The translations under genes and the position numbers were made by a program. Shown here piece after piece: positions 1 through 64,000 of a stretch of 64,000 nucleotides of DNA (position 1 is the stretch's first letter; each line of letters starts with the position of its first letter). This stretch comes from an uncultured Gammaproteobacteria bacterium. Its GTDB lineage: Bacteria > Pseudomonadota > Gammaproteobacteria > Eutrophobiales > Eutrophobiaceae. The DNA is taken from assembly GCA_943788815.1 (NCBI GenBank), contig CALSRS010000001.1:1177501-1241500 (forward strand). The letters are read 5' to 3'. The notes beneath the pieces were generated by a model. It was not told the DNA's origin. It saw only the letters and a program-made list of their open reading frames with translations, and ran no database searches.

Positions 1-713
1 GTCGCGAGTTTTTGCAGTGTTGTATCAGACCTTGGGTGTTCATCGGTTACCATCACGACCGGATCGGCTTTTTTATTTACTGCGGGGACTTCAACTGACA
101 TTATTTCATCGTTGATAAAGCCCTTTTCCAAAGCATCTTTATACTTTCGCTGAGACGCCAGAGCAAATACATCACTGTCCTCACGGGAGATACTGAGATC
201 CCTGGCAATATTGTCTGCAGTGTCACTATTACTGTCAGAAGCATATTGGCCTATCAATTTTTGATTTGGAAAACGCCAGCCCAAGGTTGAGTCATACATA
301 GTCTGGTTTCTTGAATAACTATTTTCAGCTTTCCCAATTACCCAAGGAGATCTGCTCATACTCTCTACACCACTGGCAATTAGCAAAGTCGCTTCTGAAG
401 TCTTAATTGTACGAGTTGCATCTAATACTGCAGCAAGACCACTGCCACATAACCTGTTGAGAGTAATTCCCGCAACTGAAACTGGTAACCCAGAGAGTAA
501 TGAGGCATTACGTGCAATATTCCGTGAATCATCACCAGCCTGATTGGAACACCCTGCAATGACGTCTTCAATATGATCAGGGAAAATATTGTTTTTTGTA
601 ACTATATGGTTAATAACCGCGGCTAACAGATCATCTGGCCGGACCGTTGACAATACCCCACCATATCGACCAAAAGGTGTTCTAATTCCGTCGTAAATGT
701 ATGCTTCTTTCAT
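1..713 (-). CDS. paaJ: 3-oxoadipyl-CoA thiolase-like acyltransferase, C-terminal part outside window
   Basis: Thiolase that cleaves a 3-oxoacyl-CoA with CoA; in the phenylacetate and beta-ketoadipate routes it splits 3-oxoadipyl-CoA into succinyl-CoA and acetyl-CoA. About 237 residues are visible from the ATG at 713, and the frame is open to the window edge. The N-terminus (MKEAYIYDGIRTPFGRYGG) matches PaaJ/PcaF closely, and the nucleophilic cysteine lies in NRLCGSG at about residue 89. GGVESMSRSPW-like residues follow as expected. It starts 13 bp after the 3-hydroxyacyl-CoA dehydrogenase, so the two are surely co-transcribed. The specificity (oxoadipyl rather than acetoacetyl) rests on N-terminal similarity and the neighbour. 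Confidence 0.88.
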   Translation of the reverse strand, partial: MKEAYIYDGIRTPFGRYGGVLSTVRPDDLLAAVINHIVTKNNIFPDHIEDVIAGCSNQAGDDSRNIARNASLLSGLPVSVAGITLNRLCGSGLAAVLDATRTIKTSEATLLIASGVESMSRSPWVIGKAENSYSRNQTMYDSTLGWRFPNQKLIGQYASDSNSDTADNIARDLSISREDSDVFALASQRKYKDALEKGFINDEIMSVEVPAVNKKADPVVMVTDEHPRSDTTLQKLA

Positions 714-726
714 ACGATAACTCCAA

Positions 727-2265
727 CTATACTGATTGACCTTCCTCGTGCAGTAGTGATAATCCGAGTTGTGCGCGTCTACGTAACCAGGGACTTGGAC
801 GATATCTCATATCTCCATACACTCTTTGCATATTTTCCAGTATTGTCATAACACAGTCGGGACCCAATGCGTCCCCCATTGCAAGTGGTCCTTGAGGATA
901 TCCCAATGCTGTCTTGACTCCACTATCTATGTCTTGTGGCTTTGCGATACCCTGTTGAGCAATTTCACACGCAATATTGATAATTGTTGCAATAATACGT
1001 TGAGTAATAAAACCAGCACTATCATTTATAACGGACGCAGTCCTACCAGATTTTGTAATCATTGCGACTGATTGGTTAATCGTATCTGTGCTGGTTGCTG
1101 GATTACCCATTACAATAATACGATTTTCCATATTAAATAATGTTTCTATACCGATCGTATTAACGGGATTTAGACCTTCATTGATAGCAGCCGTAGAAAT
1201 ATCGCATCCAAGTGGTATAACTATGGCTATGCTGTTCTTACCGGGTTTATCAGCACCATCAAAATCACAACCCGTCTGATTCACCAATTCACATATTTTA
1301 TTACGCCATAAAACATCACACTTATACGATACCCAAAAAGATGCTGAGATATTAACGTCAGGAAATTCTCGTGCTGGATTTAGCTTTTTCTCATTGTTTT
1401 CATACTGATAGAAGCCTTCCCCGACCTTTCTTCCAAGTAAACCTGCCTCGTACCTGTTTTTCTGCAATGGAGTAGGCCTTAATCTGGGTTCATGAAAATA
1501 CTGTTGATAAATCTGTTCGGTAGCAGGATAAGTAACATCCAGGCCTGTTAAGTCCATCAGCTCAAATGGCCCCATTCGAAACCCACCACAATCTCGCATT
1601 ACTGTATCGATAATATCCGGGGTCGTGACATGTTCAGATAAAATTCGAAGACCTTCGGTCACAAGACCTCGACCACAATGGTTAACCAGAAAACCCGGGG
1701 TATCTGCAACTATTACTGGTGTATGCCCCAGCCTTGTTACCAATGATACAAGTTCATTAATGACACTCTCTGAACTCCTCATGGCATTAACCACTTCTAC
1801 AAGCTTCATTAGTGGCACTGGATTAAAAAAATGTAAGCCAGCCACACGTTCTGGTATCTCACAGCTGGCTGCAATTGAAGTTACTGACAAAGATGAAGTA
1901 TTAGTCACAAGGATGCATTCTTTTTTAACCAGCTTTCCAAGCTTCGAAAACAAAGATTGCTTAACATCCAGTTTTTCTACAACCGCTTCTATAATCAGGT
2001 CACAATTCGATAATTCTTCAAGTTTCGCTGAGATTGATATGCATCGTTTGGCTAGTTCAAAATTGTTCTCGCTTAATTTCCCTTTTTCAACCGCTCGTTG
2101 CAACATGCTAAAAATGAAATCTCTCGCCGATTCACATGCGCTTAATTCTATGTCCATTAATACGACATTTATGCCAGACGCCGCACATAATTGGGTTATA
2201 CCTCTACCCATTACACCAGCACCAATCACACCAATCTGAATGTCGTCTTTTGAAAAATCTTTCAT
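727..2265 (-). CDS. paaH: 3-hydroxyacyl-CoA dehydrogenase, PaaH type
   Basis: NAD-dependent oxidation of a 3-hydroxyacyl-CoA, in the phenylacetate pathway 3-hydroxyadipyl-CoA to 3-oxoadipyl-CoA. The 512-residue product has the Rossmann glycine motif GAGVMG at residues 15-20, the 3HCDH core with HFFNPVPLMKLVEVV, and a second, shorter 3HCDH C-terminal domain (about residues 410-505). This double-domain length is typical of PaaH and longer than FadB-independent short enzymes (about 280). The end, with RYRPSPWLRRR, is a PaaH signature. The thiolase follows directly, giving two consecutive steps. The middle part (about 320-410) is poorly conserved. Confidence 0.88.
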   Translation of the reverse strand: MKDFSKDDIQIGVIGAGVMGRGITQLCAASGINVVLMDIELSACESARDFIFSMLQRAVEKGKLSENNFELAKRCISISAKLEELSNCDLIIEAVVEKLDVKQSLFSKLGKLVKKECILVTNTSSLSVTSIAASCEIPERVAGLHFFNPVPLMKLVEVVNAMRSSESVINELVSLVTRLGHTPVIVADTPGFLVNHCGRGLVTEGLRILSEHVTTPDIIDTVMRDCGGFRMGPFELMDLTGLDVTYPATEQIYQQYFHEPRLRPTPLQKNRYEAGLLGRKVGEGFYQYENNEKKLNPAREFPDVNISASFWVSYKCDVLWRNKICELVNQTGCDFDGADKPGKNSIAIVIPLGCDISTAAINEGLNPVNTIGIETLFNMENRIIVMGNPATSTDTINQSVAMITKSGRTASVINDSAGFITQRIIATIINIACEIAQQGIAKPQDIDSGVKTALGYPQGPLAMGDALGPDCVMTILENMQRVYGDMRYRPSPWLRRRAQLGLSLLHEEGQSV

Positions 2266-2307
2266 TTAATATTCAAATAAGGCTACTAATTACTCAACCT
2301 TTTTTCC

Positions 2308-3315
2308 CTAATCGTACCTAAGAACAATTTTTCCAGTTTGCGAATATGATTCCATAAGTTTATGAGCTTCAACAACTTCATTAAATCCTAAGATATTCCC
2401 GACCACTGGCTTGATCTTTTTTTCCGAGACAAAGCGCATCATATTCTCGAATTCCTCAAATGTCCCCATAGTAGTTCCCTGGATTCGAATATGCCTAAAG
2501 AATAACCTGGCCATTTCTAATCCCTGCGAGGGATTCATTTTTGTTGCGCCGAAAAAAATAAATCTCCCTCCAGGTTTTAATGCTCCTAATAACTCATTCA
2601 TTGCATCACCCCCGCCACTGTCAATAACGACATCAAATCCGCCAACTTCCCTTGCCAAATTTTTATAGCAGTTTTCATTATTGTAATTTACGCCATTTAC
2701 GACCCCAAGTGACTGGGCCCAGCTTATCTTCTCATCACTACTACTACTGACATAAACTTCAGCACCATGATGTACTCCCCAAAGAATAGCAAACGAGGCA
2801 ACTCCACCACCGGCACCTGTAATCAATATTCGTTTTGAATTATTTGCTTCTCCGTGGGTTACAACACTGCGCCACGCAGTTAGGCCTGCTACGGGGATGG
2901 CAGCCGCTTCCTCCCAGGTCAAATGATCAGGCTTTTGAACAACATTTTCAGATGGAACACAGATATATTCTGCAAACGTACCCTGCTCAGGCATTCCCAG
3001 TACGCGAAAGTTTGGGCCATTTGCGACGGGATCATCTCCCCAGTCAAGGACAGGATTAATAATGACTTCCTTTTCTAAAAAATTAGAATCAATATTTTTC
3101 CCCACTTTATCAATAATACCTGCGCCATCGGAACCTGTAGTACAGGGTAACTGGATTTTTGGATATAAACCGAACGACACCCATAAATCCCGTCGATTAA
3201 GAGCAGCTGCTTTTAACTTGACTCTGACTTCATTATCTTTTGGCTCAGGAATATCAATATCTTGTATATTAAGATTTTCTGGGCCTCCCAGCTCAGATAA
3301 TATAACGGCTTTCAT
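2308..3315 (-). CDS. Zinc-binding-dehydrogenase-like MDR oxidoreductase (quinone oxidoreductase family)
   Basis: Medium-chain dehydrogenase/reductase of 335 residues. GroES-like N-terminal domain (residues 1-130, with ALNRRDLW and GSDGAGII) is followed by a Rossmann domain with GAGGGVASFA near residue 168. It resembles YogA-like NAD(P)H-dependent members; I do not see the four-cysteine structural zinc loop, so it is probably of the zinc-poor quinone-reductase kind. Substrate unknown. It lies 42 bp upstream of paaH on the same strand, so it may belong to the same transcript and could act on a degradation intermediate, but nothing in the sequence proves this. Confidence 0.82.
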   Translation of the reverse strand: MKAVILSELGGPENLNIQDIDIPEPKDNEVRVKLKAAALNRRDLWVSFGLYPKIQLPCTTGSDGAGIIDKVGKNIDSNFLEKEVIINPVLDWGDDPVANGPNFRVLGMPEQGTFAEYICVPSENVVQKPDHLTWEEAAAIPVAGLTAWRSVVTHGEANNSKRILITGAGGGVASFAILWGVHHGAEVYVSSSSDEKISWAQSLGVVNGVNYNNENCYKNLAREVGGFDVVIDSGGGDAMNELLGALKPGGRFIFFGATKMNPSQGLEMARLFFRHIRIQGTTMGTFEEFENMMRFVSEKKIKPVVGNILGFNEVVEAHKLMESYSQTGKIVLRYD

Positions 3316-3337
3316 GTCTTTAAATACCCCACATGCA

Positions 3338-3886
3338 CTATTTGTTTAGTTTTGTAATCTTGGTGCCTTCCAATGTCAGGTTATACATTAATCCTTTATT
3401 ATTAATCACAAATCCAACTATAGGCTGATCAAAACTTGTTGTAGTCAGATCTTTGCCTGCCCCGAATTCAACAACGGCAACTGAGCCGTCAACCCCTGCT
3501 TCCCAGTTACTGCTATTTCTAAAGTCTTCCAATGCATCACCAGCCAGAAAAACCAGAATGATTGTTTTCATTTGAGCGCCGAGTTGAAATCCGATGGAGG
3601 CCGAAGCCGTATTGTAGTAATCAACAGAATTCCCCCCTATTCTAAGAGCGCCTTCTCCATATTCGCCCCCAATCCCAAATCCCGCTTTAATCACTTCCGG
3701 AAAGACAAGAACACCCTTGGCTCGACTGAGAAATCTTTCAGCCCCATCTACATCTTCCAGAAATTTTCCAAGCGCTGCGTCAACTTTAATATCTATTTCT
3801 TCTTTAGATGCAGCGAATGTGGTTGTACCAAACTGGAAAAGAATAAAAAATAACAAACCTTTATTTAAAGGACTAATGGAGAACAT
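3338..3886 (-). CDS. Secreted SYLF-domain (YSC84-like) lipid-binding protein
   Basis: SYLF/YSC84 family protein; relatives bind phosphoinositides in eukaryotes, and bacterial members are periplasmic or outer-membrane proteins of unknown role. I place the start at the ATG at 3886 because a GGGAGG ribosome site stands 4-5 bases upstream and a signal peptide (LLFFILFQFGTTTFA) follows at once. An upstream in-frame start at 3925 would add 13 residues before the signal. The SYLF core has RAKGVLVFPEVIKAGFGIGG and the glycine-rich GVDGSVAVVEFGAG segment. It is 22 bp upstream of the MDR gene and 50 bp downstream of the J-protein gene. Confidence 0.85.
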   Translation of the reverse strand: MFSISPLNKGLLFFILFQFGTTTFAASKEEIDIKVDAALGKFLEDVDGAERFLSRAKGVLVFPEVIKAGFGIGGEYGEGALRIGGNSVDYYNTASASIGFQLGAQMKTIILVFLAGDALEDFRNSSNWEAGVDGSVAVVEFGAGKDLTTTSFDQPIVGFVINNKGLMYNLTLEGTKITKLNK

Positions 3887-3936
3887 ATCAACCTCCCGGT
3901 TTTTTTTATCGCATGGAGAAAACATTCTACCAGAAC

Positions 3937-4671
3937 CTAAGAATATTTTTTTAACAATACTTCTCTTGCCTGATTTGCCTTTGCAGCAAAATATTGATTC
4001 CCACCTCGGTCTGGATGAAGTTTTTGCATTAGTTTTCTATATGCATTCGTGATGCCTTCTTCATCAGGGTCGCCTTCAATACCAAGCACTTGAAGAGCTT
4101 CTGCAATACTCATAGTGTCCGATTGAATGTTTGATTGTTGGTATACCGTATCGGATTGATAATTTTCTTGCTCCCCGAAACGATCACTAAGATATGACTC
4201 AAGCAGTTTTGCAGAATTCATATCTGTTTTAATACAATAGTTATATAAAGCTTGAAGATTTTCTTGCGACAATTCGTCCAATTGACTCCCTTTATATTGA
4301 CCATCGAGAACAATTCCAGATAATTTACCTGCAGCATGATCAAGGGTCATTTCGATAATCTTTGAACTGACAGTGGAAGAGTTAGGTGGTTTTGACCTTG
4401 GCGCAAAATTTCGGTACATCTGTGTCAACACGGGATGGTAACGTATAATCAAAGGCAGCACCTGTCGAAATGACGCCAATATGCCTGCAAAAATAGCCCC
4501 TATCCAGTGTAATCTACCCGTTAGAACCATCAACAATAAACCGATGACGACAATCCCAATCACCGTCTTTTGGAGTAACATTTTCTGCTGCTTTGGGTCT
4601 GGCGTATTGTTCCAGTGCCACCAAAACAAAATTCCACCGACCAGGATGATTAAAAGGATAATTTTCGACAT
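3937..4671 (-). CDS. Membrane-anchored J-domain protein, Pam18/DjlA-like
   Basis: Co-chaperone of the DnaK/Hsp70 system anchored in the inner membrane. Of 244 residues, the first 25 form one membrane segment, a second hydrophobic stretch covers about residues 36-55, and a short J domain ends the protein with HPD at residues 219-221 followed by RGGNQYFAAKANQA. This C-terminal form resembles mitochondrial Pam18/Tim14 and DNAJC15 more than DnaJ: no Gly/Phe region, zinc finger or substrate domain. The middle (about 100-170) is a helical linker of unknown fold. Its ATG follows the stop of the VWA gene directly (TAAATG), pointing to translational coupling. Client and function unknown. Confidence 0.85.
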   Translation of the reverse strand: MSKIILLIILVGGILFWWHWNNTPDPKQQKMLLQKTVIGIVVIGLLLMVLTGRLHWIGAIFAGILASFRQVLPLIIRYHPVLTQMYRNFAPRSKPPNSSTVSSKIIEMTLDHAAGKLSGIVLDGQYKGSQLDELSQENLQALYNYCIKTDMNSAKLLESYLSDRFGEQENYQSDTVYQQSNIQSDTMSIAEALQVLGIEGDPDEEGITNAYRKLMQKLHPDRGGNQYFAAKANQAREVLLKKYS

Positions 4672-5379
4672 TTAACGTAGCAGTTGACGAGTCATTTCCT
4701 GGAGTTGGGCAGTACCGCTTTTTGAAAACATCTTTAAGGCCTGTTTCCCTCCCGCCGCATATATTGCCACTGCTGATAATAATTCTTTCAATATGCCTGG
4801 ACTGTTAATATCAAATCGACAATATGCCCCTCCAGACAATCTCGCAATTTCCTTATATGTTATTTCAACTTCCGGGTCATCATGTTCCTGAAACATAAAA
4901 ACAGGCGTTTTGTGTAATCCTAGTTCACCTGCGATGCTATAAATTTTCTTCGTGGGCTCTTCACACGCATCGCCGATATAAATAACGGCAGCGACTTGCG
5001 TTGATCTTGTTTCCAATAATACCTGGTAGAGTGAACGTTCAATTTGAGTCTGCCCAGCCATACACATTACATCAGACATTTCTCTTTGAAGTGCTTTGCT
5101 ATCACTATTCCAGGGTGATACGTTAAGGTCACTCAAACCTCTAAAATAAATTAATTGCACGGCTAAGCTACCCGTTTCTTCAACTGCTTTAAACATGCTC
5201 GACTGAATACTACAGGCATGATCCCAGGTTGGTTGCCGACTGGCAGTTGCATCAATGATAAATTCCAACCTACCAGCGGGTTTGCCATAGGCTGACATGG
5301 ATTTGACTTGTTGGACTTTTTTCAAAAAAGAATCCACATCATTGGATTTAACTGGAAGATTGTCCGCTGTTCGTTTCAT
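4672..5379 (-). CDS. VWA-like domain protein
   Basis: A 235-residue protein, probably cytoplasmic (no signal peptide), with a von Willebrand A-like fold: strand plus degenerate MIDAS motif DATAS at about residues 46-50, a second strand VAAVIYIGDACEE around 130-142 and a terminal helix pair. DxTxS instead of DxSxS suggests metal binding is kept. It lies between the pseudo-HtrA gene (10 bp upstream) and the J-protein gene (0 bp), so the three form one translation unit. VWA proteins commonly act as assembly or scaffold partners of ATPases; here the direct partner is unknown. Confidence 0.78.
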   Translation of the reverse strand: MKRTADNLPVKSNDVDSFLKKVQQVKSMSAYGKPAGRLEFIIDATASRQPTWDHACSIQSSMFKAVEETGSLAVQLIYFRGLSDLNVSPWNSDSKALQREMSDVMCMAGQTQIERSLYQVLLETRSTQVAAVIYIGDACEEPTKKIYSIAGELGLHKTPVFMFQEHDDPEVEITYKEIARLSGGAYCRFDINSPGILKELLSAVAIYAAGGKQALKMFSKSGTAQLQEMTRQLLR

Positions 5380-5389
5380 GATTTAATTT

Positions 5390-6331
5390 CTAATTTACTG
5401 TGCCGCGCATAAATGAAGAATCTCTATCGCTGGATATCACATCGACATTATATTCTTTATCATCGCGGATTAATCTTATAGGGACTACAACACCAGAGTC
5501 TCCTAATTTCCAAATACCCATAAATAATTCTCTCAAAGTAGTAACTGGATCCTGATTGACATGAGTAATAATATCACCAAGTTGCAAGCCTGCTTTGTCA
5601 GCAGGACAAGCTGTAAAAATCCCTGTAATAACAAGTTCCGTATCTTCTGCGTTAACTAACATTCCAAGCCAGGGTCTTGGGCTTTTTTTCCTTCTTCCAA
5701 ATTCCTTGATTTCATTTATATATGGAAGAATCGTGTCTGTTGGGACATACATATTGTGAGAAGTTATTATATTTTCTGACTCCACATCCTGAATGAGCAG
5801 ACATCCAATCCCATACAATAAACCATCTTGACCAATTAAAGCCGAGCCTGCCCAATTTTCATGGGCAGGTGAGGTATATATTGCATTATCCAGTAGATAT
5901 TCCCAACGCCCTGCAAATTCTCTGATGGATAAAATGGAAGAATTTACCAATTTAGAAGTACCTGCACTGTCAGCAAGAATAACCTTATCTCCAGAATTCA
6001 AATTGGAAAGTGAGCCAATTTCTATTTTGGGGAGATTGATTGGTTTTATAGGTTTTACAAGGCCGAGACCGGATTCGAAATCATTTCCTACTATATACCC
6101 TGGAACAGGATGGTTCCCCTGAACAGTTATCCAAATATATTCTGCTTCTGTAATTACGTAACCAATTGTAAGAAGTAAGCCTTCATCATCAATCACTACT
6201 GCATGACCACTACGTTCATTACCAAGTAATTCTGATGAAAATGAGTTATCTGGTATGTATGAATTTATAGTGACAATAGACTCAATTGCCTTATTGATAT
6301 CAAAATCATATGAAAACAATAAATTACTCAT
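5390..6331 (-). CDS. HtrA/DegP-like protein with PDZ domain, catalytic triad absent
   Basis: The 313-residue product keeps the layout of an S1C protease (chymotrypsin-like double barrel about 20-205, PDZ domain about 218-305 with PADKAGLQLGDIITHVN), but the three active-site positions are changed. The expected T-N-x-H is TIGY (His to Tyr), the expected D-L-A-x-L is GLGLV (Asp to Gly), and the expected NSGG is NWAGS. No signal peptide or membrane segment is seen, so it is probably cytosolic. I read it as a pseudo-protease that binds but does not cut. It heads an operon with the VWA and J-domain genes, 64 bp after glmU. Confidence 0.8.
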   Translation of the reverse strand: MSNLLFSYDFDINKAIESIVTINSYIPDNSFSSELLGNERSGHAVVIDDEGLLLTIGYVITEAEYIWITVQGNHPVPGYIVGNDFESGLGLVKPIKPINLPKIEIGSLSNLNSGDKVILADSAGTSKLVNSSILSIREFAGRWEYLLDNAIYTSPAHENWAGSALIGQDGLLYGIGCLLIQDVESENIITSHNMYVPTDTILPYINEIKEFGRRKKSPRPWLGMLVNAEDTELVITGIFTACPADKAGLQLGDIITHVNQDPVTTLRELFMGIWKLGDSGVVVPIRLIRDDKEYNVDVISSDRDSSFMRGTVN

Positions 6332-6395
6332 GCCAATTTTGAGTTAAGTTCCTCACAAAGAAAGTAGTAGCACATCGAATTTCTGCCATGGGATT

Positions 6396-7754
6396 CTATT
6401 TTTTTACAGGGCGTTTCCAATTTTTGACATTCGTATGCTCTATTTTATTATGAATAAGTTCACCTGTTTCAACATCCCTGATTACAGTAGTTCCCGCACC
6501 AACTGTTGCACCTTTCTTAATTGTTACTGGTGCTACTAGTTGTGTGTCTGAACCAATAAATACATCATCTTCGATGATAGTGTGATGCTTATGAGCACCA
6601 TCATAATTACAGGTAATTGTTCCTGCGCCTATATTAATATTCTTCCCTAAACTACTATCACCTATATAACTTAGATGATTAATTTTTGTTCCTTCTCCGA
6701 CATCAGTTTTCTTGATCTCAACAAAATTTCCAATATGTACATTATTATCAAGACGAGATTCAGGGCGTACTCTGGCAAATGGGCCAACTCTACAATTTTT
6801 CCCAATCACAGTATTTTCAATATATGAATTGGGGAAAATTTCAGTTCCATCATTTATATCCGCATTATTGATATAACAATTTGCCCCTATCTTCACGTTA
6901 TTCCCTATACTGACGCTTCCTTCGATAATCACATTCACATCAATTTCAACATCTTCTCCAGTTTCCAGATCTCCTCGCAAATCAAATCGTGCAGGATCCA
7001 GCAATGTGACACCTAATTTCATTAAATGATGTGCTTGAATTAGCTGATAATATCTCTCCAATTCAGACAATTGCGCACGATCATTTACGCCTCGAACTTC
7101 CATCACAGATTCAGGGCTTTTAGAATTAACCTGGACTTTCTGCTCAACTGCATGCTCTACAATATCTGTTAAATAGTATTCTCCCTGAGCATTATTTTTA
7201 TCCAATTGTGACAACCAGTTTTTGAGTAGCGATGCTCTGACCACCATAATGCCAGTATTTATTTCACAAATTGATCGCTGGGTCTCGTCGGCATCTTTGT
7301 CTTCAACTATTTTTTCCAAAACTCCTATAGCATTTCGAACAATGCGACCGTAGCCTTTTGGATCTTCAATATATGATGTGAGGAGACTAAACCCTGTTTC
7401 ATTAGAATCTTCAATCAATGCAGACAAAGTTTCAAATGTAATTAATGGGATATCACCATATAAAATAAGTACATGATCATCCTGTGGGATGGTGTGTAGC
7501 GCTAGATTGACGGCATGACCGGTTCCAAGCTGGTGTTCCTGTTCAATCCAGTTAACAGGAAGATGTGATAATGTTTCAGGAACTTTTTTCCCACCATAGC
7601 CATATACGATATTAATCATCCTGTGTTCAAGCCTGGATGCAGAGATATAGACATGTTCCAGTAAAGTTCTACCAGCAAGTTTATGGAGTACCTTGGGGAT
7701 TTCAGACTTCATCCTGGTACCCTGGCCTGCTGCAAGTATGATGATGCTTAACAT
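6396..7754 (-). CDS. glmU: Bifunctional GlcNAc-1-P uridyltransferase / GlcN-1-P acetyltransferase
   Basis: Makes UDP-N-acetylglucosamine for peptidoglycan and LPS. In 452 residues the N-terminal pyrophosphorylase (LAAGQGTRM at about 7-15, YGDIPL near 100) is joined to a left-handed beta-helix acetyltransferase with hexapeptide repeats from about 250 on and the INHLSYIGD and NYDGAHKHHT active-site segments. Length is standard (E. coli 456). It sits 145 bp downstream of atpC, the classic gammaproteobacterial position after the ATP synthase operon. A weak promoter-like pair (TTGATA, 17 bases, AATACT) lies in that gap. Confidence 0.97.
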   Translation of the reverse strand: MLSIIILAAGQGTRMKSEIPKVLHKLAGRTLLEHVYISASRLEHRMINIVYGYGGKKVPETLSHLPVNWIEQEHQLGTGHAVNLALHTIPQDDHVLILYGDIPLITFETLSALIEDSNETGFSLLTSYIEDPKGYGRIVRNAIGVLEKIVEDKDADETQRSICEINTGIMVVRASLLKNWLSQLDKNNAQGEYYLTDIVEHAVEQKVQVNSKSPESVMEVRGVNDRAQLSELERYYQLIQAHHLMKLGVTLLDPARFDLRGDLETGEDVEIDVNVIIEGSVSIGNNVKIGANCYINNADINDGTEIFPNSYIENTVIGKNCRVGPFARVRPESRLDNNVHIGNFVEIKKTDVGEGTKINHLSYIGDSSLGKNINIGAGTITCNYDGAHKHHTIIEDDVFIGSDTQLVAPVTIKKGATVGAGTTVIRDVETGELIHNKIEHTNVKNWKRPVKK

Positions 7755-7899
7755 ATGAGTAATAAGTTAAAGTTTAAATCTTATGGGTTTTGCATAAAAC
7801 ACATTGTAGAAAATGGGAATAACAGACAGTATTTAGCAAACGGGTATGAGTATCAAGTCAGAATTGACCTGTATGCAGTGACCTAGTTCTTGGAATGGA

Positions 7900-8322
7900 T
7901 TACCGGCCAGATCGTTTACGCAAACGCTGAATTGCCTGTAATTGGGCAGCGAATTCGGCCGTCTGTGCTAGTGCAGTAGCATAATCCATACCAGCTTCTT
8001 TATCATGCAACTGTCTCTCTGCTTCTTCTTTAGCTTTTAATACAGCTGCTTCATCCAGGTCTTCAGCCCTGACAGCTGTATCGGATAAAATAGTGACAAT
8101 CTTTGGCTGTATTTCCAACATGCCGCCTGATACATAGAAACCTTCTTCATTACCTTCAGAATGTTTAACTCGCACCTCTCCTGGTGCCAGCTGTGTTATC
8201 AGCGCGGCATGGCCGGGTGCAATACCTATCTCTCCCATGATCGCAGGGGCAAAAACCATTTCCACTTCACCGGAAAAGATCTCTTTCTCTGCGCTGACAA
8301 TATCTATATATATTGTTGACAT
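7900..8322 (-). CDS. atpC: ATP synthase F1 subunit epsilon
   Basis: Central-stalk subunit that couples rotation and can inhibit ATP hydrolysis. 140 residues: N-terminal beta-sandwich (FAPAIMGEIGIAPGHAALIT) and C-terminal two-helix arm (about 90-140). Last gene of the operon, 13 bp after atpD. Confidence 0.97.
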   Translation of the reverse strand: MSTIYIDIVSAEKEIFSGEVEMVFAPAIMGEIGIAPGHAALITQLAPGEVRVKHSEGNEEGFYVSGGMLEIQPKIVTILSDTAVRAEDLDEAAVLKAKEEAERQLHDKEAGMDYATALAQTAEFAAQLQAIQRLRKRSGR

Positions 8323-8335
8323 TAGCTATCCTGAT

Positions 8336-9751
<1,416 letters not shown>

Positions 9752-9803
9752 TCATTATTTCTTTGTTTTTTACTGAGTTATAAATTTTAAAAAATCTGTT
9801 GTA

Positions 9804-10667
9804 TCAAACCGCCGCTGCGCCACTAACAATCTCGGATAGTTCCTGGGTAATCGCAGCCTGTCTGGCTTTGTTATATATCAATTGTAATTCATCAATAAGT
9901 GTACCTGCGTTATCGGATGCACTCTTCATTGCTACCATCCTGGCAGCCTGCTCACAGGATATATTTTCTATTACATTCTGGTATACCAGTGACTCAATGT
10001 ATCGAGTTAGCAACTGATCGAGTACTTCTTCTGCCTGAGGCTCATATAAATAGTCCCAATGATGTTGAAAATCTTCATCTTCAGAAGGTGGCACTGGCAA
10101 CAATCTTTCCAACTTCGGTGCTTGGGTCATTGAATTCACAAATTGATTTGATGCAATGTATACCTCATCAATATCTTCACTCATATATTTGTCCAACATG
10201 GCCTTTACAGCACCAATCAAAATCTCTAATGAAGGCTCATCACCAATATGCGTAGTTTGGGCAACAATGTTAGCATTCACCCTGGAGAAAAAGCCCGCAG
10301 CTTTATTGCCTATGACGCTAAGATCCATCTCGACACCTGACTCCGTCCAGGCCTTCATACGTTTCACCATATCTCTAAACAGGTTTGAATTCAGGCCGCC
10401 GCATAATCCTCTATCCGTTGAAACAACAATGATTCCAATGCGTTTCACTTCATCTCGAGGAATCAGATACGGATGTTTATATTCAGAATTTGCCAGACCA
10501 AGATGTGAAATAATCTGACGAATTTTGTCCGCATATGGCCGAGCAGATTGCATCCTTTCCTGTGCCTTACGCATCTTACTGGCAGCAACCATTTCCATTG
10601 CCTTTGTAATCTTTTGCGTATTCTTAACACTACTGATCTTGGTGCGTATTTCCTTGCCGACTGCCAT
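9804..10667 (-). CDS. atpG: ATP synthase F1 subunit gamma
   Basis: Rotor shaft between the alpha3beta3 head and the c ring. 287 residues with the typical N-terminal helix ([19 protein letters not shown]) and C-terminal helix ([19 protein letters not shown]), plus [11 protein letters not shown] near residue 83. 59 bp after atpA. Confidence 0.99.
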
Positions 10668-10726
10668 TATTTCACCTTAATGCCGAGAGTTATGATTATA
10701 AATAAAATATTTATCATTAGAATGGT

Positions 10727-12268
10727 TTACCAGGTGCTATTAGACTTAAATTCCTCTATAGCAGACTGTAGTGCACTTTCAATCTCATCAGAATAATCAC
10801 CTGATTCATTAATCTTGCTCATCAAATCCTTTTTCTCACTATTCATATAGCTATGTAAGGCAGATTCAAATGCGCCAATCTTTTCGAGCTCAATATCATC
10901 TACAAAGCCGTGCTCAACCGCGTATAGACTAACAGCCATTTCTGCTACGTTTAGTGGTGCATACTGATGTTGTTTCATCAATTCCATCACTCTTTGACCA
11001 CGCTCTAACTGTTTGCGTGTTGCTTCATCCAGATCTGATGCAAACTGAGCAAACGCAGCCAGTTCGCGATATTGAGCAAGTGCCAGACGAATACCACCAC
11101 CGAGCTTCTTAACGATTTTCGTCTGCGCCGCACCACCCACTCGTGATACAGAAAGACCAGCATTAATGGCGGGACGGAATCCAGAATTAAATAAATCTGT
11201 TTCCAGATAAATCTGGCCGTCAGTAATGGAAATTACATTTGTTGGTACGAATGCAGAAACGTCTCCTGCCTGAGTTTCAATAATAGGCAGGGCTGTAAGT
11301 GAACCGGTTTTGCCTTTCACTTTACCTCCCGTCAATCGCTCCACATAATTCGCATTTACACGGGCAGCACGCTCAAGCAAACGGGAATGCAAGTAAAATA
11401 CGTCCCCAGGATATGCCTCGCGTCCTGGTGGTCGCTTTAACAACAAAGAGACCTGGCGATATGCCCAGGCCTGCTTTGTTAAATCATCATAAATGATTAG
11501 GGCGTCTTCACCCCGGTCCCTGAAGTATTCGCCCATTGCACAGCCGGCATAGGGTGCAATGTATTGCATGGCGGCCGAATCCGATGCGGTTGCTGCTACG
11601 ACGATCGTATGGTCCATGGCACCATGTTCTTCAAGCTTACGAATAACAACATTAATAGAAGAGGCTTTTTGACCAATCGCGACATAGATACATTTAATTC
11701 CCGTACCTTTCTGATTGATAATAGTATCCACAGCAACTGCGGTCTTTCCTGTCTGGCGATCACCAATAATCAACTCACGTTGACCTCTTCCTACAGGAAC
11801 CATGGAGTCAATGGATTTCAAACCCGTCTGAACAGGTTGAGAAACCGATTGCCTGTCTATGACACCTGGAGCAATTTTTTCTATCGGTGAAGATTCGTCG
11901 GATTTAATCTCACCTTTCCCGTCAATGGGAATACCAAGCGAATCTACAACTCTTCCCAATAAAGCTTCACCTACCGGGACTTCAAGAATTCGTTTGGTAC
12001 ATTTGACTGTGTCTCCCTCACTCAGATGGAGATAATCTCCCAAAATCACGGCACCGACAGAATCCCTCTCCAGGTTCATGGCGAGCCCGTATGTATTCCC
12101 CGGGAACTCAAGCATTTCACCTTGCATGGCATCACTTAATCCATGAATACGTGCAATACCATCAGACAGACTGACGATAGTTCCCTCGGTATGTGCCTCG
12201 GTTTGAAGATCGAAGTCTTTAATTTTCTTCTTTATTAAATCACTTATTTCTGTTGCGCTGATAGACAT
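10727..12268 (-). CDS. atpA: ATP synthase F1 subunit alpha
   Basis: Non-catalytic nucleotide-binding subunit of F1. 513 residues, P-loop [11 protein letters not shown] at about 169-179, conserved [22 protein letters not shown], and the glutamate-rich regulatory N-terminal segment. 46 bp after atpH. Confidence 0.99.
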
Positions 12269-12314
12269 CGTTGTTCCTCTTTATACAAACGATTATGTTT
12301 AAATTATTTTATCT

Positions 12315-12851
12315 TTACCCGATTAAGCGGTTACGTAACATATTCAAACGGCCTCGCAGTGATGAATCAATTACAGTGTCTCCTGCTCGGATAATGACCC
12401 CACCAATTAAGGATTCATCAACTGTAGAGGAAATATTTATTTTTTTCCCCAGTCGTTTTTCCATAGCCTGTGATAACTGTGAGGTCTGATTCGATTCAAG
12501 CTCAAATGCAGTCAATACTTTAATATCGACCCGGCCTTCGGCTTCGGCCCTTCTATTTTCAAAGAGATCCGAAATATACGGAACCAACATAAGGCGGTTG
12601 GCATCAATTAATACCTTGATGAAATTCTTGCCTAATGTTTCCAAACGATTATCAATAACTTCACAAATTATCTGCAAGACTTGCTCATCGCTTACTCTGG
12701 GACTACTACTCAGCTTTTGCATATCGGGGTCGATGACAACCCTGGAAAGTAATTTCAATAGATCGGACCATTCCTTAAGGCTATTATCAGCCTGCGCCAT
12801 TTCATAAATGGCACGCGCATATGGCCTGGCTATTGTCGTATTATCCTGCAT
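12315..12851 (-). CDS. atpH: ATP synthase F1 subunit delta
   Basis: Peripheral-stalk (OSCP) subunit linking b to the top of F1. 178 residues: helical N-terminal domain starting with ARPYARAIYEMA, and C-terminal DESLIGGVIIRAGDTVIDSSLRGRL motif around residues 145-170. 15 bp after atpF. Confidence 0.98.
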   Translation of the reverse strand: MQDNTTIARPYARAIYEMAQADNSLKEWSDLLKLLSRVVIDPDMQKLSSSPRVSDEQVLQIICEVIDNRLETLGKNFIKVLIDANRLMLVPYISDLFENRRAEAEGRVDIKVLTAFELESNQTSQLSQAMEKRLGKKINISSTVDESLIGGVIIRAGDTVIDSSLRGRLNMLRNRLIG

Positions 12852-12866
12852 GTCTCGTGGATTTCC

Positions 12867-13337
12867 CTAGAGTTCCGAACTTAGCTTGGTGATGATATCG
12901 TTGTGGGCATCCGGATTTATTTCCCGCATTAATATCTGCTCCACACCCGCCAGCGCAAGAGTCGCAACTTCTTTTCTTAAGTCTTCTCTTGCCTGAGTTT
13001 TTTCCCGCTCAATTTCAGCTTCTGCAGCATGAATTAATCTTTGTCCTTCAGATTTTGCGTTTGATTTGGATTCATCAACAATCTCATCTCCACGCCGTTG
13101 AGCCTGTGAGATAATTTCAGCTGCATGCTGTTTACCTTCTTCAACCAGCTCTCCATGTCGAACAGCTGCCTCTTCCAGTGCTTTTTGCCCCTTATCTGCG
13201 GCAGCCAAACCATCCGCTATTCTGGTCTCACGGTCATGCATCTGCTTGAGCAATAATGGCCAGACAAATTTCATTGTGAACCAGACAAAAACCACAAACG
13301 CGAAAGTTTGCCCAATCAAGGTTGCATTAAAATTCAC
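12867..13337 (-). CDS. atpF: ATP synthase F0 subunit b
   Basis: Peripheral stalk, 156 residues. One N-terminal membrane helix (about 6-26, IGQTFAFVVFVWFTMKFVWP) followed by a long charged coiled coil. Length matches E. coli b (156). 51 bp after atpE. Confidence 0.98.
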   Translation of the reverse strand: MNFNATLIGQTFAFVVFVWFTMKFVWPLLLKQMHDRETRIADGLAAADKGQKALEEAAVRHGELVEEGKQHAAEIISQAQRRGDEIVDESKSNAKSEGQRLIHAAEAEIEREKTQAREDLRKEVATLALAGVEQILMREINPDAHNDIITKLSSEL

Positions 13338-13388
13338 TAGCGTACCCTCTCATGTTCAGGTGTTGCATTTATTTTCCTCGCCTATTGA

Positions 13389-13664
<276 letters not shown>

Positions 13665-13726
13665 TTAAAATATATAATGGTTAAAAAAATATTGTGTTAA
13701 TTTCAGTCTTTATTTTTCTGTCTTTT

Positions 13727-15029
<1,303 letters not shown>

Positions 15030-15136
15030 CACCGCCACACCCCTACACTTTACTCATTACCGGTATGCTGTAATCCATTGTACCGGCTGATTGATCGCAT
15101 TTCTTCACGAACGGGCAATAAATATCAGGGCTTGCA

Positions 15137-15165
15137 AGTATAAATAGCCATTAGCAATGAATCAA
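15137..15165 (-). promoter_or_regulatory. Sigma70-type promoter of the ATP synthase operon
   Basis: On the minus strand TTGATT (15160-15165) is followed after exactly 17 bases by TATACT (15137-15142). It lies between the parB stop and atpI, giving a leader of about 100 bases. The leader also holds an inverted pair TACCGG/CCGGTA (15059-15087) of unknown meaning. The promoter is read from the sequence only. Confidence 0.6.
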
Positions 15166-15210
15166 TCGCTGCGACGCACAAATTGTTGAATTTTATTAAA
15201 TTTATTGTTT

Positions 15211-16080
15211 CTACTTGATCTTGGTGAGAATACCATCGAGTTCATCCACTGAGCTGTAATGGATCTCAAGGGTTCCTTTACCTGATTTCTTGTGCTTAAT
15301 GATTACCGATGCCCCCAGTTTGCCTGAAAGCTCATCTTGTAGTGTCCGAATATCAGGATCAATTGTTCCCGAAGCTGTATTTTTCGAAGCAGACCTGGTC
15401 CCTAATTTGCGCACCATGGCTTCGGTTTGTCGCACGGACAATCCCTTATTAACAATGTTATTGGCTATTTCCAGCTGTTGGTCAGCTTCGAGTGATAATA
15501 ATGCTCTGGCATGACCCATTTCCAGCTTACCCTCTTCTACCATTTGCTTAACAGAGGGTGATAGATCCAGTAACCGCAATAAATTGGTGATAGTTGAACG
15601 CGATTTACCCAATGCGCCAGCAATAGCATCGTGGGTCATTTCAAATTCAAGTAGTAAGCGTGATATTCCTCTGGCTTCTTCCAGTGGATTCAAGTCTTGT
15701 CTTTGGATATTTTCAATCAAAGCCAGGCACATGGCCTCCAGGTCAGTGACATCTTTAATAACGACCGGTACTTCGTATAGTTCTGCGAGCTGCGCGGCAC
15801 GCCATCGACGTTCGCCAGCTATAATTTCATATTTTCCTGTCTCCAGCTTTCGTACAACAATTGGCTGGATGATCCCTTGGGCACGAATTGAAGACGCGAG
15901 CTCTTCCAGAGCGGCCTTGTTGAATTCAATACGCGGCTGATAAGAACTACGCTGTAGAAGGTCTACAGGAAGTTTTTTTAAATCGTCAGGGAATTTTTCA
16001 TCACCAGCCAGTTGATCTGCTGGTATGCCTAATAGCGCATCCAGACCTTTACCCAGGCCACGTTTCTTTTTAGTAGACAT
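15211..16080 (-). CDS. parB: Chromosome partitioning protein ParB
   Basis: CTPase clamp that loads at parS sites near the origin. About 289 residues from the ATG at 16080 (a GTG two codons upstream is possible). Order: N-terminal RGLGKGLDALLG ParA-contact segment, ParB/Srx CTP domain with GERRWRAAQLA, helix-turn-helix with KSRSTITNLLRLL, and C-terminal dimer domain. 42 bp after parA. I found no parS match in this window. Confidence 0.96.
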   Translation of the reverse strand: MSTKKKRGLGKGLDALLGIPADQLAGDEKFPDDLKKLPVDLLQRSSYQPRIEFNKAALEELASSIRAQGIIQPIVVRKLETGKYEIIAGERRWRAAQLAELYEVPVVIKDVTDLEAMCLALIENIQRQDLNPLEEARGISRLLLEFEMTHDAIAGALGKSRSTITNLLRLLDLSPSVKQMVEEGKLEMGHARALLSLEADQQLEIANNIVNKGLSVRQTEAMVRKLGTRSASKNTASGTIDPDIRTLQDELSGKLGASVIIKHKKSGKGTLEIHYSSVDELDGILTKIK

Positions 16081-16122
16081 GGTCACAAATGAGGAGTGAG
16101 GTGTTAGAGATGCACAGATGCA

Positions 16123-16896
16123 TTACGCCGCCTTTCCTTGCCTGTTCAACATTTCTCCTGCCAGTGCCAGATATGCCAATGCGCCACGAGAAGAACGATC
16201 ATAAGTAATGATAGGCATACCGTGGCTGGGCGCCTCTGCCAACCTGACATTACGTGGGATAATAGTACGGTAAACCTTGTCCCCGAAATGTTCCATGAGT
16301 TGTGCAGACACCTGGTTGGCGAGATTGTTTCTCGGGTCGTACATAGTCCTTAATAAACCTTCTACCTTCAAATCGGGATTCAAATATTTTCTGATTTTTT
16401 CGATGGTTGATAACAAGGCTGTCAAACCTTCCAGGGCAAAATATTCACACTGCATGGGAATAATCACTGCATTCGCCGCCACCAGGGCATTGACTGTCAG
16501 CATGTTTAAAGACGGTGGACAATCAATGAATACATAATCGTAATCATCCCTGACTTTATATAAGGCATCTTTTAGTCGAATCTCCCTGGCGATTTCATCC
16601 ATTAATGCAACTTCAGCGCCAGTTAGATCCGAATTACTGGGTAATAAATCATAATTACATTCTTCTGACCTTATGATAACGTCAACAATCTCCTTATCAC
16701 CCATCAGCACATCATAACTACTGGTGCTAAGATCATTTTTATTTACGCCACTACCCATGGTGGCATTTCCCTGAGGATCCAGATCGATTAATAACACACG
16801 ACGTTTCGTGGCCGCCATGGAGGCACCTAGATTTACACTCGTCGTGGTTTTACCAACGCCGCCTTTTTGATTTGCTACTGCTATTATTTTAGACAT
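16123..16896 (-). CDS. parA: Chromosome partitioning ATPase ParA (Soj)
   Basis: Walker-type ATPase that positions origin regions together with ParB. 257 residues, deviant Walker A KGGVGKTT at about 11-18, Walker A' DLDPQGNATMG and Walker B YVFIDCPPSL. The short form without an N-terminal DNA-binding domain is the chromosomal Soj type. 70 bp after rsmG. Confidence 0.97.
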   Translation of the reverse strand: MSKIIAVANQKGGVGKTTTSVNLGASMAATKRRVLLIDLDPQGNATMGSGVNKNDLSTSSYDVLMGDKEIVDVIIRSEECNYDLLPSNSDLTGAEVALMDEIAREIRLKDALYKVRDDYDYVFIDCPPSLNMLTVNALVAANAVIIPMQCEYFALEGLTALLSTIEKIRKYLNPDLKVEGLLRTMYDPRNNLANQVSAQLMEHFGDKVYRTIIPRNVRLAEAPSHGMPIITYDRSSRGALAYLALAGEMLNRQGKAA

Positions 16897-16966
16897 GTTC
16901 CAAATACAGATATAAATAATCGGCTTATTATTGCATAGATATCCTGAAAAAGGTCAGTGACAATTT

Positions 16967-17587
16967 TTAAATGATAATTGCCAGATTTCTTTCGGTATTT
17001 ACACCTGGGACCTGAAGATTTTGAATTTCAATCTCTCGGTTATGTATGCCATCGAGCTCCTGTGAGGAGATATTCCCCTTCATCGCTAATAACTTGCCAT
17101 TTTCCGTCAGCAGATGGGATGTTTTTTCCACAAATGACTCGAGATTTGAAAATGCCCTGGAGACGATTGAGTCAAATTTATGCTTTGGTTCATAGTCTTC
17201 TATTCGACAATGAATTACTTCAACGTTAGTAATTTTGAAGATTTGAACCACATGAGTGACAAATCGGGTTTTCTTTATGTTGCTGTCAACAAGCACCCAT
17301 TGAGACGCTGGACTTGCCATTGCAAGAGGCAGTCCAGGAAGTCCCGCACCTGTGCCGACATCTAGACATCGTTTACCGTGTAAATAGGGAAAAACCGAGA
17401 GGCTATCAAGAATATGATGAGACACCATGTCATCTATATTACGCACCGCAGTGAGATTATAAGCCTTGTTCCAGCGCGATAATTCGGCGAGAAAATCAAT
17501 GTATCGCTCAATGGGAAATTTATCAGGGCTAAGCCCCAGGGAAGCTATCCCTTGTTCAATCTGCTGTATCTGCCCGCTAATAGACAA
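16967..17587 (-). CDS. rsmG: 16S rRNA (guanine-N7)-methyltransferase
   Basis: Methylates G527 of 16S rRNA using SAM. 206 residues; SAM-binding loop LDVGTGAGLPGLPLA near residue 73 and VSRAFSNL downstream. Separated from mnmG by only five bases, the normal gidA-gidB pair. Confidence 0.96.
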   Translation of the reverse strand: MSISGQIQQIEQGIASLGLSPDKFPIERYIDFLAELSRWNKAYNLTAVRNIDDMVSHHILDSLSVFPYLHGKRCLDVGTGAGLPGLPLAMASPASQWVLVDSNIKKTRFVTHVVQIFKITNVEVIHCRIEDYEPKHKFDSIVSRAFSNLESFVEKTSHLLTENGKLLAMKGNISSQELDGIHNREIEIQNLQVPGVNTERNLAIII

Positions 17588-17592
17588 GGGGT

Positions 17593-19488
17593 TTATGCAG
17601 ATTCTTTGAGAAGAACAGATCGTTTCTTTAAATGGATCCTCAACAACGAAATAGCCGCCGGCGTGACGCCAGGAATCCTGGCAGCCTGCCCAAGTGTATA
17701 TGGCCGCTGTTGGCTAAATTTCTGAGTAATTTCCGAGGACAGTCCCCTGACTGTGGAATAATCCAGGTCTTGTGGCAATGGGGTGTCTTCATCCCTAAGA
17801 TTACGATCGATGTCTTCTTGCTGACGCGAAATATATCCTTGATATTTGGTTTGAATCTCCACCTGCTGCGTTACCTCTTTAGGAAGATCCAGCTCATCGA
17901 CAAAAGACAATGACATTAATTTTTGATAATCAAACTCAGGGCGTTTTAACACCTGCAGTAGATTAATATCTTTCTTCAAGGACTCGCCAAGAGATTCAAA
18001 TTCTCTAACCATTTTCGGATTGGCAGGTGATACCCAGATATTTCCCAGCCGGGCCTTTTCCGCTTCAATCGCTTCCTGTTTTTTTGCAAAGTTCTCCCAC
18101 CGCGCATCATCCACCAGCCCCAGTTGACGACCAATATCAGTTAACCTTAAATCGGCATTGTCTTCCCTTAGTAATAGTCTATATTCCGCACGACTCGTAA
18201 ACATCCGGTAAGGTTCAGTCGTACCCCGTGTAATCAAATCATCAATCAATACGCCCATATATGCCTGATCACGGCGTGGACTCCAGGGTTCTTTTTCCAT
18301 GACCAGTCTTGCCGCATTGAGCCCGGCGATTAAGCCCTGGGCGGCGGCCTCTTCATAGCCTGTTGTGCCATTAATCTGCCCTGCAAAGAAGAGTCCCTTG
18401 ATAAATTTTGTTTCTAACCATGGTTGAAGATCACGTGGATCAAAAAAATCATATTCAATGGCATATCCAGGGCGCGTAATCCTTGCGTTTTCAAACCCTG
18501 GTATCGTTTTTACCAATTCATATTGCACATCAAACGGTAAACTCGTTGAGATTCCATTAGGATAAACTTCTTTGGTAGTTAATCCTTCCGGTTCTATAAA
18601 TATCTGATGCGATGTTTTGTCGGCAAACCGTACGACTTTGTCTTCAATCGAGGGACAATACCGTGGACCGGTACTTTCAATCTGACCGTTATACATTGGA
18701 GAACGATCTAGCGAAGCCCGTATCACCTCATGCGTACGTTCAGAGGTATGTGTAATATGACAGGGAATTTGTTCTGGGTGCTCGTCTGGTGATCCTAAAT
18801 AAGAAAATACGGGCACCGGAACATCGCTAGGTTGTTCTTCCAACTTTGAGTAATCAATAGTGGTTCCATCAATGCGTGGAGGTGTACCGGTCTTTAAGCG
18901 ATCGACCCTGAAGGGCAATTCCCTCAGGCGCGCTGCGAGACGATTAGAGGGCGGGTCACCTGCACGTCCTCCCTGATAATTACTCTCGCCAACATGAATC
19001 AAGCCACCTAAAAATGTACCCACCGTCAAGATCACGCTGGGGGCAAAGAAGCGTAAGCCCATTTGAGTGACAACACCTTTGACAACGTCACCCTTTACGA
19101 CAAGGTCATCCACTGCTTGCTGAAATATGTGTAGATTAGGATGAGCTTCAAGGTATGGTCTGACAACAGCTTTATATAATGATCGATCGATCTGTGCCCG
19201 CGTTGCCCGAACAGCTGGCCCCTTACGGGAATTTAAGATTCTAAAATGAATACCGCTCTTATCTGCGGCTGCCGCCATCAAGCCGCCCAGTGCATCGATC
19301 TCTTTTACCAGGTGGCCTTTGCCTATTCCACCTATGGCGGGATTACAGGACATCTGGCCTAGTGTCTCGATGCTTTGTGTGAGCAACAAAGTATTGGCAC
19401 CCATACGTGCAGAGGCCAGCGCTGCCTCAGTACCTGCATGGCCACCGCCCACCACAATCACATCATATTTTTCAGGGTAATCTCGCAT
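17593..19488 (-). CDS. mnmG: tRNA uridine 5-carboxymethylaminomethyl modification enzyme, FAD subunit
   Basis: With MnmE it makes cmnm5U at the wobble position of several tRNAs. 631 residues; FAD-binding [20 protein letters not shown] from about residue 11, GTFLGG and the second signature with [11 protein letters not shown] near 275, and the C-terminal helical MnmE/tRNA domain. MnmE is not adjacent: the next gene upstream is a carbonic-anhydrase-like gene, so the usual dnaA-rpmH-yidC-mnmE link is broken here. Confidence 0.98.
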
Positions 19489-19583
19489 AGGGCGCGTATT
19501 TTACTGATTTAAAGATTAATTGTTTATCTTTTTACACACAGTTTTCCAGTAGAAATAGCAAAAAATGACCTGTTTTTCACAAA

Positions 19584-20120
19584 CTAGCCTATGGATTTTA
19601 ATAAGCTATCTTTGGTTTCTATGTAGTGCTTCCAGGAATATTCAATAAAATACTTTTCCTTGTCGCCCAGCGGCCTGACCTGTTTAACCGGGGACCCGAC
19701 ATATAAATATCCGCTCTCCAGTCTCTTCCCCATGGGTACCAGGCTACCAGCACCGATCATGACATCGTCTTCTACCACCACCCCATCGAGAACGATCGAA
19801 CCCATACCCACCAGGCAGTTATTGCCAATCTGGCAGGCGTGAAGTAATGCCTTGTGCCCCACCGTGACATTTTCACCCACGATGCAGGGCAGGCCTTCCG
19901 GCGTAAATTCGTTGGCACTGGCGATGTGGATCACGGTACCATCCTGAACATTCGTGCGGTCACCGATTATAATAGATTGATGATCACCACGTGCCACTAC
20001 ACAAGGAAAGATAGACGCATCTTCGCCAACCTGCACATCCCCGATGATAACGGCTGACTCATCGATATAGGCAGTCTCGGCAATGACCGGATTTTTCTCA
20101 AGAAATTTTCTAATTGCCAT
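19584..20120 (-). CDS. Gamma-class carbonic anhydrase-like protein (YrdA family)
   Basis: 178-residue left-handed beta-helix trimer protein, cytosolic. Hexapeptide repeats (IGDVQVGEDASIFPCVVARGD, split by turns) and likely metal histidines in GDHQS, VTVGHKALLHAC. E. coli YrdA and archaeal Cam relatives bind zinc or iron, but many show no measurable carbonic anhydrase activity, so the enzyme function is uncertain. Confidence 0.88.
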   Translation of the reverse strand: MAIRKFLEKNPVIAETAYIDESAVIIGDVQVGEDASIFPCVVARGDHQSIIIGDRTNVQDGTVIHIASANEFTPEGLPCIVGENVTVGHKALLHACQIGNNCLVGMGSIVLDGVVVEDDVMIGAGSLVPMGKRLESGYLYVGSPVKQVRPLGDKEKYFIEYSWKHYIETKDSLLKSIG

Positions 20121-20158
20121 TTTTTATTCCTGTTTTCAAATTCTTTAGCATATAGAAA

Positions 20159-20192
20159 TTTTAGTATATTCATTTTATCAAAAATACTAAAA
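20159..20192. repeat. Inverted repeat / hairpin between RAYT-like gene and carbonic-anhydrase-like gene
   Basis: TTTTAGTAT (20159-20167) and ATACTAAAA (20184-20192) are exact reverse complements around a 16-base loop; with one mismatch the stem extends inwards by two further pairs. It lies 6 bp beyond the stop of the RAYT-like gene and could be a weak terminator. No long U tract follows on the minus strand. Confidence 0.5.
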
Positions 20193-20198
20193 CTATAA

Positions 20199-20744
20199 TT
20201 ACATCACATCAAATGATGCGCGGTATTTAGACCATCTAATGTCCTCATTGGACCCTAAAGACATATATGATTCATGTTCTGAGATTAAACCGATATTTTC
20301 CCCTAACGCATTACTGCCATAGCTGCTCCAGGGATAATCTGCGGGATGATTTACAATCCCTGCTGTAACCGGGATTGATTCAATATAACGATAATATGGA
20401 ACCAGGCTCATTTTCTTGTTTACATTATCCACTTTATGCTCCAGTTCCAGTGTTCTAAATATACGTCTATGAGTAAAGTTAAAATAGGAAACATAATTTT
20501 TCATGACCCGTAATAATGCAATGCTCAGTTCACAACGCGTATTACTGGAGACTAATAGTTGAATGTGATCTGGCAACAATACGTATGCATGCAGTCTGCT
20601 ACCAAACTGAACAACCATACTTCTCAATAGATTTAGAAATTTATGATAATCACCATCTTCATAAAAGATTTTGCCGCGTGAATGATCACGAAATAAAATT
20701 AAAAATGAAGTCGAACAATTTGAATCAGATAATCCATTATCCAT
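20199..20744 (-). CDS. RAYT / Y1-transposase-like protein, HUH motif degenerate
   Basis: Relative of REP-associated tyrosine transposases (IS200/IS605 Y1 superfamily). 181 residues from the ATG at 20744, chosen because AGGAGG stands six bases upstream. Family blocks are clear: HAYVLLPDHIQLLV, RYIESIPVTAGIVNHPADYPWSSY. The metal-binding HUH pair, normally HVH, reads H60-I-Q62, so the second histidine is lost, while tyrosines at about 118 and 120 remain. This points to an inactive or repurposed protein. No family of REP repeats was recognised nearby. Confidence 0.85.
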   Translation of the reverse strand: MDNGLSDSNCSTSFLILFRDHSRGKIFYEDGDYHKFLNLLRSMVVQFGSRLHAYVLLPDHIQLLVSSNTRCELSIALLRVMKNYVSYFNFTHRRIFRTLELEHKVDNVNKKMSLVPYYRYIESIPVTAGIVNHPADYPWSSYGSNALGENIGLISEHESYMSLGSNEDIRWSKYRASFDVM

Positions 20745-20762
20745 CACACTCCTCCTTGAAAT

Positions 20763-22703
20763 TTATTCTTCAGCTATCTTTGAACTAATCGCGATTACAT
20801 TTTCACCCTCTACCCATGGACCTACATAGGGTGAAATACAGGGATTCAAACCCGGGATAGGCAAGCGGTTTGTTACCTCATAAACATAGTTTCTGGTGTT
20901 AAGATCAAAACCATGGGTGAATTTGCTATTGTTAATGACAATACTTTGATTGGGAGGGATTTTGGTGAAGTCCAAACTTGCACTGGTATCTTGCCCCATT
21001 ATTTTTACCATTCCGTTATTCTCAGGTTGTTCGTCAAAAATAAACTTCGCAAAATAGGGATAACCTGGGCAATCACCTCCCAATTTTAAGACCCGTAATA
21101 CAGACCCGGTGTCTGGATGCCCAAAACGCGACGCTGTAATACCCGGGTCAACACCAATTTCACCTTCAAGTGCATTGAAAATCACCAAATATGGTTTTTC
21201 CAGATTCTCATCCCTATCACTGGGGATATTAAAAATCAGACTGATTTCATTACCCTCCTCTAGAGGAAGAGTGCTCCCATTGATATTTACAGGATTCACA
21301 TTAATTCTTTTATCTTCAATAGAATCATAATAAATCTCAAAATCTCCACTTATTAATGATTCATCATTTATAGATTGGTTTTTTAATGTCACGACCAGAC
21401 TAGATACATCGGCCCAGCCAACATTAGTAACCTCTAGTTGTCCTCGAAAAAAATGGTTAATTAATCCTGTGCTATACGACACGGCCCGGCTTAGTAAATA
21501 GGGATATGCTGCTTCGAAATTAAAACGGTTAAGGGAGGTCAACCGTTTTGTCACATACGAAGACAAAAATGTATTGGCGATCTCAAGATTACGAGACCGG
21601 ATTTCCGCATCAAATATTGATAAGGTACTAGAATGGAAGTTAATTGATGTAAATCCACTTTTACCATCGACAATTTCATTTTGGATAAAATCGAGTAAAC
21701 AGGGATTCACATGACAATCCAGGCGACGTAATAAAGATTGTTTATGCTCATCAGATAGATTCGACTCTTCATTCAGCAAATCTACCAAAGGCACCGATAC
21801 AATTTGGTTTAAGGGTTTCGGAAAAGTAAAATCGGGATGAGAGACTAGCTGTCCAGTATCATTACTTTGAAAGTTGGTCCCGTCGCTAACGAAATTCTGG
21901 CTTGTAAAATGAGCAATACCGCTATTGTCCTTGTTATCCCAGAATTCTCTTACTGAAGAAAATATTGGGACCTCCGTTGTGACTGTCGACACCAGAGTAG
22001 AATCTTCCAGGATTTTGGTGTCAGTGTGACTTTCATAATAACTGGGATTGTGTTTTCCAGCCAAGAAACAAAAAAATGCAAAGCTGGGAAAATCTGTTAA
22101 CGCATTACAATGTTGATCACTCCTGACATGTTGTGGCTGTGCCATGTCCTGCAGATGATGAATTACATGACCCAGGCTGCGGAACATCAGACCAAAGTTA
22201 ATTCTCCGGTCTGTTTCATCCGGTAATATCAAGCCAAGATAATAATATTCCAATGCGTCCCGGTAGGAATAAAATTGGTTGGGCAAACTAAATTCTGACC
22301 CCATTCCCTGAGTCTCCATAGACTCCAGTATCCACACAGGTGATGGTAATCCCACCCCTCCCGCAAACCCTTCATGTTGTGGATCATAAAAATGGTGGAC
22401 TGATCGAGTGGAGGCATCCTCGAGTACAGAGCCACCTGTAATAATCCTAATGATCGAAGTATTTTCAAGAAATGTCGTTTCATTAGGATCAGCCCCATTT
22501 GGATCAATAGGAACGACACTCGGAAATTGCGAAATTCTCGTGTCAGGATTCACGCCTAACGTTAAAAGTACTTGTGGATCTAAATCCAGTACTGATTTCT
22601 GAATTGCGGCATTGGATATTTCGTTATGTGTTTGAGTTTCATAACCATTTACATTTTCTATTAATGTAAAAATTATAATGAAACTTAAAGTTTTGTTAAT
22701 CAT
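20763..22703 (-). CDS. Secreted phospholipase C / P1 nuclease-like protein
   Basis: 646 residues with a signal peptide (about 1-20, ending near NVNG). The mature protein starts YETQTHNEIS and carries a helical domain with the zinc pattern of the phospholipase C/P1 nuclease fold: THNEIS, HHFYDP, LGHVIHHLQDMAQPQHVRSD and GIAHFTSQNF. The last 200 residues look like a beta-rich extra domain. Substrate (phospholipid, nucleic acid or other) cannot be told. Its ATG overlaps the stop of the gene before (ATGA), and it ends a three-gene secreted set. Confidence 0.7.
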   Translation of the reverse strand: MINKTLSFIIIFTLIENVNGYETQTHNEISNAAIQKSVLDLDPQVLLTLGVNPDTRISQFPSVVPIDPNGADPNETTFLENTSIIRIITGGSVLEDASTRSVHHFYDPQHEGFAGGVGLPSPVWILESMETQGMGSEFSLPNQFYSYRDALEYYYLGLILPDETDRRINFGLMFRSLGHVIHHLQDMAQPQHVRSDQHCNALTDFPSFAFFCFLAGKHNPSYYESHTDTKILEDSTLVSTVTTEVPIFSSVREFWDNKDNSGIAHFTSQNFVSDGTNFQSNDTGQLVSHPDFTFPKPLNQIVSVPLVDLLNEESNLSDEHKQSLLRRLDCHVNPCLLDFIQNEIVDGKSGFTSINFHSSTLSIFDAEIRSRNLEIANTFLSSYVTKRLTSLNRFNFEAAYPYLLSRAVSYSTGLINHFFRGQLEVTNVGWADVSSLVVTLKNQSINDESLISGDFEIYYDSIEDKRINVNPVNINGSTLPLEEGNEISLIFNIPSDRDENLEKPYLVIFNALEGEIGVDPGITASRFGHPDTGSVLRVLKLGGDCPGYPYFAKFIFDEQPENNGMVKIMGQDTSASLDFTKIPPNQSIVINNSKFTHGFDLNTRNYVYEVTNRLPIPGLNPCISPYVGPWVEGENVIAISSKIAEE

Positions 22704-23431
22704 CGTGATTCAGAAGTGGGAATCACATCTTTACTATCACATTTTCCTTTTCCATTTAATAACTCAAGATTAGGAATATGATATGTATTTCTACCTCCTG
22801 GATTTTCTTTTAACAACCTGTAGTAGTCATCAAATTTTTCTATCATTAAAGGTATATTTTTCCAATCACAAGGTTGGGCTCCAAAAATTGGGTTAAATAA
22901 CACTTCCAAACTCATAGACGTGCCCCAAAGTACATTATAATAATCTTCTAATTCTCCAATAAATTTTTTCAATTTAATTGTTTCACCATCCCACTGGGAA
23001 TTCTGCACACGATCCATTCGATCATCGTAATTAAACCTGTCTGCATAATTAGAACGACCCATGCCGATATATCCATCTTTAAAATAAATCAATAGAGGCG
23101 AGAAATTTCCAAGATAAGTTCCACCAGGTCTGCGTAACGGCCCCCAACCCTGGATAAAATAATTCCCTTCCTGGTCTGTTAATACTTCAGAGACTTTCAT
23201 AAACCTTGAAGGAATTGTCCCTTCCAATCCAAAACCTTTCTCTAGTTGCCAGATGGCAATTACTATTGCACCTTCAAGCGGTTCTCCTGACTCTTCATCA
23301 ACAAGCTTGCCGGAGATTGGTAGAGCAGAGTAATAAAATGGCGGATAGTAAAATATAAACCAGATAAATAAACCGAAGACTGCATAGCCTATCGCCATCT
23401 TCTTTAGACTTTGTTTTGTTTCCATTTTCAT
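22700..23431 (-). CDS. Membrane-anchored protein with carboxypeptidase-regulatory-like beta-sandwich
   Basis: 243 residues, one N-terminal membrane helix (about 13-30) with the rest outside the cytoplasm. After the helix, ISGKLVDEESGEPLEGAIV and LTDQEGNYFIQG fit a CarboxypepD_reg/transthyretin-like sandwich. The C-terminal half is unrecognised. It overlaps the phospholipase-like gene by 4 bp and follows the lipoprotein gene by 17 bp, so the three are one operon. Function unknown. Confidence 0.65.
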   Translation of the reverse strand: MKMETKQSLKKMAIGYAVFGLFIWFIFYYPPFYYSALPISGKLVDEESGEPLEGAIVIAIWQLEKGFGLEGTIPSRFMKVSEVLTDQEGNYFIQGWGPLRRPGGTYLGNFSPLLIYFKDGYIGMGRSNYADRFNYDDRMDRVQNSQWDGETIKLKKFIGELEDYYNVLWGTSMSLEVLFNPIFGAQPCDWKNIPLMIEKFDDYYRLLKENPGGRNTYHIPNLELLNGKGKCDSKDVIPTSESR

Positions 23432-23448
23432 ATTCTGACAAACAGTGA

Positions 23449-24765
23449 TTAAAGACTGTTAAGTTTCCAGCTACCTTCCGAATCTGCAACGAAGGTTACA
23501 AGATACAATCGTGTCTCATTATCTAGCGTGCGAGGAATAATATATTCCGCTGAAGTATTATTAATAGTCACTCGTTCCATCTTATCCAGATTGGCAGTGA
23601 TTTCTTCCATGTGTGGCAACAAAGCGTTAAATACCGGCAAATAGTTTGCCTGAGCTTCTCCTGACATAAAGTTCCTCGCGACGTTAATGTCTTTTGCGAC
23701 GAAGTTATCAAATACTTTTTGTAAAACTTCATTAATCTCTGTGTCGATGTCTTCTAAGGATCTAACCTGTATTTCAAATACCTGATTACCTTTGCGTCCG
23801 TCAATATCGACAACCAATATCTCTACAGGATAAATTCCAGGATTAGATGGGGTCCATCTAATATGACCTGTAAATTTATCTATCTCCATACCAGGTGCGG
23901 CCCCTATCAATGTAAATGTCTTCTCAAGTTCAGTAATACTGAGAATTGATGGCTTATATTGGTAAGGATGTGATTCATAAGCATTAACTTCTGGATTTGA
24001 AGTTATCAATAAACTGTTCTCATCAAGTACTGACAGTGCAAATTCCTGATTTACAATATTACCGGAAGCACTATTTACCTTAATATTCACCGGGTGATTA
24101 CCTTTGACAGGATTCTCCCATTCCAATTTTCCTTTTATCTCATTAATTATCATTCCTGAAGGAGCTGTATCAAGCGTATAGATAAGATTTGTATCATCGA
24201 CTGATGTGGCCAATATTTGATAGATATATTTGTAACCGGTAAAAGTGTATTTTGGCGCAAGAGAATGAATTGTCGGGTTTTGGGTAACAGTAAGCGTAAA
24301 TTGTTGTTCGCTATTTGCACCTAGTTCATCCTGAACACTTAATTGAATATTGTGTATCCCGGGATTTAGATTTGATCCGTAGATAATACCCGATAATGGA
24401 TTGATGTTTAGACCTGAATTTTGATCAATTAATGACCAGCTTATAGTGTCTCCATCAGGATCGATTGCAATCGCTGTATAAACATAGGGTTGGTCAACAT
24501 TAATTTGAGTAACAGGATCAGATAATATGATTGGGTGTTTATTTGAGCTCGCTCTATCTGAATCTGGAGGCATTTCCACAAGAGGTTCATCCTCAATAAT
24601 TTCAGTTTGAATGGACTGATTATTATCATCACCTTGCAATTCAAATGGTGCGTCATTCTGTTGTGCACATCCAATGAACAACATAAATATTCCAAGCAGA
24701 CAATACGCTATGCCTAATTTACTATTTATTGAAATTGTTATGAGATGGTGTCGTCCTTGACACAT
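23449..24765 (-). CDS. Lipoprotein with three putative Ig-like (He_PIG) domains
   Basis: 438 residues. A lipoprotein signal ends in the lipobox LFIGC near residue 34, then a linker, then three cadherin-like He_PIG repeats (about 70-160, 165-245, 250-335), seen from repeated patterns such as GLNINPLSGIIYG, GMIINEIKGKLEW and GMEIDKFTGHIRWTP. A C-terminal 100-residue domain of unknown type follows. An AGGGA ribosome site lies 7 bases before the ATG. First gene of the secreted three-gene set; He_PIG domains usually serve adhesion or carbohydrate contact. Confidence 0.75.
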   Translation of the reverse strand: MCQGRHHLITISINSKLGIAYCLLGIFMLFIGCAQQNDAPFELQGDDNNQSIQTEIIEDEPLVEMPPDSDRASSNKHPIILSDPVTQINVDQPYVYTAIAIDPDGDTISWSLIDQNSGLNINPLSGIIYGSNLNPGIHNIQLSVQDELGANSEQQFTLTVTQNPTIHSLAPKYTFTGYKYIYQILATSVDDTNLIYTLDTAPSGMIINEIKGKLEWENPVKGNHPVNIKVNSASGNIVNQEFALSVLDENSLLITSNPEVNAYESHPYQYKPSILSITELEKTFTLIGAAPGMEIDKFTGHIRWTPSNPGIYPVEILVVDIDGRKGNQVFEIQVRSLEDIDTEINEVLQKVFDNFVAKDINVARNFMSGEAQANYLPVFNALLPHMEEITANLDKMERVTINNTSAEYIIPRTLDNETRLYLVTFVADSEGSWKLNSL

Positions 24766-24822
24766 AATTAGTCCCTTAATCTACTTTTTCATAACCACGA
24801 AAAAAGGATAGAAGAGTTAATA

Positions 24823-24850
24823 TAAAAAAGAATCACTCAAATGAGTGATT
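24823..24850 (-). terminator. Rho-independent terminator of the 24890-25384 gene
   Basis: Perfect 9-bp stem AATCACTCA / TGAGTGATT (24831-24839, 24842-24850) followed on the minus strand by CTTTTTT. It lies 39 bp downstream of the small membrane protein gene and isolates it from the lipoprotein operon. Confidence 0.75.
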
Positions 24851-24889
24851 TAAATAATAATTTTGATGGCCGTTTTAGATTACAACGAT

Positions 24890-25384
24890 TTATACGGATG
24901 ATTCAGGATAGATAGGGGTTACCTTTTCCGGTGATTCATTTATTAATTCTTTTATGAGGTCCTGGGTCTCCTGTGGATACCAGTGCTTACGATATTCCCA
25001 AAATGCCTGCACGCCAGGATATTGGACAAAGTCTTTTAATTGTTTCCTGGTTTCGTCCAGGTAGTCTTGTGAGATTAATCCTCCGTCAGCCATACGTTTA
25101 ACTTCGCTCCAGTGGGTGAAGGCATACGCGGCAACGATAAAAAAACGGGTTTGCTCTGTATCACTCAACCCGGTGAAGCCTAACAGGCCACGTTGGTATA
25201 AATTGGCAAGGTCTTCATTCTGGGATAACACCAACTGCAGATCCATGAACTGGCGGCGTAGCGAGAGCTCCATATTATCGCGTTTTATTTTATTGCCCTT
25301 TCGGATTTGAATAAAAATCAAAAAGATCAGGACGATAATTACAATTACGCCAAGATTAATAATAATATTGTGTGTATCGTTCAT
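24890..25384 (-). CDS. Membrane-anchored protein of unknown function
   Basis: 164 residues, one N-terminal membrane helix (about 8-28), then a charged helical domain with ARG- and Trp-rich C-terminal part (AYAFTHWSEVKRMADGG, VQAFWEYRKHWYP). Similar small proteins occur widely in Proteobacteria without a known role. Start chosen at the ATG at 25384; an upstream start at 25543 would cross the divergent peptidase gene. Its own terminator follows. Confidence 0.75.
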   Translation of the reverse strand: MNDTHNIIINLGVIVIIVLIFLIFIQIRKGNKIKRDNMELSLRRQFMDLQLVLSQNEDLANLYQRGLLGFTGLSDTEQTRFFIVAAYAFTHWSEVKRMADGGLISQDYLDETRKQLKDFVQYPGVQAFWEYRKHWYPQETQDLIKELINESPEKVTPIYPESSV

Positions 25385-25424
25385 GATATATATCCAGTAA
25401 CCTTTAAAAAATATAGCGTTAACT

Positions 25425-26840
25425 ATGAATATTGATCCACAGAAGATTTCAAAATACGTCAACCAGGTATGGGACGAGTCGATTACACCAGAGTTGGTTG
25501 AATATATCCGCATTCCCAACAAGTCCCCGGATTTTGATGCCAACTGGCAGGAAAACGGCTATATGGAACAGGTCGTGGAACAGTTTGTTGCGTGGATTCA
25601 GAAGCAACAGGTCAAAGGACTTGAGCTTGAGGTCGTGAGACTGGAAGGTCGAACGCCGCTTATTTATATGGACATCCCAGGTACCGGTGACGATGTCGTG
25701 GTCTTATACGGTCACCTGGATAAGCAACCTGAGATGATAGGCTGGCGCGAGGGTCTTGGCGCGTGGGAACCGGTCATAGAGGGAGACAAGCTTTATGGCC
25801 GCGGCGGTGCCGATGATGGTTATTCAACATTCGCCTCGCTACTGGCCATCAAGGCATTGCAGGAACAAGATGTTCCCCACCCTCATTGCAAAATCATCAT
25901 CGAGGCCTGTGAAGAAAGTGGCAGTTACGACCTGCCCTTTTATATTGATGCCTTGAGTGATCGCATCGGCACGCCCAAACTGGTGATTTGTCTGGATTCC
26001 GGTTGTGGTAACTATGAGCAACTCTGGAATACCACGTCGCTACGCGGCTTGATTGGTGGCGAGTTAAAAGTAGAAATACTTTCTGAAGGCGTTCATTCCG
26101 GGGATGCCAGCGGGGTGGTACCGTCCAGCTTTAGGGTGCTACGCAGAATCCTCGACAGGATAGAGAGCCCGGAAACAGGATTGGTACTGAGTAACAAGTT
26201 TAACGCACCCATCCCAGAAAAGCGGATTAAGCAGGCAACGACAGCGGCCTCAATACTGGGAGATTCCGTCTACGCCCGGTTTCCATTTGTGTCAGGTGTC
26301 ACTCCTGTAATCAAAAACCCAACGGAATTGATCCTCAACCGCACCTGGCGGCCGTTCCTGTCAATCATTGGAGTTGATGGTATTCCTGACATTGCCAATG
26401 CCGGCAATGTTATGCGCCCCTATTCATCTGTGAAATTATCATTACGTCTTCCACCCACCTGTGACGCAACCGAAGCAACCCATGCACTCAAAGAATTACT
26501 TGAACATAATCCACCTTATGGCGCCAAGGTGACCTTCATACCGGACTGGGAGGCCACCGGCTGGCATGCCCCGGAGATGGCAAAGTGGCTAGAAGAAGCC
26601 ATAAATAAGGCCTCATCAAATTTCTTTGGTAAGCCTGCGGTGCACATGGGTGAAGGTGGGACCATCCCGTTTATGGGTATGTTGGGGGAAAAATTTCCTG
26701 ATGCGCAGTTTTTAATTACCGGAGTATTGGGTCCACATTCCAATGCCCATGGACCTAATGAATTTTTACATATTCCCACTGCAAAAAAACTGACCTGTTG
26801 TGTGGCGGAGGTGCTGTCGGTATCAGTAACTCATCCGTAG
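25425..26840 (+). CDS. M20 family metallopeptidase (dipeptidase-like)
   Basis: Di-zinc exopeptidase, 471 residues, probably cytosolic. Zinc ligands are visible in order: YGHLDKQP, GGADDGYS, EACEESGSYD, CLDSGCG and near the end GPHSNAHGPNE. The lid domain lies at about 195-370. Most like carnosinase/CPG2-type dipeptidases; substrate unknown. Diverges from the small membrane protein gene with 40 bp between, so promoters must be compact. Base composition here is visibly richer in G and C than in the neighbours to the left. Confidence 0.88.
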   Translation: MNIDPQKISKYVNQVWDESITPELVEYIRIPNKSPDFDANWQENGYMEQVVEQFVAWIQKQQVKGLELEVVRLEGRTPLIYMDIPGTGDDVVVLYGHLDKQPEMIGWREGLGAWEPVIEGDKLYGRGGADDGYSTFASLLAIKALQEQDVPHPHCKIIIEACEESGSYDLPFYIDALSDRIGTPKLVICLDSGCGNYEQLWNTTSLRGLIGGELKVEILSEGVHSGDASGVVPSSFRVLRRILDRIESPETGLVLSNKFNAPIPEKRIKQATTAASILGDSVYARFPFVSGVTPVIKNPTELILNRTWRPFLSIIGVDGIPDIANAGNVMRPYSSVKLSLRLPPTCDATEATHALKELLEHNPPYGAKVTFIPDWEATGWHAPEMAKWLEEAINKASSNFFGKPAVHMGEGGTIPFMGMLGEKFPDAQFLITGVLGPHSNAHGPNEFLHIPTAKKLTCCVAEVLSVSVTHP

Positions 26841-26906
26841 CTTATCCGGTTTATATTGATAAATTGTTATACTCCATTTATTAATTAACAATTACGGAAA
26901 AATCTA

Positions 26907-27764
26907 ATGAAAACAGGTGTTATTGGATTAGGCGTCATGGGCGGTGCCATGGCCCTCAATCTTCACAAGGCAGGATTGTTGCACCGTATCTGGAACCGAA
27001 CAGTTTCCAGGGCCAATGAAATTTGTGAACAGACCGGTGTCGCTGTATCAGACTCTATATCTACCCTTGCCAGTGAATGTGACGCGATCATCATCTGTGT
27101 TTCCAAAGATGAAGATGTCCTTGAAGTCATTAATGCCATTGCAGAAGGTATTAAACCTGGGACGATGGTGATCGATACATCGACAGTCAGTAGTAAAACC
27201 GCTAAACAGGCCGCTGATATTATTATCAGCAATGATGGCGAGTTTCTGGATTGCCCGGTGACCGGTGGGTCTGAGGGGGCAAAGAACGCAACGCTTTCCA
27301 TTATGGTAGGTGGCGATGAGGCGAAATTAAATACTGCCAGGCCTGTACTGTCTGCTATTGGCAAAAAAATCATCCACATTGGACCCACCGGTAGCGGTCA
27401 GGCCTGCAAGGCAGTGAACCAGGTGATTTGTGCCGGGATCAACCAGGCAGTCACCGAAGGGTTGGCGTTTGGGCAGGGTATGGAACTGGATATGGATCGT
27501 GTGCTGGAGGCCATCTCAGCAGGGGCGGCGGGGAACTGGTTCATGGATCACCGGGGTAAAACCATGCTGGCCGGGACATTCGAACCTGGTTTCAAGCTCA
27601 AACTTCATCATAAGGACCTGAAAATATGCCTGGACATGGCCAGCACGATGGACGAAGCTGGGCTGCCTTTGACCAGTATGACCGTTGCAGATTACGAGGA
27701 ACTCATAGGTCAGGGACATGGCGATGAAGATATTTCTGCCCTTTTTCGCTTGAAAAAAAATTAG
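26907..27764 (+). CDS. Beta-hydroxyacid dehydrogenase (3-hydroxyisobutyrate / tartronate semialdehyde reductase family)
   Basis: 285 residues; Rossmann motif GLGVMGGAMA at about residues 7-16, substrate segment DCPVTGGSEGAKNATLSIMVGG, catalytic lysine in GSGQACKAVNQ near residue 172, and the C-terminal all-helical domain with KLHHKDLKICLDMA. NAD(P)-dependent reduction or oxidation of a small hydroxy acid; the exact substrate is not readable. Alone between a peptidase and an ABC operon; 66 bp after the peptidase. Confidence 0.88.
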   Translation: MKTGVIGLGVMGGAMALNLHKAGLLHRIWNRTVSRANEICEQTGVAVSDSISTLASECDAIIICVSKDEDVLEVINAIAEGIKPGTMVIDTSTVSSKTAKQAADIIISNDGEFLDCPVTGGSEGAKNATLSIMVGGDEAKLNTARPVLSAIGKKIIHIGPTGSGQACKAVNQVICAGINQAVTEGLAFGQGMELDMDRVLEAISAGAAGNWFMDHRGKTMLAGTFEPGFKLKLHHKDLKICLDMASTMDEAGLPLTSMTVADYEELIGQGHGDEDISALFRLKKN

Positions 27765-27907
27765 ACGTTCTTACATTATAATTGCGGAACACTTTGAGGG
27801 CTTTGTGGTCTATTGAGGGTCTTGACGAGGGCGAAAAGATATGCAAAATATCGCGCCATGTAGTGCTTCTGCTATTGCTGAATAATTAAAATATAAAGGG
27901 AAATGTA

Positions 27908-28657
27908 GTGGTATCAGAAAATTCATTACCTGCAATTGAGGTTAAAAATCTGGACCGATATTTCGGACCGATACATGCCGTTCGTGATATTAGTTTTTCA
28001 ATCAATCCTGGTGAAGTCCTGGGCTTTTTAGGACCTAATGGCGCTGGGAAATCTACCACCATGAAAATGATCACGGGTTTTTTAGAACCCAGTGGGGGTA
28101 GCGTTCGTGTCAACGGCCATAACGTAGTCGAAGAACCCATAAAGATAAAAAAAGCGATAGGTTATCTCCCCGAAGGTGCACCTTCCTATGGTGAGATGCG
28201 GGTCAGGGACTTCTTGTTGTTCGTGGCTGAAATCCGCGGTCTCACCGGATCAAACAAAGCACAACGGGTAGATGAGATCATCAAGGAAATTAACCTTGAG
28301 GGTGTTGTCGATCAGTCTATCGAGACCCTGTCAAAAGGCTATAAACGCCGTGTGGGTGTTGCCCAATCTATTTTGCACGATCCTGAGATTCTCATCATGG
28401 ATGAACCTACCGATGGGTTGGACCCCAACCAGAAACATGAAGTTAGAAAACTGATTAAAGATATGTCAGCAAACAAGGCAATTGTAATATCCACTCATAT
28501 CCTCGAAGAGGTGGATGCGGTGTGCACCCGGGCCATTATTATCGCCAAGGGTAAATTGTTATTTGATGGCACTCCTGAAGAACTACGGTCCCAATCATCC
28601 AACAATGATATAGATGATGCCTTCAGGAAAATCACGACCGGTAGCGAGGTGGCCTAA
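27908..28657 (+). CDS. ABC transporter ATPase, GldA/ABC-2 type
   Basis: 249 residues starting with GTG (a GGG ribosome site is 7 bases upstream). P-loop GPNGAGKST at about 40-48, signature LSKGYKRRVGVAQ, Walker B ILIMDEPTDGLDP. Resembles the GldA/NosF/CcmA-like ATPases that energise ABC-2 permeases. The next gene, its permease, starts right after the stop. Cargo unknown. Confidence 0.93.
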   Translation: MVSENSLPAIEVKNLDRYFGPIHAVRDISFSINPGEVLGFLGPNGAGKSTTMKMITGFLEPSGGSVRVNGHNVVEEPIKIKKAIGYLPEGAPSYGEMRVRDFLLFVAEIRGLTGSNKAQRVDEIIKEINLEGVVDQSIETLSKGYKRRVGVAQSILHDPEILIMDEPTDGLDPNQKHEVRKLIKDMSANKAIVISTHILEEVDAVCTRAIIIAKGKLLFDGTPEELRSQSSNNDIDDAFRKITTGSEVA

Positions 28658-28658
28658 C

Positions 28659-29393
28659 ATGAATAATATTATTGCCATCTTAAAACGCGAACTCTATGGT
28701 TACTTTGCAACACCCGTTGCCTATGTATTTATCGTTATCTTTTTGTTCCTGTCAGGTCTTTTTACCTTTTATATGGGTGGATTTTATGAAAGGAACCAGG
28801 CTGACCTCATCGCTTTTTTCAGCTTTCATCCCATATTGTATTTATTTTTAATCCCTGCCATATCCATGCGCCTTTGGTCTGAAGAAAGAAAAAGTGGGAC
28901 CATAGAACTGATGCTAACACTGCCCATTACCACTGCAGATGCGGTGATCGGTAAGTTCCTGGCCGCCTGGGTGTTTGCGGGGATAGCATTGGCCCTGACC
29001 TTCCCTATCTGGATAACAGTTAATTACCTGGGTGATCCGGATAACACGGTGATCCTCGCCAGCTATATCGGCAGCTTCCTCATGGCAGGTGGATTTTTGG
29101 CCATAGGCTCTTGCATCTCCGCGTTAACCAAGAGTCAGGTCATTGCATTTGTGATCAGCGTTGTCATATGTTTTCTGTTTTATGTCAGTGGAACACCAAT
29201 CGTGCTTAACTTCTTCACTGGGTGGGCACCTGAGGCACTCATCAATGCAGTGTCAGCCATGAGTGTGCTGACACATGCCGATTCTATACAAAAAGGCATT
29301 ATTGATATTCGAGACATCATTTATTTTTCGGTTCTGATTGCCTTCTGGCTGTATGCCAATGTCATTACCATCGAAGCAAAAAAGGCCGGGTAA
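28659..29393 (+). CDS. ABC-2 type permease, GldF-like
   Basis: 244 residues, six membrane helices, with the family segment RLWSEERKSGTIELMLTLP in the first cytoplasmic loop. Start chosen at the ATG at 28659, one base after the ATPase stop, rather than an in-frame start at 28614 inside that gene. Works with the ATPase and probably with the two following accessory proteins. Confidence 0.9.
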   Translation: MNNIIAILKRELYGYFATPVAYVFIVIFLFLSGLFTFYMGGFYERNQADLIAFFSFHPILYLFLIPAISMRLWSEERKSGTIELMLTLPITTADAVIGKFLAAWVFAGIALALTFPIWITVNYLGDPDNTVILASYIGSFLMAGGFLAIGSCISALTKSQVIAFVISVVICFLFYVSGTPIVLNFFTGWAPEALINAVSAMSVLTHADSIQKGIIDIRDIIYFSVLIAFWLYANVITIEAKKAG

Positions 29394-29395
29394 CT

Positions 29396-31273
29396 ATGAA
29401 CAAGAGAGTTTTATTATCAGGAACAGGCGTCGCCATTGCAGCGGTACTAGCAGCAGCGGTCATAATTTTGGCAAACACTACATTCACCAGTTTGCGCTTA
29501 GACCTGACAGAGAATAAATTATTTACCCTTTCAGAGGGGACCTTAAATATCATTCAGGGTCTGGATGAACCGGTTACGCTGGATTATTACGTCTCTAAAA
29601 AGCTCATGGCTGACGTACCACAATTACAAAGTTATGCGACTCGGGTCCATGACTTGCTGGATGAATATGTCGCCAAGTCCAACGATAATATTCGTTTGAA
29701 TGTCATTGAGCCTGAGCCCTTTTCCGAGGAGGAAGATCGTGCTGTGGGTGAAGGGATGCAGGGTGCCCCCATCAATGCCGCAGGTGATCAGGCCTACTTT
29801 GGCCTGGTTGGAACAAATTCCATTGATGATCAAGAATCCATTCCTTTCTTTCAGAATAATCGTGAAGAAAAGCTTGAATATGATCTGACGAAACTCATCT
29901 ATAACCTTGCAAATCCTGAAAAAAGAACTATTGGTGTCATTAGTCAATTACCGGTGTTCGGAAATTTCATGCCGGGTATGACACAGGAGTGGGCCATCTC
30001 TGCGGTGGTCTCTGAATTTTTTGATATACGGGTTCTGGATTCAGCACTTGAAATAAATCAGGATCTTGATCTGTTACTGATTGTCCATCCCAAGTATCTC
30101 ACCGAACTGACCGTGTTTGCTATTGACCAGTATTTACTGGCGGGTGGTAAAGCCATGATTTTTGTCGACCCCTTTGCTGAAGGTGATGTCATACCTCCAA
30201 ATCCGCAAGACCCTTATGCAATGGAAACCAAAAATTCAGATATAAACGAGCTGTTTTCCGCCTGGGGCATTGATGTTCTCAATGGTCAGGTCGCAGCTGA
30301 TATGCAATCGGCCATGCGTGTGCAACTGCGAACCAACCGCGGGTTTGAAGAAACCAACTATCTCCCCTGGTTGAAACTGGATGAGGACAACCTCAACCAG
30401 GAAGACTTCATTACCAGTGAACTCAATCTTGTTAACATGGGATCAGTTGGCATTATAGAAACCCTGGATGATGCTTCAGTAACCGTTACGCCATTATTTC
30501 AGACGTCAACACAATCCATGAAGATGGCATCGGCATTGCTTGAGTTTCAACGTGACCCCGGCGACATGCTCTCTGACTTTGAATCAGATAATACTGCTTA
30601 CACCCTTGCTGCCAGACTCGAAGGAACTGTCAAAACAGCATTCCCGGATGGCATCCCAGATATGGACGAAAACCATCCATTTGATGAGCAATATACGCCA
30701 CCAGTAACACCGCTCACTGAGGGTGAAATCAATGTCATTCTGGTTGCAGATACCGATATCCTCAATGATGAATTCTGGATCAGCCAGCAAAACTTTTTTG
30801 GTGTGCAGATACCACAACCCATTGCCGATAACGGAAATTTCGTTGTGAACTCACTAGAGCATATGTCCGGCAGTTCAGATTTAATCAGCCTAAGAAACAG
30901 AGGTGAATATCAACGCCCGTTTGATGTCGTCAACGATATAAAACGCAATGCAGAGGCCCAGTACAGACAACAAGAACAAATGCTCGAAGCCAAGCTGGAA
31001 GAAACTGAACTTAAAATTGCCGAGTTACAACAAGAACGCACTGGTAATGAATTATTACTCAGCCCTGAACAGGAGCAGGCCATCGAAAATTTTCGCCTGG
31101 AACAGTTAAATACCCGTAAGGAACTCAGGGCGGTTCAATATGAATTACAACGCAATGTCGAGCGTTTAGGTAGCGTCTTGAAATTCATTAACATTGGCCT
31201 GGTACCTTTATTAATTGCCTTTATGGCAGTAAGCATAGGGCTAATACGTACCAGAAGAAAAACAGAAAGTTAA
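29396..31273 (+). CDS. GldG-like ABC transport accessory protein (ABC_transp_aux)
   Basis: 625 residues: N-terminal membrane helix (about 8-28), a large extracytoplasmic region with the Gld-type LDLTENKLFTLSEGT motif and VDPFAEG, a coiled coil at about 520-575, and a C-terminal membrane helix (about 595-615). Two bases after the permease. Shares the layout of GldG of gliding Bacteroidetes, but in Proteobacteria such genes occur without gliding; role unknown. Confidence 0.85.
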   Translation: MNKRVLLSGTGVAIAAVLAAAVIILANTTFTSLRLDLTENKLFTLSEGTLNIIQGLDEPVTLDYYVSKKLMADVPQLQSYATRVHDLLDEYVAKSNDNIRLNVIEPEPFSEEEDRAVGEGMQGAPINAAGDQAYFGLVGTNSIDDQESIPFFQNNREEKLEYDLTKLIYNLANPEKRTIGVISQLPVFGNFMPGMTQEWAISAVVSEFFDIRVLDSALEINQDLDLLLIVHPKYLTELTVFAIDQYLLAGGKAMIFVDPFAEGDVIPPNPQDPYAMETKNSDINELFSAWGIDVLNGQVAADMQSAMRVQLRTNRGFEETNYLPWLKLDEDNLNQEDFITSELNLVNMGSVGIIETLDDASVTVTPLFQTSTQSMKMASALLEFQRDPGDMLSDFESDNTAYTLAARLEGTVKTAFPDGIPDMDENHPFDEQYTPPVTPLTEGEINVILVADTDILNDEFWISQQNFFGVQIPQPIADNGNFVVNSLEHMSGSSDLISLRNRGEYQRPFDVVNDIKRNAEAQYRQQEQMLEAKLEETELKIAELQQERTGNELLLSPEQEQAIENFRLEQLNTRKELRAVQYELQRNVERLGSVLKFINIGLVPLLIAFMAVSIGLIRTRRKTES

Positions 31274-31279
31274 ACGACC

Positions 31280-32368
31280 ATGAGTAACAAAAGTATACTG
31301 ATCCTTGCTTCAATCACGATTGTAATTATTATTGCGGCGACCTTAAGTACGCGTAGCCGTGCCCCACTGAGTGTCATTGAAACACCATTGTTAAATCCGG
31401 AATTAAAATCCAGGGTAAACGATGTGTCACAATTCATTATTGAATCTAAAGAGGAATCAGTCCATATCACCAGACAGGACAACAACAACTGGGTAGTGAT
31501 GCAGTCAGATAATTATCCGGCGCAATTTGACATGGTAAAAAAACTGATCCTGGAAATGTCTGACTTAACTATCCTTTCAGAAAAAACAAGTAATCCTGCC
31601 TTGTACAGTGAACTTGGTGTTGAAGATCACACGGATGAAAATTCAGATTCAAAGTTGTTAAGCCTTTTGGATTCCACAGGTGAGACTATCGCTTCTATCA
31701 TTATTGGTGATAAACGTGGAATGGATTCACTTTATGTCAGGAATGCCGCTTCAAGCAACTCATTCCAGGTCAAAGGTCAACCGGAGGTATCCGCTGATCC
31801 CAAGGACTGGATTGTTAAAGAACTCCTGAACATTGATAACAAACGGGTCATGGAAGTTACTATCGAACATCCAGATGATGAGATGCTGATTCTTAAACGC
31901 GAACAAGGATCAGAAAATTTTGCATTACAGACCCTTCCTGAAGGCCGAAAAACCCGATCAGAATATTTCACCAATCAACCCGGAACATTCCTCGCCGATT
32001 TGAGTATTCAAGATGCAAAAAGTCAGGAAAATTTTACCTACCCCCAGGATCAGGTGATAACCGCGATTAAAACTTATGATGGCCTTGTCGCTACGATTCA
32101 TAGCGCTAAAATAGACAATATTAATCACGCCTCCTTAAGTTTTAGTGTCGATGAAAATCTGATACAGGCAGGTGATTCTCCACAAGAAGGGATAGTCATA
32201 GGTGAGCAGACTGACGCATCGCCAAATGTGCGCCTGGAAGCTAAAAATCTAAATGAAAAAGTCCGTAACTGGGTATTTATCATTCCCCAATCTAAACAAC
32301 TGTTACTATCAAAACGAACAGAAGAACTTACCGACATCATCGAAGAAGAATCTGAAGTCTCCCAATAG
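31280..32368 (+). CDS. DUF4340 protein, Gld-like cassette partner
   Basis: 362 residues with one N-terminal membrane helix (about 5-22) and repeated DUF4340-type beta modules, such as WVVMQSDNYPAQFDMVKKLI followed by LGVEDH. Six bases after the GldG-like gene, so last of the four-gene operon. DUF4340 proteins occur almost only with such ABC sets; they may bind a cell-wall or envelope partner. Inference only. Confidence 0.85.
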   Translation: MSNKSILILASITIVIIIAATLSTRSRAPLSVIETPLLNPELKSRVNDVSQFIIESKEESVHITRQDNNNWVVMQSDNYPAQFDMVKKLILEMSDLTILSEKTSNPALYSELGVEDHTDENSDSKLLSLLDSTGETIASIIIGDKRGMDSLYVRNAASSNSFQVKGQPEVSADPKDWIVKELLNIDNKRVMEVTIEHPDDEMLILKREQGSENFALQTLPEGRKTRSEYFTNQPGTFLADLSIQDAKSQENFTYPQDQVITAIKTYDGLVATIHSAKIDNINHASLSFSVDENLIQAGDSPQEGIVIGEQTDASPNVRLEAKNLNEKVRNWVFIIPQSKQLLLSKRTEELTDIIEEESEVSQ

Positions 32369-32498
32369 CGGAAAACTTCCCGCCATAATAAGCGCAATCC
32401 AAGTCTACACTTAACTCCTTAAACCTTCAGATTTCATTCCGCCTGTCTACAGCGTTATGATGTGTAAAATATCGTTGATCATTCACAGGGATAAATAA

Positions 32499-33224
32499 AT
32501 GAATAGTTCTATATTGACCATTTCATTGGCAAGTCTAGCTATGGCCTTTGTTCCGGTACTTATCGTACTTGGAATTTTATACAAATGGTCGCTGAAAAGT
32601 CATACAGCCTTATATGCCGTGATTCGTATGTTAACGCAGCTAATACTAGTGGGGTATGTTCTGACGTTTCTGTTCACCACGAATTCTCCTCTACTTGTCA
32701 TCGCCGTATTAACCATCATGCTAATGGCTTCGGGATTTATCAGTCTGAGATCTGTATCTAACAAAACCGGAAAATCTTACCTACACCTGATGATTGCCAT
32801 TTCCGTCGGCAGTATCTCGACCTTATTTTTTATGACGGGTGTTGTATTAAAAATTGATCCCTGGTATCTACCACAATACCTGATACCTCTGGCAGGCATG
32901 ACCATTGCAAGCTGTATGAACTCCGTCAGTCTGGCAGCAGAACGGTATGAATCTGAACTTAACAATGGGAAGGCCCCCTTACAGGCTCAACAGACTGCAT
33001 TAAACGCATCACTTATTCCCAACATTAATACCTTGTTTGCAGTGGGTATCGTTTCCTTACCCGGCATGATGACGGGGCAGATATTGTCCGGAATTGATCC
33101 CTTGATTGCCGTTCGTTACCAGATTGTCATTATGTGTATGGTTTTCGGATGCTCAGGAATCACTTCTGCTTGCTATCTTTCAATATCATCACCTCGTAAA
33201 TCTGAAAATATTTCAGCAATTTAA
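32499..33224 (+). CDS. fetB: FetB/YbbM-family permease (UPF0014)
   Basis: 241 residues, seven or so membrane helices; UPF0014 motifs LTQLILVGYVL, MLMASGFISLRS, AGMTIASCMNS and SLPGMMTGQILSG are all present. In E. coli FetA (ATPase) and FetB export iron under oxidative stress. No FetA gene lies next to this one, so the ATPase must be encoded elsewhere, or the protein uses another partner. Confidence 0.85.
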   Translation: MNSSILTISLASLAMAFVPVLIVLGILYKWSLKSHTALYAVIRMLTQLILVGYVLTFLFTTNSPLLVIAVLTIMLMASGFISLRSVSNKTGKSYLHLMIAISVGSISTLFFMTGVVLKIDPWYLPQYLIPLAGMTIASCMNSVSLAAERYESELNNGKAPLQAQQTALNASLIPNINTLFAVGIVSLPGMMTGQILSGIDPLIAVRYQIVIMCMVFGCSGITSACYLSISSPRKSENISAI

Positions 33225-33303
33225 TAATAATCCCGGCTGTCTTGGGACACGTTTGTCCGTTATACTTTGACGAACTTTTATAATTCTTTTGACGCATAAA
33301 TAC

Positions 33304-34221
33304 ATGACTTTTCAGGAATTAATATTCGCCTTACAGAAATACTGGTCGGATTACGGCTGTGTCATTCAGCAACCTTATGACATGGAGATGGGAGCTGGGA
33401 CCTTTCATCCGGCAACCTTCTTACGTGCGATAGGACCTGAGCCCTGGAATTGCGCCTATATTCAACCATCACGTCGCCCCACCGATGGCAGGTACGGTGA
33501 AAATCCAAATCGCCTGCAACACTATTATCAGTTCCAGGTCATTCTTAAACCCTCTCCTTTGGAAATACAGGATTTATATCTGGGGTCTTTAAAAAAACTG
33601 GGGATAGATCCTTTGACTCACGACATTCGTTTTGTGGAAGATAATTGGGAGTCACCTACCCTGGGTGCATGGGGACTGGGATGGGAAGTCTGGCAAAACG
33701 GTATGGAGGTCACTCAGTTTACTTATTTTCAGCAAGTGGGCGGACTGGAATGCAGACCTGTTACTGGCGAGCTGACTTATGGTCTGGAACGTATCGCCAT
33801 GTATCTGCAAGAGGTAGACAGTGTCTATGATTTGGTTTGGACTAAAACACCTGCCGGGACTGTCACCTATGGTGATATCTACCATCAAAACGAAGTAGAG
33901 ATGTCGACTTATAACTTTGAAAAAGCAGATACTGACATCCTGTTCGCCCATTTTGATCAGCATGAAAATTCCAGCCACGCATTAATTGAAGATGGCCTGC
34001 CATTACCTGCGTACGAAATGGTACTCAAAGCATCTCACACCTTTAACTTATTGGATGCGAGACACGCTATCTCAGTTACAGAAAGGCAGAATTATATTTT
34101 AAGAATAAGAACTTTGGCCCGGGCCGTCGCCAAAGCCTACTATGAGCGGCGGGAAGAACTTGGTTTTCCTCTTTGCAAACCATCTAAGCCAACCAAAAAG
34201 AAACCAGGTAAGAAAAAATAA
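33304..34221 (+). CDS. glyQ: Glycyl-tRNA synthetase alpha subunit
   Basis: Catalytic core of the tetrameric bacterial glycyl-tRNA synthetase. About 305 residues from the ATG at 33304; the protein then starts [18 protein letters not shown] as in relatives, so an upstream TTG at 33289 is unlikely. Conserved [19 protein letters not shown] and [18 protein letters not shown]-terminus is lysine-rich. A -10-like TATACT at about 33259 may serve the operon. Confidence 0.98.
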
Positions 34222-34227
34222 AGCGAC

Positions 34228-36330
34228 ATGTCACAAACTAAAGAACTACTCATTGAAATTGGCACAGAGGAATTACCACCTAAGGCTTTAAAACGCCTGG
34301 CAAAATCCTTTGCCAATGAAATTCAATCAGGACTTGAAACCCAGTCACTGAGCTTTAGTGAAGTGAATTGGTATGCAACTCCCAGGCGACTTGCGGTAAT
34401 AGTTGAACAACTTGCTGTGTCACAACAAGACCGCGAAGTAATGCGACGTGGTCCTGCACTGGCGGCGGCTTATGATAAAGATGGTAAGCCCAGTAAGGCA
34501 GCAGAAGGATTTTCCCGATCCTGCAATGTCAGTATTGATGAGCTTGAGAAACTTGAAACTGACAAAGGGGCCTGGCTAATTTTCAATTCCTTTGAAAAAG
34601 GCAAAAAAACAACTGAGTTAGTTCCGGACATTATTAATATTGCTTTAAACAAATTGCCTATCCCCAAGCGTATGCGATGGGGAGACCGGGACACGGAATT
34701 TGTCCGGCCGGTGCACTGGTCTATCGTACTTTTGGGGAATGAGGTCATACCCTGTTCAATTATGGGTACAACTGCTGGCAATAAGACATATGGCCACCGT
34801 TTTCATCATCCTAAACCTATCCAGATTAAGTCAGCAGCAGAATATCTGGCTAAACTGGAAGCCAAGGGTTACGTGATCGCGGATTTTGAAAAACGAAAAA
34901 ACCTGATTGAAGAGATGGTTAATAAATCGGCTGAGGAGCTAATAGGTAGCGTTGTTAGCGACCCTGATTTACTTGAAGAAGTAACATCCCTGGTTGAATG
35001 GCCGGCTCCTATTACAGGAAGTTTTGATAAAAAATTTCTTGATCTCCCAAAAGAAGTACTCATCGCTTCAATGAAGGACCACCAGCGTTATTTTTCAGTT
35101 CAAAAGAAAAATAGTCATGATCTGATAAACAATTTCATTACCATTTCCAATATAGATAGTAAAAACAGCAATGAGATAAAAGTAGGTAATGAAAAGGTCA
35201 TACGACCACGACTTAGTGATGCTGAATTTTTTTGGAAGCGAGATAGCAGTAAACCTTTAAGTGATTTTGGTGATCAATTAAAAGATGTCATCTTTCAGAA
35301 AAAAATCGGGACACTTGCAGATAAGACCGAGCGCGTTAAAAAACTGACCGAATATTTAGCACGACTACTGGAACATAACCTTAAAATGACTGCTCGGGCA
35401 GCAGGACTTTCCAAGTGTGATCTTTTCACTGAAATGGTTGGCGAATTTCCCGAACTCCAAGGTGTTATGGGTAAATATTATGCCCTGCAATGTGGTGAAC
35501 CCGAAGAAGTCGCCATTGCCCTGGATGAGCAATATATGCCTCGTTTTGCTGGCGATAAACTGCCTGAATCGCAGACCGGACAATTATTAGCCATCGCAGA
35601 CAAGCTAGACACGATGGTGGGCATTTTTGGTATTGGACAGGTACCAACGGGTGATCGTGATCCTTTCGCGCTACGTCGTGCTGCAATAGGCATACTCAGG
35701 ATTATCGCTGGGTGCAAGCTGCCCATTGATCTTGATAAATTAATAGAAAAATCCATTGAGACATACGGTGACTTGATATCAAACACTGATAACCCGAGCA
35801 AAAAAAACCCACTTCAATCTGAAATAAAAATCTTTTTACGCGAGCGAGCCAGGAATTATCTGCGTGACCTGGCATATACTGCCGAAGAAGTTGATGCAGT
35901 ACTGGATCTCTATTCGGGGCGTGCATGGGAATATCTGGATCGCCTAAAAGCGGTGCGAGAATTTATGACATTGCCCGAAGCCACCGATCTCGCAGAAGCA
36001 AATAAACGCATAAATAACATTATCACCAAATCTGAAGTTGACAATATTGGCACTATCCCTGAAGTTGATCTGTTTGAAACTGAACAAGAACGTGTATTGT
36101 TTACTGCTACCAGCCGAATTGCGGGTAAGGTCAATGGTTATATTGAAAACGGAAATTTTCGTGAGGCCCTACATGAGACCGCCAGTCTCCATGGCCCAGT
36201 GACCGATTTTTTTGAGCATGTCATGGTCAATGTTGAAGATGAGCGCTTACGAAACAATCGGTTCTCTCTTCTAAATAACATTGCCGAGCTGACTAACCAG
36301 GTTGCCAATATATCAAAACTTGCCTCTTGA
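34228..36330 (+). CDS. glyS: Glycyl-tRNA synthetase beta subunit
   Basis: 700 residues, binds tRNA-Gly. N-terminal LLIEIGTEELPPKAL, central HD-like domain (SMKDHQRYFSV; DPFALRRAAIGILRI) and C-terminal DALR anticodon-binding domain. Six bases after glyQ; the gene pair is co-translated. Confidence 0.98.
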   Translation: MSQTKELLIEIGTEELPPKALKRLAKSFANEIQSGLETQSLSFSEVNWYATPRRLAVIVEQLAVSQQDREVMRRGPALAAAYDKDGKPSKAAEGFSRSCNVSIDELEKLETDKGAWLIFNSFEKGKKTTELVPDIINIALNKLPIPKRMRWGDRDTEFVRPVHWSIVLLGNEVIPCSIMGTTAGNKTYGHRFHHPKPIQIKSAAEYLAKLEAKGYVIADFEKRKNLIEEMVNKSAEELIGSVVSDPDLLEEVTSLVEWPAPITGSFDKKFLDLPKEVLIASMKDHQRYFSVQKKNSHDLINNFITISNIDSKNSNEIKVGNEKVIRPRLSDAEFFWKRDSSKPLSDFGDQLKDVIFQKKIGTLADKTERVKKLTEYLARLLEHNLKMTARAAGLSKCDLFTEMVGEFPELQGVMGKYYALQCGEPEEVAIALDEQYMPRFAGDKLPESQTGQLLAIADKLDTMVGIFGIGQVPTGDRDPFALRRAAIGILRIIAGCKLPIDLDKLIEKSIETYGDLISNTDNPSKKNPLQSEIKIFLRERARNYLRDLAYTAEEVDAVLDLYSGRAWEYLDRLKAVREFMTLPEATDLAEANKRINNIITKSEVDNIGTIPEVDLFETEQERVLFTATSRIAGKVNGYIENGNFREALHETASLHGPVTDFFEHVMVNVEDERLRNNRFSLLNNIAELTNQVANISKLAS

Positions 36331-36339
36331 CCATTTATC

Positions 36340-37059
36340 ATGGTGAGACTTCGTTCAATTTTATATTACCTGTTAATGGCAGTTGCTACTGTCATCTTCA
36401 CCATTCTAGGCATATTATTATTACCGTTTAATTTTCCATTTCGATTTAAGGTCATGTCTGGCTGGTCAGTCTTTAATCTGTGGACCTTAAAAACTATCTG
36501 CGGTCTGGATTCAAGGATTGAGGGTCTGGAAAATATACCTAAGGGCCCAGCCATCATTATGTGTAAACACCAGTCAGCCTGGGAAACCCTGGCATTACAG
36601 ATTTATTTTCCACCTCAGGTCTGGATTTTAAAGCGAGAACTTTTATGGATTCCCATATACGGCTGGGGATTGGCGTCGATGAAACCGATTGCTATAGATC
36701 GTTCATCCGGTATGCGGGCATTAAAATATATTGCCCATCAGGGAAAACAAAGACTGGAACACGGATTATGGGTAGTCATTTTTCCAGAGGGTACCCGCAC
36801 AGCGCCAGGTATACGATTAAAATATCAGCCTGGCGGAGGTCTACTTGCTGAAAAGAGTGGCTATCCTGTCGTTCCAGTTACACATAATGCCGGTTACTTC
36901 TGGCCACGAAATAGCCTGGACAAGAAACCTGGAACAATCACCATGAAAATAGGTCCGATAATCGATTCTGCAGGCAAATCTGCTAAAGAAATTACAACAG
37001 AGGTTGAAGACTGGATTGAAAATACCGCATCAACTTTACCTAAACCAAATTTTAATTAA
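36340..37059 (+). CDS. plsC: 1-acyl-sn-glycerol-3-phosphate acyltransferase
   Basis: Makes phosphatidic acid from lysophosphatidic acid at the inner membrane. 239 residues, N-terminal membrane helix (about 8-30). The catalytic motif is H77-X4-E82 (KHQSAWE), a variant of HX4D common in this branch, followed by FPEGTRT. 9 bp after glyS, so likely the third gene of that operon; gmhB, often found here, is missing. Confidence 0.9.
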   Translation: MVRLRSILYYLLMAVATVIFTILGILLLPFNFPFRFKVMSGWSVFNLWTLKTICGLDSRIEGLENIPKGPAIIMCKHQSAWETLALQIYFPPQVWILKRELLWIPIYGWGLASMKPIAIDRSSGMRALKYIAHQGKQRLEHGLWVVIFPEGTRTAPGIRLKYQPGGGLLAEKSGYPVVPVTHNAGYFWPRNSLDKKPGTITMKIGPIIDSAGKSAKEITTEVEDWIENTASTLPKPNFN

Positions 37060-37078
37060 GTTCATTAAAGACAAGATA

Positions 37079-37107
37079 TTGACACGTCACCGCTGACACC
37101 TTACTCC
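37079..37107 (+). promoter_or_regulatory. Possible sigma70 promoter for hisC
   Basis: TTGACA (37079-37084), 17 bases, then TACTCC (37102-37107); the -10 box is weak. It is 25 bp before the hisC ATG. Confidence 0.35.
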
Positions 37108-37131
37108 TAACATTTGTAGAATTATGCGAAA

Positions 37132-38202
37132 ATGCCCCTTATGAATAAATATACCAGTGACTATCTTGACACACTGACACCCTACACATCGGGTGAGCAA
37201 CCCAAAGACAGGTCATATATTAAACTCAATACGAATGAGAGCCCATATCCGCCTTCTGACGGAGTATTAACGGCTATCAAAGAAGCTGCCGATGGAGATC
37301 TGCGTCTTTATCCGGATATTAAAGCAACAAAACTAAAAGAATCTGTTGCCTCGTATTATTCCGTCAATATGGACAATGTATTTGCAGGTAATGGGTCGGA
37401 TGAAGTTCTGGCCTATGCCTTCCAGGCATTTTTTAAAAAAAGCCGGCCGATTCAACTCCCGGATATTACTTACTCATTTTATCCAGTGTACTGCCGGCTA
37501 TTTTCCATCGAGTATAATATATTTCCACTTACCGATACCTTTGAAATTGATATTGATTTAATCCCGGATAACAATGGAGGGCTTATCATTGCTAATCCCA
37601 ACGCCCCAACAGGAATTTATCTGGATCTGGATTCGATAGAAAAAATTCTACAAAAAAATACAGAGTCGGTTGTCTTGATAGACGAGGCCTATATCGATTT
37701 TGGTGGTCAAACCTGCATCTCACTTATTGATAAGTATCCTAACCTTCTGGTTGTCCAGACCGTCTCCAAGTCCAGGGCCTTAGCCGGCCTGCGAGTAGGG
37801 CTTGCGATGGGGAATAGTGAACTCATTCAAGCCATGGAAGACGTGAAGAATTCTTTTAATGCCTACCCCCTGGATTCCCTTGCCATAGCTGGCGCCAGTG
37901 CAGCATTCGATGACAAGGAAAATTTTGAAAAAAACACACAAAAGATCATTGAAACCAGAGAACGCACTGCTGAAAAACTCAAGGAACTGTCATTTTTTGT
38001 AGTTCCTTCCAAAACAAATTTTTTAATGGCTCAACATAAAGAATATCCAGCGAAAGATCTTTATTTAAAACTCAAAGAGAACGGTATTCTTATCCGATAT
38101 TTTGATCTGCCGCGGATCAATAATTTTGTCAGGATCAGCATCGGGACGGATGAAGATATGAATATGCTAACTGACACTCTGGAAACGATACTGAACGGAT
38201 AA
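37132..38202 (+). CDS. hisC: Histidinol-phosphate aminotransferase
   Basis: PLP enzyme of histidine synthesis (imidazole acetol phosphate to histidinol phosphate). 356 residues, KLNTNESPYPP at about 31-41, NPNAPTG, the PLP lysine in SKSRALAGLRVG near residue 214, and the C-terminal arginine region RISIGTDEDM. The start could also be the ATG three codons on (37141). The other his genes are not in the window. Confidence 0.95.
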   Translation: MPLMNKYTSDYLDTLTPYTSGEQPKDRSYIKLNTNESPYPPSDGVLTAIKEAADGDLRLYPDIKATKLKESVASYYSVNMDNVFAGNGSDEVLAYAFQAFFKKSRPIQLPDITYSFYPVYCRLFSIEYNIFPLTDTFEIDIDLIPDNNGGLIIANPNAPTGIYLDLDSIEKILQKNTESVVLIDEAYIDFGGQTCISLIDKYPNLLVVQTVSKSRALAGLRVGLAMGNSELIQAMEDVKNSFNAYPLDSLAIAGASAAFDDKENFEKNTQKIIETRERTAEKLKELSFFVVPSKTNFLMAQHKEYPAKDLYLKLKENGILIRYFDLPRINNFVRISIGTDEDMNMLTDTLETILNG

Positions 38203-38211
38203 TTATAATTT

Positions 38212-38877
38212 TTATTTAAATTGATTCACATAGTTTCGATGGCGATCTACCCAGAATGCCCAGATTACCACCAACCATAGCGCCTGCGCAGACCACGCGA
38301 CAGCCATAACGGAAGGTGGTGGCGGCCCAAAGATATTCCCGGCATAAACAAATAACATAAATGCAGCTAGTCCCCAAAATCCATACTGGCCAATTTTGTC
38401 CTTTGCCTGAGTTTTTCTGGCATAAAGCCACAAGCCAACTCCAAACAATATTAGTTCTAGAGGAATCGCAATTGCGGGAGTATTCCATAGACCTAAACCA
38501 AATAAATTAGATGCCGAAAAGCTTAATGGCATATCTGGCCTGTGGGTTACATAGTCCAAAAACCAGTGACTCATTACAACAATTGTAATTACTAATATGT
38601 GCTTTATTTGCTTGTGCCTAATAACAGCATAACACCCCGCAAACAATGCTCCCCACACAGCTAAGCCAACAAGGCTATGTGAATATGGGTAATTGATGAA
38701 ATTTAGTGGCGTCATTACCGTATTACCAGGCTCCACTTCAAATGATTCAATTCCTAACAGGACCAGGTTGGGCCAGATTAGATCGGCAAGTTGGCAGGCA
38801 AGAAATAAAATGCCCAGTGAGACATCCGGCACAACTTTTTTGGCGCCTAACACAATTGCGTAATGACCTATAAACAT
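38212..38877 (-). CDS. Multi-pass membrane protein, YdjM-like hydrolase family
   Basis: 221 residues, about six membrane helices. Histidine and aspartate patches MFIGHYA, ACQLADLIWPN, NYPYSHSLVG and SHWFLDYVTHRPDMP recall the YdjM/DUF457 family of membrane-bound metal-dependent hydrolases. Substrate unknown. It converges with hisC (9 bp) and diverges from the acetyltransferase gene (42 bp). Confidence 0.75.
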   Translation of the reverse strand: MFIGHYAIVLGAKKVVPDVSLGILFLACQLADLIWPNLVLLGIESFEVEPGNTVMTPLNFINYPYSHSLVGLAVWGALFAGCYAVIRHKQIKHILVITIVVMSHWFLDYVTHRPDMPLSFSASNLFGLGLWNTPAIAIPLELILFGVGLWLYARKTQAKDKIGQYGFWGLAAFMLFVYAGNIFGPPPPSVMAVAWSAQALWLVVIWAFWVDRHRNYVNQFK

Positions 38878-38919
38878 TTTATTCTTATATAAGGCAAATT
38901 ACTTTATTCTATTATTCCT

Positions 38920-39414
38920 ATGGATATCAAAATTGCAACTCAGGGTGATTTGCCCGCGATTGTTGAAATATATAATCAAGCTGTTATTGCGGGGGAAAAG
39001 ACTGCTGATTTGACTACTTTTAGTGTCAATCAAAGAATAGAATGGTTTCATCAGCACACACCAGAAAAATATCCCATCTATGTCGCTGTGAAAGATGAAG
39101 TAATTACGGGATATTTAAGTTTCAGTGCCTACCGGGAAGGACGCGAGGCATTTGCCCATACGGCTGAAGTCAGTTATTACATAGATAAGAATTATCGCGG
39201 TAAGAGTATAGGCTCAGAATTATTACAGCATGCAATACAGTGCTGCCCTGCCCTGGATATCAAGAACCTGATTGCCATGCTTATTGAAGGCAACCAGGAG
39301 AGTATTGGCTTGTTAGAAAAATTTGGTTTTGAACAATGGGGACATTTGCCCAATATAGCCGAATTTAACGGTGATGAAACTGGTCACTTATATTACGGTC
39401 TACGACTACCCTGA
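38920..39414 (+). CDS. GNAT N-acetyltransferase, phosphinothricin-acetyltransferase family
   Basis: 164 residues, cytosolic. Acetyl-CoA site NYRGKSIGSELLQHAI at about 91-106 and the family segments DLPAIVEIYNQAV and GFEQWGHLPNIAEFNG. Probably acetylates a small amino-acid-like amine such as methionine sulfoximine; not certain. Converges with the broken gene at its right with one base between stops. Confidence 0.88.
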   Translation: MDIKIATQGDLPAIVEIYNQAVIAGEKTADLTTFSVNQRIEWFHQHTPEKYPIYVAVKDEVITGYLSFSAYREGREAFAHTAEVSYYIDKNYRGKSIGSELLQHAIQCCPALDIKNLIAMLIEGNQESIGLLEKFGFEQWGHLPNIAEFNGDETGHLYYGLRLP

Positions 39415-39415
39415 G

Positions 39416-40198
39416 CTATTGTTCAAATATTTCCTGCTTAACCCACAGGATATTGTCCCAACTTAAAACCCTTTCATTTCCATCGAATATGCCAGCATAA
39501 ATACCCCCACCAGCTGAAAAAGAAAAATCCTTAACCCTGTCTTCTGGTTTGGTTGTCACGTTTCTCATAATGTCCAACATCTGCTGTTGTTTTGATAACT
39601 GACAATAAGCAGATGAATTGTTCGAACAATATAATCTTTCTCTCGCTGGCCTTAGTGCGCCGATACCTCTTTCAAAGCTTATGGTCATATTAATAAATTC
39701 ACCCGTTACTGCTTCAAACTCCCATTCCTGGGTCTCGACCACTTGCCCATCACGGCTTTTTGTAATTCGATCGAATTTATTATTTGATGCTGTAAGGTAA
39801 TTGCCAAAAGGTCCCGGCGAATCTGCAGGGTCGGCAGTCATCCCGCCGATTATTAATTGAACACTTTCACCATTAGGATTTATAACAGGCGCAGCCAAGT
39901 ACACGAGTATATTTGTCCCGTCTCCAACTGGACTGCCATCTGCACCGTTGACTGTTATGCGCTCAATAAATATGACTCGCAGATTGGCGTCTTTAGCCGC
40001 ACCACGGTCGCGTATATCTATCGTCCAGCCATCAGGAATAACTTTATCCAGTTCGCTTTGTGAAACCTACAGGTCTAATTGATAACGAGACTCCAAACTA
40101 GTTTCCAGCAATGATTGTGAAATCACTTTTGGAGAAAAAAGGATTGAGAAAATAATTGTTATTGCCAATGTATTTAAGTATGGCAATTTGTTCATCAT
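39416..40198 (-). pseudogene. Secreted protein of unknown function, interrupted by one in-frame amber codon
   Basis: An ATG at 40198 with an AGGTG ribosome site opens a frame with a signal peptide (hydrophobic residues about 9-28, then ISQS). TAG follows at codon 44 (40067-40069), and the same frame runs on without other stops to 39416, 216 more codons. Both sides look coding (before: ESRYQLDL; after: VSQSELDKVIPDGW). A single C-to-T change in a CAG codon would explain it. The part after a GTG at 39904 could be translated alone but lacks a signal. It follows a His-rich secreted protein by 33 bp. Family not recognised. It may be a sequencing error. Confidence 0.75.
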
Positions 40199-40231
40199 CT
40201 CAGTACACCTGGACTTAGTCATCGAGCACAA

Positions 40232-40720
40232 TTACTTAACTTCGGTCCGCTGCAATACCCTTTCGTCGTACCTGACTTTCTGTTTATCTGTGAGATCCCT
40301 TCGCATCTCGATCAAATGCTCATATCGAATCCTCATAATCTGCTTTTTAGCCGCCATCAATTCATCTATCTTTGCATTGACTTCTCTCAGATTCACGTCT
40401 TCACGAATCGTCATCTCGTTTAATTCCTTTAATGCTAGCGCTTCCTTTTCCTTGTATGGCTTCTGGTCGTCATCAAGTTGATGATGCATGTGGTTAAATT
40501 TCTCGCGCTGCTCTTTTGAATAGCCTGCCCGTTGCATATGACCAGCATGACCTTCAGCGGCATGACCTTCTCCTGCAAGTTCTTCATGCTTTGCTTTTTC
40601 TCCATGCTCATGTTTTGCATTTTCATCATGCTCATGTTTCTCCTGAGCAAACAAGCCAGTTGAATTGATGATTAACATCAAAAACATAGCTCCCAAAACA
40701 TTTAAATATTTCCCATTCAT
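40232..40720 (-). CDS. Histidine-rich periplasmic protein, Spy/CpxP-ZraP-like
   Basis: 162 residues. Signal peptide (about 1-25, ends FAQ), a His/Glu-rich stretch at about 27-62 (EKHEHDENAKHEHGEKAKHE and two GHA repeats) likely to bind zinc, copper or nickel, then a long helical part with the DLTDKQK variant of the LTxxQ motif. Spy and ZraP relatives act as periplasmic chaperones or metal sensors. Operon with the broken gene downstream. Confidence 0.8.
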   Translation of the reverse strand: MNGKYLNVLGAMFLMLIINSTGLFAQEKHEHDENAKHEHGEKAKHEELAGEGHAAEGHAGHMQRAGYSKEQREKFNHMHHQLDDDQKPYKEKEALALKELNEMTIREDVNLREVNAKIDELMAAKKQIMRIRYEHLIEMRRDLTDKQKVRYDERVLQRTEVK

Positions 40721-40828
40721 AATCGTTTCCTCAAAAATATTTTTAATAAAAAATTAATTTCACTCATTTAAGCTTATAGGAAGAAAATTCCCATGCCAAT
40801 ATTGTTTTGAATTATGTTCTACAACAGC

Positions 40829-41995
40829 TTATTTAAGCCTTTTTTTCATATACTCCAGTATAGCCCTGGCCGCCCTGACTGATGATGGGGTATCGGTAAT
40901 TTCAAATGTAGATTCAAATAATTCCTTTTGATAAGGCATGTAGTCCTCATGGGTGGTAATCGCTAGTGTCAGGCAATCATCCAGCTGACTAACGTGATCG
41001 AACACGATCCCTGTTTTCCAGTTGATATAACTGGGATCGTTTTCCCACTTAACATGATGCGCATTAGCAAACAGACATGGTCGAGGACGGATTAAAAATT
41101 CATGAAACTGACTACTAACGTCACCCAGATATATATCAGCAGATAAGGTATATGTCATATCGTTACAGGCGATACTATTAGTATCAATAAGTATGTGATC
41201 ACATGTTCTATATTTATTCGGGATGCTTTTGACCCAACCGGGCGTCATGGTCTCTTGTGAGATATGCATCTTTCTAGTGTATAACATCACGTGTGGCGCA
41301 AATATCAAATTATATTTATCTGATTTATAAAAATACTCCAGAATATCCAATCCCATTTCATACCAGGAAGAAACATTGGGTGAAAAATGAGGGTTATATA
41401 AAACCACAGGCTTATCATTATCAAAAAAACGCTTTGGTGGTTTTGTATAGGCCCCAACAGCATCAAATTTTGGGTATCCGACGATAACTGATTCAGCATG
41501 GTCGAGTACACCTTCGCGCTGCATTCTAATCTGCGTCTTTGGTCCAGAAACAAATACCAGATCAAATTTCCCAAACTCCTTGTTAAACCCAAATTTTCGG
41601 TCACCTGAGCCATGTGCGGTAAATATAAATTTTATATGTTCAAGACCAAATTTAGTCTTGAGTAATAAACTGGTCTTTTCTGGAGCCACCAGAACATCTA
41701 ATTTTCTGAATACATCCAGGTTCATACGCATCATTATAACCTTGGTAAAAGGTAATGCTTTATCTATGAATTTTCCCAGTATCCGAATTATTGTCGGCAA
41801 AGATATGTCGATATACTCGCATTTCTGCCCGGGGAATTCTGACTCAAACTGCTTGATGTAGTCTAGTTGTTTGCTGGATGAGGTGATGACACTCACATCC
41901 ACATCATCAGCCATCCTTGAAAGCTCGAAGGCAACTGGAATTGCATGCGGAATTTGATGAAGCTGTTCGTGATTAAATAAAAATCCAATTTTCAT
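40829..41995 (-). CDS. CDP-glycerol glycerophosphotransferase-like (TagB/TagF family) protein
   Basis: 388 residues, GT-B-like fold of the Glyphos_transf type: FTAHGSGDRKFGF near residue 130, a C-terminal acceptor/donor region with ADIYLGDVSSQFHEFLIRPRPCLFAN around 305-330. Members transfer glycerophosphate-like or related units from CDP-activated donors to surface polymers; no membrane segment is seen. The upstream gene makes a nucleotidyltransferase/phosphatase fusion, so this may complete a short polyol-phosphate or similar polymer pathway. Confidence 0.75.
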   Translation of the reverse strand: MKIGFLFNHEQLHQIPHAIPVAFELSRMADDVDVSVITSSSKQLDYIKQFESEFPGQKCEYIDISLPTIIRILGKFIDKALPFTKVIMMRMNLDVFRKLDVLVAPEKTSLLLKTKFGLEHIKFIFTAHGSGDRKFGFNKEFGKFDLVFVSGPKTQIRMQREGVLDHAESVIVGYPKFDAVGAYTKPPKRFFDNDKPVVLYNPHFSPNVSSWYEMGLDILEYFYKSDKYNLIFAPHVMLYTRKMHISQETMTPGWVKSIPNKYRTCDHILIDTNSIACNDMTYTLSADIYLGDVSSQFHEFLIRPRPCLFANAHHVKWENDPSYINWKTGIVFDHVSQLDDCLTLAITTHEDYMPYQKELFESTFEITDTPSSVRAARAILEYMKKRLK

Positions 41996-42044
41996 ATTTT
42001 AAATCTGTTATTTATCTTAAATTAGCTGTTATAGGCACTAGTAC

Positions 42045-43586
42045 TCATAAATTGATATAGTCCTGGTAGGAAATGGACTGACTGTCCCAGTAAAGAGTAT
42101 TTACATTTTGATTTCTTCTTGCCCACTTCTCCAGTTTATCGGATGGATTGATGACTACGGGATGACTGCAAACCTCCAGTAGTGGAATGTCAGAATGGTG
42201 ATCTGTATAAAACCAGATTTCTTTTCCCGACTCCTTAAATTCTCTTAGATTACCAAGTTTTTTTTCTACGATAGCCAATTTATCTTGACCATAACAATTT
42301 TTGCCATTGATACCAGGCACTACCTTCCCGTCTTCTTCTCGTGACTTAGAAGCCATGATTTCATCAAAACCCAGGCGCCTGGCAAAACTCCTTGCCATCC
42401 AGTCAAAGCTGGCCGTTGCAAGGACAAGCTTTGCACCAGATGTTTGCCATCGACGTATGCAAAATAATGCATCTAAATTGACACTTTTCTCCAGCAGCTG
42501 GTTCACATAACGATCACATACATCGTCCAAATGGCTTTTATCTGGTTTGCCTATTAACAAAGATTGCATCAGTGTTTTGAGTTGTTTTCTAGAAATCATC
42601 TTACTTAGATAAAGTAACATCATGAGCACAACGACTGGCAGTAATAGCAAGCGTAAAGGATTATTTCTGACTGCATAATAAAGTAGAAACGGGAGAAATG
42701 TTCCATGAGTGGTAATTGTTCGGTCTAGATCAAAAATAACCAATGGTCTCTCGGAGTTGTCTGCTGGCGGATGACTGCCTGACTTTTTCTCCCTAAGATT
42801 AAATATCGATTCAATTTGGACTATGTCTGATATTTTATCAGCATCAATAGCAATATCTGGATCACTGACTACAACTGCTTGAACTTGCGTCAGTGTCTTT
42901 TTAGAAATATATTCAAACGACGCTTTCACGCTCATTTGTTTCAAAAGATATTTGATAAAGATGATAGGGCCTATTGACCATGCAAGCTTAAATACCTTTT
43001 TAGGTCGAGATTCAAACGACTTCCAGTATGAAATAATATTTTCTGCAGCCTCACTTTGGACAAGAAAAAGATTACAGCCGGTGGCTGAAATATCTTTAAA
43101 TGTTAGCCATGTTCGGCGTGACTCAGGATAACGGTTAACCAATTGAGTTTTCTCGACCAATCCAAGTGATAAATCAGCCTTATTTTTTTCCGCTTTTGCC
43201 AAAAAGTCGTCGACATGTTCCTGTCGTATCATACAATTATCGGCTGTCGTTATAATAAATGGGACACTAAGGCCAATGCTCTTCCACGCTGTCAATATTG
43301 AACTGGCAATTCCAGACCCGCTTTTTAAAAATATTACCTTTTCGCCGGGTGAGTAGTCACCAAGCGTAGACTTGAGTTCATCTGGTGACTGCGATAAAAC
43401 ATAAATATGAGAAATATTCATCATAGATTCCAGGCTAGACAAGGTGTGCATAATCATAGGCTTGCCTGCAACCGGCGCTGTGACCTTGAAATCAGTTCCA
43501 AAAAATTCAGCTATAGGATCAAGGCCTGGTCTACGACCAGCTAACAACAGGACAGATAAGGGCTTGTCATTAGTATGAGAAATCAT
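42045..43586 (-). CDS. Nucleotidyltransferase - HAD-IB (PgpC-like) phosphatase fusion
   Basis: 513 residues. N-terminal GT-A nucleotidyltransferase (about 10-260; LLLAGRRPG, FKVTAPVAGKPMIMHTL, TTADNC as metal site) and C-terminal HAD phosphatase (about 285-505; FDLDRTITTHGTFLP nucleophile segment, TASFDW, FYTDHHSDIPLL). A 20-residue hydrophobic stretch at about 317-336 in the cap recalls membrane-bound PgpC. A nucleotidyltransferase joined to a phosphatase is unusual. With the TagF-like gene 49 bp downstream it may activate and trim a polymer building block. Substrate unknown. Confidence 0.75.
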   Translation of the reverse strand: MISHTNDKPLSVLLLAGRRPGLDPIAEFFGTDFKVTAPVAGKPMIMHTLSSLESMMNISHIYVLSQSPDELKSTLGDYSPGEKVIFLKSGSGIASSILTAWKSIGLSVPFIITTADNCMIRQEHVDDFLAKAEKNKADLSLGLVEKTQLVNRYPESRRTWLTFKDISATGCNLFLVQSEAAENIISYWKSFESRPKKVFKLAWSIGPIIFIKYLLKQMSVKASFEYISKKTLTQVQAVVVSDPDIAIDADKISDIVQIESIFNLREKKSGSHPPADNSERPLVIFDLDRTITTHGTFLPFLLYYAVRNNPLRLLLLPVVVLMMLLYLSKMISRKQLKTLMQSLLIGKPDKSHLDDVCDRYVNQLLEKSVNLDALFCIRRWQTSGAKLVLATASFDWMARSFARRLGFDEIMASKSREEDGKVVPGINGKNCYGQDKLAIVEKKLGNLREFKESGKEIWFYTDHHSDIPLLEVCSHPVVINPSDKLEKWARRNQNVNTLYWDSQSISYQDYINL

Positions 43587-43620
43587 TAGATGCTAATTTG
43601 CCTTGTATAAAAACTGACTA

Positions 43621-43784
43621 AGTTTAATTTAATTCGAACTACCAGATGGAAAATAAACCGGGGATAAATTTCTATCATAAGGACGAAAGTTGGTCTTCGT
43701 TTCAGTAAAATTACCATTTAAAAATAGTATAATCAATTTAATAATCAATATGTTATATTATTTAAGTTCGAATTTAATTTAAAA
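43621..43784. repeat. Imperfect inverted repeats in the gap before hemB
   Basis: A 20-base AT-rich sequence at 43621-43640 recurs in inverted form at 43765-43784 (16 of 20 positions match, 10 in a row around AGTTCGAATT). The 272-bp gap 43587-43858 otherwise shows no gene; it holds the divergent promoters of the fusion gene and hemB. Confidence 0.45.
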
Positions 43785-43858
43785 ATTGTTCAAACCGCTG
43801 ATATGATCATCATTAATTAGTATGTTAATAAATAAGCGATAAGGGCTAAATAATCTAG

Positions 43859-44854
<996 letters not shown>

Positions 44855-44873
44855 TTACATTAATAGACCAGAG

Positions 44874-45347
44874 TTAAATATCACCAGTCTCATTAATCAA
44901 TTCTTTGATTTTATTTTTATCGAGTGTCTCTGGATGTTGTGCAATAAAATATTTCATTTTTGTCTCTAATATTTTATAAGCATCCCTGAATAAACAGCGT
45001 TGTTCCTCCACGGATTTAGTGGGTTGATCTGGATCACTGATCCCCCAATGACCAGTTAATGGATGACCTGGCCATATCGGACAAACTTCATTCGCAGCAT
45101 TATCGCAAACGGTAATTACCAGATCCATTTGTGGAGTCGATATAAACTCATCCCAGCTTTTGCTTCGAAATGTGTCAGTTTTGTATCCCAGAGATTGGAG
45201 TAACTCAATTGCCAGTGGATTCACCTCGCCACGTGGTGTACTCCCTGCGCTGTATGCAGTGATGGTATCACCACCAATGCGATTCAGTATGGCCTCTGCC
45301 ATGATGCTTCGAGCAGAATTACCCGTACACAAAATCAGTATATTCAA
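44874..45347 (-). CDS. arsC: Arsenate reductase, thioredoxin-linked (low-molecular-weight phosphatase fold)
   Basis: 157 residues; the phosphatase loop CTGNSARS (CX5R) at residues 7-14 and the cysteine pair at about 81 and 88 (VITVCDNAANEVCP) that form the redox relay. Reduces arsenate to arsenite using thioredoxin. No arsB or arsR nearby; it follows a dienelactone-hydrolase-like gene by 27 bp. Confidence 0.88.
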   Translation of the reverse strand: MNILILCTGNSARSIMAEAILNRIGGDTITAYSAGSTPRGEVNPLAIELLQSLGYKTDTFRSKSWDEFISTPQMDLVITVCDNAANEVCPIWPGHPLTGHWGISDPDQPTKSVEEQRCLFRDAYKILETKMKYFIAQHPETLDKNKIKELINETGDI

Positions 45348-45374
45348 AATGGGTTCCAGTTAAAACATATGCTC

Positions 45375-46091
45375 TTAGGCTAAGACTTCCTGAAAAAAAT
45401 TCAGGCATGCTTGCCATGAACGCCGGTCTGCATCTGGGTTATATACCGTGCCTCGGTCATGATCATTTGCATTGGGATTGGTAAAAGCATGTTTGGTATT
45501 TCCGTAAGCATGGATCTGCCAGTCAACACCTGCCGTTGACATCTCAGTGGCAAGATCGTCTATCGATTCCGGTGGTACCATCGGATCATCATATCCATGA
45601 ATCGCCAATACTTTAGCCTTTATATTCTTGCTATCCAGATTGCCCGGCGGTGTGAAAAAGCCATGTAGACTGATGACCCCCTGCAATGCTTCACCTGTTC
45701 TGGCAAGATCCAGAACACATAAGCCTCCAAAACAAAAACCCATAGCCGCTATTTTGTTTTCATCAACCTCCGGAATTGAACGCAAGGTATTCAATGCGGC
45801 TACCATGCGAGATTGAAGTTGGGGTCTATCTTCCAGTAATGGCGTCATTAAACCGGCATTTTCTTCAGGACTACTGCCTCGCTTACCTTTACCATAAACA
45901 TCCAGGGCAAAACCAATATATCCCTGCTCCGCCAATAATTTAGCTTTATTAGATTCAAATTCTCCTTGTCCACCCCATGCATGTGAAATCAATATGCCTG
46001 GCTTGGCACCTGCTTCGGAATCTTCATAAACAATCATTCCTTGATAAATATTACCACCCTCTTCGTACTCAATTTCTCTTTCAACTATCAT
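45375..46091 (-). CDS. Dienelactone hydrolase family protein
   Basis: 238 residues, alpha/beta hydrolase. Nucleophile cysteine in MGFCFGGLC near residue 119, acid in HGYDDPMVP, histidine in TKHAFTNP. The family hydrolyses dienelactones in ring-cleavage pathways, but many paralogues have other substrates. Upstream of arsC on the same strand. Confidence 0.85.
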   Translation of the reverse strand: MIVEREIEYEEGGNIYQGMIVYEDSEAGAKPGILISHAWGGQGEFESNKAKLLAEQGYIGFALDVYGKGKRGSSPEENAGLMTPLLEDRPQLQSRMVAALNTLRSIPEVDENKIAAMGFCFGGLCVLDLARTGEALQGVISLHGFFTPPGNLDSKNIKAKVLAIHGYDDPMVPPESIDDLATEMSTAGVDWQIHAYGNTKHAFTNPNANDHDRGTVYNPDADRRSWQACLNFFQEVLA

Positions 46092-46162
46092 TGTTCTTAC
46101 TCCAGTAGTTATCCAATAAAGCTCAATTCGCTTTTCATTAAGATTATTTACTGCCGATTTAA

Positions 46163-47563
46163 TTAAGAATCAAGTTCGAGAGACTTGATCTTTCTTGTGA
46201 GGGTATTTCTACCCCAGCCAAGTAATTTTGCTGCATCTTGACGACGTCCCCCGGTTTTCTTTAATGCCTCTTCTATCATGATACGTTCAAACCGTGGGAC
46301 AGCTTCTGCTAATATGCTTGATTGACCCTTCACCAGATTCATTTCTACCCAGGCTCTTAATGTTTCCTCCCAGTTATTAGTAACATCGGTCTTATCAATG
46401 GATTTGAATTCTGGAGGGAGGTCCTCATTGTGAATTTCTTTACCAGAAGCCATCACCGTGACCCACCTGCAAAAATTTTCAAGTTGTCTCACATTTCCTG
46501 GCCATGCCAGACCATTTAGATAACTCTGGGTATCTGTGGCAACATGTTTTTTATCCACACCCAATTCTGATGCTGCGGATATAAGAAAATGCTCCATCAG
46601 CACAGGAATATCATCACGCCTTTCTCTTAATGCAGGAACATGAACGCGAATGACGTTTAGTCTGTGAAATAGATCTTCTCGAAAATCACCATTTTGTACT
46701 CTGGCTTCAAGATCCTGATGAGTAGCTGCAATTACCCGAACATTGACCTTGATGGGGGTATGGCCACCAACCCGATAGAACTCTCCGTCTGCCAGTACTC
46801 GCAATAAGCGGGTCTGTAAATCAGCAGGCATATCTCCGATTTCATCCAGAAATAATGTGCCGCCATCGGCTTGCTGGAAACGACCTGTACGGCGTTCGTT
46901 TGCACCTGTAAAAGAACCTTTCTCATGACCAAATAATTCAGATTCCAGAAGTTCTTTTGGAATCGCTGCAGTATTTAATGCAATAAATGGATTATTAACT
47001 CTCGGACTGTGTTTATGTAATGCTTTTGCAACCAGTTCTTTACCTGTTCCGGATTCACCTGTTATTAATACCGTAAAGTTCGAACTAGATAATCTTCCTA
47101 TCGCGCGGAAAACTTCCTGCATTGCTGATGATGAACCAATAATATCTGTACCATCACTGATTTCTTCAGCCTGAGCAGGATGCATTCCTACATCAGATTT
47201 CTTGATTGCACGCTTGACCAGATTAACAACTTCATCTACATCAAATGGCTTTGATATAAATTCAAATGCACCACTTTGAAAAGCTGATACTGCCCTGTCC
47301 AGATCGGAATAGGCAGTCATAATAATGACAGGCAGGTCTGGCGAGAGCTTTTTAATTTCGTTTATCAGGGCAATACCATCCATGTCTGGCATTCTAATAT
47401 CTGAAATAATGACATCGGGTTGCTCCCGGTTTAATCTTGATAATAATTTATTTGGGCCATCAAAACTAACAACCTGCATATCTCCTGCTGCGAGTGCTTT
47501 TTCCAAGACCCAACGGATTGATTTATCATCATCGACTATCCAGATTTTATTTTTATCACTCAT
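46163..47563 (-). CDS. ntrC: Nitrogen regulation response regulator NtrC
   Basis: Sigma54 activator. 466 residues: receiver domain with phospho-acceptor in [14 protein letters not shown] near residue 54, AAA+ domain with GESGTGKE and the sigma54-contact loop GSFTGA, then Fis-type helix-turn-helix [20 protein letters not shown]. Overlaps ntrB by 8 bp. Sites resembling its operator lie upstream of glnA in this same window. Confidence 0.97.
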
Positions 47564-48680
47564 TATTCACGCCTAATGGTAAGAGTATTGTAAAAATAGT
47601 TCGGTCAGATGCTCTCTCGTATGAGATTGAACCATCGTTAAGTTGCAATAAGGACTGTGCAATAGATAAACCAAGCCCGGTACCTTCCGGCCTGCCTGTA
47701 ATCAGCGGATAAAATACTTCCCTTTCAATATCTTCAGGAATTCCTGGACCGTCATCCATAATTTTAATCTCTGCGGCCAGCTTGTAGAAATTTTGACGGA
47801 TGGTACAACTGCGTCTAATGCGAGTTTGAACCCAGATTTGACCATTACTCGCAATTGCCTGTAACGCATTACGAATAACATTCATAAACACTTGTATAAG
47901 CTGATCTTTGTCACTTTTTAATCCAGGCAGACTAGGGTCATAATCGCGATTAATTTTTAACTTCTCATCAGCTTCAACCTGTAAAATATCGATCACATAT
48001 TCGATCACTTCATGCAAATTAATATTGGATTTATGTGGGCGAGATTCGTGCGCCAGCATCCGGTCTACAAGATTTCGTAATCTATCCGCCTCACTTATTA
48101 TTATTTGAGTATATTCCTTCAGATTTTTGTCTTGCAGTTCCTTCTCCAAAAGTTGGGCCGCACCACGAAGTCCTCCCAATGGATTCTTGATTTCATGTGC
48201 AATTCCCTTAAGTGATTTCCTTGCCGCATCCTGAATTATTGAACTGGTTTCTTCACGCATAACTCGTGTAAAAGAATTTGCATCAATTAACTCAACGATG
48301 ACATATTTCTTTTTGTCATCGATTTCAACAGGCGTCACTATGCAACCCACTGTGATAGATTTTTTGCTATTTAAATACAGCTCTACACCCCAATCTGTAT
48401 AGGGATGCATTTCATCCAGTGATCGTTGAAGGTCATCCAAAAACTGCTGTGAATCTGGAAGGAATGCTAGCGGCGACTGCCCCTGAATCTTATTTATACT
48501 TACCGATAACAGATTCTCACCAGCAGCATTAATACTGACCAGCCCCATCTGGTCATCAAAAATCATCACTGCTGTACTTATATTTTCAATGAGCGAATCA
48601 GGCGATTTAAACACGTCGTTCATAAATAGTAATTCTGCACTAGTTTGGTGCGATGAAGAAGAAGTAATCTGTGTTTGCAT
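47556..48680 (-). CDS. ntrB: Nitrogen regulation sensor kinase NtrB
   Basis: 374 residues without membrane segments. PAS domain (about 30-120), H-box AHEIKNPLGGLRGAAQ near residue 166, and an ATPase domain with NVIRNALQA and GTGLGLSIAQSL. Partner of NtrC and of PII protein. 170 bp separate it from the DUF4124 gene; that gap shows no gene. Confidence 0.96.
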   Translation of the reverse strand: MQTQITSSSSHQTSAELLFMNDVFKSPDSLIENISTAVMIFDDQMGLVSINAAGENLLSVSINKIQGQSPLAFLPDSQQFLDDLQRSLDEMHPYTDWGVELYLNSKKSITVGCIVTPVEIDDKKKYVIVELIDANSFTRVMREETSSIIQDAARKSLKGIAHEIKNPLGGLRGAAQLLEKELQDKNLKEYTQIIISEADRLRNLVDRMLAHESRPHKSNINLHEVIEYVIDILQVEADEKLKINRDYDPSLPGLKSDKDQLIQVFMNVIRNALQAIASNGQIWVQTRIRRSCTIRQNFYKLAAEIKIMDDGPGIPEDIEREVFYPLITGRPEGTGLGLSIAQSLLQLNDGSISYERASDRTIFTILLPLGVNNE

Positions 48681-48850
48681 TCGGTCCCACTATGGTATTT
48701 CTTGAATAATCATATAGTTATAAATTGTTAATGCCCTATTAAAAGTGACTTCATATATTATTCAGCAAGAATCAGACCAATGTTTGGTAATTATCTCCAC
48801 GGGACATGAAGATCTAGGGAATGGTGTGCTGATTTATTTAAAAAGTGAGA

Positions 48851-49354
48851 TTAACGTCCCTGAATGGATGCTTGTCTCATATGAAAGGTGACGGGTTCGG
48901 ATACCATCACTTCTTCTCTATCTCTATTAGCGATAGCTATTTGAATTGTATGGGTTCCTCTGTCCATTTCAGCAATGCTTTGAATAGTTGCCCTTCCAGC
49001 ATATATTTCTTCACCATTTAGTCTATATACATATAAATCACCTAGCCTAAGGTGAGGAGCACTTGTTACACCAATAACCAGTTCTCCTTCACTTCTAAAA
49101 TAGGTTTCATCCTGCTTTGGATTTGTAATTGTAAGCTTGGTGTAGCGAGGTTCTACCTTCAATGTCTTTCTGGGCGGTGGAGGATTTTTAAGGGCAGGTA
49201 TTGTAATAACCTCTTTTACCTCTATCTTTTTCGATCCCTCTACTGCTTGATCTGTAAACGTTGCATTACCATTTTCATCTACTGTCATATAGACATCAGT
49301 AGCCATTACAGTTACTGCAAAAACCCAGCATAAAAGAAGAAGACTCGTTTTCAT
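48851..49354 (-). CDS. DUF4124 secreted protein
   Basis: About 167 residues from the ATG at 49354: signal peptide (MKTSLLLLCWVFAVTVMA), DUF4124 segment VYMTVDENGNATFTDQA, then an Ig-like beta domain from about residue 80. An in-frame ATG at 49366 is another possible start; a TTG at 49390 is less likely. Proteins of this type are commonly encoded next to glnA/ntrBC in gammaproteobacteria, with unknown job. Confidence 0.8.
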   Translation of the reverse strand: MKTSLLLLCWVFAVTVMATDVYMTVDENGNATFTDQAVEGSKKIEVKEVITIPALKNPPPPRKTLKVEPRYTKLTITNPKQDETYFRSEGELVIGVTSAPHLRLGDLYVYRLNGEEIYAGRATIQSIAEMDRGTHTIQIAIANRDREEVMVSEPVTFHMRQASIQGR

Positions 49355-49425
49355 GAAATCAAGCATAGATGATAGTCTAGACAGGAACAACCAAATATTA
49401 GTTCCTGTGAACTATTTCTTGCCTC

Positions 49426-49452
49426 AAAAAAAAACCCCCTTATTTAAGGGGG
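49426..49452 (-). terminator. Rho-independent terminator of glnA
   Basis: Perfect stem CCCCCTTA/TAAGGGGG (49435-49442, 49445-49452), and on the minus strand a run of nine T follows (the A tract at 49426-49434). 23 bp after the glnA stop. Confidence 0.9.
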
Positions 49453-49475
49453 CTTATATTAACTATATATGCGTG

Positions 49476-50885
49476 TTACAGACTGTAGTACATCGAAAAT
49501 TCAACCGGATGAGTCGTCATTCTAAAACGTGTTACCTCATCCATTTTCAGGCTTATATATCCATCAATTAAATCATCGCTAAATACATCACCCGCTTTGA
49601 GAAATTCACGATCTGCATCAAGGGCTTCAAGTGCCATCTCCAGGGAAGAACACACTGTTGGAATATCTTGCTCTTCTTCAGGGGGCAAATCGTACAGGTC
49701 CTTCTCCATGGGGGCGCCGGGGTCGATTTTGTTTTGAATTCCATCCAGTCCGGCCATCATCAATGCAGCAAAAGTAAAGTAAGGATTACCGCACGAATCC
49801 GGAAACCTCATTTCAATGCGACGTGCTTTTGGATTAGATACAAATGGAATACGACACGAAGCGGACCGATTCCTTGCTGAATAAGCAAGTAATGTCGGTG
49901 CTTCAAATCCTGGCACCAGTCGCTTGTAACTATTAGTACTAGCATTGGTAAACGCATTGATTGCCCGTGCATGCTTAAAGATACCACCGATGTAATACAA
50001 GGCAGTGTCGGACAGGCCACCATATTTATCACCACTGAAAAGATTTTCACCATCTTTTGCCAGTGATTGATGAACATGCATACCATTACCGTTATCACCA
50101 ACAAGGGGTTTGGGCATAAATGTAGCAGTCTTACCATATCCATGGGCAATATTAAGAACACAATATTTCAGCATTAACATTTCATCTGCTTTTCTTGTCA
50201 GGGTTCTAAATTTTGTACCAATTTCACCCTGACCTGCGGTAGCAACTTCATGATGATGCACTTCGACTTCGATACCTATTTCTTCTAAGGTCGAACAAAT
50301 TGCAGATCGGATATTTTGTTGTGAATCAACCGGTGGGACTGGAAAATAACCGCCTTTTACCCCTGGGCGGTGACCAGTGTTTGCATCTTCGTATGGATGG
50401 TCGCTGTTCCAGGAACCTTCATCAGAATCAACTTCATAAAATGCACTGTTCAGGTTGTCACCCCATCTTGCCTCATCAAAGATAAAAAATTCTGGCTCAG
50501 GACCAAAGAATGCTGTATCTGCAATGCCAGTGGATTTTAAATATTCTTCAGCACGCTTGGCCAGTGAGCGAGGGTCACGTGAATAACCTTGCATCGTATG
50601 AGGCTCAAGAACATCGCATCGAACTACAATGGTTGGGTCATCATAAAATGGGTCGAGGAAAGCAGATTCATCATCGGGCATCAAAACCATGTCTGATTCA
50701 TTGATACCTTTCCATCCAGCAATGGATGAACCATCAAACATTTTCCCCTCTTCAAAAAATTCTTTGTTAATTTGTGAAACAGGTACGGTGACGTGCTGTT
50801 CTTTTCCTCGAGTATCACAAAAGCGTAAATCGGCATAGACCGCCTCATGCTCGTTTATCAGCTCCTGCACCTTGGTATTCGACAT
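49476..50885 (-). CDS. glnA: Glutamine synthetase type I
   Basis: Assimilates ammonia into glutamine. 469 residues, dodecameric type: FDGSSIAGW, catalytic [24 protein letters not shown]. The adenylylation tyrosine is in [10 protein letters not shown] near residue 398, so GlnE control is expected. Preceded by a GAGGAG ribosome site. Transcription is set by the sigma54 promoter and NtrC sites listed below; the ntrBC genes are 2 kb away. Confidence 0.99.
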
Positions 50886-50976
50886 ATTTGCTCTCCTCAG
50901 TCTTGTTATAACTTGTATATATCTTTATTATTTTTAACACAACCCGCATAAATAACGAGTTATCTACTCACTATTA

Positions 50977-50992
50977 AGCATGAACTATGCCA
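50977..50992 (-). promoter_or_regulatory. Sigma54 promoter of glnA
   Basis: Minus-strand TGGCATAGTTCATGCT fits TGGCAY-R-N4-TTGCW with one mismatch and exact 10-base spacing between the GG and GC pairs. The predicted start is near 50966, about 80 bases before the glnA ATG. Confidence 0.75.
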
Positions 50993-51053
50993 TCGGCATG
51001 ATAGAAATTATGCTAATAAAAACAATGTGTTAGAATTCAATAGTGAAATAATC

Positions 51054-51101
51054 TGCACTACTATGGTGCAAACATCCAGAAGCATGCACCAAGATAGTTC
51101 T
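51054..51101. promoter_or_regulatory. Tandem NtrC enhancer sites upstream of glnA
   Basis: Site 1, TGCACTACTATGGTGCA (51054-51070), differs from the 17-bp NtrC palindrome (TGCACYA-N3-TGGTGCA) little or not at all. Site 2 (51085-51101) keeps the half TGCACCA and only partly matches in the other half. Centres are 31 bp apart (three helical turns), about 96 and 127 bp upstream of the predicted start, the layout known from E. coli glnAp2. Confidence 0.8.
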
Positions 51102-51131
51102 CCAGAAGTTTGTTCTTTTATCCGGTTCTTA

Positions 51132-52379
51132 TTATGGCAGGATCATTTCCCGTTCGTAAAGATCTTCCAGTGTTTCCCGTCTTTGTATTTCATAAACCTC
51201 ATCCCCATCCACCATGATTTCGGCAGCACGTGGTCTGGCATTGTAATTTGAACTCATCACAAAGCCATATGCGCCAACGCCAAGTATGGCGATAGTGTCA
51301 CCTTCACTAATCGATAGCGAACGATCTAAACCCAGGAAATCTCCTGATTCACACACTGGCCCAACAATATCGTATTGTTTTTCCTCTACCTCAGACACTT
51401 CATTAACAGGGACAATTTTCTGCCAGGCATCATAGAGAACCGGCCTAATCAAGTCATTCATTGCAGCATCTATAATCGCAAAATTTTTATCCCCATTTTG
51501 TTTTATGTATAAAACCTGGCTTAGTAATAATCCAGCGTTACCAACAATAGACCTGCCCGGCTCAATTAAAATTTCAATATTGGAATCTTTCATTTTGCCA
51601 CATATGGCTGATACAAATTCATCGGGGGATGGAGGTGCTTCATCCTTGTAATTGATACCCAGGCCCCCACCCAGGTCCACGTGTTGAATCTGTATTCCCT
51701 TGTCACTTAGTAAATTCACCAAAGATATCAACTTGTCCATAGCATCAAGATAAGGATCCATGTCGGTAATCTGTGACCCGATGTGACAATCAATTCCCAC
51801 TACCTCAATATGGGATAAACAGGACGCCTGAGAATAAACTGCTTCGGCTTCTTCGTAGGAAATACCAAATTTATTTTCTTTTAAACCAGTAGAAATGTAG
51901 GGGTGTGTCAATGGATCCACATCCGGATTGATCCTTAATGATACCGGCGCTTTGCATTGCATATCACCTGCAATGTCATTTATTACAGTCAACTCAGATA
52001 TGGACTCTACATTCAGGCATTTTACCCCTGCCTGTAGTGCGGCACGTATCTCATCAGGTCGCTTACCCACACCGGAAAAAACGACCTTGCCTGGGTCACC
52101 ACCTGCTTTGATTACCCTTTGTAATTCTCCAACTGAAACAATATCGAAACCTGATCCTAAGCGAGCAAGTAAATTGAGTATGGCAATATTTCCATTTGCC
52201 TTTACTGCATAACAAATACAATGATTCCGGTCCCCGAATGCATCGTTATATAAGCCCCACTGCCTTTCTATAGCGGCCCTGCTATAAATGAAACAAGGAG
52301 TACTATATTGCTCGTGTATGTCATTGAGTGACACACCTTCAGCATAAAATGTGCCATTTGAATAATGAAAATCCTGCAT
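51132..52379 (-). CDS. lysA: Diaminopimelate decarboxylase
   Basis: PLP enzyme, last step to lysine. 415 residues: PLP lysine in CYAVKANGN near residue 58, GGGLGI for phosphate, EPGRSIVGNAG, and C-terminal CESGDFL. Its ATG overlaps the stop of lptM by one base (TAATG). Confidence 0.97.
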   Translation of the reverse strand: MQDFHYSNGTFYAEGVSLNDIHEQYSTPCFIYSRAAIERQWGLYNDAFGDRNHCICYAVKANGNIAILNLLARLGSGFDIVSVGELQRVIKAGGDPGKVVFSGVGKRPDEIRAALQAGVKCLNVESISELTVINDIAGDMQCKAPVSLRINPDVDPLTHPYISTGLKENKFGISYEEAEAVYSQASCLSHIEVVGIDCHIGSQITDMDPYLDAMDKLISLVNLLSDKGIQIQHVDLGGGLGINYKDEAPPSPDEFVSAICGKMKDSNIEILIEPGRSIVGNAGLLLSQVLYIKQNGDKNFAIIDAAMNDLIRPVLYDAWQKIVPVNEVSEVEEKQYDIVGPVCESGDFLGLDRSLSISEGDTIAILGVGAYGFVMSSNYNARPRAAEIMVDGDEVYEIQRRETLEDLYEREMILP

Positions 52380-52513
52380 TAGAATCTATATATTGTTGAT
52401 AAAGAACTTGGTTCGTCCGGAAGATATAAATCACCTTTTTGACCACAAGAAGCCGTAATCATGAGTAAGATAATAAATATACTTATTCGTAAACGCTTTA
52501 GAATTATACACAT
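52379..52513 (-). CDS. lptM: Small lipoprotein LptM (YifL)
   Basis: 44-residue product. N-terminal membrane signal, lipobox ITASC at residue 23, then the diagnostic CGQKGDLYLP. LptM is a lipoprotein that assists oxidative folding of the LPS-transport protein LptD in E. coli. Position directly before lysA is typical in many Proteobacteria. The gene is shorter than usual annotation cut-offs. No clear ribosome site is seen before the ATG at 52513. Confidence 0.9.
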   Translation of the reverse strand: MCIILKRLRISIFIILLMITASCGQKGDLYLPDEPSSLSTIYRF

Positions 52514-52725
52514 AAGGGTGTAGTTGTTTCCGATTGGAGTGCTATATTGGCGCTCAATTATACACCAGTGATTTTGTCATTTGTGTATATTCTTTTGTCG
52601 ATTTTAGTGACATCAACATATTCTATAATTTTCCCTTAACAATTAATTAGCACAAGTCACTTGCATTCGTGCATGGATTTCTGATGAAATGTACCCCCTT
52701 TAAGAAACTAAGGTAAAATAAGATA
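52514..52725. promoter_or_regulatory. Divergent promoter region between lptM-lysA and trxA
   Basis: Both directions have a perfect TATAAT: minus strand 52557-52562 for lptM and plus strand 52624-52629 for trxA. Neither has a good -35 box at 16-18 bases. The rest shows no gene. Confidence 0.4.
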
Positions 52726-53052
52726 ATGGGTGAAGGAATAATTTACGTCTCCGATGCAGACTTTGAAGAACAGGTACTAAATTCTGGAGGTCCTGTCCTG
52801 GTGGATTATTGGGCAGAATGGTGTGGCCCCTGCAAAATGATTGCCCCAATACTCGATGAAATCGCGGACGAATATGGTGATAAATTGACTGTGGCAAAAA
52901 TAAATATTGATGAAAATCGCGAAACACCGCAGAAATACGCTGTTCGCGGTATACCTACTCTGATGATATTTAAAGATGGTGTAGTAGCAGGTACAAAAGT
53001 AGGTGCATTGTCAAAATCACAGTTATCAGCTTTTATTGACAGCGTCATTTAA
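52726..53052 (+). CDS. trxA: Thioredoxin
   Basis: 108 residues, cytosolic dithiol reductant. Active site WCGPC with cysteines 33 and 36, cis-proline in RGIPTLMIF. Upstream of rho as in most gammaproteobacteria; could supply electrons to the ArsC encoded in this window. Confidence 0.98.
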
Positions 53053-53225
53053 ACGCTATACATTTGCAAAACGCGGCGGAACGCTCGTGTTAATTTAAAT
53101 ATTAATAAAACCTTCAGTAACCGAAATTCCCTCAATTTAAATTAGCAAGGCCTCATTAATCGGGCTTCTCCACGCTTAAACAAAATAACTTAACCTAATC
53201 CAACTAACTAGCATATCCGTAATCT

Positions 53226-54485
53226 ATGAACCTAACAGAATTGAAGCAACAACCTGCATCAGAACTTATAAAACTCTCAGAAACTCTTGGGCTGGATGGC
53301 CTGGCAAGGTCACGTAAACAAGACGTTATCTTCGAAATTCTCAAGGCGCATGCCAAAAAAGGCGAAGACATTTCCGGTAGCGGTGTACTAGAGATACTGC
53401 AAGATGGTTTTGGTTTTCTGAGATCTGCTGATAGTTCTTATCTTGCTGGACCAGATGATATTTATGTCTCACCAAGCCAGATTCGCCGATTCAATCTAAG
53501 AACCGGCGATAATATTGAAGGCAAGATTCGTCCTCCAAAAGACGGTGAAAGATACTTTGCACTTTTAAAAGTGGCAGAAATTAATTTTGAATCCCCTGAA
53601 AAAGCAAAAAATAAAATACTGTTTGAAAATTTAACACCGCTATTTGCTAATGAGCGCTTAAACCTGGAAATCGGCAACGGCAGTACAGAGGATTTAACCC
53701 CAAGGATTATCGACCTGGCGGCGCCTATAGGCAAAGGACAAAGGGGACTGATAGTTTCGCCTCCTAAGGCAGGTAAGACCATGATCCTGCAGTCTATTGC
53801 CCAATCGATAACCCATAATCATCCTGAATGTCACCTGATCGTATTACTGATTGACGAGCGACCCGAAGAAGTGACTGAAATGTCCCGTTCCGTTAAAGGT
53901 GAAGTCATCTCCAGCACATTTGATGAACCCGCAAGCCGTCACGTCCAGGTGGCTGAAATGGTTATTGCACGGGCAAAACGTCTAACAGAACACAAAAAGG
54001 ACGTGGTGATTTTACTGGACTCAATTACTCGTCTTGCCAGGGCCTATAACACAGTAGTCCCGGCATCAGGAAAAGTGCTAACAGGTGGTGTCGATGCAAA
54101 CGCCCTACAAAAACCAAAACGATTTTTTGGTGCTGCAAGAAATATTGAAGAAGGTGGAAGCCTGACAATAATCGCCACTGCACTGGTAGATACCGGCTCG
54201 AGAATGGACGACGTTATCTACGAAGAGTTCAAAGGTACAGGCAATATGGAATTACATCTGGATCGTGAGATTGCAGAAAAGCGTATTTATCCTGCGATAC
54301 ACATTAATAGATCCGGCACCAGGCGAGAAGAACTGCTGACAGACAAAAATGATTTACAGAAGGTCTGGATCCTCCGCAAACTGCTACACCCAATGGAACC
54401 ACTGGCTGCAATGGAATTTCTTCTTGAGAGGCTTAAGTCTACCAAGAGCAATTTAGAATTCTTTGACGCTATGAAGCGTCAGTAA
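53226..54485 (+). CDS. rho: Transcription termination factor Rho
   Basis: Hexameric RNA helicase. 419 residues: N-terminal helix bundle, cold-shock-like RNA-binding domain with GFGFLRS, P-loop PPKAGKT near residue 180, [13 protein letters not shown] and the R loop [11 protein letters not shown]. The 173-bp leader after trxA has no gene; a Rho leader is often self-controlled, but no specific site is seen. Confidence 0.98.
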
Positions 54486-55129
54486 TACAGAATTATCCGC
54501 CCCAATCCCGGGTTTCTTAGACGGTAAATTTTCCAAGTCCTAACAATAGGCTCTTTTAATTCACGGGCTCCAAACACTGGCTTACAAGCTGCTTGCAATA
54601 CTGCCCAGCGTATCTAGATGCATGCACATTCCGCTGTAACACCTCACAGCTACGATCCACATGATATCTACTCTTCCCAAACACCTACCGGGTGATCTGA
54701 TTCGCGTTGAATAACAAGACTGACCGTCAGGCGATTCAAATTAAATGATGATATTATCCGCATCCGCCTGCAATTCTATTCTCAAAAGCATCGCTCAATG
54801 AACACCAGTTGCAGTCTATACCAGTTAGAGAAAAAGACTGCCCCCTTAAAGCACCAGACATAGTTCGCGTATGTTTCGAGAGTATCATTAAGCAATTCTT
54901 TTTCCAGATTCAGTGATAAATAAATAGTAAAAGATTCACCAGGCTGACAACCGTCTCCCTGACACCGATATTGCCTTGTTTAGAATGGCTGGTTCCATCG
55001 CAAACTTGACAACAATCATCAACAATTTTTTTTAAGGAGAATAGATATTACAGTCATTTGAATCGGTTCATCGACCTGTTCAGAACTTGCAAGTTAGTGT
55101 GACCAGTTCTGTGATTTACAAATCATAAA
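54486..55129. other. Gene-poor gap between rho and groEL
   Basis: About 640 bases with no convincing gene on either strand. The longest suggestive reading is on the minus strand, 54785-54979, open for 65 codons but with no good start; neighbouring frames hold short pieces that could be the rest of a frame-shifted gene. No tRNA, palindromic RNA or repeat family was recognised. Confidence 0.5.
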
Positions 55130-55132
55130 AAG

Positions 55133-55158
55133 AAAAACCCGCCATAAGGCGGGTTTTT
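55133..55158 (-). terminator. Rho-independent terminator of groESL
   Basis: Perfect 11-bp stem AAAAACCCGCC / GGCGGGTTTTT around ATAA. A and T tracts on both sides make it usable in both directions; it is 27 bp after the groEL stop. Confidence 0.92.
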
Positions 55159-55184
55159 CCAGGTACAAAGGTATACCGGATGAA

Positions 55185-56858
<1,674 letters not shown>

Positions 56859-57146
56859 TTATTCTATAACGCCCATGATGTCGTCTTCACGAAGCACCAG
56901 GAGTTCATCTCCGTCAATCTTTACTTCGGTACCGGAATATTTTCCAAAAAGGATAGTGTCACCCTTCTTGACATCCAGCGCTCGAACTTCACCGTTTTCC
57001 AGGATTTTGCCATTCCCAACCGCGATTATTTCTCCCTGTATGGGCTTTTCTGCGGCACTATCGGGAATAACAATCCCACCAGGAGAGGTTTTCCCCTCCT
57101 CAATTCGCTTGACGATCACACGATCATGTAATGGTCGAATTTTCAT
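56859..57146 (-). CDS. groS: Co-chaperonin GroES (10 kDa)
   Basis: 95 residues, lid of Gro[15 protein letters not shown] start, mobile loop [14 protein letters not shown] and the [11 protein letters not shown] end. Preceded by a GAGG ribosome site and by the CIRCE operator. Confidence 0.99.
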
Positions 57147-57201
57147 TATTTGAACCTCCGTATTTATAAACCATTGATTTTTAAGTAACTAATGAGAATT
57201 A

Positions 57202-57228
57202 TTAGCACTCATGTTAAGTGAGTGCTAG
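57202..57228. promoter_or_regulatory. CIRCE operator (HrcA site) of groESL
   Basis: TTAGCACTC, nine bases, GAGTGCTAG; one base differs from the perfect consensus TTAGCACTC-N9-GAGTGCTAA. It sits immediately after the -10 box, covering the transcription start. Confidence 0.92.
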
Positions 57229-57229
57229 T

Positions 57230-57257
57230 AATATAGCGGATTTTCCTGCAGAGTCAA
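57230..57257 (-). promoter_or_regulatory. Sigma70-type promoter of groESL
   Basis: Minus-strand TTGACT (57252-57257), 16 bases, TATATT (57230-57235). Close to consensus, with CIRCE directly downstream. No clear sigma32 promoter was seen. Confidence 0.75.
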
Positions 57258-57274
57258 TATCTAAGGGAAGATTC

Positions 57275-58465
57275 TTATGCTTCGGCTTCGCTCTGGTAGT
57301 ACGCCATGAGAATATGGGCCACTTCCGGTCGAGCAAATTCCTCTGGAAGGTCCTCACCTGCAGCCAACATATCCCTTACTTTAGTACCTGAAAGCAATAC
57401 AAAATCATCCTGGGAATGATCAGGCACATCTCGCATCATGACGACCTTATTAAGTTTTTTGGAATATGCTGTGTGATCGGCATTAAAGATTTTAATTTTT
57501 AAGGCATCTGGGGGCAGAGAATCAAAGATCGTCTGGGCATCAAACGGGCCATAATAACTCCCCACGCCGGCATGATCACGCCCTACAATTAAATGTGTAC
57601 AACCGGCGTTCTGTCTGAATACTGCGTGCAGCAAAGCTTCCCTTGGACCGGCATACAACATATCAAACCCATAGCCGGTTACCATTACCGTATCGGCAGG
57701 GAAATATAATTCAACCATTTTACGAATCGCAGCATCACGCACATCTGCCGGGATATCTCCTTTTTTTAGCTTGCCAAGCAGCATATGAATCAATATTCCA
57801 TCGGCGTTAACTGCTTCACTGGCCATTTTACAGAGTTCTTCATGCGCCCGATGCATGGGGTTACGAGTTTGAAATGCAACAACAGTTTCCCATCCCTTTT
57901 TGGCAATATCATCGCGAATTTGCACTGCTGTCCTGAAAGTATCTGGAAACTCTCCGTCAAAATAACTGTAATTTAATACTTGTATCGGTCCTGCAATTAA
58001 ATATTTTCCCTGAGAAAGAAATGTTCCAACTCCTGGATGGTCCTTGTCTGTAGTACCAAATATTTTTTCTGTGATGGTATGGAGTTGATCGCCTTTGATG
58101 GTTTCAATGGACTCGACGTCCTGTATGGCAATCACTGGATTTCCTTCTACATTTGGATCCAACAATGCAATTCGACCTGCATTTTCGATAGATGAAATGT
58201 CGTTTGTCCTGTTTACAATAGGTACTGGCCAGAAAAGCCCATCCTTCATTTTCATGTCTTCAGCGATACTCATGGTATCTGCAAGGTTCATATACCCTTT
58301 CAAAGGGTTGAAATAACCTGCTCCAAGCATCACTGCATTTGCGGCCACAGCAGAATTCACTAACAAGCTGGGAAGGGATTTTACCTCTTCAAGCAAACGT
58401 TTGGCTTCATTTTGATCAGAAACGTAAAGTGGCATTAAGTCAGCTGATCCATGCGGATTTATCAT
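57275..58465 (-). CDS. sat: ATP sulfurylase (sulfate adenylyltransferase), Sat type
   Basis: Interconverts sulfate plus ATP with APS plus pyrophosphate. 396 residues; nucleotide motif RNPMHRAHEELCK near residue 200, GRDHAGVGSYYGPFDAQ and the C-terminal FVLLSGTKVRDML. This homo-oligomeric form is distinct from the CysD/CysN pair used for assimilation in E. coli, and in Gammaproteobacteria is often found in sulfur oxidisers, where it works in reverse to yield ATP. No aprAB next to it. Confidence 0.95.
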   Translation of the reverse strand: MINPHGSADLMPLYVSDQNEAKRLLEEVKSLPSLLVNSAVAANAVMLGAGYFNPLKGYMNLADTMSIAEDMKMKDGLFWPVPIVNRTNDISSIENAGRIALLDPNVEGNPVIAIQDVESIETIKGDQLHTITEKIFGTTDKDHPGVGTFLSQGKYLIAGPIQVLNYSYFDGEFPDTFRTAVQIRDDIAKKGWETVVAFQTRNPMHRAHEELCKMASEAVNADGILIHMLLGKLKKGDIPADVRDAAIRKMVELYFPADTVMVTGYGFDMLYAGPREALLHAVFRQNAGCTHLIVGRDHAGVGSYYGPFDAQTIFDSLPPDALKIKIFNADHTAYSKKLNKVVMMRDVPDHSQDDFVLLSGTKVRDMLAAGEDLPEEFARPEVAHILMAYYQSEAEA

Positions 58466-58650
58466 AAATATTCTCCGATTTGATTTTCTTATTGATTACC
58501 CAAGTATAAACGAGGCGTTACGATAACCATCCTGGTATGGAATTCAAGTAATAAATTTCTCAATTTTTGAAAAACTCCTGTGCAAAACCCTAGCGGTTTA
58601 TAAATGTTAATATTATGATGACCAGATGAAACCACACAAGGAGGACCAAA

Positions 58651-58860
58651 AAGGCTGATCCAATAGATGTAGACGCGATTGATCCATCAAAAAAGAATTC
58701 CGAAATTCTTGGGCCAACTAGCGATGAGGCAACTGTACAGATGTCAGAGCTGGATCAGAAGTGTTCCTGGAATGATGTTGAATACCCGCAGGGACAAAAA
58801 GTCATTTCGGAAGGAAAAAAATATGAATGCAGTTTTGGGAGATGGATACCTTTAGATTAA
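58651..58860 (+). CDS. Small unknown protein, start codon apparently lost (AAG in place of ATG)
   Basis: An open frame of 69 residues ends at 58860. A perfect AGGAGG at 58639-58644 stands six bases before codon AAG at 58651, where a start codon is expected; no ATG, GTG or TTG occurs until the ATG at 58741, which gives only 39 residues. The C-terminal half, CSWNDVEYPQGQKV then YECSFGRWIPL, resembles small two-cysteine proteins of the DUF1496 kind, but I am not sure. The stop touches the end of the Nudix gene. It may be a young pseudogene, a sequencing error, or translated from 58741. Confidence 0.45.
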   Translation, partial: KADPIDVDAIDPSKKNSEILGPTSDEATVQMSELDQKCSWNDVEYPQGQKVISEGKKYECSFGRWIPLD

Positions 58861-59424
58861 TCAGGTGTGTAGACGCATTTCATAGCCTTCTTCTTTCTTA
58901 AGAATTTCTCCGGTTCGGATCTTAAAATTTCCGGCACGCTTATCTTCAAAATACAAGCTGAGTGTTTCTCTAATCACCGGAAATGCCAGATGTTCCCAGG
59001 GAACATCAGCTTCAGCATATAAATCGACTTCCAGACTCTCAACACCTGAGGAGTACCCTTCATCTGATAATTTGGCACGATAAATCAGATATACCTGATT
59101 GACATGGGGCAAGTTTATAACGGTATATAAATCCTGTATTTCCACCATTGCATTTGCTTCTTCTAAGGTTTCTCGAACAGCAGCCTGGGTAGTAGACTCA
59201 CCATTTTCCATAAATCCCGCCGGTAAGGTCCATTTGCCATATTGTGGCTCTATTGCGCGTTTGCATAACAGAATTTTCCCATCCAAATCGGGAATGCATC
59301 CAGCCACAATCTTTGGATTGTAATAATGGATAGTTTTACAACTCAGACACACATGACGATGACGGTTATCGTCTTTTGGGATGACTAACTCAACTTGTGA
59401 ACCGCATTCCCCACAATATTTCAT
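58861..59424 (-). CDS. Nudix hydrolase with N-terminal zinc ribbon
   Basis: 187 residues. Zinc ribbon with CGECG and CLSCK in the first 30 residues, Nudix box GFMENGESTTQAAVRETLEE near 70-90 (last glycine replaced by asparagine, as in many of this group). Probably cleaves NAD-, FAD- or ADP-ribose-like diphosphates. Divergence to tesA is same strand: it follows tesA by 8 bp. Confidence 0.88.
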   Translation of the reverse strand: MKYCGECGSQVELVIPKDDNRHRHVCLSCKTIHYYNPKIVAGCIPDLDGKILLCKRAIEPQYGKWTLPAGFMENGESTTQAAVRETLEEANAMVEIQDLYTVINLPHVNQVYLIYRAKLSDEGYSSGVESLEVDLYAEADVPWEHLAFPVIRETLSLYFEDKRAGNFKIRTGEILKKEEGYEMRLHT

Positions 59425-59432
59425 TCAAAAAT

Positions 59433-60047
59433 TCACTCTTTAATCAGCATACTTACTAGGTCTGGCCAGATATTATCTAACATCATTATTTGTGCCTCAG
59501 CCTTAGGATGGATGCCATCGTTCTGCATTAACTCGGGTTTATTTGCGATGTCCTCGAGAATAAATTTACTTAATTTAACATCCGTTTCCTCAGCCAGGTC
59601 TGTATATATGGAAGTAAACTGATCGATATAAAATTTCCCATAATTTGGTGGAAGCAACATGGGAACAAGCAATACCTCGCTGTGCTCTGCCTTTAAAAAT
59701 TGAATAATTACTTCCAGGTTGGATTTAATCTCTGATATTGGAAGGCCCCTCAGACCATCGTTTCCACCGAGTTCCAAAATTGTGATATCAGGCTTCATTT
59801 CGTTTAAAATATCATCCAATCTGGATTTTGCACCATGTGTTGTGTCTCCACTTATACTGGCATTAAAAACCTTGTAAGTGTAGCCTTGCTCATTTAAGCG
59901 ATTTTGCAACAATGAGACCCAACCATCTTCAATTGCTATTCCATAACTGGCACTTAAACTATCTGCCAGAACCAATATAGTTTTATCCTGTGTCTGTGCA
60001 TTTAAACTAAACAAAAGTAAGCATGTAAAAAACAGTTTATATATCAT
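59433..60047 (-). CDS. tesA: SGNH arylesterase / thioesterase I
   Basis: 204 residues with a signal peptide (about 1-19), so periplasmic. SGNH blocks: ADSLSASYG (usual GDSL glycine is alanine), GGNDGLRG and NDGIHP. Hydrolyses short esters, acyl-CoA or lysophospholipids in E. coli TesA. The ATG at 60047 is chosen because it starts the signal peptide; an upstream in-frame start at 60197 would run back into ybbA. Confidence 0.9.
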   Translation of the reverse strand: MIYKLFFTCLLLFSLNAQTQDKTILVLADSLSASYGIAIEDGWVSLLQNRLNEQGYTYKVFNASISGDTTHGAKSRLDDILNEMKPDITILELGGNDGLRGLPISEIKSNLEVIIQFLKAEHSEVLLVPMLLPPNYGKFYIDQFTSIYTDLAEETDVKLSKFILEDIANKPELMQNDGIHPKAEAQIMMLDNIWPDLVSMLIKE

Positions 60048-60735
60048 GAATAACACCTCTGACATTATTTTGCAGTCTGAACATCTGGGAAAGCAAGTTA
60101 CAAGCCCAGCTGGCCAACTAACCATCCTGAATGATATCAATATCTCCGTAATTCGTGGAGATAGTCTTGCCATAGTCGGCGTTTCCGGATCGGGCAAGTC
60201 TACACTACTTGGACTATTGGCAGGCCTGGATGTTTCAACTTACGGACGAGTATTATTTAATGGTACAGATCTTAATTCTCTGGATGAAGATGGTAGAGCA
60301 CGTTTAAGAAATAAAAAAGTTGGCTTTGTATTTCAATCATTTCAACTGTTAAAAAGCCTTACAGCACTGGAAAATGTGTTACTACCCCTTGAGTTAGCGG
60401 GTGAACGAAATGGGGCCGATATCGCCTTAAATAGACTTGAAGAAGTTGGACTCAAAGACCGTGTACATCACTATCCAAATCAACTTTCTGGAGGAGAACA
60501 ACAACGAGTTGCTATAGCAAGAGCATTCGTATCCGAACCCGATATATTATTTGCAGATGAACCCACCGGAAATCTGGATCAGAAAACAGCGAAAACGATC
60601 ATTGATCTTATTTTCCATCTTAATTCGCAACATGGAACAACCTTGATCCTGGTTACCCATGACCCAGCCATTGCTACTCACTGTAACCGTACGTTAACAC
60701 TGGAAGGTGGGCAAATCGTAAAAGAGAACACATGA
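60046..60735 (+). CDS. ybbA: ABC transporter ATPase YbbA
   Basis: 229 residues, P-loop GVSGSGKST near residue 46, signature LSGGEQQRVAIARA, Walker B DILFADEPTGNLD. LolD/MacB-like family. Its ATG shares the palindrome CATG with the tesA start on the other strand. Works with the permease encoded next (4-bp overlap). Confidence 0.95.
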   Translation: MNNTSDIILQSEHLGKQVTSPAGQLTILNDINISVIRGDSLAIVGVSGSGKSTLLGLLAGLDVSTYGRVLFNGTDLNSLDEDGRARLRNKKVGFVFQSFQLLKSLTALENVLLPLELAGERNGADIALNRLEEVGLKDRVHHYPNQLSGGEQQRVAIARAFVSEPDILFADEPTGNLDQKTAKTIIDLIFHLNSQHGTTLILVTHDPAIATHCNRTLTLEGGQIVKENT

Positions 60736-63215
60736 ATACGTTTGTCTTTGCGTTATCTGCTTTCAGGCGTGATTGGCGAGCTGGGGAAATGCGATTAATA
60801 GCGATTGCAATAATTGTCGCTGTCGCCAGTGTGACTTCAGTAAGCTTTTTTACAGACCGAGTGAAACAAGCAACCCAGATCCAGGCCACACAATTGCTTG
60901 CAGCGGATCTTGTTCTGGAATCCCGTTTACCTATACCAGAACAAATCGTCACAACAGCAAAAGACCTGGGCCTGGTAACAGGAAATATTATCAGTATGCG
61001 CAGTATGGTCAGAGCAAATGACCAATTACAGATGGCGGAAATCAAGGCGGTGGATGATAGTTATCCAATCCGGGGACAACTGAAGACCTCCAATGGAATA
61101 TTGGATGAGGAAACTGTTTCTACATCGATACCAGACCCGACTAGTGTCTGGGTAGACAGCAGATTATTCCAAACTCTCAACCTTGAAATTGGCTCAAGAA
61201 TTAATGTTGGTGCATCACAATTTACTGTTTCAAAAGTACTGACCTATGAGCCTGACCGTGGTGGTGATATGTTCAACATGGCGCCAAGATTATTGATGAA
61301 CCTTGCAGATATTCATGCAACGAATTTGATACTACCTGCCAGTCGGGTTGAATACCGTTTTTTAGTTGGAGGTGAAAGTTCTCTTATTGAAAAATATCGT
61401 CAAACGATAAACCAGGGTACAGACCTTAGAATTCAGGGCATTCGCGATGCCCGCCCTGAATTGCGATCTGCCCTTGAAAGAGCTGAACAATTTTTAGGTC
61501 TGGCAGTACTGGTGAGTATCGCTTTGGCCGGTCTCGCTGTTGCCCTGTCTGCCCAGCAATTTGTCATCAGGCACTTTGACAATTGCGCCATTATGCGCTG
61601 TCTTGGTGCGGTCCAGGACACTATCAATAAAATATATATAAGCCAACTACTCATACTATCCATTGGTAGTAGCCTGATTGGCTGTGCTGTTGGATTCATT
61701 GCCCAACATGCGCTGGCATATATGCTAACTGGTATGAGTAACACTCAATTACCAGATGCATCATTATTTCCAATAGCATACGGACTTATGGCAGGAGTTA
61801 TTACAGTAATGGGGTTTGCATTGCCACAAGTACTCCGTCTGAAAAACGTCGCACCATTAAGGGTCTTTCGAAGAGATTTAAACCCGCTTCCGCTAAGCAG
61901 TGTGAGTTGTTATAGCGCGGCTATTCTCTGTTTGGCATTACTCACGCCATGGCAGTCGGGAAACATTAAACTCACAGGACTGTCCTTTATTGGCATATTA
62001 CTAACGGCAATAATTCTAACTGTCGGGGCATTTTTATTAATCAGGATATTAAACCACTTTCGAGCGAGGGTCGGTTTTGCATTTCGGTTCGGTCTTGCAA
62101 ATGTAGTGAGAAGGGCAAATTTGAGTATTGCTCAGATTCTGGGGATAGGACTGGGGATTATGGTCATGCTGTTATTAACCCTGGTGAGAACAGACCTTCT
62201 GGACTCCTGGCGAGACCGAATTCCAGATGGCACGCCAAATTATTTTCTGATAAATATTCAAGATACCGATGTTCCACAGGTTCAGGCATTTCTGGGTAAT
62301 GAAAATCAAACAAGCACCGCCCTGTATCCAATGATAAGAGGAAGATTATCTGCTATTAATAATGAGAAAATAGTGGAAGAAAACTTCACTACGGCTGAAG
62401 CCAGGAGGTGGGCCAGACGAGCGTATAATCTTTCTTTTTCACAAGATTTACCAAGCGCCAATACCCTAACAGCAGGGGAATGGTGGGACATCGAAAACAC
62501 AGACACAAATCAGTGGTCCCTGGAAGAAGAATTTGCCAATGAATTAGGTGTAACACTCAATGATACACTTACGTTTATGGTCGCGGGTAAGGAAGTGAGC
62601 GGCAGGATTTCCAGCCTGCGAAAGGTAGACTGGGACTCATTTAACGTAAATTTCTTTGTCCTCGCCAGCCCGAGTTTGTTGGATGCTTATCCAGCCAGTT
62701 ATGTAACCAGTTTTTATCTTCCTGCTGAAAAGAAAAATATTATAATTGATCTGGTTAAACGTTTTCCCAGTGTTACAGTTTTTGATGTAGATGCTCTGAT
62801 TCGCGAAGTTAGAAAAATCATGGACCAGGTGGTATCAACAGTTGAATTTGTGTTTGGGTTTACTATCCTTGCAGGGATAGTTGTCTTAATTTCTGCGCTA
62901 CAGACTACGCACTCAGAGCGTAGTTATGAGTCTGCACTTCTTAGCAGTATAGGTGCATCAAGAAGGCAAATCAGATTGGGTTTAATTATGGAGTTTTTAT
63001 GCATCGGGCTCATCGCAGGATTTCTCGCGGCCTTATCAGCCTCTTTCGTTGAACTACTACTGGCAAAATTTGTGTTTAATCTGGATGTGACTATCGATTA
63101 CCGTTTGTGGATTATCGCGCCTGTCATTTGTACAGCTATCATTATTACTGTAGGTCTGGCGGGTACCCGACGTGTATTATATACGCCACCTATACAGGCT
63201 CTTAAAGAATTCTAA
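60732..63215 (+). CDS. ybbP: ABC transporter permease YbbP (FtsX-like)
   Basis: 827 residues, about ten membrane helices in the double FtsX layout (one near residue 18-38, groups at about 255-385, 395-480 and three at the end), and two large periplasmic parts. Pairs with YbbA; thought to act in lipid or lipoprotein handling or in export together with TesA, though its function is not settled. The final segment LAGTRRVLYTPPIQALKEF is typical. Confidence 0.93.
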   Translation: MNTFVFALSAFRRDWRAGEMRLIAIAIIVAVASVTSVSFFTDRVKQATQIQATQLLAADLVLESRLPIPEQIVTTAKDLGLVTGNIISMRSMVRANDQLQMAEIKAVDDSYPIRGQLKTSNGILDEETVSTSIPDPTSVWVDSRLFQTLNLEIGSRINVGASQFTVSKVLTYEPDRGGDMFNMAPRLLMNLADIHATNLILPASRVEYRFLVGGESSLIEKYRQTINQGTDLRIQGIRDARPELRSALERAEQFLGLAVLVSIALAGLAVALSAQQFVIRHFDNCAIMRCLGAVQDTINKIYISQLLILSIGSSLIGCAVGFIAQHALAYMLTGMSNTQLPDASLFPIAYGLMAGVITVMGFALPQVLRLKNVAPLRVFRRDLNPLPLSSVSCYSAAILCLALLTPWQSGNIKLTGLSFIGILLTAIILTVGAFLLIRILNHFRARVGFAFRFGLANVVRRANLSIAQILGIGLGIMVMLLLTLVRTDLLDSWRDRIPDGTPNYFLINIQDTDVPQVQAFLGNENQTSTALYPMIRGRLSAINNEKIVEENFTTAEARRWARRAYNLSFSQDLPSANTLTAGEWWDIENTDTNQWSLEEEFANELGVTLNDTLTFMVAGKEVSGRISSLRKVDWDSFNVNFFVLASPSLLDAYPASYVTSFYLPAEKKNIIIDLVKRFPSVTVFDVDALIREVRKIMDQVVSTVEFVFGFTILAGIVVLISALQTTHSERSYESALLSSIGASRRQIRLGLIMEFLCIGLIAGFLAALSASFVELLLAKFVFNLDVTIDYRLWIIAPVICTAIIITVGLAGTRRVLYTPPIQALKEF

Positions 63216-63219
63216 TGTA

Positions 63220-63519
63220 ATGCAAAACGTACATTTTGACAGTCTAAGGGTTATGGTGACCGGATATATCAAAACCATCGATAAAAATGATCCAGAATCC
63301 CATTCAACAGCGTGGTTTTTATTAAAGTATTTAAAACGAATTCAAAAAAAAACTGAACCACCGGCCAGCACAGGACAGGTTGAGGGCACTATGCGTTCTA
63401 TGGTCCGGTTTTATGTAGATAATATAGATGAAAAATCAGAATTAGGTGATATCTGTATTAAAATTTACAACGAATACCGTAAGGTACTGAGAGAACATCA
63501 GTCAAAGAATTCAAACTGA
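63220..63519 (+). CDS. Small hypothetical protein
   Basis: 99 residues, predicted all-helical and cytosolic, no known domain. I start it at ATG 63220; an upstream in-frame ATG at 63172 lies within ybbP. Conserved-looking parts: DPESHSTAWFLLKYLKRI and RFYVDNIDEKSELGD. Sits between ybbP and hemH; function unknown. Confidence 0.6.
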   Translation: MQNVHFDSLRVMVTGYIKTIDKNDPESHSTAWFLLKYLKRIQKKTEPPASTGQVEGTMRSMVRFYVDNIDEKSELGDICIKIYNEYRKVLREHQSKNSN

Positions 63520-63580
63520 AATTAAATTCTTCAGGGAAAAATAATTACAAACAGATATTATGTAATAAAAAAGGACAATA

Positions 63581-64000
63581 ATGCCTCAATTTAAAAACAG
63601 CTCAAAAATACCACATGATTCAAAACCACTAACGGGCATACTCCTCACAAACCTGGGCTCCCCCGATTCACCAACGACCGGGAGTATCAGGCGATACCTT
63701 GCTGAATTTTTAAATGATATTCGTGTGATAGAAACACCTCGTATAATCTGGTGGCCAATTCTGTATGGAATCATACTCACGTTAAGACCCAGACGTTTGG
63801 CACATGCTTATGCAAAAATCTGGACAAACGAAGGGTCTCCATTAACAGTTAATCTGCAAAAACAAGCCGAGGCTATTGAAAAGAATCTCTCTGAGTCACT
63901 GAATTATCCTTTTAAAATTGAAATTGCTATGCGGTATGGTAATCCGTCCATCAAGTCGGCGTTACAGAAGCTACGTGAAGCAAACGTACAAAGATTATTA
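63581..64000 (+). CDS. hemH: Ferrochelatase, C-terminal part outside window
   Basis: Inserts iron into protoporphyrin IX. 140 residues visible from the ATG at 63581 (AAGGA ribosome site 6-7 bases before). GILLTNLGSPDSPT near residue 20, LAEFLNDIRVIE and IWTNEGSPL are family hallmarks. The frame is open at the window end. With hemB it is the second haem-synthesis gene here. Confidence 0.95.
   Translation, partial: MPQFKNSSKIPHDSKPLTGILLTNLGSPDSPTTGSIRRYLAEFLNDIRVIETPRIIWWPILYGIILTLRPRRLAHAYAKIWTNEGSPLTVNLQKQAEAIEKNLSESLNYPFKIEIAMRYGNPSIKSALQKLREANVQRLL

Follow-up and report, generated by a model that had tools for sequence, protein, structure and literature searches.

What could a nucleotidyltransferase fused to a phosphatase make, together with a TagF-like transferase, in a Gram-negative bacterium? 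The two genes were found on the minus strand of a 64,000-nucleotide stretch of genomic DNA, referred to here as the window. The fusion gene (42045-43586) encoded a protein of 513 residues, in which a MobA-like nucleotidyltransferase (NTase) and a HAD-IB phosphatase shared one frame. The gene for a putative GT-B transferase of the TagF type (40829-41995, 388 residues) followed downstream on the same strand, and the 49-bp gap between the two genes (41996..42044) contained no terminator-like site. A hemB-looking ORF (43859-44854, plus strand) was located divergently upstream of the fusion, and no flippase adjoined the pair in the window. The name hemB, the GT4 label in some loci, the LPS-core genes and the taxon groups mentioned below were all assigned by eye. 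As described below, the pair was found mostly in genomes with sphingolipid genes, and it therefore probably helps to build a phosphate-linked lipid head group.

The fused nucleotidyltransferase and phosphatase

The NTase domain (residues 1-272, 42771..43586) matched Pfam NTP_transf_3 with 31.6 bits (cut-off 27), and the fusion also matched Pfam HAD with 91.2 bits (cut-off 27), the HAD-IB domain comprising residues 273-513 plus the stop codon (42045..42770). Both ORFs and the fusion in one frame thus agreed with the initial annotation. The HAD-IB model TIGR01490 scored 119.4 bits against a cut-off of 98.3, and the catalytic Asp and Lys were both present, which places the protein in the HAD-IB subfamily. 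NCBIfam listed 22 models for the fusion; those above the cut-off were just the two of the HAD-IB subfamily, neither being an equivalog, and the PgpC model TIGR01545 reached 38.9 bits against a cut-off of 259.25. The phosphatase had been annotated as HAD-IB/PgpC-type.

The AlphaFold model of the fusion had a mean pLDDT of 91.0. The structural comparison that the initial annotation had proposed aligned the NTase half with Thermus TTHA0179 (2dpw, Z 26.2, 231 residues) and the HAD half including its cap (residues 278-501) with 3fvv (Z 25.9, 218 residues), the solved structure of a HAD protein of unknown function. The hydrophobic stretch at about residues 311-327 (42606..42656; helix 310-327 in the model), which had been noted as membrane-like, is real and, since the HAD half superposed on 3fvv together with its cap, corresponds to a cap helix of the HAD fold. 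In alignment A3, the NTase residues K34, D248 and D250 were kept in all 32 rows with a letter at these positions, R19 in 32 of 33 and D116 in 32 of 34. In the HAD half, D286, K436 and D462 were invariant in 19 rows and D288 and D466 in 21, and S393 was kept in just 10 of 19 rows, the other 9 having Ala. With its motifs intact, the HAD-IB half looks like an active phosphatase.

Weak matches to CTP_transf_3 (15 of 24) and to IspD (14 of 24) within the NTase family pointed to CTP. The fusion was the only NTase match in the whole genome of the window (G000), and it lay apart from the sphingolipid cluster of that genome. Its identity to NTases of sphingolipid clusters was 25-31% over the domain. 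A CpgD-type protein of locus L026, used as a stand-in for Caulobacter CpgD, matched the fusion only with E 0.17 and had no match in the window. A tree was calculated from 34 trimmed rows, obtained from 39 by removing copies and one fragment and adding the window NTase; it was rooted at the midpoint and some of its forks were weakly supported. In this tree, six fusion NTases formed one clade (100/99), which was sister to the NTases of L072 and L081 (98/97). The NTases of sphingolipid clusters shared the other branch with the L070-type marine TagF-linked and the rpiA-linked NTases, so that the fusion clade stood outside the branch that holds them. An NTase paralogue was linked to rpiA in L035 and L036, a hint of pentose phosphates. 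Plasmid records with a match to the fusion numbered 1242, and none of them covered 80% of it in one place.

The TagF-like protein

The 388-residue protein had no significant match in Pfam or NCBIfam, PF04464 had no match anywhere in the genome of the window, and a PDB sequence search with the protein returned nothing. Its predicted model (pLDDT 93.5) was closest to TagF (3l7k, VIA Z 24.3, 320 residues, rmsd 3.8), followed by TarL (8va1, Z 22.8) and the capsular multienzyme 8a0c (Z 22.1), which we take to be Bcs3. UDP-GlcNAc 2-epimerases scored Z 20-23; TagF ranked higher than these enzymes, and TarL was level with them. Because the fold alone separated TagF only narrowly from the epimerases (Z 24 versus 20-23), motifs were used for the assignment. 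Comparison of the TagF-like family with nine canonical PF04464 proteins by hhalign gave a probability of 97.2 (E 3e-11, 236 columns) and placed H128-G129-S130-G131 on the canonical HG motif, which was HGxP in eight of the nine proteins and HGSG in L174. The G-Y-P-K/R-x-D and D-x-S-S motifs also aligned. The complete HGSGDR motif (H128-R133, 41597..41614) lay opposite the HGTPLK-type motif of the canonical proteins, and H128, which thereby falls on their HG histidine, would be equivalent to H444 of TagF.

Residues H128, G129, G131, D132 and R133 were invariant in all 53 sequences of alignment A4, which consisted of 45 of the 46 chosen locus rows (L055 was dropped because of a stop) and eight rows from the window and its relatives. 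The proline of the glycerol-phosphate type (P447 of TagF) was absent, and all 53 sequences had Gly131 instead. According to passages of PMC10299916 on TagF P447 and CroT G99, glycine at this place is the ribitol-type residue. In 28 of the 53 family members PF04464 matched at E<=0.01; of the four members checked against its cut-off, L096 was just above and L072 below, and L059 and L167 were unmatched. The NCBIfam TarL model matched two of the 53 (best E 0.005), and the best PDB match of the A4 profile was also TarL (E 0.051). Two stray NCBIfam names, each found in one member, were rejected. The identification of a TagF-like transferase in a Gram-negative genome, made in the initial annotation, thus holds for a protein with no direct family match, on the basis of predicted structure and profile-profile alignment.

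Gene order and co-occurrence with sphingolipid genes

The pair of fusion and TagF-like genes was kept in three of four congeners, namely G002, G003 and, at two loci, G001, where one locus also carries a second fusion. The fusion is therefore not a sequencing accident, and the interest attached to the pair at the outset was justified. At the matching place of G001 the order was recR (TIGR00615), fusion, TagF-like gene and flippase. In the fourth congener, G004, the fusion search yielded only a 29% relative of the N-terminal half, and a C-terminal TagF-like remnant of 119 residues was flanked by the recR region on one side and by a flippase on the other. Fusion and TagF-like gene have apparently been lost together in this genome, so the pair looks dispensable. 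Unfused arrangements were found in the order NTase-HAD-TagF in L068, L080 and L121, and in the order TagF-NTase-HAD in L072 and L081; in L061 and L069 the neighbours were on opposite strands.

A scan of contigs of one genome per species with the TagF-like alignment gave 389 related stretches, of which the best 80 were retained. Since long-ORF gene calling found only 69 of the 80 TagF-like genes and misread GC-rich loci, calls based on tblastn and conservation were adopted. Within 3 kb of the TagF-like gene, 13 of the best 80 loci had both NTase and HAD (one of the 13, L099, by a short antisense NTase match), 7 had NTase alone, 10 had HAD alone and 50 had neither. The records in the best 80 of 389 came mostly from Sphingomonadales, Acetobacteraceae, Nevskia/Solimonas and Rhodospirillales-type bacteria.

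Serine palmitoyltransferase (SPT) and NTase were searched for in 50 genomes drawn from the best 80 of the 389 loci. SPT was present in 49 of these 50 TagF-like carriers, with 48-58% identity and E <= 6.6e-120; the remaining carrier, G095, had no clear SPT, only relatives of up to 31%. The NTase was found in all 50 (E <= 6.3e-73) and as one copy in 38; in 18 genomes SPT lay no more than 30 kb from it, in 15 it was a neighbour of the TagF-like gene (one genome counting in both groups), and in 18 neither applied. Among 58 genomes of relatives including that of the window, all 10 TagF-like carriers fell within the 18 genomes with SPT of at least 53% identity (Fisher p 8e-7, or 4e-4 without the own genus, values that overstate independence because the carrier lineages are few and share ancestry), and all 10 carriers had CerS. 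In a sample of 299 Pseudomonadota genomes, SPT occurred in four of four TagF-like carriers, three of which belong to one family, versus 22 of 299 overall; none of the 26 carriers of canonical PF04464 in this sample had SPT, which alone is not significant (p 0.13). In 369 Gammaproteobacteria genomes SPT was found in three of five carriers versus 23 of 369 overall. The two carriers without SPT at the cut-off, G230 and G297 (31-34% identity), had TagF-like scores below those of the other three, and the G230 copy was among LPS-core-looking genes. NTase with SPT was also present in six genomes where the TagF-like gene was not found (G013, G018, G023, G033, G036 and G049).

NTase relatives without HAD were located in clusters with SPT, ACP, CerR, AasR, CerS, a CpgD-type NTase and LptF2/G2, and also with phosphoesterase, CDP-alcohol transferase and DAG-kinase-like genes (Pfam, single examples). 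The cluster gene labels follow passages of PMC11324152 and PMC12275187; the CpgA-D and LptF2/G2 labels, named after the former, were given by gene order and similarity to L026 genes. The TagF-like gene itself adjoined SPT in L059, L060, L062 and L066 and was near SPT in G008. In G287, it adjoined a CC_1158-like phosphoesterase, the called ORFs overlapping by 13 bp, and was separated from a flippase by one ORF of 335 residues; the run on this contig comprised SPT, CerS, CerR, AasR, ACP, CpgA-, CpgB-, CpgC- and CpgD-like genes, NTase and LptF2/G2. The sphingolipid cluster in the genome of the window (contig C1, about 1,765.9-1,775.8 kb) contained CpgC-like (Tam41), CpgB-like (DAGK), LptG2, LptF2, CerS, AasR, CerR, ACP and SPT genes, and the pair was about 550 kb away from it. 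The search for further cluster genes took in the window and 40 kb at this cluster; in the latter, no relatives of the NTase, CpgA or CC_1158 were found at E 1e-3, and the sole match to the CpgD query (63 residues) was a MurU above its own cut-off.

Proposed role of the pair and known systems

These results were weighed under several readings. A housekeeping role, with the NTase as a molybdopterin or sugar-nucleotide enzyme, the HAD half as, for example, a histidinol-phosphatase and the TagF-like protein as a UDP-sugar enzyme, would fit the MobA-like Pfam name, the 75 bits of the fusion to the histidinol-phosphatase model and the epimerase scores. It is very improbable, since those 75 bits are far under the cut-off of 280, the models above cut-off were of the HAD-IB subfamily with no equivalog, the weak family matches point to CTP, and TagF outranked the epimerases (with TarL level) and shared motifs with the window protein through its canonical members. 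It is also improbable, if less so, that the fusion and the TagF-like protein work independently, with the NTase in the core CPG2-type pathway like CC_1153 and the TagF-like protein in a separate role. The genomes having NTase and SPT in which the TagF-like gene was not found, and the absence of an adjacent NTase from most TagF-like loci, would be explained in this way; the conserved pair in the congeners would not, and neither would the NTase in 20 and the HAD in 23 of the best 80 loci within 3 kb or the state of G004, where no fusion was found and the TagF-like protein is reduced to its remnant after recR.

More weight has to be given to a role in glycan decoration, which is possible though doubtful. 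The pair would then attach a phospho-polyol to a lipid-linked glycan (O-antigen, capsule or the sugar chain of a glycosphingolipid) with the help of neighbouring GT4 and MOP flippase proteins, and the co-occurrence with sphingolipid genes would reflect nothing more than lineage or a ceramide anchor. Of the best 80 loci, 45 had a GT4-type cluster and 28 had flippase cluster c2 (up to 10 kb). A flippase followed the TagF-like gene in G001 (contig C20) and in G003, and asparagine-synthase-type genes lay beside it in G002 (TIGR01536 above cut-off) and, by eye, in G025 and G012. A glycan cluster would be equally suited by these glycosyltransferases, flippases and asparagine synthases, which, with the GINT1_N-domain proteins among the neighbours, would be compatible with a glycan or glycosphingolipid acceptor. 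In passages of PMC10299916, the TagF-like CroT of the Gram-negative Bcs3 builds a capsule. The carriers without clear SPT (G095, G230 and G297), the LPS-core-looking surroundings in G230, the 50 loci with neither NTase nor HAD close to the TagF-like gene and the distance of the window pair from its sphingolipid cluster argue against a sphingolipid role. The module flippases of G001, G003, G004, G012 and G025 had no BLAST link at 1e-5 to the sphingolipid-cluster flippase; that the flippase of the own genus is of another family slightly weakens the sphingolipid reading and slightly raises the glycan one. Against the glycan reading, none of the canonical PF04464 carriers in the phylum sample had SPT, the TagF-like gene was within sphingolipid clusters in several lineages, and flippase family c2 was also beside SPT in L033 and L038 (with L033 as the query, the family was found in 34 of the best 80 loci).

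The reading that we favour, and consider moderately probable, is that the two genes form a head-group module for sphingolipids, in which a CDP-activated group would be produced by the fusion, which would also remove a phosphate, and then transferred to a sphingolipid head by the TagF-like protein. CDP-alcohols are the donors of TagF-type enzymes, activated phosphates are the products of MobA/IspD-type NTases, and HAD-IB enzymes cleave phosphomonoesters. From the observed fusion, intact motifs, folds, co-occurrence and synteny, we infer the following steps. The NTase half would form the CDP-activated group from CTP and the phosphate of a small alcohol or acid, for example a polyol phosphate or phosphoglycerate. 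The HAD-IB half would strip the donor precursor or, like PgpC, a lipid-bound intermediate of its terminal phosphate, leaving a free hydroxyl, to which the TagF-like enzyme would transfer the phospho-group from the CDP donor. The resulting lipid, based on ceramide phosphate, would bear its head group through a phosphodiester; LptFG2 could export it, perhaps along with a MOP-type flippase. Since the invariant HGxG has the residue described as ribitol-type in passages of PMC10299916, it is plausible that the unit is bigger than glycerol-phosphate or is charged, as phosphoglycerate would be.

The initial annotation had proposed a phosphodiester surface polymer and had named homologues assigned to another pathway as evidence against it. 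NTase relatives do lie in phosphosphingolipid clusters, which bears out this counter-evidence in part, but the pathway concerned makes phosphodiesters too. The enzyme types were correctly named and the phosphodiester idea is partly supported; missing was the sphingolipid link, seen in the clusters and in the SPT of 49 of 50 carriers, and the product may be a polymer or just one or two added units. That the TagF-like protein builds chains of a non-glycerol unit (HGxG type), joined by phosphodiesters, on ceramide phosphates, a teichoic-acid-like pathway in sphingolipid-making Proteobacteria, seems rather unlikely; if true, the outer membrane would contain an anionic counterpart of lipoteichoic acid, which may replace LPS phosphates. 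The TagF-type family is widespread, with 389 related stretches from a single scan; it is nominated as a sphingolipid-associated transferase and linked with the NTases that occupy the CC_1153 place, and the fused protein can be directly expressed and assayed. If the sphingolipid reading is right, TagF-type chemistry would reach Gram-negative membrane lipids, an unexpected use beyond Gram-positive walls and capsules.

Compared with TagF and TarL (PF04464), the window protein shares the GT-B fold and the aligned HG, G-Y-P-K/R-x-D and D-x-S-S motifs, but it escapes the Pfam model, has HGxG for HGxP and accompanies sphingolipid genes. The fusion shares the hydrophobic cap with HAD-IB-hyp1 (TIGR01490) and PgpC proteins and is above the cut-off of the former but under that of the latter. 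In the Caulobacter region CC_1152-CC_1168, the NTase family occupies the place of CC_1153, as judged from position; likenesses are the synteny CerS-NTase-CpgD type-LptF2/G2 in the clusters of NTase relatives and the ceramide-kinase-like and Tam41-like CpgC genes, whereas the fusion is not CpgD-like. Passages of PMC11324152 report no detectable CPG2 in the CC_1153 mutant and propose CpgA, of the CDP-alcohol phosphatidyltransferase type, as the transferase; the words TagF and glycerophosphotransferase are absent from its main text. TagD and TagF serve as an analogy in passages of PMC12275187, and none of the literature matches listed, as far as their text was available, tied a TagF-type enzyme by gene to sphingolipids. 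A parallel in enzyme roles is Bcs3 of Haemophilus influenzae type b, with the TagF-like CroT, the HAD phosphatase CrpP and CriT, in which, according to passages of PMC10299916, the phosphatase strips a terminal phosphate and frees the acceptor before CroT acts. Both systems combine a TagF-like enzyme with a HAD phosphatase, and CroT has Gly at the P447 place of TagF, as does the window protein. In the same passages, CrpP keeps just the first Asp of its motif, there is no nucleotidyltransferase among the named regions, and the product is a capsule and not a lipid head group. The present set thus has two roles in common with Bcs3 and, in addition, a putative donor-making enzyme.

Variants of the fusion and the TagF-like gene

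The fusions of nucleotidyltransferase and HAD-IB phosphatase from two congeners (L021 6028-7839 and L022 9253-11136) carried a C-terminal extension of about 100 residues, which by eye resembled a small ORF located apart from the fusion in the former locus (L021 12794-13069); the PepSY match of this ORF was below threshold. Nucleotidyltransferase paralogues were found in two congeners (L035 1389-2204 and L036 9934-10743), each adjoined by an rpiA-looking gene. In the congener G004, the TagF-like gene appeared as a C-terminal remnant (L146 7307-7666), and the fusion was absent upstream of it. Two diverged TagF-like ORFs stood in tandem in the gammaproteobacterial genome G230 (L164 8690-10893), surrounded by genes resembling LPS-core genes, and serine palmitoyltransferase was not found at the cut-off in this genome.

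Neighbouring genes

Downstream of the pair in the window was a His-rich, exported-looking ORF (40232-40720), whose match to Metal_resist was below threshold; a similar ORF came after the asparagine-synthase gene in the congener G002. Two congeners had a sensor kinase paired with a response regulator beside the module (L021 8999-11003 and L024 6836-8795). Among the best 80 of 389 TagF-like loci, related regulators and kinases were located within 10 kb of the TagF-like genes in about a dozen (cluster c7 in 13 loci and c8 in 12). A GINT1_N-domain protein adjoined the TagF-like gene in Sphingomonas-type loci, as at L096 11289-12209 (126.6 bits, cut-off 27), and its cluster, c5, was present in 17 of these best 80 loci. 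The name GINT1_N derives from a plant inositolphosphorylceramide glycosyltransferase.
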